Shown: positions 1 to 64,000 of the stretch, one piece after another
Layout of the letters: the number at the start of each line of letters is the position of its first letter
Position numbering within the stretch: the stretch's first letter is position 1
Source: a virus
Length of the DNA: 64,000 nucleotides
Reading direction: 5' to 3' (one strand)
IMG/VR virus record: IMGVR_UViG_3300046004_000818
Span: 1-64,000 of that record
Position numbers and translations under genes: made by a program
Notes under the pieces: model-generated
Told to the model about the DNA's origin: nothing
Databases searched by the model: none
What the model saw: only the letters and a program-made list of their open reading frames with translations

Positions 1-134
<134 letters not shown>

Positions 135-156
135 GAGAAACCTTACACCAAACTAC

Positions 157-262
157 TGTATAACACTGTATGAAACCCTGTGGATAACCCTGTATAACCT
201 GTGAATACTGTGGATAACTCCCTCAAACTTTTGTGGACAAGCTGTGGACAATTTGTGGTATA
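157..262. other. Phased array of DnaA-box-like nonamers, candidate replication origin
   Basis: Two exact DnaA boxes (TGTGGATAA, the complement of TTATCCACA) lie at 179-187 and 209-217. Near matches begin at 157, 167, 191, 200, 232, 243 and 254, including TGTGGACAA twice. Most spacings are 9-12 bp, so the sites fall on roughly the same face of the helix. AT-rich DNA follows at 600-930. Clustered, phased DnaA boxes next to repeats and AT-rich DNA are the usual build of a DnaA-dependent origin. That a phage origin here is bound by host DnaA is inference. Confidence 0.6.
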
Positions 263-368
263 GAAACAACAAACCGCGTATAACGTGCGATCATAGCACG
301 GTCAAGGTGTCACCCTAGGGTAACGCTCCCAGAGCCTCATAGCCCGTCCTATGCCTTCCAACCTTACA

Positions 369-400
369 TGAAACTTACGTGAAACTTACGTGAAACTTAC
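369..400. repeat. Three 11-bp direct repeats (TGAAACTTACG)
   Basis: TGAAACTTACG occurs at 369-379 and 380-390, with a 10-bp third copy at 391-400. The 11-bp period keeps all copies on one face of the helix, as expected for a protein-binding array. It lies between the DnaA-like cluster and the terminase side of the non-coding region. No gene of the phage can be tied to it from the sequence. Confidence 0.7.
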
Positions 401-471
401 AGTTTCTGGGGCTGGCACGGATCTTGCCGTAGTGGGTACTTACTTAACATGGCACCAATATAGTGCGCTGG

Positions 472-509
472 ATGCACTGGTTTGGTGCATGACGTATGGC
501 CTATGCACC
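472..509. repeat. Cluster of ATGCAC/GTGCAT inverted repeats
   Basis: ATGCAC (472-477), GGTGCAT (484-490) and ATGCACC (503-509) form overlapping inverted repeats, and related GGCACC and GGTGCG hexamers flank them at about 451 and 514. The density of one hexamer in both orientations suggests a regulatory or replication protein target. A short open reading frame (390-617) crosses it but has no sign of being coding. Confidence 0.45.
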
Positions 510-648
510 AAGATGGTGCGCGGCGCGCTGCCCTACCCACCTGACTGCCTCATAACATTTTCCACACTTTCACCTAATACTTCACATATTTTGGCACGAT
601 ACCAAGGCCTAACCTAACCTAACCTATCTTATCAAAACCTATCTACAT

Positions 649-774
649 CTATACACAATTAGATTGTGTATAGAGAACACACCCTTCTCATAATCAATTC
701 CTAATATCTTATGAGACTCCACTCACTCCTATACACAAGCCAAATGTGTATAGAAAACAGCCATTTCTCATAAT
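649..774. repeat. Two inverted repeats in an 80-bp direct repeat, candidate terminase or regulator sites
   Basis: A perfect 11-bp-arm inverted repeat CTATACACAAT/ATTGTGTATAG occupies 649-673. A second with 9-bp arms CTATACACA/TGTGTATAG occupies 729-753. Each is followed 36 bp from its start by TTCTCATAAT (685-694 and 765-774), so both belong to an 80-bp direct repeat. They lie just upstream of the terminase genes. In lambda, the small terminase subunit binds repeated R sites in cosB in the same place, so a cosB-like role is possible. A regulator operator is the alternative. Confidence 0.6.
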
Positions 775-811
775 ATACACCCCGTTACCCGCCCCACGCC
801 CTCAAAAATTA

Positions 812-859
812 AAAAATATCTAATACTTATGAATTTTTTGGCAAAAATATCTAATACTT
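812..859. repeat. 17-bp direct repeats 31 bp apart upstream of the first gene
   Basis: AAAAATATCTAATACTT occurs exactly at 812-828 and 843-859. The 31-bp offset is three helical turns. A degenerate relative (CTAATATCTTATGAG) lies at about 701. The region is very AT-rich and is the last stretch before the first rightward gene, so it may be a duplicated binding site or upstream promoter element for the late operon, or DNA-unwinding sequence of the origin. Confidence 0.6.
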
Positions 860-929
860 TCTTTAATATGGCACCACTCCAATAGTGAACACCCACTTAT
901 AATCTGGCAAACTCTCATAGAGCCATCAC

Positions 930-1340
930 ATGACCGCTGCACACGAAACATTCACCTTGAATAGCAAGGGCTACCCGGCTAACTGGCCTGACTGCAATCC
1001 GAAGCGCCCAGACACCGTGGTGAGCCGCATTACAGACCAACAAAAGAAGGACTTGTATGAACGGAACATTACTACCAGAGACTTAGCAAAGTTATTTGGT
1101 GTACGGGAGGCCTACCTCTCTTGGCTATTCCCCGGCAAGGGTCCGGGGTTTAGCAAGGCCAAGAAAATGCTCATAAATACCCGTAAAGAGTATCGCTGTA
1201 GGTACGCTGCACAGGTAATAGAAGGCAAAATCAGCATAAAAGACGCTGCCACGGCCTCCAGAATCCCCTACCGGAGCATGGCAAGGGCAGTCCAACTCTT
1301 GAAAAAGCAGGCACAAAATGTCACAACCACCCAAGTTTAA
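930..1340 (+). CDS. Putative helix-turn-helix DNA-binding protein next to terminase
   Basis: This 136-residue protein is not recognised with certainty. Residues about 35-60 (QQKKDLYERNITTRDLAKLF and following) look like a helix-turn-helix in the style of small terminases and Hin-type domains. A second helical segment near residues 95-125 (EGKISIKDAATASRIPYRSM) looks like another such motif. It is the first rightward gene and overlaps the next by 23 bp, so it belongs to the packaging operon. It may be a DNA-recognition partner of the terminase or a late regulator. The ATG lacks a clear Shine-Dalgarno sequence. Confidence 0.6.
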   Translation: MTAAHETFTLNSKGYPANWPDCNPKRPDTVVSRITDQQKKDLYERNITTRDLAKLFGVREAYLSWLFPGKGPGFSKAKKMLINTRKEYRCRYAAQVIEGKISIKDAATASRIPYRSMARAVQLLKKQAQNVTTTQV

Positions 1341-1710
1341 TGCAGAAGACTTCCCGACTCTAGCCGAGTCAGGTGGTCAAAACCTTGATGAACAGTACAT
1401 TCCTGAGTTCATTCCCCTCACTTCTACCACCTTAAACCTAGAGTTTGAGCTACTAGAGCAGTATAACAGGGCTAGAAAACTGCTTCATGACGCCCAATAC
1501 GACACCACTATCTCCTTGAACCAGAAGTCAGCAGCCTTGAATAGCGCGACTGCTATCATCGGTGCACTAACTAAGAACCAAGCAGAGCTATATAGCCTTG
1601 AACGCATTAAGAAGATTGAGAACGTACTGATAGAAACCTTGAAACTGTTTCCCGATATGCAGACAGAGTTCATGGCTAAGTATGAAGAAGCGTTAGGGCC
1701 TGAAGTATGA
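1318..1710 (+). CDS. Putative terminase small subunit
   Basis: This 130-residue helical protein contains the stretch LEFELLEQYNRARKLLHDAQ followed by a second helical region around ERIKKIENVLIETLK. That layout resembles uncharacterised phage small terminases that sit immediately before GpA-like large subunits. It overlaps the upstream helix-turn-helix gene and the large terminase start (ATGA), which indicates translational coupling. Its predicted job is DNA recognition and regulation of the packaging motor. The assignment rests mainly on size and position. Confidence 0.6.
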   Translation: MSQPPKFNAEDFPTLAESGGQNLDEQYIPEFIPLTSTTLNLEFELLEQYNRARKLLHDAQYDTTISLNQKSAALNSATAIIGALTKNQAELYSLERIKKIENVLIETLKLFPDMQTEFMAKYEEALGPEV

Positions 1711-3377
1711 TAGCCGAACATCTAAATAGAGTTAAAGAGAGTATAGCCAATGTCTATACTATGGGCAACCTGTCACAATGGATATCTAACAGTACGAAGT
1801 ACGAAGGGAAGAGATTCAGTTATACGGGTCGGGAGTACCAACCTACGATTATTGACGATCCAGCAAAGACCTTGTTAGTTATTAAGTGCGCTCAGGTAGG
1901 GTTATCTGAGATATTCGCACGGTGGGCCTTGGCTTCTGTAGTGACACAAGACAACTTCACTACTATCTATACATTCCCTGCTGCCACAGATGCAGAGTTG
2001 TTCTCTAAAAGCCGCTTGATGCCTATCATAGATAGCTCCAAGGTGGTGAAACATAGCATGAGTCGTATAGTTAACTCAGTAGAACTTAAGCAGTTCGGGG
2101 TTAATAGCTTCCTGTATACGCGGGGTACATACTCAGAGACAGGGGCGCTATCTGTACCTGCTGATTTGATTATCCATGATGAATACGATAGGTCGGACAT
2201 GGCTAATGTGTCAGCTTATGTGTCACGTTTACAAGCTAAACCCACTAAGATGCGTCGGATTTTCAGCACACCGACTGTAGCCAAGTATGGTATTGATGCG
2301 GAATGCCAGACAGCTAGACGCAAAAAGCAGGTGTGGACCTGCTCTCACTGTAAGCATAAATTCCTTCCTAATTACCATGATAATGTCATTATACCGGGGT
2401 ATACAGGTGAGAAGAAGGAGATTAACAAGCACAATCTGGAGAATATCAAGTGGCGAGAAGCCAAACTGCTGTGTCCCAAGTGTGGTCGTGAACCAGAGAT
2501 AAGCATAGAGCACCGCGAGTGGGTTGTGGAGAATAACGAGGCTAAGTTCGATGCTGTTTCTTACAATGTATCACCGTTTTGTGCACCGTCTTTCATTACT
2601 GCGCCCTACCTTGTTAAAGTATCTACAGAGTTCAATAAATGGAGTGAATTTTGCAACCAGGCCCTTGGTGAAACATCTGAAGATGCACAAGATATGCTGG
2701 TTGAGTCGGATGTACGAGCTATGCATAGTCCTAACAGTATGGACTCTAGTGATGTACATTTCATGGGTTGTGATATGGGTCTTACTTGCCATATTATGAT
2801 AGGGCGTAAGGTTGGAGGTAAGTTGATAGTAGTGCATCGTGAGAAGGTGTTCTATACTGACTTTGAAGAGAAGAGGCGTATGCTCTGCTCCAAGTACCGT
2901 GTAGTCACATCAGTTCACGACTTGTTCCCCTACACTGATATTATCACACGGATTACAGGGTTCGACCCTAATGCTTATGGTGCTATTTATGTAGAGAAGA
3001 AGTCTACAGAAAGTCATACTATCAAGGAGCAGGAAGCTAATCCAGAGGAAGGGAAGTTGAATGTTCGCTCTGCTATGGTTAATAGAAACATCGCCCTTGA
3101 TGAGTTGATGGCTGAGATTAAAGCAGGGAGTGTACTTATCCATAACGTAGATGATGAACTGACACAACACCTGCTAGACATGAAGAGAATACAGAAGTTT
3201 ATGAAGGATAATACTATGCGCTATGTATGGGAAAAAACTGATGGTATCGACCACTGGCACCATACACTGCTTTATCTGTATATAGCTACTAAACTCCGAG
3301 CTACTGCTGGTGCATGGACAGCGGCTGGTGCAGTTCCATTCTTGTCGGCCTTTGTTCCAAAACAAAATGTGCAATGA
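1707..3377 (+). CDS. terL: Terminase large subunit, lambda GpA-like
   Basis: This 556-residue protein is the ATP-driven packaging motor and nuclease that cuts concatemers. The deviant Walker A VIKCAQVGLSE is at residues 58-68, as in lambda gpA. LIIHDEYDR at 154-162 is the Walker B region. A cysteine pair CSHC near residue 213 and CPKC near residue 255 form a zinc-binding-like insert. MGCDMG near residue 352 starts the C-terminal nuclease domain. The start overlaps the small subunit stop. A GpA-type terminase suggests cos-type packaging, which fits the repeat-rich DNA upstream of 930. Confidence 0.92.
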   Translation: MIAEHLNRVKESIANVYTMGNLSQWISNSTKYEGKRFSYTGREYQPTIIDDPAKTLLVIKCAQVGLSEIFARWALASVVTQDNFTTIYTFPAATDAELFSKSRLMPIIDSSKVVKHSMSRIVNSVELKQFGVNSFLYTRGTYSETGALSVPADLIIHDEYDRSDMANVSAYVSRLQAKPTKMRRIFSTPTVAKYGIDAECQTARRKKQVWTCSHCKHKFLPNYHDNVIIPGYTGEKKEINKHNLENIKWREAKLLCPKCGREPEISIEHREWVVENNEAKFDAVSYNVSPFCAPSFITAPYLVKVSTEFNKWSEFCNQALGETSEDAQDMLVESDVRAMHSPNSMDSSDVHFMGCDMGLTCHIMIGRKVGGKLIVVHREKVFYTDFEEKRRMLCSKYRVVTSVHDLFPYTDIITRITGFDPNAYGAIYVEKKSTESHTIKEQEANPEEGKLNVRSAMVNRNIALDELMAEIKAGSVLIHNVDDELTQHLLDMKRIQKFMKDNTMRYVWEKTDGIDHWHHTLLYLYIATKLRATAGAWTAAGAVPFLSAFVPKQNVQ

Positions 3378-3379
3378 GT

Positions 3380-3422
3380 GTGGTTTAGGTGTATAATTCT
3401 TCCATGAAAATACCTAAACCAC
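3380..3422 (+). promoter_or_regulatory. Inverted repeat around a TATAAT box and start codon, candidate operator
   Basis: A perfect 11-bp inverted repeat, GTGGTTTAGGT at 3380-3390 and ACCTAAACCAC at 3412-3422, flanks a consensus -10 box TATAAT (3392-3397) and the ATG at 3404. A DNA-binding protein on both arms would cover promoter and start codon. Alternatively the transcript could fold and hide the start. The gene it controls encodes a ribbon-helix-helix protein, so autorepression is a natural inference. Confidence 0.55.
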
Positions 3423-3565
3423 CTTCTGAACGAATGAATCTCCATGTATCTGTGGAGGTTGCTGCACAGTTGAGGCAGTTAAGCGCCTTAACTGGTATCA
3501 GCATTACCAGACTTGTACACAATGCCTTGGCTGCCTATCTGAAGGAGCAGAAACATGGAGATTAA
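3404..3565 (+). CDS. Small ribbon-helix-helix (CopG/Arc-like) protein
   Basis: This 53-residue protein has a basic N terminus, a short strand (RMNLHVSVEVAAQLRQLS) and two helices (VAAQLRQLSALTG and ITRLVHNALAAYLKEQ) in the ribbon-helix-helix order. Such proteins bind palindromic operators as dimers. It begins 26 bp after the terminase stop and its last codons overlap the start of the HNH endonuclease, so the two are co-translated. It probably represses its own promoter and the endonuclease. A similar pair is found at 18-19 kb. Confidence 0.7.
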   Translation: MKIPKPPSERMNLHVSVEVAAQLRQLSALTGISITRLVHNALAAYLKEQKHGD

Positions 3566-4064
3566 GGTTATTACCCAAGAAGTTTTATTGGAAATGTTTA
3601 CATATCTAGAAGGTGACCTGATATACAGAATCAGGCCTGCCCGTAATGTCCAAATAGGGACAATTGCTGGTTGTCCAGATAACGCAGGTTATAGAATTAT
3701 ACGTATAGCAGGTAAAGCTTATAAGGCTCACCGCCTAGTGTGGTTGTACCATACAGGTAATTGGCCTGCTGAAGGGTTTGAGTTAGATCACATAGATGAG
3801 GATAAGGCCAATAACCGTATAGATAATCTAAGAGAAGCGACCAGTGCTAAGAATAAGCTCAATGTGAGTCTGCAAACTAATAACAAATCAGGTCACAAAG
3901 GTGTACACCTGAATAGGTTGGGCACCTACTCTGCCAGTGCTAAGCTACACGGTAAGCATCATTGGTTGGGTAGTTACCCCACAGCAGAAGAGGCATCTGC
4001 AGCTTATCAAGCATTTGCTAAAGCTAATCACGGAGAATTTTACCGCGCCCCGGCTATAGTATGA
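3555..4064 (+). CDS. HNH homing endonuclease with AP2-like DNA-binding domain
   Basis: This 169-residue free-standing homing endonuclease has an HNH_3-type core, HRLVWLYHTGNWP through LDHIDEDKANNRIDNLREAT (about residues 56-97). A C-terminal AP2-like DNA-binding domain follows, with the characteristic KSGHKGVHL and WLGSYPTAEEASAAY (about residues 112-160). Such genes spread by cutting alleles that lack them. It is inserted between terminase and portal genes and is a paralogue in architecture of the HNH gene at 51.2 kb. It overlaps the small ribbon-helix-helix gene. Confidence 0.88.
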   Translation: MEIKVITQEVLLEMFTYLEGDLIYRIRPARNVQIGTIAGCPDNAGYRIIRIAGKAYKAHRLVWLYHTGNWPAEGFELDHIDEDKANNRIDNLREATSAKNKLNVSLQTNNKSGHKGVHLNRLGTYSASAKLHGKHHWLGSYPTAEEASAAYQAFAKANHGEFYRAPAIV

Positions 4065-4091
4065 TAAACTTCGACGCATTGCGTCGAAGGA
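4060..4091 (+). promoter_or_regulatory. -10-like box plus perfect palindrome overlapping the portal ribosome binding site
   Basis: TATGAT (4060-4065), a -10-like box, overlaps the endonuclease stop. It is followed by a 10-bp-arm palindrome CTTCGACGCA-T-TGCGTCGAAG at 4069-4089. The right arm runs into the Shine-Dalgarno AAGGA (4087-4091) of the portal gene at 4101. The palindrome can act as an operator in DNA or as a hairpin that restricts ribosome access in RNA. No T-run follows, so a terminator is unlikely. Confidence 0.45.
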
Positions 4092-4100
4092 ATTACTACT

Positions 4101-5570
4101 ATGAGCTTTCTAACTAAATGGTTAGGCCTTGAAGCAGAGGCTGCTACCCTCCCTCCTGTACCCTTGCCAAAGGCTCCTACAGGGGCACAGGCTGAACCTG
4201 CACACCGCACGGTAGTAGGTGGAGCTACTGCACGGTTACAGCAACCTGACAGGGCACCTCTTACTACCAATAGACTTGATGTACGGAATGCTAGCAATAC
4301 TGCTGCTGCTATCCGTACCCTGACTTACACCTCTCCTGAGATTGGTGCAGCGATCTATGCTAATTTACGTGTAGGTATCCCTGAGAACTTCTCCCTGATT
4401 GCTCGGGATATGGACGGTAAGGTTAACCCTGCTGCTACTGGCATTGCTCAGGAAATCTTGCGTCGGATTACATACCTCGGAAATGTAGATGGTACGTATG
4501 GTTCACAGGATACTATCCAATCTATCTCTGAGAGCTTAGGCAAGCAGTTGTTACAGTATGGTGCTTGTGCTGGCGAGGTAGCCCTTGATAAGGCGCGGGT
4601 TCCTGCTAGTCTGAACCCGATCTCTGTCACTACTATCAAGTGGTATGACGAGGATAAGTCTACACGCCCTGTACAGTTGCTTGGTGGTGTAGAAATTAGC
4701 TTGGATATTCCTACCTTTGTTTATGTCAGTCTGGATCAGGACTTGATGGAAGCTTACTCTAGCTCTCCATTGGAATCTGCTATCCAACCTGTGTTGCAAG
4801 ATATAGAGTTTAATAACGATGTGCGCAGGGCCTTGAAACGTGCAGTTCTTCCGCGCTTGGTTGCCACTATCGACTCAGAAGCTATTAAGAAATCTACGCC
4901 ACCTGACATTCTAAACGATAGCGATAAGTTTGCTGCTTACAAACAGCAGATCATTGGTGCTGTACAGCAGGTAGTTAACGGTGCTAACCCAGAAGATGCT
5001 TTCATCAGCTTCTCCGAGATTAGTTATGCCTATGTTAATGGTGGCCAAGACCCATCAGCTATTATCGAACGTATTCAGAAGGTCTTGAACACGAAGCTGC
5101 AGACAGGGACTAAGACTCTGCCTGTGGTACTTGGCTACGGTGGTGGAGCTAATGCTGCCTCTGCTGAGTCATTGCTGTTCATCAAGTCTGCTAACATGGT
5201 TCGGGTCAAGCTGAATGAGTTCTATAGTCGCATTCTGACTATTGCTACCCGCTTGATGGGTCAGGATTGCTACGTCGAGTTTAAGTATGCTCAAATAGAC
5301 TTACGCCCTGACGCCGAACTAGAAGCTTACAAAGCTATGAAGCAATCTCGTATGCTGGAACTACTGTCTTTCGGCTTGATGACCGACGAAGAAGTAGCCA
5401 TTGAACTGACTGGGAACCTGCCGCCGCAGGGCTACAAGCCCTTGATGGGTACGATGTTCAGGGTAGGGGCCGGTGCATCAGCAGGGGCCGGACAACCCGG
5501 CACAGCGGCTTCTGGCACTTCCAATATGAGTCAGGGAAAGCCTGAAACTCCAGCAGCACCTAAGTCTTGA
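4101..5570 (+). CDS. Portal protein
   Basis: This 489-residue protein forms the dodecameric ring through which DNA enters the head and to which the tail joins. Its position after the large terminase, its length, a long central helical region (about residues 240-410) and a low-complexity Ala/Gly/Pro C terminus match phage portal proteins. The motif EYFxR-like wing elements are not obvious to me, so the family subtype is left open. Translation starts at an ATG with an AAGGA site nine bases upstream. The C-terminal GTMFRVGAGASAGAGQPG tail is probably disordered. Confidence 0.85.
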   Translation: MSFLTKWLGLEAEAATLPPVPLPKAPTGAQAEPAHRTVVGGATARLQQPDRAPLTTNRLDVRNASNTAAAIRTLTYTSPEIGAAIYANLRVGIPENFSLIARDMDGKVNPAATGIAQEILRRITYLGNVDGTYGSQDTIQSISESLGKQLLQYGACAGEVALDKARVPASLNPISVTTIKWYDEDKSTRPVQLLGGVEISLDIPTFVYVSLDQDLMEAYSSSPLESAIQPVLQDIEFNNDVRRALKRAVLPRLVATIDSEAIKKSTPPDILNDSDKFAAYKQQIIGAVQQVVNGANPEDAFISFSEISYAYVNGGQDPSAIIERIQKVLNTKLQTGTKTLPVVLGYGGGANAASAESLLFIKSANMVRVKLNEFYSRILTIATRLMGQDCYVEFKYAQIDLRPDAELEAYKAMKQSRMLELLSFGLMTDEEVAIELTGNLPPQGYKPLMGTMFRVGAGASAGAGQPGTAASGTSNMSQGKPETPAAPKS

Positions 5571-5577
5571 TAGAAGT

Positions 5578-5610
5578 TTGACAAATTTACCCACGGCTAT
5601 CTGATATAGT
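5578..5610 (+). promoter_or_regulatory. Candidate promoter of the first spike cassette
   Basis: TTGACA (5578-5583) lies upstream of TGATAT (5602-5607, spacer 18). An overlapping reading is an extended -10, TG-A-TATAGT (5602-5610). Either would start transcription just before the GTG at 5631. The block TATCTG-N-TAT is shared with the element at 14,495-14,507. Confidence 0.4.
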
Positions 5611-5630
5611 AGCCCAACTGAGGATTTACC

Positions 5631-5894
5631 GTGCCCAATCCAAACTATCAAGCTACCGGGAAAGACTGCCCGATTATGGAGACAGCAGTAGTTGTACCTA
5701 GTGACTCTACTGACATTACTGATCTACCAAGGGCTATCTGGGTTGGTGTAGGTGGTGACGTTACCTTGATGGCTGCTGCTGATCAGACCTCTCGGGTCTT
5801 CAAGAACGTAGCTAGCGGTACTCTGCTACCTATCCGCGCTAGACGTATCTATAACACAGGTACATCTGCTTCTTCAATCATAGCCTGCTATTAG
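5631..5894 (+). CDS. Head spike base protein, RcGTA Rcc01079/GhsA-like (copy 1)
   Basis: This 87-residue protein resembles the spike base family first known from the Rhodobacter gene transfer agent. The family-type features are LPRAIWVGVGGDVTLM in the middle, FKNVASGTLLPIRARRIY, and a terminal TGTSASSIIACY. The base protein anchors fibres to the capsid vertices. It starts with GTG and is followed one base later by a large fibre gene, as in the agent's ghsA-ghsB pair. It is about 85% identical (74 of 87 residues by my alignment) to the copy at 9690. Confidence 0.82.
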   Translation: MPNPNYQATGKDCPIMETAVVVPSDSTDITDLPRAIWVGVGGDVTLMAAADQTSRVFKNVASGTLLPIRARRIYNTGTSASSIIACY

Positions 5895-5895
5895 T

Positions 5896-8800
5896 ATGTT
5901 CGGCGTAGGTCCTACCCTTCACAATACGGGGAAGTCGCCGCAACAGCAGTGCTTGTCCCTGCTTGATAAGTACTGCAAGTCTCCTGCTGGTATCTATGAT
6001 CCGGTTAAGGGGTATATGCAGTTACCTGCTAATCTGGTAACGTGGTCGGGTGATCTAACTGATGCATCCTACACTAAGGTGCAGCTAGTAGCCAGCAAAC
6101 CTACTGACATAGCACCACCTAAGCAAGGTATCACACCTATCAAGCTTACTGCTACAAGTGGGGCTAATGGTAGTTCATGGAGATTCTATAAAGGACCAGC
6201 TACTACTGCTGATACGAACTACACAGCAGCGATTTACTATAAGCCGGGAAGCGGTGCGCCTTACGTACTATTTAACTCAGATAGTAACGGTAGTGAGGGA
6301 GTATTCTTTAACGCCACTACAGGTGCTTACCTAAGCCGAATTGGTACTGCCTACTCTGGCGAGTCACTTGCTGTAGCTAATGGTTGGTACATGTTAGTAG
6401 TGAACTTTAGAGCTACACTTGCAGACTCTAATCACAACATGTTTTGGTGCCTTACTAACAGGACTAATACTGCTGCTAATGGTGCTGACCCCGGTTTTGT
6501 TGGTGGTGAGTATGCTTATTTTGGTGGTTATGGTGTATTTGAGGGTACCCTTACTGCTGCACAGATTCACGCTATGGGTGGCATCCCTTGGACTAGGGAG
6601 ACTGCTAGTGTTGCTTTGACACTTGGCCCTCGGCTAGAGGTTAATGGTGAGTTTGATTCTGACACTGGTTGGACAAAAGGTGCTGGCATTAGCATAGCTA
6701 ATGGCGGCGCAACCTTTAATAACGGTGCTGGTTATCCAAACTTAACACAGAACTATGCTTATACGTCTGGGAAATCGTACCAGTACGATATAACGGTTTC
6801 AGCTTGGTTAGCAGGTGCAGCGGCTGTATTTACAACTAAGACTGGATATACTCCACATCCAAATAAAGTTACAGGTGTTGGAACCTTCAGCGATGTATTT
6901 GTTGCTGATGGCACATATAACCTAATGGGTGTTCAGCATGGAAGTCCCGGTGGTACAAATAGCTACACATTTGACAGTATCTCTGTCCGAGAACTCATCT
7001 CCACACCTTGCCCTCTCTACACCGATGCACACGCCTATATACCGGGCAGTTACTCACTTGTAACTCCTGCAAACTTGCTAAAGTGGAGCAGGGATTTTGC
7101 TAATGGGACTTGGAGTTCTAGCTCAGCCGCGCTATTGAGGACTGCAACTGAACTTGTAGAGATAGCTACTTCTGATTATCACCGTGTAGGTTACTCCTTG
7201 GCAGGGATACCAACTACCCAACGTACATTTGCCTTTGAGGTCAAACCTGCAGGTCGCAACTACGCTAGGGGTTGGAGTTGGGGTGGTGCTGACTCTGGAC
7301 AACAAACATTTACTCTGATAGGTGCTGGTAGTTCTACAGGTTCATTGCCAACAAGTATAGCCAAGCAAGCTGATGGTTGGTATATGTGTACTTTCTCTGT
7401 ACCTCTCAATCAAGCTGGAAATGTAGTCTTTGGACCTTCCGATGGTGTAGTTGGTGGTACTGATGCTTACATGGGTATAGCTGGGTTAGGTCTGTCCTGC
7501 AGAGGTGCAGGTTTATTTGAAGGTAACTATACTGCTGATCAGTTAATAGCTATGGGTGGTATACCTTGGACTAGAGAAACTCCTAACGTATCCCTAAGCT
7601 TGGGTAACAACCTTATTACCAATAGCGAGTTCAAAAACAAAGGTAGCGGTTGGACTATAGCGAATGGTTCTGTTAACTTTGATTCTGGCAAGGCTGTGTT
7701 TGGTGCTAACAGTACACAGTTCTACCAGTACCTATCTACTCTTACTGTCAATAAGCAGTACCAGTTTGATTGGGAGCAAAGCACTGCAGGCTTGATCTAC
7801 ATGAATGTCGGTGGTGGTTGGGTAGTCCCCGCACATACTGGCACCGGACCAAAGTCGTACGTTGCTACTGCTGATGCGGCCTTACAGGTCTATGTGTACC
7901 TTACTACAGGTGGAGTAGCTGGAGACTGGATTGACAACTTGACAGTTAGGGAACTCATCTCCACCCCCTGTCCAATCTACGCACCCACCTCATCTCTAGG
8001 CCTTGCATCTAACAACTTCAATGCCACTATGGGGAATACTGGCTATACGCCAGTCGAAGGCGAAGCCCGACTTGTCTATGATGCACTCAGCAAGGTAGGG
8101 CCAGAGTTAGTACCTAACGTAGGCAAACCGTTCGTTAACACTGCAGGGTGGGCTGGCAATCAGGCCACAATAGCTGTAGTAGGTGGAAAGATACGGGTTA
8201 CTGCTACAGTTGCTAGTGGCGGCTATATCTCTGGATATGTAAACCTCACAGGTCTTACACCCGGAGCGACCTTGCAGGTTACTGGTATGCACACTGCAGG
8301 TACTGCTACTACCAACTATATTGCTACGTATTTGCTTAGTGCTGGTTCTGGTAATGGTGCGTCAACTCCTGTCCTAGCTAGTGGTGCTGCAGGTAGTTAC
8401 TCACAAGTAGTAGATGCCGATGGCTCTATTTGGATCGCAGTTGCTGGAACCTCTACAGGCATTGGCTCCTACTATGACATAGATTTCTTGTCTGTAAAAG
8501 AAATCATAGGTATCCATGCTACCTCTGCTAATGTGTACACACGGCGTGGACTTGTTAATCAGACAACCAATAGCGATGATGTGTCTGGTGGCATATCTCC
8601 TACTGGTCTGACTTTTGTTACTAATTCGGTACATAGCCCACTAACAGGTACTAATACTGCAGATGCGATGAGGGAAACAGTAGATGCTAGCCGACACACA
8701 CTGGTAAACTCAGCAGTGTTAGCTACAGGTACTTATAACACTGTGGCTGTGATTGCCAAACAGGGGGTAGGTACTAGGTGTCTACAGACTGCTAATGGGG

Positions 8801-9651
8801 GCGGTGGTTGGGCTAACTTCAATCTGCAGACTGGTGTAGTCGGCAGTCGAGGTGGGCCATATACCCACACCTCAGATATACTTGCACTTGGGGATGGTTG
8901 GCACCTATGTACTTTTGTAGCTATACCAGCCGCAGGAGCTTATAACCGCTGGCTATCCATAGTTACTGGAGCTAACTCTGCATGGTTGGAATCCTACACA
9001 GGTGACGGTACAAGCTCTATTATCATCGCTCGTCAAGCCTTGCTAGACGGTTACTACACACCTAAAGAGATTATGGATGCTGGTGGCTTGCCACTGACTA
9101 CTACGGTAGCGGCTAGCAATCCTAGTGCTGGTAGATACGTTTGGTCAATGCTCACTCTGACAGGCATGAAACTTGACAGACTACCATTCACCTACTTGGA
9201 TGACTTCGTTGTAGTAGCTTGTTTCAGAGCTAGCAAACCCGGAGCTTGGCTAACTGTATTTTCTCTTACAGGTGTTAATGGTATAGCACGGATGCAGCTT
9301 TATGCCTCTTCAGGAAACTATGCTAGCCTCTACATGTCAGGAGATACTAACCTAGGTGGTGGTGGCTATATCCATAGTACGGTCAACTGCACTGATAAGC
9401 TGGTGATCGCTACTGTAGTCAAACGTGGTGGCACAGCTTACCTACGAGTAAATGGTGTCCAAGCAGGTAGTGCTGTCATACCTGTATCTGTAGCCACCTT
9501 TACAGGTTCTTCGATAGGCGAGTTGCATAGCGGTAGTGACAACTTCTGGGGTTACATAGCCTCAGTTATCCCCATCAAAGCAACAGTCCCTGATAGCGAG
9601 CTTTTAGCCATAGAACGTGCTGTAGGCCAGCCCCTAGGAATTTATTTTTAA
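5896..9651 (+). CDS. Head spike fibre protein (copy 1), carbohydrate-binding modules
   Basis: This 1,251-residue protein probably forms the fibre on the spike base and binds host surface glycans. Its N terminus (MFGVGP, then SPAGIYDPVKGYMQLPANL) is shared with copy 2 and resembles phage head-spike fibre domains. Modules with PANLxxWSRDF, IPWTRET and LISTPCPxY signatures recur. Between them are beta-sandwich segments of the VNGEFDSDTGW type seen in carbohydrate-binding modules. The last ~190 residues look like a concanavalin-A/LamG-type lectin domain. It abuts the base gene (one-base gap) and is probably co-translated with it. Confidence 0.75.
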   Translation: MFGVGPTLHNTGKSPQQQCLSLLDKYCKSPAGIYDPVKGYMQLPANLVTWSGDLTDASYTKVQLVASKPTDIAPPKQGITPIKLTATSGANGSSWRFYKGPATTADTNYTAAIYYKPGSGAPYVLFNSDSNGSEGVFFNATTGAYLSRIGTAYSGESLAVANGWYMLVVNFRATLADSNHNMFWCLTNRTNTAANGADPGFVGGEYAYFGGYGVFEGTLTAAQIHAMGGIPWTRETASVALTLGPRLEVNGEFDSDTGWTKGAGISIANGGATFNNGAGYPNLTQNYAYTSGKSYQYDITVSAWLAGAAAVFTTKTGYTPHPNKVTGVGTFSDVFVADGTYNLMGVQHGSPGGTNSYTFDSISVRELISTPCPLYTDAHAYIPGSYSLVTPANLLKWSRDFANGTWSSSSAALLRTATELVEIATSDYHRVGYSLAGIPTTQRTFAFEVKPAGRNYARGWSWGGADSGQQTFTLIGAGSSTGSLPTSIAKQADGWYMCTFSVPLNQAGNVVFGPSDGVVGGTDAYMGIAGLGLSCRGAGLFEGNYTADQLIAMGGIPWTRETPNVSLSLGNNLITNSEFKNKGSGWTIANGSVNFDSGKAVFGANSTQFYQYLSTLTVNKQYQFDWEQSTAGLIYMNVGGGWVVPAHTGTGPKSYVATADAALQVYVYLTTGGVAGDWIDNLTVRELISTPCPIYAPTSSLGLASNNFNATMGNTGYTPVEGEARLVYDALSKVGPELVPNVGKPFVNTAGWAGNQATIAVVGGKIRVTATVASGGYISGYVNLTGLTPGATLQVTGMHTAGTATTNYIATYLLSAGSGNGASTPVLASGAAGSYSQVVDADGSIWIAVAGTSTGIGSYYDIDFLSVKEIIGIHATSANVYTRRGLVNQTTNSDDVSGGISPTGLTFVTNSVHSPLTGTNTADAMRETVDASRHTLVNSAVLATGTYNTVAVIAKQGVGTRCLQTANGGGGWANFNLQTGVVGSRGGPYTHTSDILALGDGWHLCTFVAIPAAGAYNRWLSIVTGANSAWLESYTGDGTSSIIIARQALLDGYYTPKEIMDAGGLPLTTTVAASNPSAGRYVWSMLTLTGMKLDRLPFTYLDDFVVVACFRASKPGAWLTVFSLTGVNGIARMQLYASSGNYASLYMSGDTNLGGGGYIHSTVNCTDKLVIATVVKRGGTAYLRVNGVQAGSAVIPVSVATFTGSSIGELHSGSDNFWGYIASVIPIKATVPDSELLAIERAVGQPLGIYF

Positions 9652-9689
9652 CCTGTAGTTTTATGCTACACTTCTAAACGGAGGTTTTC

Positions 9690-9953
9690 ATGCCAAATCC
9701 CAATCATCAGGCCACAGGAAAAGACTGTCCAATCATGGAGACAGCAGTCGTTTCTCCTAGCGATTCAACCGATATACCAGACCTGCCTAGGGCTATATGG
9801 ATCGGCGTAGGCGGTGACATAACCTTGATGGCTGCAGGAGATACTACTTCTCGCCTATTCAAGAATGTCAGTAGCGGTACCTTGCTGCCTATTCGTGCTA
9901 GACGCATCTATAGCACAGGTACCACAGCCCAATCACTCATCGCTTGTTACTAA
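9690..9953 (+). CDS. Head spike base protein, RcGTA Rcc01079/GhsA-like (copy 2)
   Basis: This 87-residue duplicate of the protein at 5631 is identical at 74 of 87 positions, with changes spread along the chain and mostly conservative. It has an ATG start preceded by a good GGAGG site, whereas copy 1 uses GTG. Two base proteins would let two fibre types be mounted on one capsid, either mixed at vertices or as alternatives. The stop TAA is followed by one base and then the second fibre ATG, exactly the spacing of copy 1, which shows the whole base-fibre unit was duplicated. Confidence 0.82.
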   Translation: MPNPNHQATGKDCPIMETAVVSPSDSTDIPDLPRAIWIGVGGDITLMAAGDTTSRLFKNVSSGTLLPIRARRIYSTGTTAQSLIACY

Positions 9954-9954
9954 T

Positions 9955-12900
9955 ATGTTCGGCGTAGGTCCTAGCTTACATGGTGTTGGTAAAACACTTT
10001 CACAATCCTTCTCGGGCTTGTTGGGGAGGTATGCCAAATCACCTGCTGGTATCTACGACCCGATTAAGGGGTATCTGCAGAAGCCTGCTAATTTAGCAGT
10101 CTATAGTAGGGACTTTAGCAACACAGCTTGGAACAAGGTTAATGTAAGTGTAGTCGGTAACACTGTCTCGTTCTCTGGTCCTACTGTACCTAAGCGGATC
10201 ACACAGACCTTCGCTGGTTCTACCAATGGGCATACTACTGTATTCCAAGTACGTCCACTGACACAGCGATACTTCCAGCTTATCAATAACGGTGATGCAG
10301 TATGCTTCGCCAACTTTGACCTAGTGGCAGGTACACTTGGCACCTTTGGTACTGGTACAGTTTCCTCAATCGCCAATGTTGGTGATGGGTCTTACCTGAT
10401 TGCTGCTACTTTTACAGCAGCCGCTATATCTCAGGTCTGCTCTATCTATCCATCTAACAGTGCCTCCGATGGCTTTGCACCGGGCAATACCAGTACAGGC
10501 AGTTTTGAATTGCTAGCTGGTGGCACCTTCAACGGTAGCTTCACTGCTGCTCAGATTCTTGCTATGGGTGGCATCCCTTGGACTATGGAAACCGCTTCTG
10601 TATCCTTGAGTCTAGGTGAAGAAAGGGTAGTAAATGGCGACTTCTCTAGTGGTTTAGCTGGATGGACAACTGAACCTTCAGCTTCCGTGGTGAATGGAGC
10701 ACTTGTAGCAACCTCTAGCTCGGCCTCTAATATTATAGCCTCAAGATTTATTGCTATCCCTGAAGGCAAGCCTTACTACTTGACTGCCAATGCTATTGCT
10801 GTTAATAGCAGTACTGCTATCAGACTTAACGGGACAGTGGTGTCTGGTGGCTATAAGCAAGCAGGATACTGGTCTAACGTCTTTACTGCAGGAAATCAGT
10901 GGGTGCTAGAGGTTGCTGGTGGAGCAGGGAGCAGTTCTGCGACTATTGACAACATCTCCATCAGAGAACTCATCTCCACTCCCTGCCCCATCTATACCAA
11001 TGCTCACGCCTACGTACCCGGCGCGGGTGTTATGGTGACTCCTGCCAATCTGCTTACTTGGAGTAGGGATTTTAATAACGGTGTATGGTCACATTTCCGT
11101 TCATCTAAGGTAGGTGTGACAGTAATAGATGGCATACCCTGTATGGAGGTACTCCTTAACGAGTATGAGGCTTCTGTAGAGCGTAACCATGCAGCTATAG
11201 GTGTAGTCCAGACCTTGCAATTCATGGTGCGATCTAAGGTACCTGATATTAAATTAGGCATTCATGCTGGCAATACAGATTTTTCACCAGCCTTTGACGT
11301 TACAACAACTTGGACTACCATTACTTACGTAACCAAAGGTACAGCTAATGTAGATAGCATGTCCTTGCGGAACAAGGACTCAGTGCCTAGGTATGTCTAT
11401 ATAGCTGCTGCGGGTGCCTTCTTAGGTACCTACACAGCCGCCCAACTAGCTGCTATGGGTGGTATCCCTTGGACTATGGAAACACCTTCCGTATCCTTGA
11501 GCCTTGGTGATGAAAGAGTAGTGAATGGCGACTTCTCCAATGGTCTGACAGGTTGGGCCAAAACCTCGCCTTACTCAATCATCGAGGTAGTTAATAACGT
11601 AGCTAATATTACTACTCTGCCGGGTGCTAACTGGACGGAAGGCCTTCAGCAGTATGTCAATGACTTGACTACTGGTAAGACCTACTATGCTAGCTATAAT
11701 CAGACAAGCTCTGGTCGTATGCGTATGTCCCTTACTGAGGGTCAGGTGTATTCCAATGTGGCTACCTACCTAAAGTTTACTGCTTTAGGCTCTATCACAA
11801 CAGCTAACTTCTTTTTAGACGCGAATACAGCAGGAGCTGTAGGTACACTCGACAACATCTCCATCAGAGAACTCATCTCCACACCCTGCCCGGTCTACGT
11901 GTCTTCCAACGCACTTGGACTTGCAGCAAACAACTATGCTGCCAATACAGGTGGAAGCTATACGGTAGTGGATAGTGCTAGTGGGTTGGTGATTGATGGG
12001 GTTGCTAATACAGGTCCTGAATTACTTACAGGTGCTTTGTCTACCTATGGTAGCTCTACCATAGCTGTGTCCGGTGATATAATTACAATAACCTCTACCG
12101 GAGCAGGTACCAGTGGAGTTGTTTGGAACGATGTGTCCATAAGCAGCACTAGCAGGTATCGTTTCGCACTTGAGATTGTGGCTAACCCACAAAATAACAA
12201 TGTGCAAGTGTATATTAACACACTTGCTCAAGAGGCTAATTTAACAGCGGCTACCGTTGGGCCAAAAGTTTGCTATCCGGTGGCTGTCGCATCTGGTTTG
12301 AGCACCTCACATCCGGTAATCACTTGTCCATCTATGCCTACTGGCAACAGTGTGTCGATACGGCTAGTATCGGTTAAGGAACTGATAGGTATCAATGCTT
12401 CCCAAGCAACTGCTGGCAATATGCCAACTATCGCTAGGGGCTTGGTAAATAGACTTGCTAATTCACATACTCCAGCTAATCTTTCAAAAACTGACTGTAC
12501 TGTTAGTGGATCAACTTTGACCACCACCGTTGCTGCTAACCCAAACGTGCAGAATCCAGTTCTACCTAGTGAGCCTTATACAGGTATACCTATAACACAA
12601 GTAGCCGAACTATCGGCTGGCAATCAATCTGTGATGGCTCTACAGATGTTTGTAAATGGTGGTGTTGGTGGCAGTTGGGTCACTACAGATGCATTTATAG
12701 TGTCTGGTCCCGGTAGTGTGACATTTACGTCAGCTATAGCTATCGTAACTGGACTATCTAGCACTCAACGAACAGTAGTAGCTTTAGTTGGAAGTTCGTC
12801 AGCCACCAGCGGTAATCTACATGCCTATGTGAAGGGCCGCTTAACTGGTAGTCAAATAGGTGATACAGGTAACTGTCATGCTAGTGCTTGTTTTATTGGT

Positions 12901-13521
12901 GCCTACACTGCTGCCCAAATCATAGCAATGGGTGGTATCCCAACCACTACAACCGTAGCAGCTAGCAACCCCAACACCGGACCCTATAGCTGGCAATTCA
13001 TGGACAACACCGATGTACTCAAGCTTGATCGTGTACCTTATCAATCTACAGATGATTACGCTAATGTGGTAGTCTGCAAACTTGAGAAGGTGCCGGGAGC
13101 TAGTAAATATCCATATGCTTTTGCTGTAAAGGGTGACACCTATCGTGGGGCTGGTTCTATCGTTTTTGACAATGCAGGTAAGCCTATGGCTACTTGGAAT
13201 GATGGTACTGCTTCAGTCAGTCTAACTCATAGCATAGCAGTCTTTGGTTGGGTAGTGCTAACAGCTTGGAAAGTTGGTAATACCAAAGTACTTCGGGTTA
13301 ATGGTCTTCAGTCTGCTGTAGATACAACAGCTTTAGCACCTACTGTATTAGAGGCTGCGTACATCGGTCATAGCGGAGGTGTAGACGCTTCTACCATCGA
13401 AGTAAACTACGAGTTCCCCGGACTTGTCGGTAAAGTGATATCAGAGCAAGGTACAATAACAGCCGATGAACTACTGCTTATAGAGCGAAGCCTAGGCTCT
13501 GAGTACGGTGTACACTTTTAG
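9955..13521 (+). CDS. Head spike fibre protein (copy 2), carbohydrate-binding modules
   Basis: This 1,188-residue paralogue of the fibre at 5896 shares its conserved N terminus (MFGVGPSLHGVGK, SPAGIYDPIKGYLQKPANL), the recurring AMGGIPWTMET and LISTPCPxY module borders, and a lectin-like C-terminal domain ending LIERSLGSEYGVHF. The inner modules differ strongly, as expected if each copy recognises another glycan. An upstream in-frame ATG at 9865 exists but lies inside the base gene. ATG 9955, matching copy 1, is chosen. Segments with VVNGDFSSGLAGW resemble CBM4/9-type beta-sandwiches. Confidence 0.75.
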   Translation: MFGVGPSLHGVGKTLSQSFSGLLGRYAKSPAGIYDPIKGYLQKPANLAVYSRDFSNTAWNKVNVSVVGNTVSFSGPTVPKRITQTFAGSTNGHTTVFQVRPLTQRYFQLINNGDAVCFANFDLVAGTLGTFGTGTVSSIANVGDGSYLIAATFTAAAISQVCSIYPSNSASDGFAPGNTSTGSFELLAGGTFNGSFTAAQILAMGGIPWTMETASVSLSLGEERVVNGDFSSGLAGWTTEPSASVVNGALVATSSSASNIIASRFIAIPEGKPYYLTANAIAVNSSTAIRLNGTVVSGGYKQAGYWSNVFTAGNQWVLEVAGGAGSSSATIDNISIRELISTPCPIYTNAHAYVPGAGVMVTPANLLTWSRDFNNGVWSHFRSSKVGVTVIDGIPCMEVLLNEYEASVERNHAAIGVVQTLQFMVRSKVPDIKLGIHAGNTDFSPAFDVTTTWTTITYVTKGTANVDSMSLRNKDSVPRYVYIAAAGAFLGTYTAAQLAAMGGIPWTMETPSVSLSLGDERVVNGDFSNGLTGWAKTSPYSIIEVVNNVANITTLPGANWTEGLQQYVNDLTTGKTYYASYNQTSSGRMRMSLTEGQVYSNVATYLKFTALGSITTANFFLDANTAGAVGTLDNISIRELISTPCPVYVSSNALGLAANNYAANTGGSYTVVDSASGLVIDGVANTGPELLTGALSTYGSSTIAVSGDIITITSTGAGTSGVVWNDVSISSTSRYRFALEIVANPQNNNVQVYINTLAQEANLTAATVGPKVCYPVAVASGLSTSHPVITCPSMPTGNSVSIRLVSVKELIGINASQATAGNMPTIARGLVNRLANSHTPANLSKTDCTVSGSTLTTTVAANPNVQNPVLPSEPYTGIPITQVAELSAGNQSVMALQMFVNGGVGGSWVTTDAFIVSGPGSVTFTSAIAIVTGLSSTQRTVVALVGSSSATSGNLHAYVKGRLTGSQIGDTGNCHASACFIGAYTAAQIIAMGGIPTTTTVAASNPNTGPYSWQFMDNTDVLKLDRVPYQSTDDYANVVVCKLEKVPGASKYPYAFAVKGDTYRGAGSIVFDNAGKPMATWNDGTASVSLTHSIAVFGWVVLTAWKVGNTKVLRVNGLQSAVDTTALAPTVLEAAYIGHSGGVDASTIEVNYEFPGLVGKVISEQGTITADELLLIERSLGSEYGVHF

Positions 13522-13529
13522 GAGCTAAC

Positions 13530-13592
13530 ATGAGTCCCCTAGCAATCTGGATTATGATCCTCCATTGGGAGTGGTGGAAGTGCGGCATATAG
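13530..13592 (+). CDS. Tiny 20-residue hydrophobic peptide
   Basis: A 20-codon reading frame (MSPLAIWIMILHWEWWKCGI) has a strong AGGAG site six bases before its ATG and sits directly after the second fibre gene. It overlaps the next gene's start region, so it may be a leader peptide that couples translation rather than a functional protein. Tryptophan-rich and hydrophobic, it could also be a tiny membrane peptide. Only the ribosome binding site supports it. Confidence 0.35.
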   Translation: MSPLAIWIMILHWEWWKCGI

Positions 13593-13774
13593 GTTGGAAG
13601 CTGACTCTCCGATGGATGCGTATGCCCGACCAACCTTTCGTACACTGGTGCTCTGAAGATGATGGGCTAGTTAGCAAAGATGGTGTGCTTAACCATCACC
13701 GTATAAAGTTATGGAACGATACTCCTACAGGACTTGAAATAGTCTCCATTATTAAACTCTGGGCAGAAGAATGA
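13580..13774 (+). CDS. Hypothetical protein, first of a paralogous pair
   Basis: This 64-residue soluble protein is of unknown function. It aligns with the next gene: VRHIGWKLTLRW against MKHIGWRLEVRR at the N terminus and SIIKLWAEE against SITKFWAEE at the C terminus, so the two are tandem duplicates. GTG 13580 is chosen because it aligns with the ATG of the paralogue and has GGAG nearby. TTG 13565 and GTG 13571/13574 are alternatives. The stop overlaps the next start (ATGA). Confidence 0.55.
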   Translation: MRHIGWKLTLRWMRMPDQPFVHWCSEDDGLVSKDGVLNHHRIKLWNDTPTGLEIVSIIKLWAEE

Positions 13775-13980
13775 AGCATATAGGTTGGAGACTTGAAGTA
13801 CGAAGGGAGCAGGAACACATCTGCACTTTTGTATTCTTTTATGATCGTGGTGTAGGGTGCCCTATTAACGATGATGGGACATGGAACATAGAGTTTAATT
13901 GGATTCTCTATGGTGATGATTTCCCACCGTGGAAGCAGACAGAGATTGGCTCTATCACTAAATTCTGGGCAGAAGAATGA
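13771..13980 (+). CDS. Hypothetical protein, second of a paralogous pair
   Basis: This 69-residue protein is related to its upstream neighbour over its whole length, with aromatic-rich middle segments and the same SITKFWAEE end. No family is recognised. It overlaps both neighbours by ATGA junctions (13771-13774 and 13977-13980), so four small genes form one translationally coupled chain between the fibre and the capsid protease genes. Confidence 0.6.
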   Translation: MKHIGWRLEVRREQEHICTFVFFYDRGVGCPINDDGTWNIEFNWILYGDDFPPWKQTEIGSITKFWAEE

Positions 13981-14108
13981 AAACCATCTTGGTTATACTC
14001 CTGACAGCTAATCTATTAGCATGTGCCCCTACTACTTTCGTTCTAGGTAGAGAAACCCCACCACCTGCCGGGTGTGTAGAAGCAAGGAAACGTGGACATG
14101 AATGCTGA
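13977..14108 (+). CDS. Small lipoprotein
   Basis: This 43-residue product begins MKTILVILLTANLLACAPTT, a charged start, a hydrophobic stretch and a lipobox LLAC with cysteine 16. The mature part is only 28 residues with a PPP segment and two more cysteines. Signal peptidase II processing and lipid anchoring are predicted. It overlaps the start of the transglutaminase-like gene. A role in superinfection exclusion is one possibility for phage lipoproteins expressed on their own, but nothing here proves it. Confidence 0.65.
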   Translation: MKTILVILLTANLLACAPTTFVLGRETPPPAGCVEARKRGHEC

Positions 14109-14481
14109 TGTAGCCATCGTATTTAACGAAGCCAAATCTAAGTTTGGCTATGCTGATGACTCTACCACCTTTGGACAAACAGAGTATTGGGCCACTCACG
14201 AAGAGATGATGGCAGCGGCTGTAGCTGGTAAGGTAAAGGGTGATTGCGATGATTTCGCTGAACTCTGCGTACATCCCCTTAGAGAGAAGGGTTTACCTGC
14301 TAGGTTCATACTATGCCTTACCGAGACAAAGGAAGCACACCTTGTAGCTGAAGTTGACGGTATCATTTTGGATAACAGGCAGGTGTACCCAACACCCATA
14401 GACTTCTTGCCATACACATGGTTAGCATGTTCCGGTGAAAAACCCGAACAACCTTGGCACATAATTATAGGAGTCTCATAA
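14098..14481 (+). CDS. Transglutaminase-like cysteine peptidase (BTLCP family)
   Basis: This 127-residue papain/transglutaminase-fold protein shows the triad regions KGDCDDFAELCVHPL (catalytic Cys), AHLVAEVDG (His) and ILDNR (Asp) in the order of bacterial transglutaminase-like cysteine proteinases. It could cleave or crosslink virion or cell-wall peptides. ATG 14098 is preferred over GTG 14092 because AAGGA lies nine bases upstream. It overlaps the small lipoprotein gene and precedes the capsid protease, which suggests a virion or maturation role. Confidence 0.8.
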   Translation: MNADVAIVFNEAKSKFGYADDSTTFGQTEYWATHEEMMAAAVAGKVKGDCDDFAELCVHPLREKGLPARFILCLTETKEAHLVAEVDGIILDNRQVYPTPIDFLPYTWLACSGEKPEQPWHIIIGVS

Positions 14482-14498
14482 CAGAGACTTGGTTTATC

Positions 14499-14507
14499 TG
14501 GTATGAT
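14499..14507 (+). promoter_or_regulatory. Candidate extended -10 promoter before the capsid protease
   Basis: TG-G-TATGAT is an extended -10 element 27 bases before the protease ATG, in a 52-bp intergenic gap. No good -35 hexamer is present, which extended -10 promoters can tolerate. The flanking TATCTG is shared with the element before the first spike gene. Confidence 0.35.
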
Positions 14508-14533
14508 GCTGAAAAATTCAACAGGCTATTGCT

Positions 14534-16027
14534 ATGACTACAAATCTCTGGTTGGGTAATCAGCACTCTTATGAGGCTGTCCTTGAAGCTAAGGCAAACG
14601 CCCTTGCTAAGTACGGTGACAAAGAAGGTGAAGCACCTGAACCTAAACTGCTCAATGTGCAAAGCAATGTGGGCATCATTGATATCAAGGGTAGTCTCAT
14701 TAACGGTAACGCTGGCTGGCTGAGCTACTTTGGTGTTACTGGCTACGGAGATATTCGTGACTCTCTTGTTGCTGCTATCCAGAACCCAGAAGTATCAGCT
14801 ATTCTCCTGAACATAGATTCAGGTGGTGGTGCTGTAGCTGGTGTACACGAGACTGCCCAACTGATCAGCCGTGTTGACAAGATTAAGCCTGTCATTGCTT
14901 ACAACGGTGGTACAGAAGCATCTGCTGCTCTCTGGCTAGGTTCTTCTGCACGTACAGCCTATGCTGCAGAGACTGCCCTCACTGGTTCTCTCGGTATCAT
15001 CATGGTACATGCAGAGCGTTCAAAGCAGTTGGAAGACGATGGTATCAAGGTTACTGTCATTCGTGCAGGAACTGAGAAGGCCTTGGCTAACCCATACGAA
15101 CCACTGACAGACAATGCTAAGGCTGCCCTAGAAGAGAAAGCTCAGGCTATGTACGATATCTTCTTGGGCCATGTGGCTAGTATGCGTGGCCTGTCAGATA
15201 GCGTGGCAGATTCCAAGTTTGGACAAGGCCGTGAGTTCGTAGGTAAGGCCGCTGTCACCGCAGGACTTGTAGATTCTGTGGGTACATTTGAGGATGCCTA
15301 CACAAAGGCAGCTTCACTTGGCAGCAAGATCGCCAGCAAAAACCAAGCTAAAGCTGCTGTTAATCGCCCTGCTAACCTGCTCAAGGCTGAAAACTTTGGC
15401 ACTTTATCGGCCAGTCTGCCACAAGTCTTAGAAGGACAGCTAGAAGCTGTGGCATCTATGGTAGATAATACCGCATCTACCGAAGGAACATCCATGCCGA
15501 AACCCTTGACCCAAGAACAGCTAGTCGCTATGGCGGCTGGTGTAACACTTGAAGCTACCGTAGCTGAAACTGTTAATGCCGAAGCCGTTACTGAAACCAG
15601 TAACGAAGGCTCTACTGAAGCGCCTACTGACAAACCTGCTGAAGCTGCAGCGGCTGCTCCTTCTGAGCTAGTCACCTACTTGCAGGTCCAAGTCACTGCG
15701 CTGCAAGCTGAATCGCTTGAATTTCGCATGGCAGCAAAGACTGCTGCTGACGCCCTGACTGCAGCTACTACAAATCTGGAAGCTCTGGCTGGTATTGCAC
15801 GTAATAGCATTCGCTCCATGACTATCGCCCTTGGCGGTAAAGCAGAAGCTGTTGAGGCTATGTCTGTGGGCGATGTGGTAGCTGAACATAGCCGCGTAGC
15901 TGCTGTGTTCACTGACAAGTTCAAAGTGGGGGCGGTTGCGGCGACCAACACTCTTGAGGATAAGCCTGTTGTGAAAGCAACGGTTAATCCACTCTTTGCA
16001 TACGCCGCAAAATCTCTTTCCAAATAA
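14534..16027 (+). CDS. Capsid maturation protease (peptidase S49) with C-terminal scaffold
   Basis: This 497-residue protein is built like lambda gpC. Residues 45-260 are an SppA/ClpP-fold S49 protease with NIDSGGGAVAG (93-103), the probable nucleophile Ser130 in GGTEASAALWLG, TGSLGIIMVHAE, and the likely general-base Lys182 in RAGTEKALANPYEPLT. An Ala-rich linker and a coiled, acidic C-terminal scaffold domain follow (about 321-497). The protease cleaves the scaffold and itself during head assembly. The scaffold portion is also predicted to be made separately from an internal start. Confidence 0.9.
   Translation: MTTNLWLGNQHSYEAVLEAKANALAKYGDKEGEAPEPKLLNVQSNVGIIDIKGSLINGNAGWLSYFGVTGYGDIRDSLVAAIQNPEVSAILLNIDSGGGAVAGVHETAQLISRVDKIKPVIAYNGGTEASAALWLGSSARTAYAAETALTGSLGIIMVHAERSKQLEDDGIKVTVIRAGTEKALANPYEPLTDNAKAALEEKAQAMYDIFLGHVASMRGLSDSVADSKFGQGREFVGKAAVTAGLVDSVGTFEDAYTKAASLGSKIASKNQAKAAVNRPANLLKAENFGTLSASLPQVLEGQLEAVASMVDNTASTEGTSMPKPLTQEQLVAMAAGVTLEATVAETVNAEAVTETSNEGSTEAPTDKPAEAAAAAPSELVTYLQVQVTALQAESLEFRMAAKTAADALTAATTNLEALAGIARNSIRSMTIALGGKAEAVEAMSVGDVVAEHSRVAAVFTDKFKVGAVAATNTLEDKPVVKATVNPLFAYAAKSLSK
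15494..16027 (+). CDS. Nested scaffold protein from an internal in-frame start (Nu3-like)
   Basis: Within the protease gene an in-frame ATG (MPKPLTQEQLVAMAAG) is preceded by AAGGA six bases upstream, a strong internal ribosome binding site. The 177-residue product would be the C-terminal scaffold alone: Ala/Glu/Thr-rich, then helical (LQVQVTALQAESLEFRMAAK). Lambda C/Nu3 uses exactly this arrangement to make more scaffold than protease. The start position at the domain border supports the reading. Confidence 0.7.
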   Translation: MPKPLTQEQLVAMAAGVTLEATVAETVNAEAVTETSNEGSTEAPTDKPAEAAAAAPSELVTYLQVQVTALQAESLEFRMAAKTAADALTAATTNLEALAGIARNSIRSMTIALGGKAEAVEAMSVGDVVAEHSRVAAVFTDKFKVGAVAATNTLEDKPVVKATVNPLFAYAAKSLSK

Positions 16028-16048
16028 CCTACTTTAAGGAATCTCATT

Positions 16049-16531
16049 ATGGCACGCGATCACTTTATTGCTCCTACTGCTCCTACCGATGAAGCTGTTG
16101 CTGTTCGGTTGGGTGCTGGCTCTGGTGCTGCTAACAACCTGACAACTGCTGAAGTTGGCAAGTTCGTCAAGCTCGTTGCGGAATCTCGCTACAACTTGGC
16201 TGCTGCTGGTAACGAAATCGAAGGCGTGATCTTCTCGGTTGAACTGGCCCCACAAAACGGCTTCACAGTTGGTGGTGTGGTCGAAGAAGGTATCTTGAAC
16301 GTGACCTTCGACGGTCTGCAAGCTACCCCCGGTACTGGCGTAGTCGCCATCGGTGACTATGTGGTGTGTGGTACTCCTGTTGCCAAGGATACTGCCCTGA
16401 CTGGCTATCCAAAGGTTTGCAAAGCCACTGGCGCTGTCACTACACTCACCTTCAAATGGCGTGTCGTGAGCCTCGGTACCGCTGGTACTGGTGCTGTCGG
16501 CACCACTGGTGTTATCTCATACGTGGGCTAA
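16049..16531 (+). CDS. Putative head decoration (cement) protein
   Basis: This 160-residue, beta-rich protein lies between protease/scaffold and major capsid, the usual place of gpD-like decoration proteins that stabilise the expanded shell. It has an AAGGA site and, like the major capsid and tail tube genes, markedly more C/G-ending codons than its neighbours, as expected for an abundant virion protein. No strict gpD signature is visible, so the function is from position and composition. Confidence 0.6.
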   Translation: MARDHFIAPTAPTDEAVAVRLGAGSGAANNLTTAEVGKFVKLVAESRYNLAAAGNEIEGVIFSVELAPQNGFTVGGVVEEGILNVTFDGLQATPGTGVVAIGDYVVCGTPVAKDTALTGYPKVCKATGAVTTLTFKWRVVSLGTAGTGAVGTTGVISYVG

Positions 16532-16566
16532 GCCTTAACCTTAACAAATTACCTAGGAGTTAAAAA

Positions 16567-17778
16567 ATGACTTTCGCCTACATCGACAAAACTGGTGCAC
16601 AGCAACAAGTGGATATCCCTGCTGAAGAGATGTTCTCTGGTGCACTCAAGGCTAACCTGAGTCCAGTGGCCTTCATTAACCAGAAGTTCGCTGATGCTGA
16701 CCTGTCTATCGGCCCTGCTTTCAAGCAGATGCAAGCTGGTATGGGCATCTGCTCTCCCGGCACGGACAATCCCTATGGCCTGAAGTCTACCAGCATGGCT
16801 AACCTGCTGGATGGTACTGGCGGTTTTGGTGCTAACACGCAGCAAAACACCACACCTTTCGGTACTTCGTCCCGCGCCTTCACGATCATCTCGGTGATCG
16901 ATGCCATTGAATCGGCTATGGCTAAGGACCGTACTACGGATGCTGACAACTTCTACAGCATGGTCGGTGCTACCCTCGCCTTGAACAGCGAGCATTTTGA
17001 GCAGCCTGTGGTGGACTACGGCACTGTCGGTGGACCTGAGTCTGCCAAGTCACAGCGCGTTGTGCAAGGTGCTAACCCACCGAAGATGGCGTTCTTCAAG
17101 ACTGCTGACCGTATCCGCCGCATCGGATCGTGGACAGTTGGTATGGAGTGGACTCAGCAAGCTCTCCGCGCTACGACCTTGGATTTCGTGACCATGACAA
17201 TGGCTCGGTATCTGCAGGTTGAGCGTGATGAACGTGCTTACCGCTACGTGGCTGATCTGTATACTGGTAACGGTGATCTGGTGGTTGGTGCAGTCTCTGC
17301 CGTGACTACCACTTCTCTGGACTCTGCCGCTACTGGTGGTGTGGTTACCCACAAGTCTTGGATCAAGTTCTTGGCCCGTAACCGTAAGTATCGCAAGATC
17401 ACCCATTGCATCTGCGATATCGACACCTACCTGAAGATCGAGTCCCGTACTGGTCGCCCCGGTTCTAACAACTACGATCCTACCCTGTCGCGTATCGACC
17501 CACAACTGGTTTCTCCGAACCAGACGTTCGGTGGTGATGTGAAGTGGATCATCGTTGACTCGGCTGCTGAAGGTGGTCCGGTTCCTGCAAACACTGTCTA
17601 CGCCATTGATGCCAGCACTGCCATCACCTTGGTGACCAACAGCAATGCGGCCTACAGCGCGGTGGAAGCCTTCGCTCTCAAGCGCACCGAAGCCATGCGC
17701 CTTGACTGGTCCGAAGAAGTGTTCCGCACTTTCGGTGACAGCGATCTGCGCTCCTTCGACGTTCTGACGATTGCTTAA
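16567..17778 (+). CDS. Major capsid protein
   Basis: This 403-residue protein is preceded by a strong AGGAG site and uses the most G/C-biased codons in the window. It follows protease, scaffold and decoration genes. The segments DRIRRIGSWTVGMEWTQQAL and YLQVERDERAYRYVADLYTG resemble the spine helix region of HK97-fold capsid proteins. It would form the icosahedral shell. No long N-terminal delta domain is seen, consistent with a separate scaffold protein. Confidence 0.82.
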   Translation: MTFAYIDKTGAQQQVDIPAEEMFSGALKANLSPVAFINQKFADADLSIGPAFKQMQAGMGICSPGTDNPYGLKSTSMANLLDGTGGFGANTQQNTTPFGTSSRAFTIISVIDAIESAMAKDRTTDADNFYSMVGATLALNSEHFEQPVVDYGTVGGPESAKSQRVVQGANPPKMAFFKTADRIRRIGSWTVGMEWTQQALRATTLDFVTMTMARYLQVERDERAYRYVADLYTGNGDLVVGAVSAVTTTSLDSAATGGVVTHKSWIKFLARNRKYRKITHCICDIDTYLKIESRTGRPGSNNYDPTLSRIDPQLVSPNQTFGGDVKWIIVDSAAEGGPVPANTVYAIDASTAITLVTNSNAAYSAVEAFALKRTEAMRLDWSEEVFRTFGDSDLRSFDVLTIA

Positions 17779-17823
17779 TAGTGTCTAGTGGCAGGCTAAT
17801 AACCTGCCACATCCACCACCATC

Positions 17824-18009
17824 ATGACACAGCAACTCATCTTAGACGAGAAGGGCGAATTTTTCGTCAACACCTCTCAATTCGCCTTCATTGACACTAG
17901 CACTAATGTTCGCTTTGAACCCGGTATGCATGTCAAAACGAAGCAGACTGAATGGATGAAAGGGCAACCTGTCATTCAGAAGGTCGTAGCTGAAAAGCCA
18001 GTTAAATAA
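17824..18009 (+). CDS. Hypothetical small protein after the major capsid gene
   Basis: This 61-residue, charged protein of unknown function (FFVNTSQFAFIDTSTNVRF in its first half, KKA/EKPVK-like basic end) lies between the capsid gene and a strong terminator. It has no convincing Shine-Dalgarno sequence, but the frame is open over its whole unit and the spacing is tight. It may be a minor head component. Confidence 0.5.
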   Translation: MTQQLILDEKGEFFVNTSQFAFIDTSTNVRFEPGMHVKTKQTEWMKGQPVIQKVVAEKPVK

Positions 18010-18026
18010 GTCGAAGCCGATGAATA

Positions 18027-18052
18027 GAAAAGCCCTCCTAGGAGGGCTTTTC
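18027..18052. terminator. Bidirectional intrinsic terminator
   Basis: GAAAAGCCCTCC-TA-GGAGGGCTTTTC is a 12-bp perfect stem with A- and T-rich flanks. It can stop rightward transcription from the capsid operon and leftward transcription of the GIY-YIG endonuclease, whose stop codon lies immediately to its right. Confidence 0.85.
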
Positions 18053-18895
18053 TTATGCTTCACATATGGCTACAGGTAGCTTAACACCTCTGTATGTATC
18101 TGTTATGTGTCTTCTAACTGTATCATAAGATATACCAAGGTAGGCTGCTGCAGCTTTGGCTGTTTTAAAGACTCTAGGCAGAGTGCTTTCACTAGTCCAC
18201 ACTAATACTTCTATACTATTACCTGGCAGATTCCCTAACATATCTAACCTAGTTACTCCGGTCTTCATCTTGCTAAGCTTATCTTTGGTCTCTGCAGTGT
18301 GCCTTCGTCCAGAGCTTGTCACGCGCAACTTCTCAATATGATCAGAAGTAAGCTGTCTTCCAGTATTCGCAACCCTAAGTTTCTCTCTAGTAGCACTTGA
18401 TGTAAGTCTTCCAGTGTTAGCTTTACTAATCTTTTTACGGCACTCTTCTGTTATAACTTTACCTAAACTGGCTTTACTTATGTTGCGTTTATGCTCTAGG
18501 CTTAAGGCTTTTCCTAACCTTTGCTGCCTGAGCCTTTCTTTCGTAAGTTCAGTATGCCTATACCCTATAGTGCCTTCACCACCTTCTGTAAGGTTATACC
18601 CCATTGGTGCAAGACTTCCTCTAGCAGCTATGAGCCTCTTTTCTTCCTCTCTTATGTCTGACTTACTATTATTTCCCTCTAGTAGTATAGCATAGCTAAA
18701 GGCTTCAGGCCCATATGTTGCCAAAGCCCTATGAAGATATGTATTAGCCCTATGCTTTCCTATGTGCTCCAACAGTCTTTTGTAAATGTTAGAGCTTTGA
18801 CCTATGTACTCTTTACCACTCTGATTGTGGCGTACACAGTACACTCCAGTGATAGCGTGCCTAGGGTCTAAATCTAACAAGTTATACCATATCAT
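18053..18895 (-). CDS. GIY-YIG homing endonuclease with NUMOD repeats
   Basis: This 280-residue free-standing homing endonuclease is inserted on the opposite strand between head genes. The N-terminal GIY-YIG domain has TGVYCVRHNQSGKEYIGQSS and the downstream Arg/Glu region (RLLEHIGKHR; REEEKRLI). The middle carries at least four NUMOD3-like repeats with (R)RKKISKANTGR-type cores, and the C terminus ends in a helix-turn-helix-like KTAKAAAAYLGISYDTVRRH. The first codons overlap the upstream ribbon-helix-helix gene (ATGA), indicating coupled translation. Confidence 0.9.
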   Translation of the reverse strand: MIWYNLLDLDPRHAITGVYCVRHNQSGKEYIGQSSNIYKRLLEHIGKHRANTYLHRALATYGPEAFSYAILLEGNNSKSDIREEEKRLIAARGSLAPMGYNLTEGGEGTIGYRHTELTKERLRQQRLGKALSLEHKRNISKASLGKVITEECRKKISKANTGRLTSSATREKLRVANTGRQLTSDHIEKLRVTSSGRRHTAETKDKLSKMKTGVTRLDMLGNLPGNSIEVLVWTSESTLPRVFKTAKAAAAYLGISYDTVRRHITDTYRGVKLPVAICEA

Positions 18896-19038
18896 GATTT
18901 ACTATGTCTTGCTAGGTATTCGTCAATAATGCTTCTAAGAAGCCACGATATAGAGACACCATTTTTCAATGCTAGCTTTTCCAGCTTATCTTTTGAAGAT
19001 AAGGATACTCTGGCTATAATATTTGCCATCAGCTTCAT
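18892..19038 (-). CDS. Small ribbon-helix-helix protein coupled to the GIY-YIG gene
   Basis: This 48-residue protein reads MKLMANIIARVSLSSKDKLE, then LALKNGVSISWLLRSIIDEY: one strand and two helices typical of CopG/Arc repressors. The start has an AAAGG site, with ATG 19029 as an alternative. Its stop overlaps the start of the homing endonuclease by ATGA. A 21-bp palindrome lies 19 bp upstream of its start codon over a -10-like box. Autoregulation of the endonuclease unit is the simplest reading. Confidence 0.7.
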   Translation of the reverse strand: MKLMANIIARVSLSSKDKLEKLALKNGVSISWLLRSIIDEYLARHSKS

Positions 19039-19056
19039 GACACCCTTTCTTAGTAT

Positions 19057-19077
19057 TTGTAATACATTGTATCACAA
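19057..19077 (-). promoter_or_regulatory. 21-bp near-palindrome at the leftward promoter, candidate operator
   Basis: TTGTAATACA-T-TGTATCACAA has 9 of 10 arm positions complementary. Read leftward it contains TACAAT, a -10-like box for the ribbon-helix-helix/endonuclease unit. The site also lies 28 bp from a rightward -10-like TATACT (19105-19110), so one bound protein could affect both directions. Confidence 0.5.
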
Positions 19078-19163
19078 TTTATCCTGAAATTTAGCTACGT
19101 AGTTTATACTTGTGCAATTTTTGACGCAGCTAGCTCAGCTAGATAGGTGTATCATCAAAACCT

Positions 19164-19661
19164 ATGCCAATTACTTCGTTCACAACCTTTGACGAGATTC
19201 GCGCAGCTTTGGGAGTATCTGCCACAGAGCTTCCAGACAGTATTATAGGTCAGGAACAATATAGCACACTTGCAGTCTTAGACCTTGAGGCTGTCAATTC
19301 TGGCATACCTGCACTGTACTCTACGATTTTTGCACTTCCCGAGGCTAACCGATCTGCTGCTGAACAGCGGTACTACTTGTTAGTAAGATTGTTCATAACC
19401 TACGCAATAGCTCGCAACCTCTTAACCTCGTTACCCCTGTTCTCAGTATCTCGGTTATCTGACGGTCGTGCAGAATTTACTCGTCAACCTGACATATTTG
19501 AAGATGTGCGTCTAGGTGTTCAAGGTATGTTCAATACCTTGCGTACCAAGCTCACTACTTCTTATGTAGGTCTTGCTCCCCTTGAAGAGGCTTACAAACA
19601 AGCTAGCTTCAACTTCACAGTGTCTACGGGGCTGGGCCTAGACCCTGTGACAAATGCCTAG
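19164..19661 (+). CDS. Putative head-tail connector protein
   Basis: This 165-residue, largely helical protein is the first gene after the head module and before the tail genes. Its length and helical pattern (EQRYYLLVRLFITYAIARNL; FEDVRLGVQGMFNTLRTKL) fit a gp6-like adaptor that binds beneath the portal. It overlaps the next gene by 8 bp. No specific motif is recognised. Confidence 0.55.
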   Translation: MPITSFTTFDEIRAALGVSATELPDSIIGQEQYSTLAVLDLEAVNSGIPALYSTIFALPEANRSAAEQRYYLLVRLFITYAIARNLLTSLPLFSVSRLSDGRAEFTRQPDIFEDVRLGVQGMFNTLRTKLTTSYVGLAPLEEAYKQASFNFTVSTGLGLDPVTNA

Positions 19662-20493
19662 TCTATTTGATGTTGCCAAGCACTTTGATGATATACCTGC
19701 CACTGATGGGTATACTGGAGCAGCTTTATTCAAGGTTCAAACTAGCACTTTCTTAGGTGCTAGTCCAGATGGCTCTGTAGCTCAGAAGCGTGTCTTCTCT
19801 ATGGACCCCGCCTTGACTATGCCTGTTCGTAGTTGCATAGTCACACTGGGTGAACGCTACATAACAGGTTCCACAATACTGGACGGTATCTACGGTCAAG
19901 CTATCCGTAGATCATACTGGGCAAAGCTGGTCACTGATAGCTTTGAGATACTTACACCGGGACAAGCCTGCCTTGGAACTGCAGGTGTTTCAGCCTATGG
20001 TCGTAGAGCATACCTTAAAGATACTGTCAACGGAGTAACAGACTCTGAGTATGACCCTTTCTGGGAAATATTCTTTGCCACTTCTGAATCTGTATTCAAA
20101 GGTAGCTTTTTCAAATCTGGTACCACGTTCTACCGTGCTAGGTCTCTCCACCTTGATGAAGCAGGCTTCCAGAACGCCGCTAGCGACGAGATTGATGCAG
20201 GGTCAAGGGTAAGTGTCACGTTTGCTCAAACGGGCCTCTACGACCCAATAAACGATTCCTACGCTGCCGGGAGCCTCACTACTACGGGTTTCTTAGTCGA
20301 TAGATATAAGATTTACGATCTGCTATCGTCTGCAGACAAGTTGAACCACGCAGGGGATATGACCTTGGTGGTAGCATCGAGTGCAGTTACTCCAGTGATA
20401 GGCCGTAACATTACTGTTGCTAGTCAGAACTACAGCATCCTTAATCGCACATCTGAGCAAGACGCTTGGAACCTCCATGTACGGAGGGTGTGA
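19654..20493 (+). CDS. Hypothetical head-tail joining or neck protein
   Basis: This 279-residue, beta-rich protein of unknown family sits between the connector and the tail completion genes. The position predicts a neck component such as a head-closure (stopper) protein, although it is longer than most. The last third (VDRYKIYDLL to YSILNRTSEQDAWNLHVRRV) resembles the head-closure fold region in length and content. Its stop overlaps the next start (ATGA). Confidence 0.45.
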   Translation: MPSLFDVAKHFDDIPATDGYTGAALFKVQTSTFLGASPDGSVAQKRVFSMDPALTMPVRSCIVTLGERYITGSTILDGIYGQAIRRSYWAKLVTDSFEILTPGQACLGTAGVSAYGRRAYLKDTVNGVTDSEYDPFWEIFFATSESVFKGSFFKSGTTFYRARSLHLDEAGFQNAASDEIDAGSRVSVTFAQTGLYDPINDSYAAGSLTTTGFLVDRYKIYDLLSSADKLNHAGDMTLVVASSAVTPVIGRNITVASQNYSILNRTSEQDAWNLHVRRV

Positions 20494-20996
20494 TGGGAAA
20501 GATGTTTGAGTTCAAAGGTCTGAACAACTTTAGAAATTCTATAGAAGGTAGGAAAGCCTCTATAGAGAAGAGGGCAAATGCAGCCTTCAGAGAGTATGTG
20601 GCAGATGTTTTAACGGAACTATCTCTTAACACACCTCAGTGGTCAGGAGACTTAGCTGCATCTTGGCGCGTGAAAGCTCAAGGTAGCAGTGGTACTAGGT
20701 CAGTGCGTACTGCAGGATACTATGGGCAAACTCCCTTTAAGCAAAATCCATATGATTCTCCTGCTCCCTTCCGCAAAGGATCAATGCCAGCGGTCGATTA
20801 TGCGTTAGCCAGAAACACAGATGTTATAAACACTATCTACTATAACACTAGGGTGACTATTTACAATGACAACCCTACTGGAGATACCATTACAGAATCT
20901 GGCTTAAGGCCGGGTAACTTCATACCCGGAGATATAATGGCTATAGCTCACGTTACCTATAAGTTTAGAATAGCAGGAGCAGGTACATGGAACTAG
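20493..20996 (+). CDS. Putative tail completion protein, HK97 gp10-like
   Basis: This 167-residue protein begins MGKMFEFKGLNNFRNSIEGR, helical and basic, and contains TPQWSGDLAASWRV, a feature of gp10/Z-type tail completion proteins that cap or help join the tail. ATG 20493 is chosen over 20466 because GGAGGG lies just upstream and it forms an ATGA junction with the previous gene. It overlaps the next gene by 10 bp. Confidence 0.6.
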   Translation: MGKMFEFKGLNNFRNSIEGRKASIEKRANAAFREYVADVLTELSLNTPQWSGDLAASWRVKAQGSSGTRSVRTAGYYGQTPFKQNPYDSPAPFRKGSMPAVDYALARNTDVINTIYYNTRVTIYNDNPTGDTITESGLRPGNFIPGDIMAIAHVTYKFRIAGAGTWN

Positions 20997-21394
20997 CAAG
21001 ACAAGCGATAGTTACCGCTGTAGAGGCTGTGAAGGCTGGTGCACCTGTAGCTGGCCTTATCATCGAATACGATAACCGTATCATTGTTGATACGCAGACA
21101 CAGACCAAACCATTTTTCTGTGTGAACATGGTGTTAATGAACGGGCGTCAAGCAGACCTGAATGCCAAACCTATCCATAGGTTCAATGGTCAAATACATA
21201 TAGCTGCTGCAGTTAAGGACGGAGCAGGGTCTTCAGACGCCTTGAAATTACTTGACTACTTCTACCCACTACTGCATCAGAGAGCTTTAGGTAGCATCCG
21301 TACACATATGGCTAAACCTGCTCCAATGAAACCACATCTTGGCTGGTGTTACTACCCTATGCTAATCCCTTTCTGGTTTGACAAAACTTACTAA
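20987..21394 (+). CDS. Putative tail terminator protein
   Basis: This 135-residue protein follows the gp10-like gene and precedes the tail tube gene, the position of the gpU-like terminator that caps the tail and sets its final length. It has an N-terminal helix (ARQAIVTAVEAVKAG) followed by alternating strands and a KLLDYFYPLLHQRAL helix, consistent with that fold. Assignment is by order and size. Confidence 0.6.
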   Translation: MELARQAIVTAVEAVKAGAPVAGLIIEYDNRIIVDTQTQTKPFFCVNMVLMNGRQADLNAKPIHRFNGQIHIAAAVKDGAGSSDALKLLDYFYPLLHQRALGSIRTHMAKPAPMKPHLGWCYYPMLIPFWFDKTY

Positions 21395-21494
21395 GTGTTA
21401 GAACTGTCATACAAGAAACCACCCGAGTATTAAGAGTCAGTCCCCTCTGCCCTGAGATACAGAGTATTATCCCTCAACTTTCTGGAGAAACATT

Positions 21495-22715
21495 ATGCCC
21501 TTAGCATCTAGCTCACTTGTCCAAGTACGATACATTGCCGAAGCCACTTTTGGCGTGATCCCCGGCGCTGGTAATCCGAAGAACCTACGAATCACTGGTG
21601 AGTCCTTGAACTACGACATTTCCAAGGAATCGTCCAAGGAAATCAATAGTACCCGTACCGTATCCTCTGTCACTGCTACCACGGCCTCTGCCAATGGCGG
21701 CGTCAATGGCGAACTGTCCTATCAGGAATGGGATACCTTGATGGCGGCTACCTTGCAGTCTACTTGGACTGTTTTCGGTACCAATGGTGTTTCTGGTGCT
21801 TCGTCTAGCATTGCCTACACTGCCACAACTCTGACAGCCTCGGTTGCTACCGCTGGTAACGACTCTTGGGCCAGCCTGAAGAAGGGTCAATGGTTCCGTG
21901 TTGTTCACGCAGCTTCGCCCAACGATGGTAAGCTGTTCCGTGTGTCTAGCTCTGTAGCTCCAAGCACTACAGTGATCACCTTGGATGCCGGTACTCCAGC
22001 TAGTGTAGCAGCTACTTTGGTTGGTGGCTTCATTCAGACTCGTCGCCTGACTCACGGTGTTATTCAGACCAGCTATGTGATCGAACGTGCCAATACCGAC
22101 ATTAGTCAGTTCTTGGCCTACACTGGTATGACTCCTAGCAAGATGACCATTCAGGTCCAGTCTGCCAGTCTGTCGTCTATCAGCTTCGACTTCATGGGCA
22201 AGTCTGCTACTCGCGGTGCAGCTACACAGTTGCCGGGTTCCCCTGTCAACTCTTACGCCTTTGATGTGCAGTCTGGTGTGTCCGGTTCGTCTTGTGCCCT
22301 GTGGGAAGGTGGCGCACCTATCACTGGTACCTTCGTCAAGTCTGTGCAGTTGACCTATGACAACGCTCTGCGTAGTCAGGAAGCTATCTGCACCTTGGGC
22401 GCTGTAGCTATCGGCTCCGGTACGATCAATCTGACTGGTACTCTGTCGGTGTACTTCGCAGATGGCACCTTGTTTGACAAGTTCAAAACCAATACCAATT
22501 CCAGCTTGGCCTTCTCCAGCCTTGATACCGCTGGTAACGGTTACGTCTTCTCTATGCCAGTGGTCAATATCACTAGCTGGAAGGTATCTGCTGGTTCTAA
22601 GGATCAGGACATGATGATTGATATCAACTTCACTGCTCTGCGTGACGCTGCCAATGCTGATGCTACCTTGCAAAAGGCCTTCTTCATTGACTCTGTTGGC
22701 GTAGCTACTAGCTAA
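21495..22715 (+). CDS. Tail tube protein
   Basis: This 406-residue protein starts PLASSSLVQVRYIAEATFGV and continues ITGESLNYDISKESSKEINS, a pattern shared by long phage tail tube proteins. Hexamers of it stack around the tape measure to build the tail. Codon use is strongly biased as in the capsid gene, fitting hundreds of copies per virion. It has a GGAG site upstream. The large size suggests an extra domain exposed on the tube surface. Confidence 0.8.
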   Translation: MPLASSSLVQVRYIAEATFGVIPGAGNPKNLRITGESLNYDISKESSKEINSTRTVSSVTATTASANGGVNGELSYQEWDTLMAATLQSTWTVFGTNGVSGASSSIAYTATTLTASVATAGNDSWASLKKGQWFRVVHAASPNDGKLFRVSSSVAPSTTVITLDAGTPASVAATLVGGFIQTRRLTHGVIQTSYVIERANTDISQFLAYTGMTPSKMTIQVQSASLSSISFDFMGKSATRGAATQLPGSPVNSYAFDVQSGVSGSSCALWEGGAPITGTFVKSVQLTYDNALRSQEAICTLGAVAIGSGTINLTGTLSVYFADGTLFDKFKTNTNSSLAFSSLDTAGNGYVFSMPVVNITSWKVSAGSKDQDMMIDINFTALRDAANADATLQKAFFIDSVGVATS

Positions 22716-22764
22716 TCTAGGTAACTAGCAACACTATCTCCCGGTTGGTTGGTGGTGTGATTAG

Positions 22765-22795
22765 CCCGGTGGACGAAAGTTCACCGGGTTTTTCT
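22765..22795 (+). terminator. Intrinsic terminator after the tail tube gene
   Basis: CCCGGTGGAC-GAAA-GTTCACCGGG (one G-T pair) with a stable GAAA loop is followed by TTTTTC. It would reduce transcription from the tail tube gene into the less-needed chaperone and tape measure genes. Confidence 0.88.
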
Positions 22796-22843
22796 ATTTT
22801 CTGATGTAGAATCTTGGTTCCACTAACCAACTAGGATAAACCT

Positions 22844-23260
22844 ATGTCAAACGCTATTGACTTCTTCAACACCTTCGCCACTGACTCTGTAAAAGAGTCT
22901 AAGGGAACTGAAACCACGATGCCCGGTTGCGGCGATACCAAGTTCATAGTAGCCCGTGCTGGTAATGTCGAATATAACCGTTTGCTCTCTAGCCTCTACA
23001 AGCGCAATCGTGCACTGCTTGACAGCAAGGGTGAGACAGCCAATGCTAAGTCTGACGAAATCTTGGCAGAAGTCTATGCCAAAACAATTCTCTTGGGCTG
23101 GTCTGGCACCCTCTTGATTAAGGGCGTAGCTACTGCTTATAGCGAACAAGCTGCTAAGGGCTTGCTGTTGCTCAAAGACTTCCGCGCTGTGGTGGAGTCT
23201 GTAGCATCCGACATGAACACCTTCAAGGCAGTTCAGGATGATGAAGACGCAAAAAACTAA
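22844..23260 (+). CDS. Tail assembly chaperone (lambda G-like)
   Basis: This 138-residue helical protein precedes the tape measure gene. Tail chaperones coat the tape measure during assembly. The gene ends in the slippery heptamer A AAA AAC at 23251-23257, immediately before TAA, so a fraction of ribosomes should shift to -1 and make a longer form. AGGA lies upstream of the ATG. A -10-like TAGAAT (22807-22812) and a terminator separate it from the tube gene. Confidence 0.85.
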   Translation: MSNAIDFFNTFATDSVKESKGTETTMPGCGDTKFIVARAGNVEYNRLLSSLYKRNRALLDSKGETANAKSDEILAEVYAKTILLGWSGTLLIKGVATAYSEQAAKGLLLLKDFRAVVESVASDMNTFKAVQDDEDAKN

Positions 23261-23601
23261 CAGCCTATCTTGAGTGGTCTGTTAAATGGGGTGGAGAGGT
23301 AAAATCTCTCCAACAGATGCAGGAAGAAACAGGCATAACCCCAAAGGCCCTTCTTGATAGGCCCTCCTTGGATCAGCGATGGTTCTTTGCTAAATCTGTA
23401 TTTGATGATCTAAGCGGTAGTAGGAACTATACGGCAGGTGGTCCAGCTAACATACCGTACACTGTGTATAGTATGTATGCCCATGATAGAGGCTTCTCGC
23501 AGTTAGACTTAATAGATGTGTGGGAAGACTTGTCACTTATTGACAGTATCTGGCTTACCAAAGTAGTAGAAAAGCAAGCAGCACAACGAAAGAGCACCTG
23601 A
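22844..23601 (+). CDS. Tail assembly chaperone frameshift fusion (lambda GT-like)
   Basis: After -1 slippage at A AAA AAC (23251-23257) reading continues CTA ACA GCC... in an open frame to TGA at 23599-23601, giving a fusion of about 252 residues. The extension (YLEWSVKWGGEVKSLQQ, then EETGITPKALLDRPS) lacks a good start of its own; ATG 23317 has no ribosome site. This G/GT arrangement is conserved in long-tailed phages and the ratio of the two products matters for tail assembly. Confidence 0.88.
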
Positions 23602-23617
23602 TGGTGCTCTTTTTATT
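23591..23617 (+). terminator. Intrinsic terminator at the end of the chaperone gene
   Basis: AGAGCACC-TGAT-GGTGCTCT followed by TTTTATTT forms an 8-bp stem with U-tract that overlaps the stop codon of the fusion frame. A second small hairpin (AAATGCT-GTA-AGCATTT) and a -10-like TAAAAT (23630-23635) follow before the tape measure gene. Confidence 0.8.
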
Positions 23618-23664
23618 TGTAGGTTAAGGTAAAATGCTGTAAGCATTTTTTGGAGCGAACAGCA

Positions 23665-26600
23665 ATGTCAGACAATATCGGTCTTCAACTTGACCCTCCA
23701 AAGGGTGTTACCGAAACTATAACAGCCCTGACAGAGTTGGTCACGGCTGTTAACGGTGCTGAAAAGAAGCTAAACAATAATACCAACTTTGGCAAGCTCG
23801 GTATAGAAGAGGCCTTAGCTAAACTACCAAAGTCTTTAGGTGCTGTGGCTACAGCCCTCAAAGCTGCTATGTATAGTGTCAACCAAGTATTGACTGGCGG
23901 CAATGCTGAGACTGTGGATATAGTAAGGTCTGTCAATAGGGCTATACAGCAAGTTTTTGAGCAACGACTAGCTGTTGTCGGCACCATGACAGACAGGGAG
24001 ATAGCCAGTTGGCGCAAGTATGGTGTAAGTATCAACGGTCTACAGAAGGCACAGTTAGCCGATAACAAAGCTAATGTTGCTGCTTTAGTAGCCGCTAGAT
24101 CAGAGTTCGTAGCTATAGCTACCGCAGCAGATTCCAGAATGAATGCTGGTGGGTTGACATATGACAAAGCAAGAGATACTGCAGAAGCTAATGCTTATAA
24201 GAACCGACTAGCTCAAGCGCTTATATTTGATAAGTCTAGAGAAGCAGCTATGGTAGCTGCTGCGGCAAACTTTCAGAATATAGCCACAGCATCCAATGAG
24301 AAGATGTTGTCTCAGGCTATGATTTTCGACAAAGCCAGAGATGCTCAACTAGCTAGGTCTTATGATACGCAACTCGCCCAAGCTTTGGTATATGACAGGG
24401 CAAGAGATGCACAGATGGCTAAGTCTTATGAGACACAGCTTTCTCAAGCTTTACTGTTTGATAAAGCAAGAGATGCTCAGATAGCTAAGTCTTATGAAGA
24501 CAAACTTGCTCAAGCCTTGCTCTATGACAAGGCAAGAGATGCGCAGGTAGCTAAATCTTATGAGACACAGCTTGCTCAAGCTTTAACCTATGATAGAGCT
24601 AGAGATGCTCAGATAGCTAAGGCTTATGAGACCAAGCTAGCGCAAGCTCTGATCTACGACAAGGTTAGGGATGCTCAGATAGCCAAGTCATATGAGACAC
24701 AGCTTGCTCAGGCTATGATCTTTGATAAGGCTAGGGATGCTCAGATAGCTAAGTCTTATGAGACTAGGCTTACACAAGCATTGGCCTTTGATAAAGCAAG
24801 AGATGCTCAGTTAGCTAAATCTTACGAGACACAGCTTGCACAGGCCTTGATCTATGATAAGGCTAGGGATGCTCAGATAGCTAAGTCTTACGAGACTAGG
24901 GCTGCTCAAGCTTTGGCTTATGACAAGGCAAGAGATGCTCAGATAGCTAAGTCTTACGAGACACGGATGGCTAAAGAACTTGCTGCTATAAAGATGCAGG
25001 AAGAGTTGGATAAGTTATCATATGAAAAACGCTTAGCTTTTATGGCTAAGTTTAATGCAGCCGTAGCCAATGGTAAAGCCTTTGGCGGCATAAACTTTAC
25101 GTCTATGGAAGCCGCAATCAGTGGTATAAGTCGAGGCTTTGGAGGCATAGCAACTACCATAGCTCACCTCATACCTTTTGTGACTGCATTTGTCACAGCA
25201 GCCACCACCCTCAAGACCTTGAAAGTAGGTGCTGAGTTTGAGCAAAGCCTGTTTGTTATAAAGGAATTGGCTGGTAACTCCACAGAGGAAGTTAAAGGCT
25301 TATCTGATAGTATGCTGGAACTGTCTAAGACAGGGGTGTACGGTCCACTACAAATGGCTAAAGGTTTGGAGATACTGACCTTGGCAGGTCTGAATGCTAA
25401 GGATGCTTTCACAGCCCTCCAGCCTACATTGAACTTCTCGCTAGCTGGTGGTGTGAATCTAGATGCTGCGGCTTCAACATTAGTCGCAGTAGCTACTGCT
25501 TATGGTTACAGTGCTGAAGCATTTAGCACTGTTGGAGACATGATAGCCAAGACCGCTGCAGATTCTATGGCCTCTGTTCAAGGTCTAACAGAGTCCTTCA
25601 AGGCTGCTTCGGTTGTTGCTCAGTTGTACGGTGTGTCCTTGGAAGATACGTCCTATATGCTAAAGTCTTTGGCACAGATAGGTATTCAAGGCTCAGCCGC
25701 AGGAACCTCTGTACGTAACTTCTATACAGAGATCACCAAACAATCTGGTAAAGCTTTTGAGACCTTGAAGAAGCTAAAAGTAGAGATATACGATACTGAG
25801 GGGCTTAAGTCTACATTGGAAATATTCAAGGAATTAGCCTTGTCTATGGATAACTTAGACAAGCGTTCTAAACAAGCAGCAATGGCTGCTCTAACAAATG
25901 AGCGCGGCGGCAAGACTGGTATAGGTGTCATGGAGACAGCTAGGACCGATATAATTAAAGAGCTTAATAAGCAGGAGCGAGAACACAACCAGCTTACTGG
26001 CGAGAACATTACACTGACCACTACAGCTACATTAAGTCTTAAACAGCTTAGTGATGGCTACGACTCTCTCATAGCCAAGCAGAAGAAGTTTGCAAAAGAA
26101 GCTGCAGGCTTTACATTCCTAGCGGCTCTAGAGAACCAGCTTACCACTATGGGTAGCTATAAAGGATTACTGGCTAGTCTGGAAGGAGATTTCGCTAGAG
26201 CCTTTGGAGTTGCTAGCGATTCAGTATTCTTGTTGTCTGTGGAACTTAGGAAGGCTCTCAACTCTGACGAGTTCAATGCAGCCTTACAGACTCTGACAGG
26301 TGCCTTGATAGGCATGGCTACATCTTTCGCTAAAGCAGTAAGCTACATAAATACTAACACTACAGAGACTGTAGCAGCAGTGGCTATACTAGGTACTGTA
26401 TTTACAGCAGTAGGTATCGCATCTAACGCTGCCGCTATAGGGATAGATTTAGCTACCATAAGCCTTACCGGAGTAAGTTTGGCTATAGAGGGTACTACAG
26501 TACAGTTAGGAGTCATGAACACGGTATTTGCACTAGGCCCAGGCAAGATACTGCTACTGATTGCCTCTATTGGATTGCTGGTATATGAGATAGGCAAGAT

Positions 26601-29600
26601 TGCAGGAGCTTGGGTAGACGCAGAAAGCGCTAGAGATAAAGCTTTACGGAAAGAGAAGGAGGCTACTGAGACTTCCATAGCTGCTTTAAGAGCTAAGGCT
26701 GACCAGACTAAATCCTCTATGGAAGCAGAGTTGGAGCGTCTTACTAAGTCTAATCAACTACGGTCTGAGGGAGCTACTCAACATGAGGCTGACCAAAAAC
26801 TATTTGGTGAAGCAGCTAAATCACGTATAGAGCAACTCCACAAGGAGAACCTGAGCTTGATAGCTAAGCGTTCACTTTTGGAAGAGATACAGTTGCTTGA
26901 GACTAACCACATGACTGTAGATGCTGGTGGTAACACTACCGCAGCTAAGTCAGTGGCAGAGATAGCCTTTGAGGTGTCGGCTAGGCAAGCCAAAGCTATA
27001 GCCGCAGAAACTGCAGCATACCAAGCTGAGATAACTGCTGTTGACGCCTTAGTAGAGAAGCTAAGACTTGCTTATGTGGAAAAGGCTAGACTGGACAAAG
27101 TGAAGCCTAAGCCTCAAGGTCCAGATTCGGCAGACTTCCCTTCTGGTGGCAGATTTGGAGGCGGGGGTAAAGGCAAGCCTGATGGCACTAAATCAGAGCT
27201 TGAAAGCCTCATCGCTTCCATAGAGAAGTTTAATAGTGTTTCAGACGCTATGGCTGAGTCTAGCAAGAAAGCTACAGAAGCCCAGACGTTTGAAGCAGGT
27301 AGCATGGCTACCTTGCACAAGATAACCAATAACTACACTGGAGACAAGGCTAAACTGGTTGAGGTGGAAAACTCTATAGCTGCAGCAGCAGAACGCCGTA
27401 AAGCCATACAAGCTGACAATTCAGGTGCTAGCTATATAGCCTCTTTGCAGAACCTAAACAACGAGCTAGATAAGCAGGTAGAGACTCACGCTAAACTAAC
27501 CGCTGCCGAGAAGATTGCAGAGGCCAGCAAGAAGGGTCTTCAGGAAGGTACTATCGCCTTGACCTATTGGGAAAAGGTATATGCAGAAGCTCTTATGGAT
27601 AGGGCCAAGGCCTTGGAGAAGCTGAGAGGCCTAGAGGCCCAAGCAGCTAAAGCAGGTGGAGAACTGAAGACAGCCACATCTAATGCAAAAGTGTATATGG
27701 ATACGCTTAAGCAACAACTGCAAGCTGAGACAGAGTTGGAAGCGGCTAGGGATGCAGCTATCCAAAAAGGTCCACAGTTCGTGGCTAGACTAGAAGCAGA
27801 AACTGCAGCTAGGTCAAAGAATGCTGGCAGTATTGTCAAATTGACTGAGAAGATAGACGCACTCAAACTTAAAGAGAGAGAACTTAAAGCTGAGAAAGGT
27901 GTGTTGTCTCCAGAAGATTTGAAGACATTGAAAGAAGCAGAAGACCAGCTAAGTGAAATGACAACTGATCTTGATGAGATTATCAAGAAGGCAGGGGAGC
28001 TGGCTGAGAAGAAGTGGCTCACTATAGACCGTGACCGTATAGCTGGTGATCTAGCTGGTGCAGTAATGACTGGTTTAACTACAGGTGGTCAAGAGGGTGC
28101 CAGAGCCTTACGTGATATTTTGGTCAAGGAGTTTATTACCAACCCTATCCAAGTATGGATCAAGGCTACTATCAGTGAGATTATGGGAGGTAGCTCTACA
28201 GGTAATGGCCTCACCAACTCATCAGGCGGTTCTCTCACAGGCTTCAAGTCTGTTGACTCCATCCTTGGTGCTGCTAATAAGATGGCAGACACTTATCTGC
28301 ACGGTGCTAGTAAGTCCTTGGGTGGCTTCGCTACATCTAGCATTGGTGAGTCCCTTGGTCTAAGCTCTAGGGCCGAAGATATGATGGGCAACACTATGGG
28401 CAACAGCCTGACCACGGCAGGAGAGCTTTTCCAAGCTATGCCCATCGGTGGTATGATTACTGCCTACACTAAAGGTGGAGCATCAGGCTTCCTGCAAGGT
28501 GCTGCTAACATCGGTATATCTGGTGCTGTCACTGGCGGCCTAGCTGCTGCCAGTGCTGGTACAGGTGTAGCTGCTGGTGCTATGAGTGGGGCTGGTGCAG
28601 CCTTGTCTGCTGTACCCGGTTGGGGTTGGGCTATCATGGCAGGACTTGCTATCCTTGGCAATAAGGGTGAGTATGTCAAGTCTACTGGTGCTTCTGAGCA
28701 GACATTTGCCCAAGACGGTACAAGCACTATAGCCGCGCAAAGTGGTGACCATCCGTTTGGTGGCGGTCTGAATGCTGGAGCAGAAGCTAATGCATCAGCC
28801 GACAAGATCACAACAGGTATGTATAATACCTACACTGATGTAGCTAAGGCACTTGGCATAGGTGTTAAGGATGTTAAATTCTCCTACGGGCAGAACAACT
28901 CAGATGGAGGCAAGACTTCCATCGGTGGTGGTAGCTACACCTCTATGGAGTTTAAGACCAGTGATGAAGCGATCAAGCTAGAGGCATCTAGAGCTGTGCT
29001 AGCAGCCTTGAAGGACTCTGATCTACCCACATACCTATCTGGTATGTTTGACAACATAGACCTGTCTGCCCTGTCTCAAGTAGACGCTGACAGGCTTATG
29101 CAAGATGCTAAGGGCTTCAAGGCTATAGCTGATGCTGCTGACTCCCTACCATTCAACAGTCTTACCAAAGCCAGCCATGCTACACTGGTAGCTTTGACCG
29201 CTGCTTCTGGAGGCTTGGATAAACTTACATCGAACCTTACCAGCTACTACGCTAACTACTACACTGATGCTGAGCGTAACGCTAAGTCTACTAACAGTTT
29301 GGGAGACGAGTTTAAGAAGCTAGGTCTGGAGATGCCTAAGACTAAGCAAGCGTTTAGAGAGCTTGTTGAAGCACAAGACCTGACTACCGAATCAGGTAGA
29401 AAGGCTGCTGCTGGACTCTACACCTTGAATGATGTGTTTGCCAAGACTGTAGTGGACACTGGTCAACTGGCTTTGGATGCTGCTATCAAAGCTGCAGAAG
29501 CTGCCACAGAGTCTATGGACATAACTAGGGTTACGGCCTCTGTACTTCCAGCTACTGTTAGAGAGTACACAGCTTACTCTAAACTGCTGGCTAGTGGTGC

Positions 29601-30276
29601 AAGCATAACTCAGAGAGCCTTGAACTTCGACGGTTCAGTAGCTCAAGCTACAGCACTGTCTAGCTCTATGCAGTCTATGTTCTCTGCCTCCTTGGAACTG
29701 GTCACCCAGATCAAGGAGCAGGCTCTGGTTGCTAGTGAAACCTTTGCTGCTTCTCGCGCCACTGTGTTACTAGATACCTTGAGCATAGACCAGAAGTATG
29801 CTTACTGGGATTCCAAGTGGAACACAGACATGGAGGCGCTAAAGACTGCTATAGATCCAGTAGACATTAAGCTGTTAGCTGCTGATGTTAACAAGTCTAT
29901 CATGAGTGGTTGGGCCTTGCTAACTGCAGAACAGAAGCTGGGCAGTCGTGCAGAGTTTGATAAACTACTGGCTGATGCTAATACCTTGGTGGCTGATCGG
30001 TACGATACTGCAGAAGGTAGTGTAGACACATCAACTAATGAGGCACTTGTAAGCACACTAAGCTCTGTTCTTGCAGATGATGCTGCAGCACGTAAAGCTA
30101 CTAACGCTCAGTTGGCTGAGATACTTCGGATAGGTACCTCTGCTATCGTAGAAGCTGCTGCTGTTCTTCGGGATGCGGCTGCTAAGCCTAAGCAAGTTGA
30201 GGTCACAGTGACTACACAGAGAGCAGCAACAAGTGAGGTAACCTATACTGGTTATGATTTTGGAGGTAATGGCTAA
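23665..30276 (+). CDS. Tail tape measure protein
   Basis: This 2,203-residue protein sets tail length. With the usual ~0.15 nm per residue it predicts a tail of roughly 330 nm. Ten 22-residue helical repeats occupy residues 220-439. A TP901-type tape measure core follows (KVGAEFEQSLFVIKELAG to about residue 750), then hydrophobic segments near residues 490-515 and 900-985, long coiled coils, and a Gly/Ala-rich stretch near 1,500-1,680. No lysozyme or peptidase domain is recognised. ATG 23665 with GGAG upstream is preferred to TTG 23650. Confidence 0.92.
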   Translation: MSDNIGLQLDPPKGVTETITALTELVTAVNGAEKKLNNNTNFGKLGIEEALAKLPKSLGAVATALKAAMYSVNQVLTGGNAETVDIVRSVNRAIQQVFEQRLAVVGTMTDREIASWRKYGVSINGLQKAQLADNKANVAALVAARSEFVAIATAADSRMNAGGLTYDKARDTAEANAYKNRLAQALIFDKSREAAMVAAAANFQNIATASNEKMLSQAMIFDKARDAQLARSYDTQLAQALVYDRARDAQMAKSYETQLSQALLFDKARDAQIAKSYEDKLAQALLYDKARDAQVAKSYETQLAQALTYDRARDAQIAKAYETKLAQALIYDKVRDAQIAKSYETQLAQAMIFDKARDAQIAKSYETRLTQALAFDKARDAQLAKSYETQLAQALIYDKARDAQIAKSYETRAAQALAYDKARDAQIAKSYETRMAKELAAIKMQEELDKLSYEKRLAFMAKFNAAVANGKAFGGINFTSMEAAISGISRGFGGIATTIAHLIPFVTAFVTAATTLKTLKVGAEFEQSLFVIKELAGNSTEEVKGLSDSMLELSKTGVYGPLQMAKGLEILTLAGLNAKDAFTALQPTLNFSLAGGVNLDAAASTLVAVATAYGYSAEAFSTVGDMIAKTAADSMASVQGLTESFKAASVVAQLYGVSLEDTSYMLKSLAQIGIQGSAAGTSVRNFYTEITKQSGKAFETLKKLKVEIYDTEGLKSTLEIFKELALSMDNLDKRSKQAAMAALTNERGGKTGIGVMETARTDIIKELNKQEREHNQLTGENITLTTTATLSLKQLSDGYDSLIAKQKKFAKEAAGFTFLAALENQLTTMGSYKGLLASLEGDFARAFGVASDSVFLLSVELRKALNSDEFNAALQTLTGALIGMATSFAKAVSYINTNTTETVAAVAILGTVFTAVGIASNAAAIGIDLATISLTGVSLAIEGTTVQLGVMNTVFALGPGKILLLIASIGLLVYEIGKIAGAWVDAESARDKALRKEKEATETSIAALRAKADQTKSSMEAELERLTKSNQLRSEGATQHEADQKLFGEAAKSRIEQLHKENLSLIAKRSLLEEIQLLETNHMTVDAGGNTTAAKSVAEIAFEVSARQAKAIAAETAAYQAEITAVDALVEKLRLAYVEKARLDKVKPKPQGPDSADFPSGGRFGGGGKGKPDGTKSELESLIASIEKFNSVSDAMAESSKKATEAQTFEAGSMATLHKITNNYTGDKAKLVEVENSIAAAAERRKAIQADNSGASYIASLQNLNNELDKQVETHAKLTAAEKIAEASKKGLQEGTIALTYWEKVYAEALMDRAKALEKLRGLEAQAAKAGGELKTATSNAKVYMDTLKQQLQAETELEAARDAAIQKGPQFVARLEAETAARSKNAGSIVKLTEKIDALKLKERELKAEKGVLSPEDLKTLKEAEDQLSEMTTDLDEIIKKAGELAEKKWLTIDRDRIAGDLAGAVMTGLTTGGQEGARALRDILVKEFITNPIQVWIKATISEIMGGSSTGNGLTNSSGGSLTGFKSVDSILGAANKMADTYLHGASKSLGGFATSSIGESLGLSSRAEDMMGNTMGNSLTTAGELFQAMPIGGMITAYTKGGASGFLQGAANIGISGAVTGGLAAASAGTGVAAGAMSGAGAALSAVPGWGWAIMAGLAILGNKGEYVKSTGASEQTFAQDGTSTIAAQSGDHPFGGGLNAGAEANASADKITTGMYNTYTDVAKALGIGVKDVKFSYGQNNSDGGKTSIGGGSYTSMEFKTSDEAIKLEASRAVLAALKDSDLPTYLSGMFDNIDLSALSQVDADRLMQDAKGFKAIADAADSLPFNSLTKASHATLVALTAASGGLDKLTSNLTSYYANYYTDAERNAKSTNSLGDEFKKLGLEMPKTKQAFRELVEAQDLTTESGRKAAAGLYTLNDVFAKTVVDTGQLALDAAIKAAEAATESMDITRVTASVLPATVREYTAYSKLLASGASITQRALNFDGSVAQATALSSSMQSMFSASLELVTQIKEQALVASETFAASRATVLLDTLSIDQKYAYWDSKWNTDMEALKTAIDPVDIKLLAADVNKSIMSGWALLTAEQKLGSRAEFDKLLADANTLVADRYDTAEGSVDTSTNEALVSTLSSVLADDAAARKATNAQLAEILRIGTSAIVEAAAVLRDAAAKPKQVEVTVTTQRAATSEVTYTGYDFGGNG
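24322..24981 (+). repeat. Ten 66-bp (22-residue) coding repeats in the tape measure gene
   Basis: The span is exactly 10 x 66 bp. Each unit encodes a variant of (I/Y)(F/Y)DKARDAQIAKSYETQLAQAL. Two degenerate units precede it. A period of 22 is two hendecads, which favours a straight or slightly right-handed coiled coil. Codons vary between units, so the array is old enough to have diverged at synonymous sites while the protein is kept. Unit gain or loss would change tail length in fixed steps. Confidence 0.92.
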
Positions 30277-30794
30277 TGAGAGTGCTAACGTCAGGGCTTA
30301 TAGCAGAGCTAGGCTTGATAATCACTAGACCGGGGTACTTGGTCAGTATCGGCTTCGATACGACCTTGTATATGTCCAGCCTAGGGACAGTTACTTGGGA
30401 CGGACATACGTGGATAGCTGATGACATAAAGGTAGAAGCCTTGGTTAGAGAGCAGAGTGTGGTTAAGTCAGCCCAGATAAGTATAGGTAACCTGGAGAGT
30501 ACCTATACTTCACTGATACTTAATCAGGGTATCTCTGATAAACCTGTATCCATCTATTCTGTCTACGCAGGGGCACCGACTGAAACAGTTCTTGAGTTTA
30601 GCGGGGTTGGTGATTCAGCAGAGATTGGTGATAGAATCGTACTCAATCTTATCGGGGAAGCTACCCAAAATAGTTTCGCACCTCGTAGAAGAATTGGCCC
30701 TGCTGTAGGTATCAATCAAATATTACCAGCAAATACTGTAATTGATCTAGGTGGTTTAGGTTTACCGTACATACTTGAGAAGTACTCAATCTAA
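30276..30794 (+). CDS. Tail tip-complex protein, DUF2163/DUF1833-like
   Basis: This 172-residue beta-rich protein follows the tape measure (TAATG overlap) and matches minor tail proteins of the distal tail/tip region: RPGYLVSIGFDTTLYMSS, TWDGHTWIADDIKVEALV and SAQISIGNLESTYTSLILN are typical of the family that caps the tube and starts the tip. It overlaps the next gene at TAATG. Confidence 0.65.
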   Translation: MRVLTSGLIAELGLIITRPGYLVSIGFDTTLYMSSLGTVTWDGHTWIADDIKVEALVREQSVVKSAQISIGNLESTYTSLILNQGISDKPVSIYSVYAGAPTETVLEFSGVGDSAEIGDRIVLNLIGEATQNSFAPRRRIGPAVGINQILPANTVIDLGGLGLPYILEKYSI

Positions 30795-31117
30795 TGGCTT
30801 ACCCTACACTCAACATATCCTACGGGGCTACTCAAGACCTGCAAACGGATAGGCAGATAGAACGAGCTACCAACGGCTCCGTTCGTGGACGGATATTCTA
30901 TACAGCGCCTAAATCTGTTTTCAGGTTTAACCATGAGTTCTTGACTCCTGCACAGCTAACGACATTTAAGGCATTCCATTTAGCCAACCTAACCTCTAGC
31001 TTCTCTTTTCTCTGGCCTGAGGGGGCAGTTACATATACCTGCATATTTGGCTCAGAGCCAAAGTATACGCCCACAGCATATGGTGCGCTGGTTAGTGTAG
31101 AACTATTGGAGATATAG
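30794..31117 (+). CDS. Minor tail protein
   Basis: This 107-residue protein (MAYPTLNISYGATQDLQTDR, with FRFNHEFLTPAQLTTFKAFH) lies between the DUF2163-like protein and the gpJ-like protein. Short proteins with a central strand-helix-strand and the same place in the order are part of the tail tip hub. It shares a TAG/GTG overlap with the next gene. Confidence 0.55.
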   Translation: MAYPTLNISYGATQDLQTDRQIERATNGSVRGRIFYTAPKSVFRFNHEFLTPAQLTTFKAFHLANLTSSFSFLWPEGAVTYTCIFGSEPKYTPTAYGALVSVELLEI

Positions 31118-34100
31118 TGGCAAGCTTATTCGGATTCCCTCCCTTGGTTTGGCAGGTGCCAGTAACACCTTCGTCTACGCTCAACGCTTCTGCTACTCCT
31201 ACCGCAGAAGCTAACATGCAAGTTGCTGCATCTTATGCACCTATCCGTGTGATATACGGAACTGTAAGGCTTGGTGCACAAGTTGTCAATGTAGTTGATT
31301 ACGGTGGTTACTGGTATGTACAGGTGGTGTGGGGTGAAGGTCCAATCACAGCTATCAGTGCTGTGATGTTCAACGATGCAGACCCCAACGATCCAGCTAA
31401 GGGTGCGACCTGTGTGGTAACTAACTACTCAGGCACCTCTGGTCAGTTGGTTAATGCTGATCTAGTGGCGGCCTTCGCTGCTAAGGGTGTTGTATATACA
31501 GACACTCTTCCCGATATTGCCTACAGTGTATTGCGTATATCCAAGGCTGGTACCAGTGGGATGCCTACTGTTACGGCCTTGATCCAAGGTCGTGCAGTCT
31601 ATGATCCTCGCACTACACTCACAGCTTACAGTGACAACCCTGCTTTGATCGTTGCAGACTTCGTTACCAATAGCGTCTATGGTATGGGACTTACTGTAGA
31701 TTGGCCCAGTGTCACTACAGTTGCAAATCTATGCGATGCTATAGTTGGCAGTGAAAAGCGTCGTAGGTTGAGCCTAGCCTTGGACACCGTTCAGCCTGTG
31801 TCTACGTGGCTGGATACTCTGGCTACCTATGCAGGTTGCTGGGCCTTGAAAGAGGGTACGAAAGTCACCTTGATACCAGATTCGACAGTTGGAGTTAGCC
31901 GTACCTACGCTCACGCTTCAGGCCAGATAGCTAAACTGACAGCGTTGAAGCAACGAGGCATAGCTGCTATGCCTACAGCTATAGAGATAAGGTATACAGA
32001 CACCACTGCCATACCTTGGAAGGACGCTTCCCAATGGGCTTATTTGCCCGGTGTGCTGGCTGGCACCTATCCGCGCCGCGAGTCGCAGATTGCCTTGCCG
32101 GGGATACAGTCCCCTTCCCAAGCGTATCGGGAGGCTGTAGAGCGTTTGAACAAGCTGACAAACGCTGATCTATCGTGTACGTTAGAGGTATTTGATGAGT
32201 CCCTTGACTTACAGCCCGGTGATAGAGTGCAGGTTACACACCCTATAGGTCTGACTGCTAAAGATTTCAGGGTACAGCGTGTAACTTCTAACTATGGCAG
32301 ACACAAGCTAGACCTACTTGAGTATGACCCAAGTGTGTACTCTAACGCCATAGTGGTTGGTTCGTCTACACCTAATACGCTACTACCTGATCCGATGATC
32401 CCCCCAACTGCCATCACAGGCTTGGCGGCGGTAGAGACTATCTACAAGGCTGGTGACGGTACTGTGTCTTCCAGACTTAGTATTGCTTGGGATACTTTGT
32501 CAGACATTTGGCAGATACGCTACAGTGTCACTCTTTACCGTATGGATGATGCCATAGGCGGTGGGCTGCTTAAGGTAATCAATGGTTATAGTGATGTTAA
32601 CAGCTTCGTGTTTGCACCACTTGAAGATAACTACTATTACCGTGTAGAAGTAATAGCTGAACGTGTGCGTACAGGTGTGCAAAGTGCTGTGGCTACCACA
32701 GTCGTGCAAGCACTTGGTAAGCTATTGCCGCCAGCCAATGTTACTGGATTTACAGCTACAGCAGGTAAGTCTGGACTGGTACTGAACTGGTCCCCTGTGG
32801 TTGACATAGACATGAAGGGGTATCGTCTTAAATCTGGTTCGTGGGCAGGTACTACGCTATATGATGTAACATCTACATCCGTAAACCTTGGTTATGTGGT
32901 GGCAGGAACTACTAACTACTATATCAAGGCCCTTGATTTTTCGGGTAACGAGTCTACAGCTACTGCAACTGTAAGCAGTACAATCACTGCACCAGTTGCA
33001 GTAACTGGGCTTAGCTCTACTGTAGATACAGCTACTGTCTTGCTTACATGGAACCCTAGTAGTGCTATCTGGCCTATTGATCGCTATGAGGTTAGGTATG
33101 GTACATCGTGGGCAGCAGGTACTACTGTAGCCACACTCAATGATACTAACTGCAGGGTATCAGCATCTTGGGCAGGTTCGAGTAGGACATTCTGGGTTAG
33201 TGCTTATGACGCAGCAGGTAATATCTCCACAGCATCCAGCCGTGCTGTAGCTCTCACAAAGTACTCTCCGGTTACTACACTCGGAGTCACCCTTCTAGGT
33301 GCAGACTTAAAACTAACATGGTCAGCAGCTACTGGTGGCAGTCTAATGTTAGATTGCTACGAGATTCGGGTCGGCTCCACGTTCGCTGGAGCAGAACTTC
33401 TTGGTACGTCGTCCACAACGGCGTTCACAATCCCTTACCGCTGGAGTGCCAATCAAACATTTTGGATAGCCCCCAGAGATATGCTTGGTAATAATAGTTC
33501 TGGTACTGAGGCTAGTTCAGTCTTTAACTACAGTCTGCCAGCCGCACCAGCAGTAGCCTCTAAACTTATAGGTGTAAAAGCTGAACTGACTTGGACTACC
33601 CCAAGTGCTATTTTGCCTGTAGCAAAATACTCTGTTCGCTATGGCGCGTCATGGGCAGCAGGCGCTGCCACTGAAGTCTTAGTAGCAGTCACCAGTCTAC
33701 GTGTAGCTATTGACTGGGTTCCTGGCACTAGAACATACTATGTAGCCGCTATAGATGTGAATGGTAATGTTGGAACAGCGTCTGTCGGTACTGGTATTCT
33801 TCTTAACGCACCATACGCACCTACGATTGACACCGTGGCCTCATCTGTAGGAGGTGTGCTACTTGACCAATATCGTTTGGCTTGGGATGTGATAACCCCA
33901 GATACTACACAAGTACCTATAGATTACTACGTTATAGGTTATGATGCTGTTACCTTAGACAGGACGTTTAGTTCTACCTATATGGCTACGGCTGATTGGT
34001 CAGGGACCAGAACCTTCTGGGTGAAAGCTGTGGATGTGCTCGGTAACATTGGTCCTGACAGCAGCCAGACTTTAACCATTAACATACCTACTGCACCTAG

Positions 34101-35280
34101 CATAACCTCACAGGTTATTGACAACAATGTTCTGCTGTACTGGGCAGGTAGTACAGCTACATTGCCCATAGCCACTTACGAACTTCGTAAGGGTGCTTCA
34201 TGGGCTGGCGGTAGTTTGATAGGACAGAAGTCTGGGGGATTTACGACTGTGCTTGAGACAGCAGCAGGAACCTATACCTATTGGGTAGCTGCTATAGACT
34301 CTGCTGGAAATGTCGGTACTCCTTCTAGTCTGGTAGTCAGCGTATCGCAGCCTCCTGACTACATACTGAATACTGAATGGACTTCAAACTTTGGAGGCAC
34401 CAAGGTAAATGCTACCGTTGATACTGACGGAAGTTATCTATTTGGAGTAGATACTACAGAGACATGGCAGAGTCACTTCACTTCCAGAACTTGGGCTGGC
34501 CCCAATGATCAGGTAACAGATAGTACGCATGGTGGACCCTTCCCCTACTACATACAGCCGGGATTGCAGCCAGCAAGCTACACTGAAACTTTCAACTATG
34601 GAGCCATCCTGCCGGGTACAAAGGTAACAGTACTGACTGCTGGTGCAGCAGTCTCTGGAACTCCTGTGGTAAGTATAACCATATCTACAAGCCCTGACAG
34701 TACGACTTGGACTGATTACCCCGGTCTGTCATCTGTGTATGCTACAAACTTCCAGTATGTCAAGGTAGCCTTAACCTTCACAGGCGGCATATACGATCTT
34801 AGCTTGCTGCGGGTTACGTTGGACTCCAAGATCAAGAATGCCGCAGGTTCAAAGGCTTGCTTGTCTACAGATATACTAGGTACAGCTATAAATTTTAATG
34901 TGGAGTTTGTAGATGTTAGCGCCATTAACATAACTCCGTTAAGTACAACTGCGGTTACCGCTATGTACGACTACCTAGACGCTTATGTTGCTGGCACATA
35001 CTCAGTGGTATCCAATGTCTGCACAGTTACTACAGGTAGTGTTCACGGACTTGTAGTTGGGCAGAATGTAAAGCTTACAACTTCGACAGGTACTGGTATC
35101 AGTGCAGTCTACACAGTGGTTACCAGACCAAGCAGCACTCAGTTCACTGTGGCAATGACAACTGCAAACACTTCAGGAAATTTAACCACATACGCCCAAG
35201 GTTTCAGAGTATACTTGTTCGACGCTGCTGGCACCACAAGGCTCTCTAAGACCGTTTCGTGGGCTGTCCGAGGATACTAA
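31117..35280 (+). CDS. Tail tip attachment protein, gpJ-like with seven FN3 repeats
   Basis: This 1,387-residue protein starts with GTG and is predicted to form the central tail tip that contacts the receptor. Residues 1-~425 are the hub-like part (LFGFPPLVWQVPVTP; SYAPIRVIYGTVRLGAQVV). Seven fibronectin type III-like domains follow (about 428-1,078), each starting with a Pro/Ala-x-Val-Thr-Gly-Leu element and ending in AxDxxGNxSTAT-type turns. The last ~310 residues are a separate beta-rich region that may bind the receptor. Confidence 0.82.
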   Translation: MASLFGFPPLVWQVPVTPSSTLNASATPTAEANMQVAASYAPIRVIYGTVRLGAQVVNVVDYGGYWYVQVVWGEGPITAISAVMFNDADPNDPAKGATCVVTNYSGTSGQLVNADLVAAFAAKGVVYTDTLPDIAYSVLRISKAGTSGMPTVTALIQGRAVYDPRTTLTAYSDNPALIVADFVTNSVYGMGLTVDWPSVTTVANLCDAIVGSEKRRRLSLALDTVQPVSTWLDTLATYAGCWALKEGTKVTLIPDSTVGVSRTYAHASGQIAKLTALKQRGIAAMPTAIEIRYTDTTAIPWKDASQWAYLPGVLAGTYPRRESQIALPGIQSPSQAYREAVERLNKLTNADLSCTLEVFDESLDLQPGDRVQVTHPIGLTAKDFRVQRVTSNYGRHKLDLLEYDPSVYSNAIVVGSSTPNTLLPDPMIPPTAITGLAAVETIYKAGDGTVSSRLSIAWDTLSDIWQIRYSVTLYRMDDAIGGGLLKVINGYSDVNSFVFAPLEDNYYYRVEVIAERVRTGVQSAVATTVVQALGKLLPPANVTGFTATAGKSGLVLNWSPVVDIDMKGYRLKSGSWAGTTLYDVTSTSVNLGYVVAGTTNYYIKALDFSGNESTATATVSSTITAPVAVTGLSSTVDTATVLLTWNPSSAIWPIDRYEVRYGTSWAAGTTVATLNDTNCRVSASWAGSSRTFWVSAYDAAGNISTASSRAVALTKYSPVTTLGVTLLGADLKLTWSAATGGSLMLDCYEIRVGSTFAGAELLGTSSTTAFTIPYRWSANQTFWIAPRDMLGNNSSGTEASSVFNYSLPAAPAVASKLIGVKAELTWTTPSAILPVAKYSVRYGASWAAGAATEVLVAVTSLRVAIDWVPGTRTYYVAAIDVNGNVGTASVGTGILLNAPYAPTIDTVASSVGGVLLDQYRLAWDVITPDTTQVPIDYYVIGYDAVTLDRTFSSTYMATADWSGTRTFWVKAVDVLGNIGPDSSQTLTINIPTAPSITSQVIDNNVLLYWAGSTATLPIATYELRKGASWAGGSLIGQKSGGFTTVLETAAGTYTYWVAAIDSAGNVGTPSSLVVSVSQPPDYILNTEWTSNFGGTKVNATVDTDGSYLFGVDTTETWQSHFTSRTWAGPNDQVTDSTHGGPFPYYIQPGLQPASYTETFNYGAILPGTKVTVLTAGAAVSGTPVVSITISTSPDSTTWTDYPGLSSVYATNFQYVKVALTFTGGIYDLSLLRVTLDSKIKNAAGSKACLSTDILGTAINFNVEFVDVSAINITPLSTTAVTAMYDYLDAYVAGTYSVVSNVCTVTTGSVHGLVVGQNVKLTTSTGTGISAVYTVVTRPSSTQFTVAMTTANTSGNLTTYAQGFRVYLFDAAGTTRLSKTVSWAVRGY

Positions 35281-36411
35281 ATGTCTGACCACTCTCTTCC
35301 TACACTAGCCTCAACGTATGCTAACTTCCTATCCCAATTAGGGAGTAGGCTTGATGACTCTGTTAAACAAAGTCGTTCAGACACTGTAACGCTTACTAAC
35401 CCTCCCGTAGGTACTGTTCGCTGGAACACAGCCACTTCCAAATGGGAGCATAACACAGGTACTGTTGGTGTGCCTGTCTGGTCTGCGTTAACTACTACCT
35501 ACGGTATCAACGTAGCTACTGCTAACGCTTGGGCAACTGGTAGAACCATAGCCACTACTGGTGATGCTACTGGTACCAGTGCAGCCTTCACTGGGGCAGC
35601 CAACCTCAGTTTCGCTCTCACACTTGCCACGGTAAATGCCAATGTAGGAGCCTTCGGCTCTGTCACTTCTGTGCCTGTCATCACTGTGAATGCTAAAGGT
35701 CTGGTGACTGCGGTAAGCACAGCAACACTTGGCAATATAGCTACACAAGCTGCAAGCTCTGTAGCAATCACTGGCGGTAGTATTACCAACGTCACCCACG
35801 GCACAGGAAACACTTGGAGTGGTACAGCCATACCTATCACCTATGGTGGTACAGGTGGTAGCACAGCTACTGGTACAGGCTCTGTAGTGCTTGCTACAAG
35901 TCCTACACTTGTAACTCCACTACTCGGCACACCCACTTCCGGTAACTTCTCAACTGGTACATTCACTTGGCCTACGTTCAATCAGAACACAACTGGTAGC
36001 AGCGCAAGCTGTACTGGTAATGCTGCCACTGCCTACGGCAAGGCTGAAGGAGCCCTGAGTGTACTTTACGCAGCTACATCAGGAACTGCTGGCAATATCA
36101 CAGGTGTAGCTGCTATCGCCAATGGTGGCAGCGGTGCTGCTTCTGGTAAATTGACTGCTACTATTAGTACAAACACTGCCGCAGTCAATGGTACTACATA
36201 CACATTCGCTGGTGTATGCGTCTTGACCCTAGCAGCAAGTCCTACTGTAGGTAATTGGGTCGGATTTAGCAACCCTACTACAGCTACTGGTGCTAGTATT
36301 GATCCTAATGGGAAGAAGATCATGAACACAACAGGTGTTATGTATCTGGACATAACAGCTGGTAGTACACTTGTTTATAGTGGTGCAACTTATGGGTGGG
36401 TCTTAATATGA
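35281..36411 (+). CDS. Tail fibre-like protein
   Basis: This 376-residue Thr/Ser/Gly/Ala-rich protein has GTVRWNTATSKWEHNTGT near the N terminus, a phage fibre motif of unknown fold. Low-complexity TGGSTATGTG-type strands and a C-terminal knob-like region (DPNGKKIMNTTGVMYLDITAG) follow. It begins directly after the tip protein stop. It would form a side or central fibre. Confidence 0.65.
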   Translation: MSDHSLPTLASTYANFLSQLGSRLDDSVKQSRSDTVTLTNPPVGTVRWNTATSKWEHNTGTVGVPVWSALTTTYGINVATANAWATGRTIATTGDATGTSAAFTGAANLSFALTLATVNANVGAFGSVTSVPVITVNAKGLVTAVSTATLGNIATQAASSVAITGGSITNVTHGTGNTWSGTAIPITYGGTGGSTATGTGSVVLATSPTLVTPLLGTPTSGNFSTGTFTWPTFNQNTTGSSASCTGNAATAYGKAEGALSVLYAATSGTAGNITGVAAIANGGSGAASGKLTATISTNTAAVNGTTYTFAGVCVLTLAASPTVGNWVGFSNPTTATGASIDPNGKKIMNTTGVMYLDITAGSTLVYSGATYGWVLI

Positions 36412-37460
36412 GTAATTTATCAGATTTCCTTGGTGGAAATAGTGTAATCAAGGGTTACACTGAGTCAGCCATCATCAGTACATCACAGATAGTGACAGTA
36501 CCTGCTGGTACAAAGCGTATTGAGGCTTTGCTATGTGGTGGTGGCGGTGCTGGTGGTTATAATGGTGGTGGCTTTGGTGGCTTACAGGTGTACGCTATAC
36601 CTGTAACTGGGTCATCATTAGATGTAGTTATCGGTGCTGGCGGTAGTGGTAGTACTACCACTAGTGTTGGTAACCGTGGAGGTACCACTAAAGTATCCTC
36701 TAACGGTATTACTTACGCTGCTGTAGGGGGTGGCGGTGGTGGTTCATCCAGCAATGTGCTGAGTTCTGCCGATGGCAAGTTTGGAGGTAGTGGTGGCGGG
36801 TGTTCTTCATACACAAATGCAGGTTGCTCAGGGAGCAGTGGGGGTGCACCATTCAACCCACAGCTATTTTTGTTCAACCCCTTGGATTTGATAGACTATA
36901 ATCCAAATCTGTATAGTGGGGTACAGGCAAACTCCACAATCACTATGTGGAGTACTAACGCCTTCGCTTCTCGCCCTCCAGGGAGTCCAGCACTGACTAA
37001 CCTTACTGCTGGGTATGAGACAGGAGTCCACCCAAGTTCTTGTGGTATGGGGTATGGCGGTGGAGGGGGTATTGGTGGCACTACCAGTGGTAATTTTGTA
37101 AACTACCCCCCTGCCCAAGGAGGTGGTAGCGGCCATAGTGTCTATTATGCCTCTCTTCCCGGCAGTCTTGGTGGGGGTGGTGCATATGGTTACACGGGAG
37201 CTACTGCTGGTGCAGGAGGTAGTCTTACATCTATCATTGTGTGGGGACTTACAGGTCATGCTGGTGGTGCCGGTGGTACAGGATTCGCGTCTGCTGGTGG
37301 CGGTGGCGGTGGTGGTATGCTTGGAGTAGGTACTGCTGGTGTGTCAGCTAGTAATGGTGCTGGCGGTGCTGGCGGTGCTGGAGGCGGCGGCGGAGGTGGC
37401 GGTGCCACCTCTAACGCATCAGGCGGCAATGGCTTCGCACGTTTCCGTTTCTATTATTAA
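36408..37460 (+). CDS. Glycine-rich tail fibre tip protein
   Basis: This 350-residue protein has an N-terminal beta domain (SQIVTVPAGTKRIEALLCGG) followed by glycine-rich segments such as GGGGAGGYNGGGFGGLQV and a C-terminal run of alternating Gly-Gly-Ala. Such domains form polyglycine-II bundles in receptor-binding tips of tail fibres. ATG 36408 overlaps the upstream stop (ATGA) and is preferred to GTG 36396. Confidence 0.7.
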   Translation: MSNLSDFLGGNSVIKGYTESAIISTSQIVTVPAGTKRIEALLCGGGGAGGYNGGGFGGLQVYAIPVTGSSLDVVIGAGGSGSTTTSVGNRGGTTKVSSNGITYAAVGGGGGGSSSNVLSSADGKFGGSGGGCSSYTNAGCSGSSGGAPFNPQLFLFNPLDLIDYNPNLYSGVQANSTITMWSTNAFASRPPGSPALTNLTAGYETGVHPSSCGMGYGGGGGIGGTTSGNFVNYPPAQGGGSGHSVYYASLPGSLGGGGAYGYTGATAGAGGSLTSIIVWGLTGHAGGAGGTGFASAGGGGGGGMLGVGTAGVSASNGAGGAGGAGGGGGGGGATSNASGGNGFARFRFYY

Positions 37461-37468
37461 GGACTGAT

Positions 37469-37957
37469 ATGCCAAACTATTTTGTAATTGTTGACGGTAA
37501 GGTGGATAACGTAGCTGTAGCAGATGCTCCACTAGACGCTAGTTGGGTACTGTCTGATGGTATCCACGGTGTAGGTTGTCTCTATAACAACGGTGTACTC
37601 AGTCGCCCACCTGAGCCTGAAGCCCTTCCAGAAGTTCCCAAACCCTACTTGCACTTCATTGATCTAGGCCCATTCAATGATCGCTTTGGTGCTAAAAAGT
37701 TAGCTGTTTTAATGTCTTCTGACGCTATCGTGAAGGCATTTAACAGTGACAAATCTGACCGTCGCTGGATCGACCTTGAACGCCTTGATGTACGTGCTGC
37801 TGTGTTCTACATGGCTGGTGTGCCTTTGACTGTCGCCCCCGGCCAAACTGTAACTATGGCCTCTCCTATACTTACAGTGGAAGAGGCTACTGCCATCATG
37901 GACACTCCAGTATCTTCGGCAGAGCAGCTTGGACTTGTAAAGGCGTACTTCTCATGA
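37469..37957 (+). CDS. Putative fibre-associated protein
   Basis: This 162-residue protein follows two fibre genes and starts MPNYFVIVDGKVDNVAVAD, the 'report-and-bind' opening common to small proteins encoded after tail fibres. The C-terminal half is helical. A fibre assembly or fibre cap role is likely from position. AGGA lies before the ATG and the stop overlaps the next start (ATGA). Confidence 0.45.
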   Translation: MPNYFVIVDGKVDNVAVADAPLDASWVLSDGIHGVGCLYNNGVLSRPPEPEALPEVPKPYLHFIDLGPFNDRFGAKKLAVLMSSDAIVKAFNSDKSDRRWIDLERLDVRAAVFYMAGVPLTVAPGQTVTMASPILTVEEATAIMDTPVSSAEQLGLVKAYFS

Positions 37958-38457
37958 ACTACTTAGAAGCTAGGTCCAAGATCAAATCCGGTGACTTACT
38001 GGCTTGGTCACACCGTGGCTGGGGTACTTGGCATGATATCAAGATTCAAGCTGTGCGTTTCTTCACACAGTCTGAGTACAGCCATGTAGCTACAGCTTGG
38101 TGTGTAGGTGACCGGGTGTTTGTTATAGAGGCGGTACAACCTCTTGTGCGTATCTACCCACTATCCAAGCTTGGTGAGTTCTATTGGTTGCCGCTTAACT
38201 GCAACTGGAATGACAAGGCACTTGACTATGCCTTGTCAAAGGTAGGTGAGTCCTATTCACAGATGCAGGCTATTACAGCTTTCTTCAAGACCTTGGAAAA
38301 AGAAGACTCTCTTTGGGAGTGTGCCGAACTAGCTGCTAGAGTCTCAGCCTTAGCTGGCTTCGACCTTGGTACAGTCTATACTCCGAGCAAAGTGGTACAG
38401 AGGGCGCTTGAGCAAGGGGCAGTAACCCACCTGATAACCTCAAAAACCTCTACCTAG
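37954..38457 (+). CDS. Permuted papain-fold (YiiX/NlpC-P60-like) protein
   Basis: This 167-residue protein contains SGDLLAWSHRGWG, then SEYSHVATAW (His), VIEAVQP and later SLWECAELAARV (Cys), the order His-before-Cys expected for circularly permuted NlpC/P60 (YiiX/YebB) enzymes. These hydrolyse amide or ester bonds in peptides or lipids. At the end of the tail genes and before the lysis cassette it could act in cell-wall opening at entry or in lysis. Confidence 0.72.
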   Translation: MNYLEARSKIKSGDLLAWSHRGWGTWHDIKIQAVRFFTQSEYSHVATAWCVGDRVFVIEAVQPLVRIYPLSKLGEFYWLPLNCNWNDKALDYALSKVGESYSQMQAITAFFKTLEKEDSLWECAELAARVSALAGFDLGTVYTPSKVVQRALEQGAVTHLITSKTST

Positions 38458-38493
38458 TGAGGGTACAATGGTGCACCTGAGTAAGGCCGCACC

Positions 38494-38583
38494 ATGTTCA
38501 AAACCCATCCCTTGACGCCCCTGATTCGCATTCGACATACTATGTCGGACGGAGATAGTCTTAGGACAAGAAAAGATGCTTAA
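38494..38583 (+). CDS. Short 29-residue ORF before the lysis genes
   Basis: ATG 38494 has AAGG seven bases upstream and reads MFKTHPLTPLIRIRHTMSDG and nine more residues to a TAA that overlaps the next gene. A -10-like TACAAT (38464-38469) lies upstream and a palindrome CGACATA-C-TATGTCG (38533-38547) lies inside. It may be a leader peptide controlling the lysis genes rather than a protein with its own role. Confidence 0.35.
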   Translation: MFKTHPLTPLIRIRHTMSDGDSLRTRKDA

Positions 38584-38989
38584 CTGGTACGTTAAACTAA
38601 AACGAATCTTACTGATAGATGATACACTGTCAGTAAGATTTTTCTTTGCTATGTGCAGCTTTGGTTATGGTGTTGATATATGGTACGACCATGCCAAAGA
38701 TCAGTCTTACCACTTGCTGTATAGCCTTGCCCCTCACTGGACTACCCCAGAAAGCTTCTGGGGTACGTTGTTTGTGTTCTATTCCATCATGCTTCTAAAA
38801 GGCATTACAGGTCAGTATGGTTACTGGCATCTAATCTTTGAGGCTATACTAGGTTGGTCCATTTGGACAGTTATGGCTATAGTTAACGTTACTATCACAG
38901 GTTATCCAGAAGCCTCAATAGGTGGGGCTATTGTAGCCACATGGTTATTAGTTAGGTATCCTACACACTGGAAGCAGCCCCATGACTGA
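38576..38989 (+). CDS. Membrane protein, possible holin
   Basis: This 137-residue protein has about three hydrophobic segments (SVRFFFAMCSFGYGV; FWGTLFVFYSIMLLKGI; LGWSIWTVMAIVNVTI with GGAIVATWLLVRY) and a charged tail. As the first gene of a cluster that ends in spanins it may be a holin or antiholin. AGGA lies nine bases before the ATG. A terminator-like hairpin lies within its first 25 codons. Confidence 0.55.
   Translation: MLNWYVKLKRILLIDDTLSVRFFFAMCSFGYGVDIWYDHAKDQSYHLLYSLAPHWTTPESFWGTLFVFYSIMLLKGITGQYGYWHLIFEAILGWSIWTVMAIVNVTITGYPEASIGGAIVATWLLVRYPTHWKQPHD
38605..38646 (+). terminator. Terminator-like hairpin inside the first lysis gene
   Basis: AATCTTACTGA (38605-38615) and TCAGTAAGATT (38630-38640) form a perfect 11-bp stem with a 14-base loop, followed directly by TTTCTTT. 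This is a textbook intrinsic terminator shape, but it lies 30 bases into a coding region, so translating ribosomes would mask it. It could attenuate lysis-gene transcription unless translation or antitermination overrides it. Confidence 0.55.
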
Positions 38990-39287
38990 AACTGCGCTTT
39001 ATCAAATTGGTGGTGGCTTTGGAGGTCTCGGCGCTCTAGTCCTGCTTATACGCTTGGTATATGTGCAATGGGTTAAGCAGAACCCCGGCATTCAACAAGC
39101 TGGAGCAAGTGTAGACATTTACATACTACTGCGTAAAGAGCTTAAAGTGCTCAGCAGAGAGATGCGCTTGATGAAGAAGCAAGTAGCGTTACTGGAACAC
39201 CTATGCCTTGAGAAGGGTATCAACGTACACGAGATATACACCAAGGCCGGGATATTCGATGAGGTCGAGGAAGACGATGACAAGTAA
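38982..39287 (+). CDS. Membrane-anchored coiled-coil protein of the lysis cassette
   Basis: This 101-residue protein has one N-terminal membrane segment (GGFGGLGALVLLIRLVYVQW), a helical coiled region (LRKELKVLSREMRLMKKQVA) and an acidic end. The layout fits a small holin/antiholin partner. It overlaps the previous gene by 8 bp. No family is recognised. Confidence 0.5.
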   Translation: MTETALYQIGGGFGGLGALVLLIRLVYVQWVKQNPGIQQAGASVDIYILLRKELKVLSREMRLMKKQVALLEHLCLEKGINVHEIYTKAGIFDEVEEDDDK

Positions 39288-39296
39288 GGAGTTGCT

Positions 39297-39695
39297 ATGC
39301 AGATTCAAGTTCTAAGAGAGCAGCAGGTAGGCAATGCTACTATAGGCAGTTTGCTTATCGACGGTGCTTTCCAATGCTACACCCTTGAAGACATAGTGCG
39401 TGATGGTCCCAAGGTGATGCACGAGACAGCGATTCCTGCTGGTACCTACAAAGTAATCATCAACTTTAGCACTCGCTTCAAGCGTGAACTGCCTCTGCTT
39501 TTAGATGTGCCAAACTTTACTGGTGTTCGTATCCATCCCGGCAATACTGCAGCCAACACATCAGGCTGTATCCTTGTAGGTACTGCAAAGTCACAGAACA
39601 GCATCCTTAACTCTGTTAAGGCCTTTACGCCCTTGTATGAGAAGATGCTCTCTGCTTGGATCAAAAAAGAACCTATAGTCCTCAATGTCAAATGA
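39297..39695 (+). CDS. DUF5675-family protein, L,D-transpeptidase-like motif, candidate lysin
   Basis: This 132-residue protein has IPAGTYKVIINFSTRFKREL and GVRIHPGNTAANTSGCILVG; the His...Ser-Gly-Cys arrangement matches the DUF5675 family and recalls YkuD-type L,D-transpeptidase active sites. In phages the family is often next to lysis genes. No classical lysozyme, amidase or transglycosylase is found in the window, so this or the papain-fold protein may serve as endolysin. It has a strong AAGGAG site. Confidence 0.68.
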   Translation: MQIQVLREQQVGNATIGSLLIDGAFQCYTLEDIVRDGPKVMHETAIPAGTYKVIINFSTRFKRELPLLLDVPNFTGVRIHPGNTAANTSGCILVGTAKSQNSILNSVKAFTPLYEKMLSAWIKKEPIVLNVK

Positions 39696-40018
39696 GCTAC
39701 CTAGTACTCTACGGACCTACAATAGGACTGCTATTCCTAGCAGTCTTTGCTGTGTCCTTGGTAACCTCATGGCAAAGGCATCACCCCAAGTTCGATCTGT
39801 CGGACATACTGACGGGTGATAATGGTAGAGTTAGCTTGTCTAAGCTAGGTGAGGCGTCTGCACTTGTGGTCAGTACATGGGGCTTTGTTGTATTAACACA
39901 ACAAGGTAAGCTCTCTGAGAGCTATTTTATAGGTTACATGACTGTCTGGACAGGTGCTAGAATACTCAAAGCCAAGATAGAGAGCAAATCAAATGAACCC
40001 ACTAGCCCTAATTCCTAA
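39692..40018 (+). CDS. Membrane protein, possible second holin
   Basis: This 108-residue protein has two hydrophobic segments (VLYGPTIGLLFLAVFAVSLV; LGEASALVVSTWGFVVL) and a third weaker one (SYFIGYMTVWTGARIL). It overlaps the DUF5675 stop (ATGA) and the spanin start. The frame extends to 39656, but ATG 39692 is chosen for the junction. Its place between lysin and spanins fits a holin. Confidence 0.55.
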   Translation: MSYLVLYGPTIGLLFLAVFAVSLVTSWQRHHPKFDLSDILTGDNGRVSLSKLGEASALVVSTWGFVVLTQQGKLSESYFIGYMTVWTGARILKAKIESKSNEPTSPNS

Positions 40019-40502
40019 ATCTGCTTACGCAGTAGTCATAGCCATGCTAATGGCTACTAGCTGTAGCCTGCACTGGGATAACCAAGGGTTGGTGGTAGAT
40101 ATAGCTAAAGAGAAAGTAGTGGTGGCAGACTTGAAAGCTGCTATCAAAACTGCTGACGCTAAGGCTGCTGCAGAGTCTGCCACCCTGACCAAGAAAGTAC
40201 TAGAGGCCCAAAATGCTGCAAAGAAACGTGAAGCTATCCTGCTTGCTGATGCTAAGTCTGCCAACACTGCTCTTGATGGGTTGCGCTTGTCCATCGCCAC
40301 CGCCAAGTCCTCCTACAATATCGCTAACGTACCCACCTATGCCAGTACTGAGCTTACAGATACCAGCCTCAAGCTACTCGACCAATGCTCAGAAAGATAC
40401 ACAGTCTTGGCAGCAACAACTGATATCTACGCCAGCTATATCCAAGAAGTAACACAGGCGTGGCCTGTGTTACCTATGGTTAAAGCTGTATCACCTGAGT
40501 AG
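39993..40502 (+). CDS. Rz: Inner-membrane spanin subunit (Rz-like)
   Basis: This 169-residue protein has a short N-terminal hydrophobic segment (SAYAVVIAMLMATSCSLHW) and a long periplasmic Ala/Lys coiled coil (DLKAAIKTADAKAAAESATL onward), typical of i-spanins that act with an outer-membrane lipoprotein to fuse the membranes in the last step of lysis. The o-spanin is encoded inside it in the +1 frame. Its 3' end overlaps the convergent SbcC-like gene by 23 bp. A cysteine in MATSC could be read as a lipobox, but the coiled coil favours an i-spanin. Confidence 0.8.
   Translation: MNPLALIPKSAYAVVIAMLMATSCSLHWDNQGLVVDIAKEKVVVADLKAAIKTADAKAAAESATLTKKVLEAQNAAKKREAILLADAKSANTALDGLRLSIATAKSSYNIANVPTYASTELTDTSLKLLDQCSERYTVLAATTDIYASYIQEVTQAWPVLPMVKAVSPE
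40213..40452 (+). CDS. Rz1: Outer-membrane spanin lipoprotein (Rz1-like), nested in Rz
   Basis: This 79-residue frame lies wholly within the Rz gene in the +1 frame. It has a basic start (MLQRNVKLS), a hydrophobic stretch (CLLMLSLPTLLL) and lipobox LMGC with the lipid-accepting cysteine, followed at once by a Pro-rich mature part (ACPSPPPSPPTISLTYPP). Pro-rich small lipoproteins nested in Rz are the defining Rz1 type. Signal peptidase II cleavage and outer-membrane anchoring are predicted, which also shows that the host has an outer membrane. Confidence 0.88.
   Translation: MLQRNVKLSCLLMLSLPTLLLMGCACPSPPPSPPTISLTYPPMPVLSLQIPASSYSTNAQKDTQSWQQQLISTPAISKK
40449..40473. terminator. Strong hairpin at the convergent junction
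   Basis: GTAACACAGGC-GTG-GCCTGTGTTAC is a perfect 11-bp stem with a three-base loop, inside the last codons of Rz and just past the stop of the leftward SbcC-like gene. No U-tract follows on either strand. It may still slow polymerase or protect transcript ends where the two major operons meet. Confidence 0.5.
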
Positions 40503-42528
40503 CAAACGCATCTGCTAGGTTGCTGTGGGTTACAACAACCACTTGATCGTAACCTGTAGCAGCTAGCAACCCCAACATAGCAGTCTCCCGTTCTTCATCC
40601 ATACCTGCTGCTGGTTCATCCAGCAGCAGGTAGTCAATGGATGGCAGGAACGTCTTGCTTAAAGCCATGCGTATTGCAAGGCCCAAGGCATCTAGGGTCG
40701 ATCCAGACAATCCACCTACAGGTTTGCCGCCTACAGCAAAAGAGTTGGAAGACCTTGTAACGATGCTAGGCTCTCCCCTGATCTGACTAAAGTAGGTAGA
40801 GACAGATGCAAGCACGATAGCCCAGAGTCTACCTGCTACTATTGGCCTAGCTTCACGTAGCTTCTTGATAAGAGCATTGTTTTTCTGCATCTCTTTTAGG
40901 GATTCTTCCAACTTCGCCTTAGACTCCATACTTGCTAGATAGTACCCAAGCTCAGTGTCATGCTTCTGTTGAGCCTGTTCAAGAGCATTGGCCGCATCCT
41001 TGTAGGCACCTAGGGCGGTGTTCACCTCTTGCTGCTTGAGCTTAATGGCTAACCGGGTAGCTTCCTTCTGCGCTAGCAAGCCTTGTGCCAAAATCTTTGC
41101 AGGAGTGTCAACCACCAGACCTTTGGTCTCAGTTAACAGCTTTCCCTGCCTATCTGCCAGTTCAGCATACACACCCTTGGCCTTGTCATACTCACGCTGT
41201 AGCCGTTCACCCTCACGAATCTCAGCCACATAATCAGGCCAAACCTCAACCTGCTTGGGGACTTCGCCCACCCAAGTCAACATCCTTGGGTACCTCTGGT
41301 CACCACGTTTCGTGAACTTCTCTGTAGCCCTATGCACAGCTTCTAATTGTGTATTTAGTTTTTGTAAATTTGTAAGAAATACTCTACGAGCTTTCTTTAC
41401 CTCTAGGTCAACTGTGATTGAAGCTACCTGATCTTCAGCCTCCTTGATCTTGATAGCATTGGCGGCGTTCTTTGTGACCACCTCTGGTACATCGCTCAGG
41501 TCTTTACCGCACAGACCACAAGCTGTCTCAGTGATGATCAAAGCCTTTGCAGTAGCAGCAGCTAGCTTGTAATGGACTATGGCATCAGTCATAAAGCCGA
41601 TAGCAGCCTCGTTAGCTTTCCACTCCTTGTCAAAGTCATCTACTTGAGTAGTCACTGAGGTTGACTCCCAGAAGACCTTAAAGGCTTTCTCTTTGATAGT
41701 ATGCTCCCGCATTGCTTCCAAGCCCCGCTTGGCACCCTCTATATCTACGGTAGGTGGTGTAGGTTCCACCAATCTGTCCATAAGCTGATCCATCTCTATG
41801 GTGATCTGCTCCCAACGCTGCTCGGCTTTCACCACATCGGCAATGATAGCTCTCTGTGCTTGTTCATCAATGGTGTCGTTTTCTTCCAGTGTTTCCAACT
41901 CTGTCTTAGCTAGCTGAAGTGCTGCTTTGGTGAAAGCAACTGTTGGCTCTAGGTCTTCTGTATCCAGCACAGGTTTCTTCAGATCATACAGCGGTGTAAG
42001 TGTATCAGTGATTTGCTTGGTGTTGCCGCTAGGTAGTTGATCCTGAATCTTTGATATGAGCATATCAAGCAGGTCGATGTTAGCCAGCTTCTCAATCAGC
42101 GGTACAGCCTCACCAGTTTCCAAGGCTCCACGTAGTCCACCTTGAGAGGCCACCATCAGCTTTGTAGCTGCGTCTGCATTGACACCGAACAGACGTTCAA
42201 CATACTTGGTTACTTCTGCTTGTCCATTAGCAGTCTCCGTGCCGTTGGTGATCACTGCACCTGACTTGGAACGCACTATCGTATAGGAGACTTGCTCGAA
42301 TGTGAAAGTCAGTTCTACCTTGAGAGAACCCTCTGGCTTCTCGTAGGTAACGGTTTCTGCCAAGGTCATAGGTAACGCTCTAGCACCGAACATGGCGTAC
42401 ACAACTGCATGATACAAAGTGCTCTTTCCGGCCTCGTTCGCACCCTTAAGCGCAACTAACCCATCTTGAAATTGCACAGTCAGGTCTTCGTGCTTCTTAA
42501 AGTTCTTGAGTGTGAGTTTAGTAATCAT
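40480..42528 (-). CDS. SbcC/Rad50-like recombination ATPase
   Basis: This 682-residue SMC-type ATPase has Walker A GANEAGKST (29-37), a long coiled coil interrupted near residue 337 by the zinc-hook CGLC, an ABC signature-like VGGLSGSTLDALGLA (~609), Walker B YLLLDEPAAGMD (~632) and a switch His in VVVVTHS. With the nuclease at 42721 it forms an SbcCD/gp46-gp47 complex that processes DNA ends for recombination-dependent replication. A small gene separates the two. It is the last gene of the leftward operon. Confidence 0.93.
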   Translation of the reverse strand: MITKLTLKNFKKHEDLTVQFQDGLVALKGANEAGKSTLYHAVVYAMFGARALPMTLAETVTYEKPEGSLKVELTFTFEQVSYTIVRSKSGAVITNGTETANGQAEVTKYVERLFGVNADAATKLMVASQGGLRGALETGEAVPLIEKLANIDLLDMLISKIQDQLPSGNTKQITDTLTPLYDLKKPVLDTEDLEPTVAFTKAALQLAKTELETLEENDTIDEQAQRAIIADVVKAEQRWEQITIEMDQLMDRLVEPTPPTVDIEGAKRGLEAMREHTIKEKAFKVFWESTSVTTQVDDFDKEWKANEAAIGFMTDAIVHYKLAAATAKALIITETACGLCGKDLSDVPEVVTKNAANAIKIKEAEDQVASITVDLEVKKARRVFLTNLQKLNTQLEAVHRATEKFTKRGDQRYPRMLTWVGEVPKQVEVWPDYVAEIREGERLQREYDKAKGVYAELADRQGKLLTETKGLVVDTPAKILAQGLLAQKEATRLAIKLKQQEVNTALGAYKDAANALEQAQQKHDTELGYYLASMESKAKLEESLKEMQKNNALIKKLREARPIVAGRLWAIVLASVSTYFSQIRGEPSIVTRSSNSFAVGGKPVGGLSGSTLDALGLAIRMALSKTFLPSIDYLLLDEPAAGMDEERETAMLGLLAATGYDQVVVVTHSNLADAFATQVIQL

Positions 42529-42716
42529 AGTTTAGCAATCACAAGTTGAAGAGCTTGGGCTGCTGTAAAGCCCTCGTTGACAAAAGCAGTGTACTGCATA
42601 TAGGCATGTTTAGCTGCGAATACCATACGCTGTCTGTTGACAGGTGTACCTAGCTCTGCCATAGCCTCCTTAAGTAGCTGTGCCATCTTAACAGAATCTT
42701 GTTCACTCATTGCCAT
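42525..42716 (-). CDS. Hypothetical small helical protein between sbcD- and sbcC-like genes
   Basis: This 63-residue helical protein begins MAMSEQDSVKMAQLLKEAMA and ends ALQLVIAKL. The frame is open further upstream, but the added residues would read through the nuclease gene, so ATG 42716 is used. It overlaps the SbcC-like start (ATGA). No family is known; position suggests a partner of the nuclease complex. Confidence 0.55.
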   Translation of the reverse strand: MAMSEQDSVKMAQLLKEAMAELGTPVNRQRMVFAAKHAYMQYTAFVNEGFTAAQALQLVIAKL

Positions 42717-42720
42717 AGTA

Positions 42721-43731
42721 TTACTCCAAGTTGTGCAAAATTGCAATCTCAGCGGGGTCCAGAACCTCGCCCAAAGCGGCCCAAACATCAAATGCGCGTA
42801 CTGATTCAAGTGAGTCGCTGAAGCCTTCCAGACCCTCGTTTGACGCGATCTGGACAGCGTTTGTCACGACCAAAGCGGGGCTGATCGAACGGAACTTAGC
42901 GACTGCGCTAACCACCTGTGCAGCTTGCTCTGCCGTAGCATTGCCAACCATACGAACAAACTTATGGTTGGTTACTACTGGGTCTGTCCATAGCTGCTCA
43001 GTGTACTCACCGCTTTTGTCCATCACTATGTAGTGACCAACCACACCTTCTTCGTCAATACTGGTTCCATATTTATAGGAACAACCCTGCCAATCAGATA
43101 CCGATGTGGCAATCTGATTACCCGGAAGCCGTATCTTGCCTACATGCTTGTGCTGATGCTCATGCCCACAGATGATATGCTTAGCCTTGCTAGCTTCTAC
43201 CTGTTCCTTGGTTATGTTCAAGGACTGATCCGATTGTGCAGCAAACTTGTTGTCATAGTTGACATGCAAGAATAGGTAGTCACATTCAGGCACACCTTCC
43301 AAAGCTGCATCAAAGGCTTCCTGATTTGGAAGGTGAGGGATCACATAGCCGTAAGGCGTATCAGTAGGTTCCTTGATAAGGACTACACGACCAGCATAGC
43401 TGCTACGCAAATAGTGTAACATAGTTGCTACTAGGTCAAGGCTTGAGGCCACTCCGCTAGTCTTGCTAAGGTCATGGTTACCTGCCACTAGGTACATATT
43501 GCCTGTGGTTCTGTCCAACCAGCTAAGCAGTAGCCTGATAGTCTCTATCGCATCAGAGATATTGACCTCAAACTTATCGAACAGATCACCCAAGATCATC
43601 AGGTCACCTTGATGCGGCAGCAATGCACCGAACTGTGTAAGCACATAGTTCTTCAGAATCCCCTTGGTCAGTACAGTGGTACCTGCACTACGTTCCACAC
43701 CAATGTGGGTATCATTAAGAATGGTTAACAT
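42721..43731 (-). CDS. SbcD/Mre11-like metallophosphoesterase nuclease
   Basis: This 336-residue protein carries the calcineurin-type metal motifs in order: NDTHIG (6-11), GDLFDKF (~48-54), GNHDLS (~84-89), FLHVNYDN (~154) and CGHEHQHK (~188-195). It is the nuclease subunit for the SbcC-like ATPase downstream. A GGAGG site precedes the ATG. It overlaps the upstream small gene by 17 bp. Confidence 0.92.
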   Translation of the reverse strand: MLTILNDTHIGVERSAGTTVLTKGILKNYVLTQFGALLPHQGDLMILGDLFDKFEVNISDAIETIRLLLSWLDRTTGNMYLVAGNHDLSKTSGVASSLDLVATMLHYLRSSYAGRVVLIKEPTDTPYGYVIPHLPNQEAFDAALEGVPECDYLFLHVNYDNKFAAQSDQSLNITKEQVEASKAKHIICGHEHQHKHVGKIRLPGNQIATSVSDWQGCSYKYGTSIDEEGVVGHYIVMDKSGEYTEQLWTDPVVTNHKFVRMVGNATAEQAAQVVSAVAKFRSISPALVVTNAVQIASNEGLEGFSDSLESVRAFDVWAALGEVLDPAEIAILHNLE

Positions 43732-43936
43732 TTGTAACCTCCACTAATATATACTGTTTAACATCTTGAAAAGGTTCCAAGACTTCTACCAGAGTAGGTT
43801 CTTCTGTGTAGTAGGTAGCTGTGATTACTACAGCACTACCGGGATTGAACTCTATCTTTAGACTTGCTAAATCTTTGGTAGTCAAGCCCAACCCTTTAGC
43901 AAGATCATAGCCCATTTTGTCTGATGTAGCTAGCAT
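43715..43936 (-). CDS. Hypothetical protein
   Basis: This 73-residue protein (KGLGLTTKDLASLKIEFNPG; YYTEEPTLVEVLEP) alternates helix and strands and has no recognised family. It overlaps both neighbours (7 bp and 17 bp), which supports expression as part of the replication operon. Confidence 0.5.
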   Translation of the reverse strand: MLATSDKMGYDLAKGLGLTTKDLASLKIEFNPGSAVVITATYYTEEPTLVEVLEPFQDVKQYILVEVTNVNHS

Positions 43937-44124
43937 GTTATGCTCACTTTCATGTCGTTAGTCCTATCTTCCAGCAATTTATTCACCATAGCCAGTAGCT
44001 CAAAAGCTTGCTCCCTAGTAACTACTATATCCAAACTGATAGGTACATAGTCAGCGTTGTTCCTGCCAAGGTCCATAGTAACTGTTCTTATGTGAGTTCT
44101 ACCCTTGCTCAAGTCTATTTGCAT
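43930..44124 (-). CDS. Hypothetical protein
   Basis: This 64-residue protein (MQIDLSKGRTHIRTVTMDLG; TREQAFELLAMVNKLLEDRT) combines a beta-rich first half and a helical second half. ATG 44124 is chosen over the longer TTG start because GGGAGG lies seven bases upstream. It overlaps the resolvase-like gene by 10 bp. Confidence 0.5.
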   Translation of the reverse strand: MQIDLSKGRTHIRTVTMDLGRNNADYVPISLDIVVTREQAFELLAMVNKLLEDRTNDMKVSITC

Positions 44125-44570
44125 TTTAGCGCCTCCCAATTTACGATTAAACCTTGGAGAAGATCAGGCATTGTGTACGCCCTTGTGTTTCTAAAATCCC
44201 ACGAACCTTTGTTAAGAGTCCCGAACCAATCAAGCGGCATCAGCCTCCAGACCTCTGTCGTGCTGTGGTACACGATAACACCACAGATGCTGCCAGCTAT
44301 TTGGCGCTTCCGCATCCTAGCTCTTTGATCTAGCTCAAAATTACCTACAGGTAATCTGTAGTCATGCGCTACTTCCTTGACCTCAAGAAGTAGGTTACGA
44401 CCTTGGTGGTACAAGACGAAATCCCCGCACCGGGGATTTGCCATTTTACCCATTGATGATCTGGCATCATAGATACGTTCGTAGGTGAAGTTAGGTAGCG
44501 ACAGGTCCAGCTTCTTGAACTCCTTGTCTAGCTTTCCTTCCCCCACTTTTCCCCGGTTTGCTTCTGACAT
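44115..44570 (-). CDS. RecU-like Holliday junction resolvase
   Basis: This 151-residue PD-(D/E)XK-fold protein has MANPRCGDFVLYHQGRNLLL, LEVKEVAHDYRLPVGNFELD and QRARMRKRQIAGSICGVIVY: the D...ExK core followed by a conserved Gln and helix as in RecU. It would cut branched intermediates before packaging. ATG 44570 with GGAG upstream is preferred; 44582 is the alternative. Its 5' end overlaps the preceding gene out of frame by 80 bp. Confidence 0.7.
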   Translation of the reverse strand: MSEANRGKVGEGKLDKEFKKLDLSLPNFTYERIYDARSSMGKMANPRCGDFVLYHQGRNLLLEVKEVAHDYRLPVGNFELDQRARMRKRQIAGSICGVIVYHSTTEVWRLMPLDWFGTLNKGSWDFRNTRAYTMPDLLQGLIVNWEALKCK

Positions 44571-44772
44571 ATTGTTCTCCATCTCTTCTCTCGTTGACTT
44601 CTACAAAGGTGTGTCCCTTGGAAGTTTTAACTGGTGTATCCGCTGCCACCTGTGCGGTCAGTCCGTATTTATAAATCCTAGTGGTCAGGGTATGTGCGTT
44701 GATATTGGCTCTTGCAGCTATCTCCTTAAGAGATAGCTGCTCACCGTTATACATATAACGGATGGGGATCAT
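44491..44772 (-). CDS. Small helix-turn-helix protein
   Basis: This 93-residue protein has a helix-turn-helix in LSLKEIAARANINAHTLTTR (residues ~14-35) and a basic, glycine-rich tail. It may be a regulator or a DNA-binding accessory protein. Its 3' third overlaps the resolvase gene in another frame, an unusually long overlap for this operon, so the last residues may be under little constraint. The start overlaps the P-loop gene (ATGA). Confidence 0.55.
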   Translation of the reverse strand: MIPIRYMYNGEQLSLKEIAARANINAHTLTTRIYKYGLTAQVAADTPVKTSKGHTFVEVNERRDGEQYVRSKPGKSGGRKARQGVQEAGPVAT

Positions 44773-45077
44773 GCTGTGTAATCGTCAGGTGCGCTTACAA
44801 CGTAATACAAAGTAACCCTTGAAGGATTCAAGGGGCTTGCATGTTTGCCTAACCACTCTTTTAGCTCGGCTAACCCTGTCATGTCATTACAGTTGTCTAT
44901 AAACAACCGTGAGCTAAGCTCAGTTATTGGTGTTTTAGTATGCCTAATCTCTTTAAGGGCTTCATCAAGAGTCATTATCAGCCCATGCGGTTCTAGCGCT
45001 CTTTGAAGCTCGTACAGTGCCTCTGTTTTGCCGCTACCTGATACGCCTTGTATCCGAATACATTTTACATTAGCCAT
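44769..45077 (-). CDS. Small P-loop NTPase
   Basis: This 102-residue protein has a Walker A GVSGSGKTEAL at residues 11-21 and a Walker-B-like SRLFIDNCND near residue 60. It is too short for a full kinase or helicase, and is perhaps a truncated AAA/kinase-type protein of nucleotide or DNA metabolism. A regulatory-looking region with phased repeats and a palindrome separates it from thyX upstream. Confidence 0.65.
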   Translation of the reverse strand: MANVKCIRIQGVSGSGKTEALYELQRALEPHGLIMTLDEALKEIRHTKTPITELSSRLFIDNCNDMTGLAELKEWLGKHASPLNPSRVTLYYVVSAPDDYTA

Positions 45078-45094
45078 GTTGGTTCCTTGTGAAG

Positions 45095-45150
45095 TTGATT
45101 GCCGTTGATTGTCATTGATTGCAGCTATAGAACTATAGAACTATAGCTGC
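45095..45150 (-). promoter_or_regulatory. Phased TTGATTG repeats and palindrome upstream of the P-loop gene
   Basis: TTGATTG occurs three times at exact 10-bp spacing (45095, 45105, 45115). It is followed by GCAGCTATAG-N10-CTATAGCTGC (45121-45150), which also holds CTATAG three times with an 8-bp period. Upstream on the leftward strand TATAAT (45156-45161) overlaps the end of thyX. The helical phasing and perfect palindrome suggest a bound regulator or a leader hairpin for the downstream operon. Confidence 0.55.
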
Positions 45151-45157
45151 AACTTCA

Positions 45158-45835
45158 TTATAGCCAGTGCCTTTCAAATGCTGCAACTGCTACCGGCACA
45201 ATCGGCCTGATAAGCTCTAGCATTCCTTCGGCGTACACCCGAATCTCATACTGAGCGTGGGGGTGTATCCGCAGTTTGATGAACTTCATCAGGTTCAAGA
45301 GGTTGACTGTGCCGAAGCAATGGCTGTAGGTGTTGACAGGTAGCACACCTCTAGCCAGTTCACGAGGACAGCCCATAGCAATCATGCGATTGTAGAGGTT
45401 GAAAGCCGAGGCACACTGATCGACAATGGCAAGCTGCAGGTCCATAGCTAGTGGGTGCATCGTGTCAGTACGCATCTGCTTGTTTGTCTCTGACTGTGTC
45501 GTGATCTGAGAAAGCTCAGGTACATAGTACTCTTCTGGAAGAGGAGTGTAACGTGCACTGACTTCGTTATATGCCCATGTCCTATGACGGTGCCACTGGC
45601 GGAAAACGAAGATCGGAGCCTTGATATCGAATGTAAAGGTCACCGACTCAAATGGGCTAGTGTGGTGATTTTTGACCAGATAGTCTATCAGTTTGGTATC
45701 TTTACCTTCGTCATCTCCAGACCTCCATTCAGCGTCATAGCTGACTCGTGCATTACGCACGATAGAGAGGTCATTGCCCATCGACTCTACAAGCCGAAGA
45801 TGACCGTGGTTAAGTAGTTTGATTGTTTGTGTCAT
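45158..45835 (-). CDS. thyX: Flavin-dependent thymidylate synthase
   Basis: This 225-residue protein contains the ThyX signature FRQWHRHRTWAYNEVSARY (RHRxx...SxRY), which binds dUMP and FAD, plus SPFESVTFTFDIKAPIFVFR before it. It makes dTMP from dUMP with methylene-tetrahydrofolate and reduced flavin. With dUTPase and the diphosphohydrolase-like protein it supplies and cleans the nucleotide pool. AAGGA precedes the ATG, which directly follows the polymerase stop. Confidence 0.96.
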   Translation of the reverse strand: MTQTIKLLNHGHLRLVESMGNDLSIVRNARVSYDAEWRSGDDEGKDTKLIDYLVKNHHTSPFESVTFTFDIKAPIFVFRQWHRHRTWAYNEVSARYTPLPEEYYVPELSQITTQSETNKQMRTDTMHPLAMDLQLAIVDQCASAFNLYNRMIAMGCPRELARGVLPVNTYSHCFGTVNLLNLMKFIKLRIHPHAQYEIRVYAEGMLELIRPIVPVAVAAFERHWL

Positions 45836-45836
45836 G

Positions 45837-48800
45837 TTATTCCTTAGTAAGTTCTTTCAATCCACCATCAATAGCTTCCTTAGTAGGAAAGCTGCCTATC
45901 TCAATCTGCACACCAAATGAAGGTCCAAAAGATATGCTAGACTCTACAGGTACAGTCATATCGGCATACTGTTCAACCATGCACTGATGCATAGCAGGGA
46001 TGAACTTATACAGATCATCTATAGTGCAGCTAGCTACTACTTCATCGTGCACAGGGCCGATGATTTCGCAATCAAACAACTGCTCCAACCTAGCCTTGAA
46101 CATACGGCCTTCTGCCAGCTTGGTCATCTCTGCACAGCTACCTTGAATCTTCGTGTTCACAGCTTGACGCTCAGCCTTGCTGTTCTCATAACGATCCCGA
46201 GAAGTCAGTGCAGGTTGTAAGTGGCGAACTGCACCGAGCTTAGTACGGACATAGCCGATACGCTTGGCCTCTGCAATGACCTCTTCCTTCCACTCAGCCA
46301 CTTCTGGAAAGGCAGCTTCCTTGGCGTCGATGTAAGCCTGAGCAGCATCTTCCGAGATAAGCATTGTTGCAGCTAGCTTCGGAGCCATAGCCCCGTATTC
46401 CACAGTGAAGTTAACCTTCTTACCTAACGTACGATAACCTTTGACTGACTTGTACATCGGAGATGTATGGTCAGCTAGCAACTGTGCAAACAGTTCGTAG
46501 GTCCACTCAATCGCAGGTTCTTCCCGCATGGCGATACCAAGACCTGTCAGGCAGTGCATATCCTTGAGGTTGTCACCAACAAAACAGTCCAGCATATTCT
46601 GGTCACGGCTGTAGTCAGCAATCACACGCAATTCCTGAGCAGCAAAGTCCATAGAGATTACTACTGCGTTCTTCTTGTGCGGTATGATGACCTCACGGAA
46701 CCTAGCTGCCTGACCCTCTATCTTAGGATGCTTAGGCATCTGTTGCATGTTCGGTGCATTGGAACTAGCACGGCGAGTGTTAGTGGCACACTGGTTATGC
46801 GAACTGTGGATACGGCCTGTCTTCCAGTGCACAAAGTAGGGGTAGGTCTTATAGTATAGACCACGCCGTGTCTCTACCATCTTCATCAGTTTCAAGGCGT
46901 TGAGTACAGGCTTCTGCTCTGGTGTAGCGTCTTGTGCTTCAGCATAGGCAAAGGCCAGTGCATCAGTCTTTGGTGACCCTTGAGTAGCTCCAGCTTTTCT
47001 AGCGAGAGGCGTAGGCTTGTTATAGACCCGAATAGGTAGACCCATAGTCTCATACATCAGACCCTGCATCTGCTTGGGGCTACCCGTATTGAAGATAGGC
47101 TTGGCAGACCAGAAACTACCTACATAGTTTGTAAGAGCTTCCCAGTTACCACTGGACACAAGCTCTGCCAATACTGGCCCACCCTGCTCTCGCATAGCCT
47201 CTGCCAGCCGATCCAGCTTGCGTACTGCTGTCTCCAAGGGTTTCTTGTAGACAATCTCAAAGGCTTCCTTCAACTGTGCTGGTGTCACCTCTGCTGTATA
47301 CACAGGCTTAACAGTACCAGCCCAACCCTTGCTAACAAGGTAGTCATTGAAGATTGCCTCTGCATTGTTGTAGGTCTGGTCATCTATGGCCTCCAACTCT
47401 TTGGACTTAGCTACGTCACACTTAGTCCCGTGGATGAAGGACTGTACGTGACCATACATAGCGTCTATCTCTACATCAAGGTAGACTTTCCAATGGTGTT
47501 CAAGCTGCATATGCAGCTTAGCAAAGTTGTGGAAGGAGACTGTGCAGATAGTGTCATCGCAACCGTAGTCCTTGACATGAGCGCCTGTCAGTTCCCGCAT
47601 CTTGTACTGCACACCGTCGATGGTAGTAACAGTTTTGTAATCTACTTGGTCGTAGTTGAACCAACGTTTTGAGAGTTTCTTGAGTCCTCGGCTTTCATTT
47701 TCATCAACATAAGACGCCTCAAGGATAGTATCAAGCACGTTCGGTAACAAGCCTTCAGAACCATTGTCTTCCCAACCCTTCGACCACCCGTTATATAGTA
47801 CAGTACCTTCGAAGGAGAAGTTGTGGATGATGAACTGTGTACCGGCATCTGCTAACTCCTTGATGAAAGCTTTTAGGTCTTCACTGGATACATTGTCGGT
47901 AGCTGTATGATCTACCGAGATATAGGCAGTGTGCTGCAGATTACGCCCATAGGTCAAGGACATACCTGTAAGCTCTGAACCGATCACATCAACACCAGCA
48001 CCCTCTTCCTTACCTTGTGCTTGCAGCCACTCATCTGACTCATCTGGTGTAGATGTTTCAATGTCTAGGCCCACATACTCGCTGACCCCTATTAGCGGCC
48101 TAGCTTTTTGTTTGAAGGCTTCCCAGTTAGAAGCAGTAATCAGTTTGGCTGTGTAGTTCCAGTGAGCTAGACGCTCATCCTTCACCTCGCCACGGATCAA
48201 GCCCGGTGTAAATTGCAGAGGATTCTGCAATGTGTTGACCCACTCAGGGTAGATTCGAGCCAGTTTGTAGGACAGCAGGAAGTCTTCACGACCTTTGTAG
48301 ATTTTGTCTACCATCTTGTTGTCTAGCTCTGGTATCAGATCATCAAGGCTACCGATCCTAGCCATACGGTCTAGCTCTGCCATACCATCTACACCAAACT
48401 CCTTGTAGAAGTCAGGCCACGCCTTGTCAACTCCAAACTGCTTGATGCCTGTAATACTGTCACTAGTGTCACCGACCAGAGCTTTGTAAACAGTTACAAA
48501 GCGTGTAGGGAAATCACCATACTTGTTCTCACCCTTGACACCGTTAATCAGAACAGTTATCTCAGCACCGTAAGCATTGGTGCCGTTGAGTACTGTCATG
48601 TCTCCGTCGTTAGTAGAGATAAACAAATCTTCCTCAGAGTTGACAGCCAGATAACCAAGTATATCGTCACCTTCTACGCTATCTTGTGTAACGGAACAGG
48701 CACCGAGCGACCCGAAAACCTGCTGCAAGCGGTCACGAAGGGCTTGAAATTCAATGTAGGCATCGACAGCCCTATTGCCCCGTTTGGCCTTGTAGGTGGA

Positions 48801-49040
48801 CGATATGGCAAGCCTTGGAGCCTTTGACTCCATACCCTCAAAGACCATGATCATATCCTTGGGCTGCAAGTTGCAGTTGCGGAGAGTGGCTACCACATGG
48901 TTAACAGCATTCTCATAACCATAAGCTGCTGTATTAACCTGTATCAACCGTCCGTTGTGTGGAATCTTACTGCCTTCTACGTCTATACCCACCGATAGGC
49001 AGGTCCAGATCACTGATGACATATCAAATGCGATTCTCAT
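45837..49040 (-). CDS. polA: Family A DNA polymerase with 5'-3' nuclease and 3'-5' exonuclease domains
   Basis: This 1,067-residue replicative polymerase has an N-terminal PIN/FEN-like 5' nuclease (about 1-300; DSVEGDDILGYLAV, STNDGDMTVLN, GDTSDSITGIKQFG), a 3'-5' exonuclease starting VGLDIETSTPDE (~325), and the polymerase with motif A MDFAAQELRVIAD (~800), motif B RTLGKKVNFTVEYG (~870) and motif C GPVHDEVVA (~998). Most phage family A polymerases lack the 5' nuclease part, so the full Pol I-like layout is noteworthy. The motif B residue equivalent to E. coli F762 is Phe. AAGGAAG precedes the ATG. Confidence 0.95.
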   Translation of the reverse strand: MRIAFDMSSVIWTCLSVGIDVEGSKIPHNGRLIQVNTAAYGYENAVNHVVATLRNCNLQPKDMIMVFEGMESKAPRLAISSTYKAKRGNRAVDAYIEFQALRDRLQQVFGSLGACSVTQDSVEGDDILGYLAVNSEEDLFISTNDGDMTVLNGTNAYGAEITVLINGVKGENKYGDFPTRFVTVYKALVGDTSDSITGIKQFGVDKAWPDFYKEFGVDGMAELDRMARIGSLDDLIPELDNKMVDKIYKGREDFLLSYKLARIYPEWVNTLQNPLQFTPGLIRGEVKDERLAHWNYTAKLITASNWEAFKQKARPLIGVSEYVGLDIETSTPDESDEWLQAQGKEEGAGVDVIGSELTGMSLTYGRNLQHTAYISVDHTATDNVSSEDLKAFIKELADAGTQFIIHNFSFEGTVLYNGWSKGWEDNGSEGLLPNVLDTILEASYVDENESRGLKKLSKRWFNYDQVDYKTVTTIDGVQYKMRELTGAHVKDYGCDDTICTVSFHNFAKLHMQLEHHWKVYLDVEIDAMYGHVQSFIHGTKCDVAKSKELEAIDDQTYNNAEAIFNDYLVSKGWAGTVKPVYTAEVTPAQLKEAFEIVYKKPLETAVRKLDRLAEAMREQGGPVLAELVSSGNWEALTNYVGSFWSAKPIFNTGSPKQMQGLMYETMGLPIRVYNKPTPLARKAGATQGSPKTDALAFAYAEAQDATPEQKPVLNALKLMKMVETRRGLYYKTYPYFVHWKTGRIHSSHNQCATNTRRASSNAPNMQQMPKHPKIEGQAARFREVIIPHKKNAVVISMDFAAQELRVIADYSRDQNMLDCFVGDNLKDMHCLTGLGIAMREEPAIEWTYELFAQLLADHTSPMYKSVKGYRTLGKKVNFTVEYGAMAPKLAATMLISEDAAQAYIDAKEAAFPEVAEWKEEVIAEAKRIGYVRTKLGAVRHLQPALTSRDRYENSKAERQAVNTKIQGSCAEMTKLAEGRMFKARLEQLFDCEIIGPVHDEVVASCTIDDLYKFIPAMHQCMVEQYADMTVPVESSISFGPSFGVQIEIGSFPTKEAIDGGLKELTKE

Positions 49041-49062
49041 TTTCTTCCTTAGATGTTAAAGA

Positions 49063-49080
49063 AGCCCTCCGAAGAGGGCT
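49063..49080 (-). terminator. Hairpin with UUCG loop before the polymerase gene
   Basis: Read leftward AGCCCTC-TTCG-GAGGGCT is followed by TCTTTAA. The UUCG tetraloop is very stable, but the U-tract is weak, so it may be a partial terminator or processing site. The same core recurs at 62,798-62,815. Confidence 0.65.
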
Positions 49081-49084
49081 GTAC

Positions 49085-49330
49085 TTAGTATTTCGGAGCC
49101 TGCTTGTCTGGGCCGGGGGTACTGGAGTTGTCCAACTCCATTGGAGCGATGGTAGGTACTGTCTCTAGACGTTGCTCATCAAACCAGTTGGCATCCCGCA
49201 GCTTCCCCTCCTTATCCACTGTTGGATTTAGCAATACCTGATGGCAACCTGTTAGGTACTCCACTCGACCTGTGGCCATGCCCTCAAAGCCTGTAACCTT
49301 ATCTTTGTATGTCCAGCCTAATGTGATCAT
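49085..49330 (-). CDS. Conserved hypothetical phage protein
   Basis: This 81-residue protein with KDKVTGFEGMATGRVEYLTG and CHQVLLNPTVDKEGKLRDAN resembles short conserved phage proteins with the same KDxVTGFxGxAT core; no function is known. It has an AGGAG site and lies between a hairpin and a membrane protein gene in the polymerase operon. Confidence 0.65.
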   Translation of the reverse strand: MITLGWTYKDKVTGFEGMATGRVEYLTGCHQVLLNPTVDKEGKLRDANWFDEQRLETVPTIAPMELDNSSTPGPDKQAPKY

Positions 49331-49341
49331 AATAACTCCTA

Positions 49342-49566
49342 TTATTCAAACGGGTTGACTTGCTGCTCTTGCCCGAAGTAGACAGCTTGCCCAATCACAA
49401 TGATAACTAGGCATATACCTGCTACTACGTCTGCCCACAAAGGCAGACGGAAGACCTGACTATACAGCACATATAACAAGGTCATATTCAGACCTGACAA
49501 ACGTGTGGGTAGTGCCTTGTGTGACACTACCTGACGCTTCTTCTCAACTGGTTTGTTGATTTGCAT
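49342..49566 (-). CDS. Small membrane protein
   Basis: This 74-residue protein has a basic N-terminal part (KPVEKKRQVVSHK) and one or two hydrophobic segments (LNMTLLYVLYSQVF; VVAGICLVIIVIGQAVYF). The function is unknown. Its start overlaps the end of the next upstream gene by 23 bp. Confidence 0.55.
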   Translation of the reverse strand: MQINKPVEKKRQVVSHKALPTRLSGLNMTLLYVLYSQVFRLPLWADVVAGICLVIIVIGQAVYFGQEQQVNPFE

Positions 49567-50092
49567 TTTTAGTATCCTCTATGGTAAAGTGCCTAGGAAC
49601 TGGATGATCCTTATACAGTACTCGCATATGCTGCATCTGCGCTTGCACATCCTTATAGGCACTACGGATAGAGTAGCTAGGTGGACGATCATCCACTAGT
49701 ACTCCCATTTCTGTGGCCTCTAGGAGAATACTGCAACACGCCATAATGTTACCAAGGTGGTGTGTTCCATCCACAGGATCGTGACTCTCGCCACTGACGT
49801 AGGCATCTATATGCCGACCCATAGCAGAGACATAGATGGAAGCCCTTGCACCAGCATCACGCCAATTCCAAGCACCATACTTTACTTGCCCACAGAACTG
49901 TGCAGAAGCCCAATGAGCCTTGGCAATGGGTGATAACAACCACAAAGGTACTTTGTCACCAGCTATAGCGTCCTTGGGGTTAGTTGGTTTGATAGTAGCA
50001 CCAATAGGTGCTGTACCAGCAGCTTGAGCCAAGCCCATAGCTGCCCTACCTGTATCAGAGGTTCTGTCTGCCATAGTTTGACATTTACTCAT
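49544..50092 (-). CDS. dATP/dGTP diphosphohydrolase-family protein (DUF5664/MazZ-like N-terminal type)
   Basis: This 182-residue protein has TNPKDAIAGDKVPLWLLSPI, KYGAWNWRDAGA and MGRHIDAYVSGE, then HHLGNIMACCSILLEATEMG, the pattern of the family named for dATP/dGTP diphosphohydrolases. In phages with 2-aminoadenine DNA a related enzyme removes dATP or dGTP. No purZ or datZ gene is visible here, so a general pool-shaping role is more likely. It is coupled to dUTPase by an ATGA junction. Confidence 0.72.
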   Translation of the reverse strand: MSKCQTMADRTSDTGRAAMGLAQAAGTAPIGATIKPTNPKDAIAGDKVPLWLLSPIAKAHWASAQFCGQVKYGAWNWRDAGARASIYVSAMGRHIDAYVSGESHDPVDGTHHLGNIMACCSILLEATEMGVLVDDRPPSYSIRSAYKDVQAQMQHMRVLYKDHPVPRHFTIEDTKNANQQTS

Positions 50093-50526
50093 ACACCTGT
50101 ACTCCCAAAGCCGCTAGTACCTCTGGCAGTATTGCCCAACTCATCTGATTCTTCCAACTCATACTGTGGAAGCTGCACTATCATGGCCTGAGCCACCCGC
50201 TCACCATTGCCGATGAAGAACGGAAGATCACCTTCGTTAATGAGCTTGACCATAACCTCACCACGGTAGTCAGAGTCAATGACTCCTGTGCAGTTAGCAA
50301 GACGTACACCTGACTTGAATCCATGCCCACTACGGCTATACACCATCATGACATGGCCTTCTGGTACCTCAAAGGCTAAGCCTGTAGCCACTATCTTAGC
50401 TTCTCGCGGTGCGATGCAGATCGGCGCACCTCTCACAAGGCTTACCAGATCAAAGCAAGCTGCACCGTCTGAGGCAAACCGTGGCGCAGAAGCACCCTCT
50501 TCTAGCTTCTTATACTTGAGTCTCAT
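50089..50526 (-). CDS. dut: dUTP diphosphatase (dUTPase)
   Basis: This 145-residue trimeric dUTPase has all five motifs recognisable: GAACFDLVS, MMVYSRSGHGFK, CTGVIDSDYRGEVMVKL, GERVAQAMIVQ and the C-terminal ARGTSGFGSTG arm that closes over the substrate. It removes dUTP and yields dUMP for ThyX. It overlaps the exonuclease and diphosphohydrolase-like genes at four bases each, placing three nucleotide/DNA enzymes in one coupled chain. Confidence 0.95.
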   Translation of the reverse strand: MRLKYKKLEEGASAPRFASDGAACFDLVSLVRGAPICIAPREAKIVATGLAFEVPEGHVMMVYSRSGHGFKSGVRLANCTGVIDSDYRGEVMVKLINEGDLPFFIGNGERVAQAMIVQLPQYELEESDELGNTARGTSGFGSTGV

Positions 50527-51179
50527 ACTAACCTCATCTTTTCTAGTGAATATTTAATATCTTTATGCCAGTCTGGTTGTTCCATCATCCAGCGTCTATA
50601 GCCGACAGGTATATCAGCAAATAACTTTCCTTTGTGCATACCGAAAGGCATACGCTGAATCATCTTTGGTTTGCTTTCAAGCTCTACCAAGGCTGGTAAG
50701 GTTCGACCAGATAGCTTCAAGATCAGTTGTAGCAACTCATAGGTAGTGCGACAGTCACCCATCGCGCTATGTGATTGCTGCTTAGATAGCTTTAACTCCT
50801 GCTGGAGTGTGGCTAACTTGTGATTGGTTGTACCCTTGATCCAAGCCCTTGAAAGAGCTAAGGTACATACGTCAGCATTGAAAACTACGTGTTCACCTGT
50901 AACCCGCATATCATAGGAACAGTTGTGACCAATCCATACAAATGGTTGGGGGACCAACGCACATATCTCAGCATTGCTAGGTAGACCTGCAACAGCTTCG
51001 TTGGTAATACCGTGAATGTCAACAGCGCCTTGTTCCATAGGCATCTGAGGGTCTGTGCGATGGACTTGCTCATCCAAGATGTTCATGTTCTCATCTACCT
51101 GTATCCATGCAATCTCACAGGCTTTGATAGGTGAACGGAGTCCCGATGTTTCGGTATCAAGAATTATATAGTTTGTCAT
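50523..51179 (-). CDS. DnaQ-like 3'-5' exonuclease with DUF3820-like C terminus
   Basis: This 218-residue protein has DEDD exonuclease motifs IILDTETSG (5-13), WIGHNCSYDM (~88) and SAMGDCRTTYELL (~140). An extra C-terminal segment RMPFGMHKGKLFADIPVGYR with WMMEQPDWHKD resembles DUF3820, as found after ExoX-like exonucleases. It likely degrades DNA ends or adds proofreading capacity. It overlaps the HNH gene upstream (ATGA) and dUTPase downstream. Confidence 0.85.
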   Translation of the reverse strand: MTNYIILDTETSGLRSPIKACEIAWIQVDENMNILDEQVHRTDPQMPMEQGAVDIHGITNEAVAGLPSNAEICALVPQPFVWIGHNCSYDMRVTGEHVVFNADVCTLALSRAWIKGTTNHKLATLQQELKLSKQQSHSAMGDCRTTYELLQLILKLSGRTLPALVELESKPKMIQRMPFGMHKGKLFADIPVGYRRWMMEQPDWHKDIKYSLEKMRLV

Positions 51180-51673
51180 GTTCTAGCAAATGTTCCGTAG
51201 TTTAGTTTAGCAGCTTCATCATAGGCAGTTTTAGCTGCCTCAATGGAGTCATAAGTGCCTAGGCTCTTGGACTTGGAGTTTAAGGTTATCTTTGCCTCCC
51301 ATCTACCCAAAGCTTTCGCTGGATATACGCCCTTGACGCCTGACTTACTATGCTTCCAACCCACACCATTGCGGTTATTTTCGGCTCTGCTGGCTTCTCT
51401 CAGATTCAGCCAAGCATTATCACTACGGTTACCGTTTGCATGGTCTAAAGTTTCTCTAGGCCACTCTCCAGTAACTAAACACCAGATAAGTCTATGAACT
51501 AAATAACTCTTGCCATCAACAGATACTGAATAGTACCCTGCATTGTGTGTGCTATGTGCAAGTTTCCCACCTACAGCATTATACTGTTTAGTATAGTTAC
51601 GTCTAAGGCCTCCTTCAACTATACTATAGTTGAAGAGTTCCAAAAGCCTAACCTGTGTAGGTGGGTTGCTCAT
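51176..51673 (-). CDS. HNH homing endonuclease with AP2-like domain
   Basis: This 165-residue protein has HRLIWCLVTGEWPRETLDHA with NGNRSDNAWLNLREAS (HNH_3 core) and a C-terminal AP2-like domain (KSGVKGVYPAKALGRWEAKI; LGTYDSIEAAKTAYDEAA). It is paralogous to the enzyme at 3,555. Unlike the other two homing genes here it has no ribbon-helix-helix partner and is tightly fused into the operon, sharing four bases with the exonuclease start. Confidence 0.88.
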   Translation of the reverse strand: MSNPPTQVRLLELFNYSIVEGGLRRNYTKQYNAVGGKLAHSTHNAGYYSVSVDGKSYLVHRLIWCLVTGEWPRETLDHANGNRSDNAWLNLREASRAENNRNGVGWKHSKSGVKGVYPAKALGRWEAKITLNSKSKSLGTYDSIEAAKTAYDEAAKLNYGTFART

Positions 51674-51684
51674 AACAGCATCAC

Positions 51685-52344
51685 TTAGTCAGCTTTGGGT
51701 AGATCATCCGAGAAATCATCCTCGGCCCTAGATGTACCGCCCAAGCTCTGACCACGATCCCAGAACAGGACATTGCCCAGACCAAAGCTAACACCACGCT
51801 TACCAGAGAAGTCGTAGCCATAGGCATTCAGGCTCACCTTGAAGTAGTCACCTGAACCGCACTCGGCTGGATCAATGATTTCGTTGCTATCGCGGTCCAA
51901 GATTTTCGGCTTGAACTTTGAGGCAACAGCCATAACCCAATGGCCTTTGCACTCTTCCCCAAACTCTTCCCCATTGCTAGGGCGGGGCAGATCACCATCA
52001 TGCAGAGTGGTGTCGATCTTGGCGGGACGCTTGCCGGGGAACTTGAGATTGATAGCAGTCTCACGGGCTGCTTCGATCTTAGCGAGGGTAGCTTTGTCAT
52101 CCTTGGGAATCAGGATGGTCATGCCGAACTTAGGAGTATCGCCTTCCTTAGCGTTCTTCGGCAGTTCAGCCTTGAACAACTTGCAGTAAGAACCGCGAAT
52201 AACACCTGTTACGACTTTAGTGGAGGGAGTATTAGTAGCCATTTTATTTCCTTGAATTGCCTTAGTTACCTGAGAAGCGGGTTGAGTTTTAGAATATGTG
52301 GCGTCTTCCACATCTTCAAATTTAGGTGCATTTAATAGACCCAT
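51685..52344 (-). CDS. Single-stranded DNA-binding protein (DUF2815/gp2.5-like)
   Basis: This 219-residue protein has TPKFGMTILIPKDDKATLAK and the C-terminal OB-fold region of the DUF2815 family (LNAYGYDFSGKRGVSFGLGN), ending in an acidic tail DDFSDDLPKAD like SSB and T7 gp2.5. It protects ssDNA and recruits replication proteins. Two starts are plausible: ATG 52344 and ATG 52242, each with AAGGAA upstream, so two forms may be made. Codon use is more G/C-ending than neighbours, fitting high expression. Confidence 0.85.
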   Translation of the reverse strand: MGLLNAPKFEDVEDATYSKTQPASQVTKAIQGNKMATNTPSTKVVTGVIRGSYCKLFKAELPKNAKEGDTPKFGMTILIPKDDKATLAKIEAARETAINLKFPGKRPAKIDTTLHDGDLPRPSNGEEFGEECKGHWVMAVASKFKPKILDRDSNEIIDPAECGSGDYFKVSLNAYGYDFSGKRGVSFGLGNVLFWDRGQSLGGTSRAEDDFSDDLPKAD

Positions 52345-52368
52345 AGTAGTTCCTTTATTACCTAGATT

Positions 52369-52448
52369 ACCTTATGTCGTTCTATTCCGACTGTCAACTT
52401 AGCAGAGTGCTAAGATTTTATTGTAGCAGACTTTTGCAAATCTGACAC
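52369..52448 (-). promoter_or_regulatory. Leftward promoter region of the SSB gene with palindrome
   Basis: Two candidate promoters read leftward: GTGTCA (52443-52448) with 17-bp spacing to TACAAT (52420-52425), and TTGACA (52392-52397) with 17-bp spacing to TAAGGT (52369-52374). A palindrome CTTAGCA-GAG-TGCTAAG (52398-52414) lies between them, at the expected start of the first transcript, and could be an operator or leader hairpin. Confidence 0.5.
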
Positions 52449-52450
52449 AA

Positions 52451-52750
52451 TTATTTCTTGAATGCAGCGATGCGCTCACCTAGCACTTCGGTATATTTGT
52501 CCATGTAGCCTTTCTGCAACAGAAGCCGTGCCTGTTCATCTACACTTAATGCAGCAAACACAGGGCTAACCATTATGAACTCTGCCAAGGCGTCAATCTT
52601 TTTATCCAACTCTTCCTTCTCTATTACAACACGCACTTGATGTGGCTGTAGTGTCGAAGGCTTAGGGCATGGCCCACTGTAGCCGTGAAATTTAAACATA
52701 GACTCAAGCTCAGGCATTGGCTCTCCACATATCTCACAATTATGTACCAT
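52451..52750 (-). CDS. Zinc-ribbon hypothetical protein
   Basis: This 99-residue protein starts MVHNCEICGEPMPELESMFK with further Cys in SGPCPKP, giving a CxxC...C zinc-binding element. A helical second half (KKIDALAEFIMVSPVFAALS; GYMDKYTEVLGERIAAFKK) is of a kind common in small phage early proteins. The function is unknown. It ends just before the SSB promoter region. Confidence 0.6.
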   Translation of the reverse strand: MVHNCEICGEPMPELESMFKFHGYSGPCPKPSTLQPHQVRVVIEKEELDKKIDALAEFIMVSPVFAALSVDEQARLLLQKGYMDKYTEVLGERIAAFKK

Positions 52751-52763
52751 AGTCTCTCCTTAG

Positions 52764-55625
52764 TTACTTTAGTTGAAACGCATAAACACCATTCCGTTGC
52801 ATAGCGTCGTAATCTAACAACAACGACTCCTGTCTCACCTGTGTTGTCCCCTGCTCACCCATTATGTATAGAGGACTATCCTTCATAGCCTGAACGAAAC
52901 TAGCATCACCCATAAACAAGGGCAACACATTGATGTTACGGCAATGCAGCCTGTACTTGTTGTACGCAAGCCTACCAATGATGTTCAGCACAGCTTTACC
53001 GCCCATGTCCTTAACCTCAAAGTCAACATGGTTGTTGAGCCTACATGGGTGATCTGCTGCGAACCGTGACATATCAGACAACATTTCAAAGACCTTGATA
53101 AACTCTGGTACAGAATTCTTAACGATCTTATCCATTTCGGTATAGATATGTGGTATCAGTCCCAAGACCTTCTCTGCCAAACTATCTTCAGCCTTGGGTA
53201 GAAATAGAGCTACCACTTCAGCAAACTTAATTAGACCAAACTCAGTCACAGCATAGTTGAATATAGAACGCTCATTCATGTTCTGTTTAATGAACAAGGT
53301 GTTAGCGTCACAAGTTTCTAAGCTATCCTCTGGTTGGATACTAAGCGCCTTAGTTACCCTGTCCAGTATAGGTTGGAACTCAGCATTGAAACTCTCAATG
53401 GTTGTCTGGCTCACAATGCTAGCTGCTAAGTGCTGACCAATGATAGCAAGGCACTTTACATTGGCTTGAAACTTATCCCATGATGGTTTCGTCCGTCCTG
53501 CCAGTCGCCCATTCTGGCGTTTAAGGGTCACCAAAACAGTTCGGTGCAGAATGGCACCCTCTGTCTCCATCGCTTCGGCTAGGAAGGCTGTAGGCCCGGT
53601 CAGATCGACTTGGCTCAAGCCCTTGAAAGACGGTGTGGCGCGGTTGCCGCCGCCGCGAGAAACTGCATGACCGTTATAGCTTGAACGGAAGTAGCTACGC
53701 ATATCTTCTAACTTTTGCTGGCTCATTGTATGAGGCTTGTACTCATCAATGATAACAGGAATAGAAGCACTACCTGACATGATAGAGGTAATAGCAAAGT
53801 TACTGGAACTAGCAGTTGTTACTACAGGTTTTTGGTTCAGATAGAACATATGCAACATGGACTCTAGCATACGACTCTTACCTGTACCTGCTGGCCCTGC
53901 CACATGAAGCAGTGGAAACTGGTTATGTTCCAGTCGGAACAGTTGGGTGTAGAAAGAAGCGGTAATCCACCCAATTATCTTAGCCAGTGATGGCGCTTCT
54001 TGACAACCCAACAAGCCTTCAAGCATAGACTGCATACGTTCTACGTTACCGGGGTCCAATGCTACAAACTTAGGCCATGACGGTGCATTAGCTAAGTCGG
54101 TCTTGAGTAGTGGCGCTGGTCCTGGGTCTGGAGCCAACTCTACCCGTAGCCCTAGATCATACAGATGCTTGGGAATACGGACTTCATTAGCATCTGCCCA
54201 AACTAAAAAAGGCTTACGAGCTTCCACTATATTAGACTGCGGCATACATAGTACATCAAGACCCTCTGAGGTTGTGGCATAGCTAGTAGCTGTACCTAGT
54301 TTAATCTCTTTAAGCATATGTGTGTAGATATAACGTGAGTGTATATCGCTCCCTGTGAATGAAACACCTCGGTCATTGATCGCCTTATGTAGTGCGCTAT
54401 TGCTAGCGAATGAGTCACGTTCCAGCTTGATAGCAGATGACCGATTGCCTGTAACAATAGTGGCTTTGATAACTGCAATAGCCTCTGTCTCAGGGTCCAA
54501 CAACGCTGACACGTTCTTGAAACACGCATCCATTATGTGACGGTCACCCTGCTCAGTAGCAGCATAGTAGTTATTGTTCTTGATAAAAATACCACTGGTA
54601 TCTTCTGTAGTGAACTCTTCTTGGTCATCATCTTCGCTGAACTCATTGCGAGTCTCAAGCATAGACTGGATAGGTCCAATAGCATAGTCGTACCCTACAC
54701 CATCCTCAAGATAGTTGTACATCCTGCGTAGCTCATGCTCACGCTTGCCAGCAGAGTTGTACCTATAGCCATCTCCTGTGTGGTTCTCAATAAGACCTTG
54801 ACATTGTGCTATTAGTTCGTCTTCTGATAACTTCGCTTCTAGCGCATAGATACCAAGCTGAATGGCTATCTTGTTGAAACCTATACCTTCTTTGACATTC
54901 TCCCCCTTCATCAATTGCTTGATGATTGGTAGATGCCTACGCAAGGTAGCAGCATCTACAGGCTTAGTTCTGATCTTCTTCAAGGCCCGTAGCTTCTGTT
55001 CAATACCTGCATAGAGGATAGCGAACTGAGGCCTGAAGGTCGGAGTAGCCGTTATCAACGGTCGTGGAGTCTTGCACAACTCTGCGTAGCTCTCAGGTGT
55101 CAGTGCAGCTAGCTCTGCTGGTGTGATCTGAACCTTATAGTTGGAATTGTCTCTGACATTGTAATGTGTGCGAAACATGCGCCCCTTACGAGCACTGTAT
55201 ACGGCAAAGTCCAAGGTGGGTACTGCTAATTTAAATGCCAGTTCCTTGTAGATAGCTGGTAACTTATTAACTGCTGCTACCTTCTCCATGAATACTACTG
55301 GTGGCACCAGTATATGCAAGCCCTTCTTGCCAGACAGGAAGATTTCCATATCTGAGTCTTGCAGATCATACTTCTTCAACTTAACTACAAGTGACTTCGC
55401 GCCTTCTATAGACTCTTCTAGCTCTGTGGAGTCTAGGTCGAAGTATAACGGCCCCAAATACTTGGCCCCCTCTACCATTGGCTTTGGTGAGTCCTTAGCC
55501 AACAAGGTGTCGCAAGCTAGTACAGTTATGAACGTAGGCTTTAACTTGTCAAAGTCAATAGTATCGTGGCATGTTACCCAATCTTCTGTGCCACCAACTA
55601 GCTGGTAGCTTCTATAGAGAGTCAT
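52764..55625 (-). CDS. Primase-helicase: AEP-type primase fused to a P-loop helicase
   Basis: This 953-residue protein. The N-terminal ~270 residues look like an archaeo-eukaryotic primase: YFDLDSTE (~62) for the metal site, IFLSGKKGLHILVPPVVF (~100) and LDFAVYSARKGRMFRTHYN (~153). The C-terminal part is a superfamily 3/AAA-like helicase with Walker A GPAGTGKS (~577) and Walker B IPVIIDEYK. It would synthesise primers and open the fork for the family A polymerase. It starts after a 180-bp structured non-coding element. Confidence 0.85.
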   Translation of the reverse strand: MTLYRSYQLVGGTEDWVTCHDTIDFDKLKPTFITVLACDTLLAKDSPKPMVEGAKYLGPLYFDLDSTELEESIEGAKSLVVKLKKYDLQDSDMEIFLSGKKGLHILVPPVVFMEKVAAVNKLPAIYKELAFKLAVPTLDFAVYSARKGRMFRTHYNVRDNSNYKVQITPAELAALTPESYAELCKTPRPLITATPTFRPQFAILYAGIEQKLRALKKIRTKPVDAATLRRHLPIIKQLMKGENVKEGIGFNKIAIQLGIYALEAKLSEDELIAQCQGLIENHTGDGYRYNSAGKREHELRRMYNYLEDGVGYDYAIGPIQSMLETRNEFSEDDDQEEFTTEDTSGIFIKNNNYYAATEQGDRHIMDACFKNVSALLDPETEAIAVIKATIVTGNRSSAIKLERDSFASNSALHKAINDRGVSFTGSDIHSRYIYTHMLKEIKLGTATSYATTSEGLDVLCMPQSNIVEARKPFLVWADANEVRIPKHLYDLGLRVELAPDPGPAPLLKTDLANAPSWPKFVALDPGNVERMQSMLEGLLGCQEAPSLAKIIGWITASFYTQLFRLEHNQFPLLHVAGPAGTGKSRMLESMLHMFYLNQKPVVTTASSSNFAITSIMSGSASIPVIIDEYKPHTMSQQKLEDMRSYFRSSYNGHAVSRGGGNRATPSFKGLSQVDLTGPTAFLAEAMETEGAILHRTVLVTLKRQNGRLAGRTKPSWDKFQANVKCLAIIGQHLAASIVSQTTIESFNAEFQPILDRVTKALSIQPEDSLETCDANTLFIKQNMNERSIFNYAVTEFGLIKFAEVVALFLPKAEDSLAEKVLGLIPHIYTEMDKIVKNSVPEFIKVFEMLSDMSRFAADHPCRLNNHVDFEVKDMGGKAVLNIIGRLAYNKYRLHCRNINVLPLFMGDASFVQAMKDSPLYIMGEQGTTQVRQESLLLDYDAMQRNGVYAFQLK

Positions 55626-55652
55626 CTGCTTCTTTCTTATTAGCGTAGCTTA

Positions 55653-55787
55653 CTGTTAGAAGAACCCCATTTTCGGTGAAAGTTACCGGACAACCCAAGA
55701 ACCTGACGGTTTGAGATTACGGCTCGAAAATGGGGTTCATCTAACAGCAAGCAAACGCTTGCGGGGTTGTCGGAATGCGCCTTTCAC
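55653..55787. ncRNA. Interleaved inverted repeats, candidate structured RNA or origin element
   Basis: Arm A (55653-55675) and A' (55725-55747) match over 23 bp with one mismatch. Arm B (55676-55696) starts where A ends and pairs with B' (55764-55787) through GTGAAAG/CTTTCAC and ACAACCC/GGGTTGT plus CCG/CGG. Between A' and B' lies a hairpin GCAAGC-AAAC-GCTTGC (55747-55762). The order A-B-A'-B' is that of an H-type pseudoknot. The element fills the only long gap in the replication operon and contains no reading frame of note. Strand and function are open. Confidence 0.7.
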
Positions 55788-55805
55788 AGCGGGTGTAATC
55801 TTACA

Positions 55806-57206
55806 TCAGTTTCGACCATAAAAAACGTCCCGCAAAGATGTTTTTGTCTGCTCCACGGTGTCGGTCAGGTCGATGTTAGCTGCTAGGCGCTTGATGATAC
55901 TGTCTTGGATAGTGCCTTGAGCATCTGCAAACCTCATGGTAGGAGGTACTGTCTGGCCTACCCTATCTATTCGTCCACAGCTTTGACTCATATACAAAGG
56001 AGATGTAGGTATCTCCAAGTGTAAAGATTCTGAGCAAACAAACTGAGGGTTTAGACCTGCGCCAGCACTCTGGTACTGAAACACGCCTATACGCACACTT
56101 GGATCGTTCATGAACTTGTCTACGTTCTTGGCACTATCTACTTCACTGTATGCTCCTACAGCACTATAGCCTAACTCCTTCAGATACTTTAGTACCGAAC
56201 GGCTGGTCATAACGTATATAGTCCAAATGATTAGTTTACTCTTGGTAGGGTCCAAGCATTCTGTCTGCTCAATGGTCATGTCAATCAAGTCGTAGCAGGC
56301 ACTGCGTTTTGTAGGGTCGCCAGCGAAGTGGCCCCAGTTGCATATGATCTGCTGAGCCGCATGGTAGAGCCGAGTAGCAGTGGTTGCGTCTATCTTACTA
56401 CCATCATCCAGCAATAACAACTGTTCTTCCAACAACTTCTCATACAGCTTCATGTGCTCTGGGTCAAGCTCATAACTGGTGTCTGGGTATATAGGTGCCA
56501 ACGAGTAACCATGCACCTCCTTTTTCGTCCTATGCACAGACTTGATTGCAAAGTTCTCAGCAAGCATTGGGAGGTTCTGGTAAGCCTTGATAGAGCCAAA
56601 GAAGTCTCGCTCAGCTACGTGCATTTGCTCAAAGTGAGCATAGCTTCTGTATATTTCAGGACTACGCAACTTGATGAATGTATAGCAGTCTGTGGGCTTA
56701 CTGGTAGGTGTACCTGTTAGCATCTGCAGTCGGCGGTTCTTGCTGAACGTACCTACACATGTATATAGTTTTGACTTAACGTTCTTAATTGACTGTGCTT
56801 CGTCTACTATAAGTTCCACATGAAGACCTTGAAGCTCTGCAAATACACGCTCGAAATCTCTGCGGAAGATATCAGATGACATTAGTACCCAACGCTTATC
56901 AGCAAGAGTCATCTTCTTGCGAATAGGTGGGGTACCTTTGTACATCAGCACACGCTCACTGACACGCTCTAACCACCGTTTCCACCCTAGCAAGAGAATG
57001 GGAGGCATGATTACAACAGTGACCTGTGGCTCACTGATTAAAGATACGGCTGTGGATATGACAGTTTTGCCACACCCAACCTCATAGCGATTCAAACTCT
57101 TGTTCCATTGCAGGAAGGTCTCTACGTCTTGTACCTGCAAATCCTTAAGCGCGAATCCAGCCTTCTCTTCAAATCTGTAGGCTTCGTTAAAAGCTTTGTA
57201 TGTCAT
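55806..57206 (-). CDS. SNF2-type DNA helicase/translocase
   Basis: This 466-residue superfamily 2 helicase has motif I VGCGKTVISTAV (~43-54), MPPILLLGWKRWL (Ia), LIVDEAQSIKN (DEAQ box, ~130), MLTGTPTSKP (III) and the C-terminal QSCGRIDRVGQ (VI). The family remodels protein-DNA complexes or drives branch migration. It lies between ligase and primase genes in the replication operon. The start overlaps its upstream neighbour (ATGA). Confidence 0.9.
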   Translation of the reverse strand: MTYKAFNEAYRFEEKAGFALKDLQVQDVETFLQWNKSLNRYEVGCGKTVISTAVSLISEPQVTVVIMPPILLLGWKRWLERVSERVLMYKGTPPIRKKMTLADKRWVLMSSDIFRRDFERVFAELQGLHVELIVDEAQSIKNVKSKLYTCVGTFSKNRRLQMLTGTPTSKPTDCYTFIKLRSPEIYRSYAHFEQMHVAERDFFGSIKAYQNLPMLAENFAIKSVHRTKKEVHGYSLAPIYPDTSYELDPEHMKLYEKLLEEQLLLLDDGSKIDATTATRLYHAAQQIICNWGHFAGDPTKRSACYDLIDMTIEQTECLDPTKSKLIIWTIYVMTSRSVLKYLKELGYSAVGAYSEVDSAKNVDKFMNDPSVRIGVFQYQSAGAGLNPQFVCSESLHLEIPTSPLYMSQSCGRIDRVGQTVPPTMRFADAQGTIQDSIIKRLAANIDLTDTVEQTKTSLRDVFYGRN

Positions 57207-57466
57207 AGTGGCTTTAGCCCTGCTTCCTCAAGCAGGCTCTCTAGGCTTTGCTGCAGAATCGAACTGACATATGGAATCTGATCCCGACTGAACAATGTCT
57301 GTATATGGTAGTTACCGATACTGATGTGCATTGTGAAGTGACCATCCACAGGTGGTTTGAGTACCCGTTCCAGAAAGTCCAACCTGTCTAGCATCACTAC
57401 TAGCTCTGGTGCCGTACAGCCGCCATGATTGTTGAGTCTGTCGCGCAAATCTTTTGTGTTAGTCAT
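57203..57466 (-). CDS. Hypothetical protein
   Basis: This 87-residue protein has N-terminal helices (TNTKDLRDRLNNHGG; ELVVMLDRLDFLERVL) and a strand-rich centre (HFTMHISIGNYHIQTLF), not recognised. Both ends overlap neighbours by four bases, so it is translated in a coupled chain of replication-associated genes. Confidence 0.5.
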   Translation of the reverse strand: MTNTKDLRDRLNNHGGCTAPELVVMLDRLDFLERVLKPPVDGHFTMHISIGNYHIQTLFSRDQIPYVSSILQQSLESLLEEAGLKPL

Positions 57467-57879
57467 ACTGATCTCTCTTCAAGGTTTACACCGGCTTCAG
57501 CTACTGCAAGCAAAACAGTTCTTACAGCAGGAGGTAGACACTTGTTGTCTGTCTCTACCAACCTGTAAAAACCTCTAGGCCGCAGGAAACATAACCAATC
57601 TCCAATAGGCACATCATTTAATACATGGTGTGTATGGGCTTGGTAGTAGGTAAACCTGCCGATGATGCTAGTCTGCTCTGCCACAGTCTCACACTTACCG
57701 CCAACGTCTGCCCATGCAAGGTTGAAGGCTCCGTAGTTCTTGGGAGCTATCAACCCTATGCCTTTCGTCTTGCCTCCTTCCGCTGGCAGGACATACTCGG
57801 TAGGATGTTTTGGTGACCAGTGGTAGTTGGCCAGTCGATCACACATCTTTCTTATCTGTTGAATAGTAGCTTCTTCCAT
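57463..57879 (-). CDS. Hypothetical protein
   Basis: This 138-residue protein (KMCDRLANYHWSPKHPTEYV; TKGIGLIAPKNYGAFNLAW; then an ETDNKCLPPAVRTVLLAVAE helix) is not recognised. AAGGA precedes ATG 57879, so the 28-bp overlap with the upstream gene is probably real. Two His-rich spots (YYQAHTHHV) might bind metal. Confidence 0.5.
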   Translation of the reverse strand: MEEATIQQIRKMCDRLANYHWSPKHPTEYVLPAEGGKTKGIGLIAPKNYGAFNLAWADVGGKCETVAEQTSIIGRFTYYQAHTHHVLNDVPIGDWLCFLRPRGFYRLVETDNKCLPPAVRTVLLAVAEAGVNLEERSV

Positions 57880-58208
57880 AACGATGGTCCTTCTTTATTT
57901 TCTCTAGTCGGGACAGTTTCTACTATCTCCGCTGGAGTCAGGTTGACTCCCAGTAAATCCAAGGTCTTTCGTTGCACCTCTAGCGACATTTCTGCACCCA
58001 TCGTACCCCAATTGATGCAGTGCATTAAACGTAACGCACTATAGTCAGCTGTTCGCATGAGGCCGCTGATACCTAGCAGCTTGCCTACCTCATCGACAAC
58101 ACAGATATCGAAATGGTTACCTTGAAACATCTTCTTCAAAGAGATAATGATAGCTGCTTTCTGAAAGCCTGACAGGTCAGGCTCATCCATTAGTTCTGAT
58201 GCGTTCAT
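57852..58208 (-). CDS. Hypothetical helical protein
   Basis: This 118-residue, mainly helical protein (GFQKAAIIISLKKMFQGNHF; LRTADYSALRLMHCINWG is close to its centre) has no known family. It lies downstream of the ligase and overlaps its stop (ATGA). The function is unknown; the context suggests a DNA-metabolism accessory. Confidence 0.5.
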   Translation of the reverse strand: MNASELMDEPDLSGFQKAAIIISLKKMFQGNHFDICVVDEVGKLLGISGLMRTADYSALRLMHCINWGTMGAEMSLEVQRKTLDLLGVNLTPAEIVETVPTRENKEGPSLWKKLLFNR

Positions 58209-59062
58209 GCTATATCCTTCCAGCGATAAAAGCGACCATGCCGGGGAACGTCCTTCTCACCTATAGGCAGATGACGGAACGTACACATCTTTCCGATGTA
58301 CTTGTCTTTATTAAGCAACACTTCCCGACGCTGATCGTGATTTAGCTTCCCGGCGCTAATGTTGAAGACCTTAGTACCCATTTGGATTACAAAGCCTCCT
58401 GCCATACCATTGCCTACAAGGTTTTCGGCATGGGTGCTACGGGCTGTACGCCCTAACTCATTGGTAAAAGTAGGGTTATTGTTAGTCATGGCTTCAAATA
58501 CATCGACTACAATACCGTCTGAGTCCAGAAACGGTTTGAACTTCAACATATCCTGCGACTTTGCAGTGGCTCTGCCTTCTTTGTAGAGGGCAGAGCCATT
58601 CCGCAAAATGGCACCCTCATAGCCTAGCTCCAACTGGTCAGCGTAGAACCTATCAAGATCATCTTGACTGTTCAGGATAGTTTGTGGCAGCACCTTGATA
58701 TAAGAGGGCAAGGTCATGCCTAATAAGCGGTTGTACCGATCTGAATATGGTAGTACCTTGTCCATCACATCGAAGGCGTAGAACATAATGTCAGTGATGT
58801 GGCGATCTTCTGTTCTGACCGCTGAGCTAGTTACATGGTATACATCATGTGCAGTGGGGTCACCGCAGATAAACTCACCATCAAGCCCTTGAGTAGCAGC
58901 CATCAGTTCTCGCAACCGGAAGTTGGGGATAGGTTTCAAGCTGCGTGTGACACATGTTCCATACTGCGTCACACCACGGATACCATCTAGCTTTGAACTA
59001 GCAAACTTGGGAAACGTGAGTGGATACTTTGCGTCTGGTTCAGATGCGAGGTTTGGTTTCAT
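58205..59062 (-). CDS. ATP-dependent DNA ligase
   Basis: This 285-residue protein carries the nucleotidyltransferase motifs: I FASSKLDGIRG with the adenylated Lys24, Ia/III GLDGEFICGD (~60), IIIa IMFYAFDVMDK, IV LGYEGAILRN (~147) and V QDMLKFKPF (~170), followed by an OB domain. It seals nicks using ATP and is close to the T7-type minimal ligases. The upstream small gene overlaps its start (ATGA). Confidence 0.93.
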   Translation of the reverse strand: MKPNLASEPDAKYPLTFPKFASSKLDGIRGVTQYGTCVTRSLKPIPNFRLRELMAATQGLDGEFICGDPTAHDVYHVTSSAVRTEDRHITDIMFYAFDVMDKVLPYSDRYNRLLGMTLPSYIKVLPQTILNSQDDLDRFYADQLELGYEGAILRNGSALYKEGRATAKSQDMLKFKPFLDSDGIVVDVFEAMTNNNPTFTNELGRTARSTHAENLVGNGMAGGFVIQMGTKVFNISAGKLNHDQRREVLLNKDKYIGKMCTFRHLPIGEKDVPRHGRFYRWKDIA

Positions 59063-59292
59063 AGTTTTCCTTGGTTAGTGGTTGCTCGATGCCAGTCTGA
59101 ATCTCTTGGAGCCTCTTTCTTCAATACGGATATTAGTTCGTCAATCTTTTTCTGAGCCTCGTTAACCTTGTTCATGCAATGTGTTTCACGGTTACGGGCC
59201 TCTGACGCAAGCTGCTTCGCATGTCTATGCTCGTCAGTAGCTACCGCGAATGCACAGATAGCTTCATCAAGAAGTTTGTTTAGGCTTTTCAT
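59059..59292 (-). CDS. Hypothetical coiled-coil protein
   Basis: This 77-residue protein is predicted to be helical throughout (LLDEAICAFAVATDEHRHAK; NEAQKKIDELISVLKKEAP). It has no known family and overlaps the ligase start by four bases, so it is translated with it. Confidence 0.5.
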   Translation of the reverse strand: MKSLNKLLDEAICAFAVATDEHRHAKQLASEARNRETHCMNKVNEAQKKIDELISVLKKEAPRDSDWHRATTNQGKL

Positions 59293-59305
59293 TCTCAGTC
59301 CTTAG

Positions 59306-59716
59306 TTAACGATCACCGAAGGCTTGATGATCAAAGTCCATGTCCATAGCGAAGTCAAACTCTTCTTCATCATCAAACTCTTTGGTAGTGAAGTCCACAG
59401 CGTTACGCAGCTTGGAAGGGAGTGCCTTTACAGTCTCAGCTAACGTGGCTTTCCTAGGCTGTAGCTTCAGTCTATCTAGCTGCTTGTACTCGTCCCGGTC
59501 AACCTTGCAGATGATCCACTTGTACTCATAGGGAGCATTAGGATCAAGCCTAGGCGTCTTGTGCACCTGAGTGATAGTGACAATCTTTGTCTCACCTCGG
59601 GCATCTACCACCGCTTGGTCACCCACCTTGAAATCTTCGATGTGGGTCTTGTAGGTGTACTGTTTGCTAGAGCCGGGAAACCTAGCCATTACCGTCGTGT
59701 AGTCTATAGGTAACAT
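59306..59716 (-). CDS. Hypothetical protein with acidic tail
   Basis: This 136-residue protein has a small beta-barrel-like first half (KTHIEDFKVGDQAVVDARGE; TKIVTITQVHKTPRL) that resembles KOW/SH3-like folds, a basic middle (KQLDRLKLQPRKATLAE) and a strongly acidic C terminus (DDEEEFDFAMDMDFD). Nucleic-acid binding or DNA mimicry by the acid tail are possible. No family is certain. Confidence 0.5.
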   Translation of the reverse strand: MLPIDYTTVMARFPGSSKQYTYKTHIEDFKVGDQAVVDARGETKIVTITQVHKTPRLDPNAPYEYKWIICKVDRDEYKQLDRLKLQPRKATLAETVKALPSKLRNAVDFTTKEFDDEEEFDFAMDMDFDHQAFGDR

Positions 59717-59727
59717 AGTACTCTCCT

Positions 59728-59916
59728 TTAGTGATTAGGTAAGCTAACCTCTAGCTGAAGCTTGACAAGCCCTAACTTCACATTGATAGCCCACAGTTCA
59801 AAGAAGCCCATAGTAGTTAGGAAGCTAACATCATAACCCCACTTGTCGTAAGCAAACCATGCCACGAATACTAGCCATAGCATATTACTCCACTCAGCCT
59901 TTATGAGATCTAACAT
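59728..59916 (-). CDS. Small membrane protein
   Basis: This 62-residue protein (LIKAEWSNMLWLVFVAWFAY, then SFLTTMGFFELWAINVKL) has two hydrophobic helices, typical of small phage early membrane proteins. AAGGAG precedes its ATG. The function is unknown. Confidence 0.55.
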   Translation of the reverse strand: MLDLIKAEWSNMLWLVFVAWFAYDKWGYDVSFLTTMGFFELWAINVKLGLVKLQLEVSLPNH

Positions 59917-59920
59917 AATC

Positions 59921-60370
59921 TTACTCCTTTGCTAAATGCGCCGTAGGGTGCTGCACATAATCATCCCCATAGCGAGATGGAAGTGCTAGGAAGTCGTAAG
60001 CCCCACGGCGCGGGGTGCTTACTTTCAACTCATCGCCTTGATAACTACCTTCCGGTACAGTATACTCCTTTTTTGCCGCAATTGTCAAAGTCTTCGATCT
60101 GACATTCTGGCTGGCAAGGAAGTTGAGCATCACCCTGCCCTCGGAAGTTAGTGAGTACTTACTATCAAAGTAAGAAACATGGCCCTCGTGCTCTAGCACA
60201 TCAAGGCACTCACGCTGGAACTCAGTGATACTTAGCATCCGTTTGAGAGGGTGCACCAAGGTATCCCATACCCTGTCTACGGTATAGTTGCCGATAGACA
60301 GGACTAATAGCACCTGTTGCTGAAGCCCACCGGGGAGGTATTCGTTACCTCGCAAATCTAGTTCTGACAT
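59921..60370 (-). CDS. Hypothetical protein with winged-helix-like N terminus
   Basis: This 149-residue protein has LQQQVLLVLSIGNYTVDRVW, then SITEFQRECLDVLEHEGHVS followed by SKYSLTSEGRVMLNFLA, the helix-helix-wing pattern of winged-helix DNA-binding domains. The C-terminal 50 residues are basic to mixed and unlike any family I know. A regulator is possible. Confidence 0.55.
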   Translation of the reverse strand: MSELDLRGNEYLPGGLQQQVLLVLSIGNYTVDRVWDTLVHPLKRMLSITEFQRECLDVLEHEGHVSYFDSKYSLTSEGRVMLNFLASQNVRSKTLTIAAKKEYTVPEGSYQGDELKVSTPRRGAYDFLALPSRYGDDYVQHPTAHLAKE

Positions 60371-60371
60371 A

Positions 60372-60581
60372 TCAATCCTTTTTAGTTGTTGGTAGTGGTG
60401 CCCAACCTACCCAAAAGTCATCGTCAGGTTTCCCTGAGTAGTGACCATACTGAGCTACACCACCTCTGCCTTTTAGCTGTACCTTGACACCTCTAGGACA
60501 GGTAGCCATAGGTTGCCAGTGGTACTTAGTATCCACCGCTACAGTATCAGTGGAATCTAGTTTAAACTCCTGACTCATCAT
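60372..60581 (-). CDS. DUF551-like small protein
   Basis: This ~69-residue protein. YHWQPMATCPRGVKVQLKGR with GYAQYGHYSGK-like segments and DDFWVGWAPLPTTKK matches the W-x-P-x-x-x-x-P ... W-x-P-L-P pattern of DUF551 domains found in many phage early genes. ATG 60581 or 60578 is chosen for the GGAAGGG site just upstream rather than the longer frame. Confidence 0.55.
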   Translation of the reverse strand: MMSQEFKLDSTDTVAVDTKYHWQPMATCPRGVKVQLKGRGGVAQYGHYSGKPDDDFWVGWAPLPTTKKD

Positions 60582-60831
60582 TACCCTTCCGTTGTTTTTC
60601 CAACACATTAAGTAGCCACTGCACTTGCTCAGCACTACCTCTTGTCTGGTTTTCAAAGTAGTCACATAAAATACGTAGCCGTTCTATCTCTTCACCAAGC
60701 ATCTTATAACGCTTGGCCTCGACAGACTTGGCCTTGTACTCAGGCGTATCTATCAATTGGGTACATTCAAGCAAGGCCTGAATGTACCATTCTCTAGGTG
60801 TTAGTAGAGGGTTTAGATACACGCTTAGCAT
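60562..60831 (-). CDS. Hypothetical helical protein
   Basis: This 89-residue helical protein (LLTPREWYIQALLECTQLID; EEIERLRILCDYFENQTRG) is of unknown function. A strong GGAG precedes its ATG. It overlaps the DUF551-like gene by 20 bp. Confidence 0.55.
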   Translation of the reverse strand: MLSVYLNPLLTPREWYIQALLECTQLIDTPEYKAKSVEAKRYKMLGEEIERLRILCDYFENQTRGSAEQVQWLLNVLEKQRKGNDESGV

Positions 60832-60890
60832 CTTTCTTCTCCTGCCGCAGCTTGTCTATGGCAAGATTGTGGGCCATGACCTGCAAGCTG

Positions 60891-61259
60891 TTAGCTATTC
60901 GGGGTGATTTCGGGGATGCCTGTCCCGGCGGCTCCAGCCTTGTCCCCATCACCGTCATTATCGTTGTCGCTAGTGTCGGCTGTGTCTTCATCTTCAAGCT
61001 CCGTCAGTTTGTTGATTAACTCATCTGCATAGTAGCTAGCCATTTCTGCTACTAGTGTGCCAGAGATAGGTGACTCCGAGAAACTGCCTCTGGTAATCAG
61101 GGCTTGCATAGCAAGGCTAGCGAAGTGCTGCCTGATAGTTATTCCCGTGTATACCTCACAGAAGCCGGGCGCAATCTTGGTTCCATTGTACCCTTCTATA
61201 TCACGGTCAGTATGGTTATTCTCCAATGTAGATGGATGAATAGGAAAGTCACAGTGCAT
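60891..61259 (-). CDS. Hypothetical protein with acidic, Asn/Asp-rich tail
   Basis: This 122-residue protein has YTGITIRQHFASLAMQALIT and SGTLVAEMASYYADELINKL in an arrangement seen in small conserved phage proteins that end in a helix before an acidic tail (DEDTADTSDNDNDGDGDKAG). The function is unknown. A possible 27-codon frame (60794-60877) follows it before the next gene. Confidence 0.6.
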   Translation of the reverse strand: MHCDFPIHPSTLENNHTDRDIEGYNGTKIAPGFCEVYTGITIRQHFASLAMQALITRGSFSESPISGTLVAEMASYYADELINKLTELEDEDTADTSDNDNDGDGDKAGAAGTGIPEITPNS

Positions 61260-61497
61260 CTTTAACTCCTTTAGAAATGGTGGTCATCCTGAATGCTCCT
61301 AGATCAGTGACCTTCTTCAGCTTACGATTCTCAGCATCCTCAAGCACTTGATAGCCTCTAGCTAACTTTGTACTGAGGGTCTTCACTGGCATTGGTTGGG
61401 CCTTGAACTCAAGACCTGTAGCTTTCATAGCAGTATATAGAAGGTTGCTTAACAATCCTAGCTCTGTAATGTCTAGGTGAACGGCTTGTGTTTTCAT
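61249..61497 (-). CDS. Hypothetical protein
   Basis: This 82-residue protein (ITELGLLSNLLYTAMKATGL; KTLSTKLARGYQVLEDAENR) has a helical, basic character. ATG 61497 directly follows the upstream stop (one-base gap), so the much longer frame that runs through the neighbouring gene is rejected. It may be a small regulatory or DNA-binding protein. Confidence 0.5.
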   Translation of the reverse strand: MKTQAVHLDITELGLLSNLLYTAMKATGLEFKAQPMPVKTLSTKLARGYQVLEDAENRKLKKVTDLGAFRMTTISKGVKDAL

Positions 61498-61498
61498 G

Positions 61499-61957
61499 TT
61501 AGTCTGATGATGATGAACTGTCTGAACTGCTAGAGCTATCGGAGCTACTAGAACTACTATCACCCCATGAGCCACTGGCTCCGCCTCCACCGAAGTCACC
61601 TCCGCCACCACTACGGATAGGTTCAGGGCTAGGTGTATAGAGGCGATCTGGACCTGACTCTGGAAAGGCATAGCTACACACCGGGTCAGAGCTAGGTTCA
61701 ACTCTTGTAGAAGACCTGAACTCACGGCGATCCACAGCACTATTAGCTTCCCGCTTCTCTAGGGGTACAGCGGGTGGCCTCTTGGGAGGGTAGCTAGGTT
61801 TGTAGTAGCCTGTAACGCTTTTACGCAAGCGTTCTACCTTGGCATTGGCTTCTTCAATAAGCTGAACACAGATAAGGCAGGGCGGTTGAGGCCCATTGAA
61901 GACAAGCCTTTGATAGGTATGTCCTGCACGACAGGTGTGGTTGTAGCCGAAGATCAT
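61499..61957 (-). CDS. Zinc-ribbon protein with Gly-rich and Ser/Asp-repeat tail
   Basis: This 152-residue protein. The N terminus has NHTCRAGHTYQRLVF and PPCLICVQLIEEANAK, a CxxxH...CxxC-type zinc element followed by a helix. A Pro-rich linker leads to GGGGDFGGGGASGSWG and then a tract of five-serine blocks separated by aspartate. The tail is probably disordered, perhaps for phase or surface interactions. Codon use in the Ser tract is mixed. The function is unknown. Confidence 0.55.
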   Translation of the reverse strand: MIFGYNHTCRAGHTYQRLVFNGPQPPCLICVQLIEEANAKVERLRKSVTGYYKPSYPPKRPPAVPLEKREANSAVDRREFRSSTRVEPSSDPVCSYAFPESGPDRLYTPSPEPIRSGGGGDFGGGGASGSWGDSSSSSSDSSSSSDSSSSSD

Positions 61958-62163
61958 TTCCAGAGTCTCCTAATGGTTAAAAGATTGTAGGCCATAGTGC
62001 CTAACATACACACTAGCATGACTATACTAATTAGACCTAAAACAAAAAGCCCTAGGATGCCTAGGTATATGTCAAACACTTCTTTAAGCGGGTTGTCGCT
62101 TCCAGTATAGGCAATCAGTAGCAATGCCGTGACAAGGCTAAAGATTAGGAGCCCTATTAACAT
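61954..62163 (-). CDS. Small membrane protein with two helices
   Basis: ATG 62163 starts MLIGLLIFSLVTALLLIAYT; a second membrane segment follows (LGILGLFVLGLISIVMLV) and a basic end (RRLWK). Longer in-frame starts (62220) would overlap the neighbour further. It overlaps the zinc-ribbon gene (ATGA). The role is unknown. Confidence 0.55.
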   Translation of the reverse strand: MLIGLLIFSLVTALLLIAYTGSDNPLKEVFDIYLGILGLFVLGLISIVMLVCMLGTMAYNLLTIRRLWK

Positions 62164-62338
62164 GGCTGGCCTCCAAGGTGTTTTGCAGTTGTGCTTCTTT
62201 GCGGGTAGCTTTATCAGCATCTAACTGAATGTCAACAAAAGGGTTCTTAACCCCGAAGATTTCCTTGACCTTAGCCTCAGAGGGGATAAAAGGTTTCAAG
62301 GCGGCGAGGATAGTTGGATGGATGTGATCGTTGCTCAT
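62138..62338 (-). CDS. Hypothetical protein
   Basis: This 66-residue protein (MSNDHIHPTILAALKPFIPS; KVKEIFGVKNPFVDIQLDAD) is not recognised. ATG 62338 is chosen because it overlaps the upstream stop (ATGA). It overlaps the membrane protein gene by 26 bp. Confidence 0.45.
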   Translation of the reverse strand: MSNDHIHPTILAALKPFIPSEAKVKEIFGVKNPFVDIQLDADKATRKEAQLQNTLEASHVNRAPNL

Positions 62339-62484
62339 AGCTTTTTTCCTACAATAAAACTTAGAACAATAAACAGTACAGCGGCGACCATGCAAGCTGT
62401 ACCCATATAAGACCTAAAGCGTGGTGTCAGATTGTGGGATAGGTACACAGCACCCAGGATGAGAAAGAGGTCTACGCTACTCAT
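62335..62484 (-). CDS. Very small membrane protein
   Basis: This 49-residue protein with two hydrophobic segments (SVDLFLILGAVYLSHNL; TACMVAAVLFIVLSFIVG) starts at ATG 62484 with AAGGA upstream. It overlaps both neighbours by ATGA junctions. The function is unknown. Confidence 0.5.
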   Translation of the reverse strand: MSSVDLFLILGAVYLSHNLTPRFRSYMGTACMVAAVLFIVLSFIVGKKL

Positions 62485-62567
62485 GGTGTTCCTTTCTGCA
62501 CAAGCGTGCCGCAGCACTTCTGCTGGTCAATCTCGGTGTCTACCTGAAGGACCATTTGTTGTTTCAT
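62481..62567 (-). CDS. Tiny 28-residue protein in an overlapping chain
   Basis: MKQQMVLQVDTEIDQQKCCG and eight more residues. ATG 62567 overlaps the stop of the upstream gene and its TGA overlaps the downstream start, both ATGA, which argues that it is translated. Two adjacent cysteines are the only feature of note. Confidence 0.45.
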   Translation of the reverse strand: MKQQMVLQVDTEIDQQKCCGTLVQKGTP

Positions 62568-62770
62568 TTCCGCACCTTCTCTTTCGGTGGAGTCTTGAAC
62601 CACCAGACGTAGCAGACATTGTTAACCTGCTCTTTGTTAGCCTGGATAAAATCCGTTACATCAAATGGGACTGGTTTGGGAGCGTGTTCAAGGCCTAGTC
62701 TGTAGCATAGCCAACCAGTTGAAGCTATTGCATACATAGCTAAGGCTAGCCAAGTGAAAGCATATCGCAT
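62564..62770 (-). CDS. Small membrane-anchored protein
   Basis: This 68-residue protein starts MRYAFTWLALAMYAIASTGW, one membrane or signal segment, followed by a soluble part (FDVTDFIQANKEQVNNVCYV). AAAGGA lies upstream of ATG 62770. The function is unknown. Confidence 0.5.
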   Translation of the reverse strand: MRYAFTWLALAMYAIASTGWLCYRLGLEHAPKPVPFDVTDFIQANKEQVNNVCYVWWFKTPPKEKVRK

Positions 62771-62792
62771 CTCTATTCCTTTCAAGAGTGAC

Positions 62793-62820
62793 AAAAAGGC
62801 CCTCCGAAGAGGGCCTTTTT
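62793..62820 (-). terminator. Strong intrinsic terminator
   Basis: AAAAAGGCCCTC-CGAA-GAGGGCCTTTTT is a perfect 12-bp stem. Read leftward it has a UUCG loop and U-tract and lies 20 bp after the stop of the strongly biased gene at 62,840. It would confine that gene to its own transcript. Confidence 0.88.
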
Positions 62821-62839
62821 AGACTAGCTACGCAATAGC

Positions 62840-63112
62840 TTAGGCAGCAGGAGCGTCTGCCACTTTCCACACGCCGACTGCATCAGTACCGTCAGCTTGC
62901 TTGAAGGTACGCACAGAGAATTTGGACTTGTCACCAGAGCGAGCACGGTAGGCAACCAGAGCCGAAGTGATACGGGACTGAGCCTTGGCGCGGTCAATCA
63001 CTTCATTGTCGATGATGGCAGGGCCACCAACAGTCAGGGAGCCGAAGGGGTACTTGCTGGTAACAGCGCGAGTGGTCTTAGGGATAGCGATTTGAACGAG
63101 TTCGATAGACAT
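62840..63112 (-). CDS. Hypothetical highly expressed early protein
   Basis: This 90-residue protein (MSIELVQIAIPKTTRAVTSK; KAQSRITSALVAYRARSGDK) is not recognised. It has its own promoter with a perfect TATAAT, an AAAAGGA site, a strong terminator and G/C-ending codons unlike its neighbours, all of which point to high-level expression. A DNA-binding or host-takeover protein made early in quantity is a reasonable guess. Confidence 0.65.
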   Translation of the reverse strand: MSIELVQIAIPKTTRAVTSKYPFGSLTVGGPAIIDNEVIDRAKAQSRITSALVAYRARSGDKSKFSVRTFKQADGTDAVGVWKVADAPAA

Positions 63113-63147
63113 GATAAATTTCCTTTTAGGATGGTTGGTGAGATTCA

Positions 63148-63177
63148 ATTATAAGCACAGAAATACACGAAATACAA
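63148..63177 (-). promoter_or_regulatory. Leftward promoter with consensus -10
   Basis: Read leftward TTGTAT (63172-63177), an 18-bp spacer and TATAAT (63148-63153), 36 bases before the ATG of the gene at 63,112, in AT-rich sequence. This is the clearest promoter-like site on the leftward strand. Confidence 0.6.
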
Positions 63178-63189
63178 AAGTTTTCAGAT

Positions 63190-63426
63190 TTATTTCTTCA
63201 TAGTTGAGTCCTCCGTTGAAAATTGACCTTTCGTGGTCGTGTTGTTGCTCTGTGACAACAGCCGCTCATGTCGAGCGACCATATCAGAGTAGTAGGTAAT
63301 CATCAAGGTAGCGTAAGAGGCGTTAGATTCTACCTCCATGAGCTTACACCGAGCTACAGCTAACTGTCGTTGTGCCACCATCAGGTGGTTGGGAGTGGTT
63401 AACTTATCCCATAGTTTTGTCAGCAT
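63190..63426 (-). CDS. Hypothetical helical protein
   Basis: This 78-residue helical protein (LMVAQRQLAVARCKLMEVES; MITYYSDMVARHERLLSQSN) could form a coiled coil. No family is recognised. It is the last gene of a three-gene run before the promoter at 63,150. Confidence 0.5.
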   Translation of the reverse strand: MLTKLWDKLTTPNHLMVAQRQLAVARCKLMEVESNASYATLMITYYSDMVARHERLLSQSNNTTTKGQFSTEDSTMKK

Positions 63427-63428
63427 AT

Positions 63429-63668
63429 CTAGTTCCTCACGATACTGATTGGTTTACCTTCACCCTCTTGAATCAAGTGGATGAAGGTTTGGTTATCCAC
63501 ACTGGCAGAATACTCTAACCAGCCGGGTCGTTGGCAAGCGCGTAGGTCTATAGCTCTACGAGGTGGAGCTTGAACCATCACCTCCTTGGAGCCTACAGGT
63601 ATGTGCTTGATAAGCTCTCCAAGTGCCATCATATCAAGACAGGGGCCGAAGACTTGTATCTTTAACAT
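63429..63668 (-). CDS. Hypothetical protein
   Basis: This 79-residue protein (LKIQVFGPCLDMMALGELIK; SKEVMVQAPPRRAIDLRACQ) shows an alternating strand-helix pattern and is not recognised. It overlaps its upstream neighbour by 7 bp. Confidence 0.5.
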   Translation of the reverse strand: MLKIQVFGPCLDMMALGELIKHIPVGSKEVMVQAPPRRAIDLRACQRPGWLEYSASVDNQTFIHLIQEGEGKPISIVRN

Positions 63669-63892
63669 TTCTCAACCTCCAGCTTATCGTCAGGCTGTAG
63701 TGGGTAGTGGTTATACATAGTACCATCATACCTTCTAAAGGTTACAAGCACAGTTTCTTTCTTGAAAAAGTCTACTCCAGAGCTTACTGTATGCACCTCA
63801 CACAGTTCAGGCATCGCATGAGCACCGTAACCCATATCACAGTTAAGCCGCATGCCGGACTTAAGCTCTTTAGCTTTTATTGTGGTTAACAT
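63662..63892 (-). CDS. Hypothetical protein
   Basis: This 76-residue protein (LTTIKAKELKSGMRLNCDMG; KETVLVTFRRYDGTMYNHYP) looks like a small beta-barrel similar to hypothetical phage proteins of unknown role. The start overlaps the end of the partial upstream gene. Confidence 0.5.
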   Translation of the reverse strand: MLTTIKAKELKSGMRLNCDMGYGAHAMPELCEVHTVSSGVDFFKKETVLVTFRRYDGTMYNHYPLQPDDKLEVEKC

Positions 63893-63999
63893 GCTAGCCC
63901 CAACTCTGCACTCTTGATCTTAGCTTTCGGAGGCTCTATCTTCTGCAACCACGATTGAGCAAAGTCTGCTTCACCTGTCACTATATAGGTGCCAGCGTC
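63886..63999 (-). CDS. C-terminal end of a gene cut by the window edge
   Basis: The last 37 codons (DAGTYIVTGEADFAQSWLQK, then IEPPKAKIKSAELGLAC) and TAA of a leftward gene are visible; the rest lies beyond base 64,000. It overlaps the next gene's start by 7 bp, so the leftward operon continues to the right of this window. Confidence 0.6.
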   Translation of the reverse strand, partial: DAGTYIVTGEADFAQSWLQKIEPPKAKIKSAELGLAC

Positions 64000-64000
64000 A

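Follow-up and report, generated by a model that had tools for sequence, protein, structure and literature searches.

Two Base-Fibre Cassettes Between the Portal and Head Protease Genes

The window, a stretch of 64,000 nucleotides, comes from a viral record of 82,971 bases that belongs to a tailed virus of bacteria. Two base-fibre cassettes, whose similarity is far above chance, lie head to tail on one strand and in one gene train (5631–9651 and 9690–13521), as an earlier note on this DNA had proposed. Their slot is bordered by the portal gene on the left and by the S49 head protease gene on the right:

4101–5570, + strand: portal protein, left slot border (phrog_3753, E 1.1e-54)
5631–5894, + strand, GTG start: spike base 1, 87 aa, RcGTA Rcc01079 family (NF048002, E 2.7e-23, 82.0 bits)
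5896–9651, + strand: spike fibre 1, 1251 aa, three NF048003 GTA_spike_fiber domains (whole protein E 4.1e-29, 102.4 bits)
9690–9953, + strand, ATG start: spike base 2, 87 aa (NF048002, E 8.9e-23, 80.4 bits)
9955–13521, + strand: spike fibre 2, 1188 aa, one NF048003 domain (E 6.3e-11, 43.1 bits), colinear with fibre 1
14534–16027, + strand: S49 head maturation protease, right slot border (phrog_53, E 4.5e-70; PF01343)
16567–17778, + strand: major capsid protein (MCP), the presumed seat of the spikes (phrog_3922, E 1e-14)

Both fibre genes start one base past the stop of their base gene (5896 and 9955), again as claimed; a longer open reading frame call, 9865–13521, merely begins at an upstream ATG within base 2. 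The tail tape measure gene, about 10 kb downstream of the cassettes, together with a J-like tail fibre and the S49 head protease, upholds the assignment to a lambda-like siphovirus. A gene transfer agent, that is, a host-encoded particle without its own genome replication genes, was ruled out, since the viral record contains DNA polymerase, primase and helicase genes. An assembly artefact was likewise ruled out as the source of the second copy, as the copies have diverged at 26% of their nucleotides.

Two Conserved Spike Bases of the RcGTA Type

Both bases pass the 28-bit cut-off of NF048002 (RCAP_Rcc01079 family), a curated NCBIfam equivalog model. They are identical at 73 of 87 residues (84%, or the previously given 85% when both starts are counted as Met), and residues 7–21, the capsid-facing N-terminal part, do not differ at all. 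The genes share 74% of their nucleotides, with 13, 6 and 49 differences at codon positions 1, 2 and 3, respectively. The resulting dN of ~0.10 and saturated dS of ~2.4–3.1 give a dN/dS of ~0.04; therefore, both bases are maintained by purifying selection. This ratio for base 2, and the fact that both fibres are open, also rule out a pseudogene status of the second copy.

Against PDB sequences, base 1 matched Rcc01079 of the RcGTA head spike (6tb9) with E 2.7e-8, and the spike base of phage Carin1 was matched with E 1e-4. The structural comparison with the RcGTA spike base, on which the earlier note had staked its reading, returned a match: the base 1 model (pLDDT 88) has the jelly-roll fold of 6tb9 (TM 0.81/0.84, E 6.5e-6, Z 13.1, 84 residues). 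The only other strong PDB fold match was Carin1 (Z 12.0), the next entry scoring 4.7, and both matches are spike bases within capsid structures. These results indicate that both bases are true RcGTA-type head-spike bases. Asp12 of the window bases matches the position of Glu12, which is cation-binding in RcGTA; an acid is also found here in one viral clade and is not conserved family-wide. The MCP had no match in the PDB, because of which the Asp210 contact of RcGTA is not mappable onto it.

Could the base-fibre pairs sit on the tail or neck instead of the capsid vertices? The family of the bases goes by "tail fiber protein" in PHROGs, the slot is taken by a GP4-type fibre I protein (PF23140) in a sister phage, and the base of one relative (L020) is preceded by a tail-fibre gene; therefore, the base is not always located beside head genes. 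On the other hand, the two solved relatives with a strong fold match belong to capsids, the cassettes lie between head genes well upstream of the tape measure gene, and the bases of other phages likewise come after portal or connector genes. We thus regard a tail or neck location as very improbable.

Fibres with a Shared Chassis and Divergent Cores

Both fibres exceed the 36-bit cut-off of NF048003. Each begins with an anchor motif, MFGVGP[TS]LH, followed by modules that we term S (GTA_spike_fiber), J (junction) and C (inferred CBM4/9-like beta sandwich):

5896–6033, + strand: fibre 1 anchor MFGVGPTLH and conserved N segment, residues 1–46 (30/46 identical to fibre 2)
6034–6540, + strand: fibre 1 S1 (NF048003; core against fibre 2 z 2.2, not significant)
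6541–6627, + strand: fibre 1 J1, TAAQIHAMGGIPWTRETASVALTLG (21/28 aa identical to fibre 2 J1)
6628–6969, + strand: fibre 1 C1, CBM4/9-like (z 7.9 to its own C2, z 4.6 to fibre 2 C1)
7099–7515, + strand: fibre 1 S2 core (NF048003 at 7072–7578; z 0.0 to fibre 2 S2)
7606–7929, + strand: fibre 1 C2 (z 7.4 to fibre 2 C2)
8560–9045, + strand: fibre 1 S3 core (NF048003 at 8557–9012; z 0.4 to fibre 2 S3)
9130–9648, + strand: fibre 1 C-terminal LamG/ConA-like domain (PF13385, E 4.9e-5, 23.9 bits, under the cut-off of 27.6; z 23 to fibre 2)
9955–10092, + strand: fibre 2 anchor MFGVGPSLH and N segment (from alignment to fibre 1 and motif enrichment)
10096–10530, + strand: fibre 2 S1 core (NF048003 at 10090–10473)
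10948–11073, + strand: fibre 2 J2, ISIRELISTPCPIYTNAHAYVPG...TPANLLTWSRDF (32/42 aa identical to fibre 1 J2)
11515–11847, + strand: fibre 2 C2, CBM_4_9-like (PF02018, E 1.8e-4, 22.3 bits, under the cut-off of 25.9)
12979–13518, + strand: fibre 2 C-terminal lectin-like domain (z 23 to the fibre 1 LamG-like domain)

In RcGTA, the bases sit on penton MCPs via their N-termini and accept the fibre N-terminal peptide IALGLGLGL (PMC7296036). The motif of the window fibres, with hydrophobic residues at positions 2, 4 and 8 and Pro instead of Leu at 6, resembles this alternating hydrophobic-Gly peptide that plugs the fibre into the base pentamer. Furthermore, a hydrophobic-Gly motif was found downstream of spike bases elsewhere in 19 of 42 cases against a background of 40/1220 (3.3%; Fisher p 5e-16, uncorrected for relatedness). 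The model match, the 6tb9 match by sequence and fold, the anchor peptide and the position beside the portal together support the proposed RcGTA-type spike base and fibre.

The module order is identical along the two fibres. As the earlier note had described, the fibres share their ends and differ in the interior: the first 46 aa are 65% identical, and the anchor, most junctions and the C-terminal domain are clearly related. Between the fibres, the junctions are conserved at 52–80% aa (J1–J3 at 73–82% nt) and are alike across positions as well (repeat families D2–D6). C2 is homologous and C1 marginally so, whereas positional similarity is not significant for the three S cores or C3. Unalignable S cores amid conserved junctions fit module replacement.

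Matches to CBM_4_9 and Laminin_G_3 in the fibres are all subthreshold, and a single C module reaches PF02018 at all, below the gathering score; the C modules are therefore better described as CBM4/9-like than as members of CBM4/9. Neither fibre matched PDB sequences, and the phage collection contained no match to fibre 1. An AlphaFold model of one S-C unit was poor (pLDDT 52); its Foldseek list, with many entries for CBM22/CBM16 and glycoside hydrolases, was given no weight. Because the fibre model is poor, the case for glycan binding rests on weak domain matches and the RcGTA precedent, from which we infer that the fibres bind glycans.

Might the second cassette simply store alternative S and C modules that are exchanged at the conserved junctions, with one spike predominating on the virion? 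The likeness of the junctions across positions and fibres, around S cores that do not align, would suit such a reservoir, as would the C1-C2 similarity within each fibre (z 7.9 and about 8.4), which equals or exceeds that between the fibres (4.6 and 7.4). However, a mere store of modules has no need of the strong purifying selection acting on base 2, and no allele series was found. We therefore consider this explanation unlikely.

Origin, Display and Comparison with Known Systems

No other tandem base-fibre pair was found in 29 viral contigs, 79 phage records, 24 plasmids and ~40 base-bearing cellular genomes. A search for RcGTA-type bases across 385 + 40 + 398 genomes gave single bases, distant pairs and one adjacent, diverged base pair lacking fibres. 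In sister phages whose capsid protein is 86% identical, unrelated genes occupy the cassette slot, and one of these phages (L070, MCP 86% identical) is without spikes. Because dS is saturated and three viral scans plus one genome scan gave no third base closer than these two, duplication in place and acquisition of the second cassette are indistinguishable. We give an even chance to acquisition, in which a related phage supplied the second cassette to this slot and the function would be the same. The divergence of the bases is like that of whole sister phages (84% aa with saturated dS, compared with MCP 86%), relatives hold different modules in the slot, and the fibre cores are unalignable; yet no donor with a closer base came to light (best relatives <50%), and the base composition is alike in both cassettes.

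How would the two cassettes be used? We propose, with a probability of roughly 0.6, that the virus makes two interchangeable spikes, which vie for one set of capsid vertices, so that one virion has two glycan specificities. Each cassette would make one capsid spike, in which the 87-aa jelly-roll base, as a pentamer, occupies the five-fold vertex and holds a single fibre, inserted by its N-terminal peptide as in RcGTA. The fibre would project its chain of S, CBM4/9-like and LamG-like domains and grip surface polysaccharide. The two cassettes have bases and anchors that are all but interchangeable; both spikes would therefore compete for places on the vertices, and a virion would carry a mixture. 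Two specificities might aid reversible capture on variable capsules, after which the tail would take over. The analysis establishes base identity and fold, the anchor motif, the module order, the constant chassis with unalignable cores and the purifying selection on the bases; from these we infer vertex occupancy and co-display of both spikes, and two specificities on one capsid are plausible. The Pro at anchor position 6 and the patchy distribution of the RcGTA cation-binding acid within the family weigh against the proposal, as do the PHROGs label, the L020 gene order and the poor fibre model.

Alternatively, a single cassette could be expressed per infection or host through regulation or a switch. 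Each base gene does have its own short upstream region and a plausible ribosome-binding site (gagg / ggagg). However, promoter-like (12 vs. 19.6) and terminator-like (12 vs. 9.8) matches in the region were not above the shuffled expectation, the cassettes share a strand and gene train, no invertase occurs among the genes checked, and a limited search found no switch element. Alternating expression is thus quite unlikely, and we retain co-display as the preferred reading. An ability to swap specificities is indirectly suggested by the conserved junctions around unalignable cores. The fuller version, in which one capsid bears two RcGTA-type vertex spikes with an interchangeable chassis and independently replaced glycan-binding cores, re-equippable by module swaps at the junctions, is put forward tentatively, at somewhat less than even odds.

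Head spikes have been little studied as a means of first contact. If the proposal is true, capsid appendages diversify the range of receptors just as branched tail fibres do. The two cassettes also offer a natural test of free mixing between bases and fibres, and the anchor motif provides a simple sequence rule for recognizing base-coupled fibres now labelled hypothetical or tail fibre.

RcGTA has one kind of spike and binds one capsule. Its head spike (Rcc01079/GhsA base, Rcc01080/GhsB fibre) resembles those of the window in the ~85-aa jelly-roll base of the same fold, the fibre gene directly downstream, the N-terminal alternating hydrophobic anchor peptide and the GTA_spike_fiber domain. It differs in having one pair with a 325-aa fibre, whereas the window has two pairs, whose far longer fibres contain three S modules and CBM-like and LamG-like domains, in a complete phage equipped with replication genes of its own. 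The mature capsid spike base of Carin1 (PDB 8cjz), like the window bases in sequence and fold and yet only 26–29% identical to them, shows that this base occurs on the capsids of real phages. The 881-aa fibre of an uncultivated phage (L072) has the same S/C/LamG chassis (28–41% identity over aligned stretches), and its gene lies just downstream of the portal and overlaps a preceding small gene; this partner (113 aa), however, does not belong to the RcGTA-type bases, and no MFGVGP anchor is present on the fibre. The capsid turrets of HFTV1, which serve the first reversible contact (PMC12494034, PMC9973310), are likewise two-part, with a turret base protein and a glycan-binding turret head protein. 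They are likened here by architecture, HFTV1 being an archaeal virus whose turret base, a hexamer, stands on MCP hexamers. In the literature searched, largely without subscription papers, we found no description of duplicated head-spike cassettes or of Carin1. With its mounting parts nearly identical and its sugar-binding parts diverged, the doubled gene pair of the window could probably equip one particle with two kinds of grip.

Tandem base-fibre cassettes in the portal-protease gap

The window covers bases 1-64000 of the 82,971-base viral record. Its left arm is a siphovirus head-tail gene train that runs from the small terminase, TerL, an HNH gene and the portal through two base-fibre cassettes and small genes to an S49 protease, followed by a small virion protein, the major capsid protein (MCP), connectors, tail proteins, the tape measure and a lambda-J-like central tail fibre. 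The right arm, on the minus strand, encodes DNA polymerase, primase and helicase. The tandem cassettes described in the earlier note were borne out, and in both a single nucleotide lies between the stop of the base gene and the start of the fibre gene.

Features of the left arm
3555-4064, HNH endonuclease gene, flanked by TerL and portal
5631-5894 and 5896-9651, cassette 1, base and fibre
9690-9953 and 9955-13521, cassette 2, base and fibre
13565-13774 and 13771-13980, overlapping 69-aa ORFs alike at their ends (KHIGW..., ...FWAEE), without a Pfam match; they closely follow the spikes and form a second, small tandem duplication
13977-14108, 43-aa ORF that begins like a lipoprotein (MKTILVILLTANLLACAPTT), outer-membrane spanin-like by eye
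14092-14481, cysteine proteinase of transglutaminase-like type that scores over the cut-off (PF06035 Peptidase_C93, E 8.9e-7), encoded after the spikes and before the head protease
18053-18895, minus strand, GIY-YIG-type homing endonuclease gene, after the MCP

We observed that three sister phages (L052, L053 and L070; portal 77-78% identical to that of the window phage, MCP 86% in L070) carry an unrelated set of five genes between portal and protease. A fourth, L054, has another gene set there, including a GP4-type fibre protein (PF23140), and in another relative, L056, the gap is empty. The stretch from portal to protease is therefore a place where virion accessory genes are exchanged. The base likewise follows the portal or a connector gene in several other phages, and an uncultivated phage (L072) has a homologous fibre chassis after the portal but a different small partner protein.

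Spike base and its coupling to the fibre

The two 87-aa bases score 82 and 80 bits against the NCBIfam equivalog NF048002 (RCAP_Rcc01079 family), whose cut-off is 28. A PDB search with a single base sequence returned two spike bases, that of the RcGTA head (6tb9, E 2.7e-8) and that of Carin1 (8cjz, E 1e-4). These two were also the sole Foldseek matches at E < 1e-3 for the AlphaFold model of base 1 (pLDDT 88), and VIA-align gave them Z 13.1 and 12.0, respectively, with all others at or below 4.7. Thus, the lack of a structural match to the RcGTA base, which the earlier note held would count against its reading, was not what we found. PHROGs labels the family "tail fiber protein", yet both strong structural matches come from capsid structures.

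Each base pentamer of RcGTA grips a single fibre by the fibre's N-terminal peptide, IALGLGLGL, whose five hydrophobic residues occupy five base pockets (PMC7296036). The fibres in the window begin with MFGVGPTLH and MFGVGPSLH, anchors that are almost alike. Of 42 distinct ORFs located after a spike base in the fetched loci, 19 have a hydrophobic-Gly-hydrophobic-Gly run within their first 25 residues; among the remaining ORFs, 40 of 1220 do (Fisher p 5e-16, a value that ignores relatedness). Base and fibre thus form a matched pair by a sequence rule.

Fibre modules, age and rarity

Both fibres share the order anchor, S1, C1, S2, C2, C3, S3 and LamG-like end, where S denotes GTA_spike_fiber and C putative CBM4/9-like modules. 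NF048003 (GTA_spike_fiber) finds three domains in fibre 1 (S1, S2, S3) and one in fibre 2 (S1). One C module matches PF02018 CBM_4_9 (E 1.8e-4), and the end of fibre 1 matches PF13385 Laminin_G_3 (E 4.9e-5), each a few bits below the Pfam cut-off.

When the fibres were divided into junctions and cores (64 comparisons), the N segments were 65% identical, the junctions 52-80%, and the LamG-like ends gave z 23. The S cores at equal positions gave z 2.2, 0.0 and 0.4, and the C modules z 4.6 (C1, marginal given 64 comparisons), 7.4 (C2) and 0.9 (C3); C1 and C2 inside one fibre (z 7.9 and about 8.4) are as alike as C2 between fibres. At junctions J1 to J3 the nucleotide identity is 73-82%, comparable to that of the bases (74%). 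Because the chassis is modestly diverged while the cores no longer align, module replacement would explain the pattern more easily than even drift, although very fast divergence of the cores could also account for it.

The two bases differ by 13/6/49 changes at the three codon positions (dN about 0.10, dS about 2.4-3.1). Purifying selection maintains both, and the copies are old. Their divergence resembles that between the phage and its sisters (MCP 86%). The second cassette may have arisen by duplication in place or by acquisition from a relative, two origins that the sequences do not separate.

A second tandem base-fibre pair was not found among the IMG/VR contigs and the phage, plasmid and genome collections searched. 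All 29 IMG/VR contigs with a spike base, many of them fragments, had one base gene; 79 phage records (72 from Flavobacterium phages) and 24 plasmids had the base at one place each. Base matches occurred in 11/385, 8/40 and 26/398 genomes of overlapping samples, and the few genomes with two matches had them distant, on different contigs, as a split hit, or as one adjacent pair of diverged bases without a fibre. In that pair, from a bacterial genome (L106, 3896-4386), the spike-base ORFs of 86 and 77 aa overlap by ATGA with no fibre between. In a Sphingomonas genome (L058, 7998-11321), a spike-base domain forms the N-terminus of a 1107-aa ORF whose remainder is glycoside hydrolase-like by eye, a putative base-enzyme fusion.

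Proposed display of two spikes on one capsid

Could one virion display both spikes? Base residues 7-21 are identical in the two copies, and before residue 22 only position 6 differs; in RcGTA, this N-terminal part contacts the capsid. Because of this identity, both bases would be expected to compete for the same capsid vertices, and either fibre to fit either base. The two spikes, whose putative glycan-binding cores differ, would then be mixed at random on the virions. The earlier reading of an RcGTA-type spike was right in family and place, while the swapping of specificities that it proposed is only hinted at. Two glycan specificities on one virion are plausible. In RcGTA, eleven vertices bear spikes, which bind the capsule and keep the particle reversibly attached until the tail acts (PMC7296036).

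Follow-up and report, generated by a model that had tools for sequence, protein, structure and literature searches.

A long hairpin between the helicase and primase genes of an uncultivated virus, a candidate RNA-level element whose crossing helix is within chance

The locus considered here raises the question of why a virus carries a long inverted repeat in the gap between its helicase and primase genes, and whether this element is one hairpin or a pair of crossing helices. The DNA analyzed, referred to as the window, comprises the first 64 kb of an uncultivated virus record with a full length of 82,971 bp. The initial annotation had placed the repeats in a gap of 180 bp between both genes, and this gap was confirmed at 55626-55805. 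As helicase and primase are both minus-strand genes, their RNA has the reverse-complement sequence of the strand presented, a point absent from that annotation, and all statements on RNA refer to the minus strand unless otherwise given. The locus is organized as follows:

57206-55806, minus strand: SNF2-type helicase, by family assignment
55626..55805, minus strand: non-coding gap of 180 bp from the helicase stop to the primase start; the same place in relatives is taken by a gene for a protein of ~160 aa
55625-52764, minus strand: primase, by family assignment
55725..55752, minus strand: arm A', the 5' arm of the long hairpin on the sense strand, from the inverted-repeat search
55676..55724, minus strand: 49-nt loop of the long hairpin, holding segment B and a weak small hairpin, from repeat search and folding
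55648..55675, minus strand: arm A, the 3' arm of the long hairpin on the sense strand, from the inverted-repeat search

The long helix formed by A and A' is real and far above chance. The repeat search revealed two arms of 28 nt each which are 93% complementary (26/28 Watson-Crick), enclose a 49-nt spacer and measure 105 bp from end to end. A 23-bp match with one mismatch had been described before; it corresponds to 55653-55675 and 55725-55747, with 22 of 23 positions matched, and extends to the full 28 nt. As sense RNA, 27 of the 28 positions are paired, comprising 26 Watson-Crick pairs and one G-U, and a single U-U mismatch is left. One of the two mismatches is hence a G-U on the sense strand and an A-C on the opposite strand, which lends slight support to a role at the RNA level. 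In the predicted fold, AGCG/CGCT pairs lengthen the helix to ~31 bp. With ungapped scoring (+1/-2), helix A reached 22, whereas the top inverted repeats of 60 dinucleotide-shuffled 64-kb windows scored 11-14. It is the top-scoring inverted repeat found across the window and the loci of the relatives, where most of the other repeats scoring at least 17 feature loops of 0-8 nt. Folding of the whole gap resulted in a z of about -5 to -6 (60 shuffles), a slightly larger stretch gave -4.4 and -4.7 (200 shuffles), and the z of the sense-strand MFE was about -4.7 to -6.3. A few other gaps in the same genome also fold strongly, and those inspected look like ordinary short hairpins or terminators, direct repeats and, in one case, a tRNA-like sequence.

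Further repeats and structured sequences were observed in this genome. A tRNA-like sequence (GTGGGACTATAGCTC...TAGTCCCACCA), in which CCA is encoded and the anticodon is apparently CAT, is located on the minus strand at 73306-73442 of the full record (G000, in L019), and TATCTAAAGCACAGGCCTAGAGCCTGTCCTTTGTG is present twice, as direct copies in one gap, at 80174-80352 (also in L019). Within the window, a near-perfect 34-bp palindrome (TTGCAGCTATAGAACTA/TAGAACTATAGCTGCAA) is situated between two minus-strand genes at 45119-45152. The strand block that carries the long inverted repeat also encodes, at 40480-43731, SbcC-like and SbcD-like proteins, labeled in PHROG as subunits of a palindrome-specific endonuclease.

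Three smaller features overlap with or cross the long helix:

55764..55787, minus strand: segment B', proposed crossing partner of B, pairing within chance
55747..55762, minus strand: small 6-bp hairpin GCAAGC/GCTTGC, overlapping the base of helix A
55676..55696, minus strand: segment B, proposed crossing partner of B', pairing within chance

The six-bp hairpin had been annotated correctly. The outermost 6 nt of A' (55747-55752) belong to both structures, so that the hairpin and the base of helix A compete for them, which the initial annotation did not mention. The same annotation had emphasized a second long helix, interleaved with the first and resulting in an H-type pseudoknot or two alternative folds. 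Its segments do exist, and B begins on the base after A, but their pairing does not stand out from shuffled sequences. Exact blocks are formed by 55676-55682 with 55781-55787 (7 bp) and by 55689-55696 with 55764-55771 (8 bp), and the middle part is irregular. The best duplex energy between loop and flank (-23.0/-23.5 kcal/mol) was reached by 38-53% of the shuffled pairs on the plus strand and by 14-22% on the minus strand. For that one flank, the local complementarity score of 13 was reached by 1.4% (mononucleotide) to 2.7% (dinucleotide) of the shuffles, a share which rises to 10% when either 80-nt flank may pair, and the longest exact match of 8 was matched in 4%. According to these loop and flank shuffles, comparable pairing is common given two stretches of ~50 nt of the same composition. 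The crossing helix is no better than chance, its sequence complementarity being marginal. A third crossing match of 7 bp (AGATTAC at 55795-55801 with GTAATCT at 55714-55720) corresponds, by our own estimate, to about the chance expectation for a stretch of such length.

As only one of two helices exceeds chance, a pseudoknot or two-state switch is unsupported. Such a structure, either a true H-type pseudoknot or a co-transcriptional switch in which B forms first and is displaced by A, would serve as translational operator or riboswitch for the primase, similar to the T4 gene 32 leader, and we regard it as unlikely. It is favored by the existence of both segments (8+7 bp), by the predicted folding of growing sense transcripts, in which B is present at lengths of about 120-140 nt and A is formed once ~150 nt are reached, and by a place before a replication gene which recalls the T4 gene 32 operator (PMC535899). 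Nevertheless, the A-fold is predicted to be far more stable than the best fold constrained to contain B (-66.0 vs. -47.3 kcal/mol), and with a linker of 0 nt the coexistence of full A (28 bp) and full B would be sterically strained. Moreover, most of the ribosome site is predicted not to be sequestered. Like the gene 32 leader pseudoknot of T4 and RB69, the element would be an RNA structure preceding the ribosome site of a gene for replication; unlike this far smaller pseudoknot of about 28 nt (PMC535899), it features a crossing helix within chance and a simple long hairpin as dominant predicted fold. A kinetic switch via a B-containing folding intermediate, as might be read from the modeled transcripts, is likewise unsupported. 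It is also quite unlikely that a lineage-specific structured leader RNA has arisen at the place of a lost operon gene and controls primase synthesis by sequential folding, with the crossing pairs first and helix A last.

No Rfam family matched the region, neither at the gathering threshold nor at E<=10. This leaves membership in a known RNA family or riboswitch class unsupported, argues against the operator or switch described above and was counted for an ordinary processing hairpin. An HDV-like ribozyme topology was rejected, as the helices are far too long and an Rfam match is missing. From the original proposal of a structured or regulatory RNA, the strong inverted repeat in a replication-operon gap and the structured RNA were a fair description, whereas the headline of a pseudoknot or switch was not retained. 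The hairpin is unusually long, but the interleaving which made it look special fails the chance test.

The origin of the element was approached by comparison with relatives, i.e., about 25 IMG/VR loci beyond the window which were obtained from viral-contig scans with polymerase and helicase alignments. All complete helicase-primase intervals of these relatives except that of L047, whose gap of ~390 bp contains short frames only, hold an open frame of about 157-176 aa between both genes. Most of these ~160-aa frames were recognized by family similarity, that of L043 by position and alignment only and that of L046 weakly. The encoded protein (7487-7972 in L026 and equivalents in other loci) represents a conserved family. 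One tested member had no Pfam or PHROG match, and its AlphaFold2 model (pLDDT 90.7) matched no fold in PDB or BFVD at E<=0.001. In the genome of the window, the ~160-aa gene was not found elsewhere, and no remnant was detected in the 180-bp gap. A gap frame (SQTVRFLGC...NGVLLTV) which resembled the C-termini of the relatives was rejected as such a remnant, since profile HMMs built from 5 and later from 19 family members gave a best E of about 0.5-0.9. Judged from these sequences, the phage lost the ~160-aa gene and the hairpin now occupies its place. A different kind of gene alteration was noted in one of the relatives (L013 13665-14540), where the ThyX (thymidylate synthase) gene is split at residue 88 by ~880 bp, possibly a recent intron; it is uninterrupted in the close relatives L012, L014, and L015.

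The hairpin itself is absent from all relatives compared, for which short-word BLAST gave chance-level matches only, and it was not found in the cultivated phage records searched. Viral contigs, and prokaryotic genomes at one per species, were also scanned with patterns which required exact arms, and chance matches only were obtained. DNA patterns for the B/A junction and the A arm yielded nothing in viral contigs and bacterial genomes, or chance matches that lacked an inverted partner, one of which fell within a coding frame. The element is known from one genome only and is thus a lineage-specific singleton of a known kind. Its absence in close relatives with the same gene order had been named beforehand as an argument against the proposal. 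The absence was observed, but with an additional gene at the place of the hairpin the relatives differ in gene order and, therefore, this argument applies only in part. An integron attC site was considered as well, because core-like GTTAGAT/TCTAAC motifs are present at the locus. Compared to the usual attC layout, their orientation appears inverted and L boxes seem to be missing, and this candidate was rejected.

A possible, albeit doubtful, explanation is a neutral inverted repeat without function, i.e., the scar of a recombination or template switch by which the ~160-aa gene was lost, or a MITE-like insertion of 105 bp with 28-bp terminal inverted repeats. It is consistent with the restriction of the hairpin to a single genome and with the disappearance of the gene without a remnant, which indicates that a replacement event happened at this gap. 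Prokaryotic MITEs are smaller than 500 bp and feature TIRs of about 4-30 bp (PMC10969869), a range which includes the 28-nt arms and the total length of 105 bp. Like Correia-type and other prokaryotic MITEs, the element lies close to a gene and combines a length of ~105 bp with inverted repeats of 28 bp; Correia transcripts are cut at the TIRs, and MITE hairpins in transcripts of Neisseria are cut by RNase III at the inverted repeats (PMC10969869). Unlike them, it is present in single copy, shows no visible flanking duplication and has no relative in the searched genomes. More precisely, a second copy is absent in its own genome, and exact-arm patterns detected no related copy in the viral contigs and bacterial genomes searched, so that neither multiple copies nor a related transposon mark it as a MITE. 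A flanking duplication was not seen by eye at either arm boundary, although such duplications fade with age (PMC10969869).

Whether the hairpin belongs to a leader or to a spacer depends on the start of transcription. Two features are relevant for this:

55798..55808, minus strand: TGATGTAAGAT, weak counterpart of the promoter-like TAGAAT of relatives, putative in function
55627..55641, minus strand: A-rich ribosome-binding region of the primase, the 15 nt directly 5' of its ATG (55641-55627), predicted to be unpaired with a probability of 0.85-1.0

TAGAAT occurs at most 32 nt past the helicase stop in 8 of 17 relatives, with an expectation of 0.0018 per relative, these relatives being not independent of each other though their flanking DNA has diverged. 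A near twin of TGATGTAAGAT, TGATGTAGAAT at 22802, comes after a terminator-like hairpin. If transcription starts at TGATGTAAGAT, the element would be the leader of the primase, otherwise an intercistronic spacer. A consensus promoter scan of the gap detected none, and no terminator-like site was found in 55400-56000, where the short GC-rich stem and T run of an intrinsic terminator are lacking. The predicted accessibility of the start region is 0.70 with the element and 0.69 without it; accordingly, no claim is made that the hairpin exposes the ribosome site. A gene for a small RNA or a decoy RNA between helicase and primase would fit a compact, strongly structured intergenic element whose 5' end may carry a promoter-like site. 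Nevertheless, with no terminator after the element, no consensus promoter and no homologue found in the phage, viral and bacterial sequences searched, this explanation is very unlikely.

A function at the DNA level, as origin, primosome assembly site or site of primase loading, is highly improbable. The adjoining helicase and primase genes would suit such a role, and the hairpin could form in single-stranded DNA. Still, the relatives lack the element, and the replication origin proposed by the initial annotation is weakened by the DnaA-box-like sites, which cluster at 179-251 instead and include two perfect TTATCCACA, as well as by the cumulative GC skew, which has its peak close to 40 kb and does not turn at 55.7 kb. 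Positions 1-260 and 648-775 of the window comprise, in this order, an ACACCAG tandem array at the contig end, several DnaA-box-like sites of the GTGGATAAC/TTATCCACA type (two perfect) and a pair of direct repeats, both containing a CTATACACA...TGTGTATAG hairpin. By its sequence appearance, this region looks like a replication origin.

The most likely role of the hairpin, which we propose tentatively, is that of an RNA-level processing, stabilizing or insulating element of the RNase III type. Upon transcription of the minus strand, A' and A would pair into ~31 bp of double-stranded RNA in the leader or spacer of the primase, ending ~20 nt 5' of the primase start, and the A-rich ribosome-binding region would stay unpaired. 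Host RNase III may cut this hairpin and part the helicase mRNA from the primase mRNA, so that the latter would begin at a defined 5' end. RNase III recognition is poorly predictable from sequence. With regard to length, its minimum target is 22 nt, and transcripts of T7, T3 and lambda are among its targets (PMC5371410). The 27 paired positions out of 28, and the ~31 bp of the predicted fold, exceed this minimum (at least about 22 nt of double strand), which supports the reading as a processing hairpin. Like the RNase III processing hairpins of T7 early RNA, lambda and the pnp and rnc leaders, the element would place an extended RNA duplex in an untranslated leader or spacer, and this duplex is longer than the minimum of PMC5371410; unlike them, it has one site, here of putative cleavage, and a 49-nt loop. 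The strength of helix A and of the sense-strand fold, the mostly unpaired ribosome region in the prediction, the intergenic place in an operon and the TAGAAT at the head of the gap in relatives were additionally counted for the RNA-level role, whereas the occurrence in a single genome, the missing consensus promoter and the practically unchanged predicted accessibility of the start were counted against it.

For the analysis of comparable loci, it follows that crossing inverted repeats spotted by eye need a chance test of loop against flank, which the second helix failed here. If the hairpin is functional, this phage would have swapped a conserved operon gene for a hairpin that precedes the primase gene and codes for no protein. 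The locus would then offer a simple test of whether spacer hairpins insulate the messages of replication genes.
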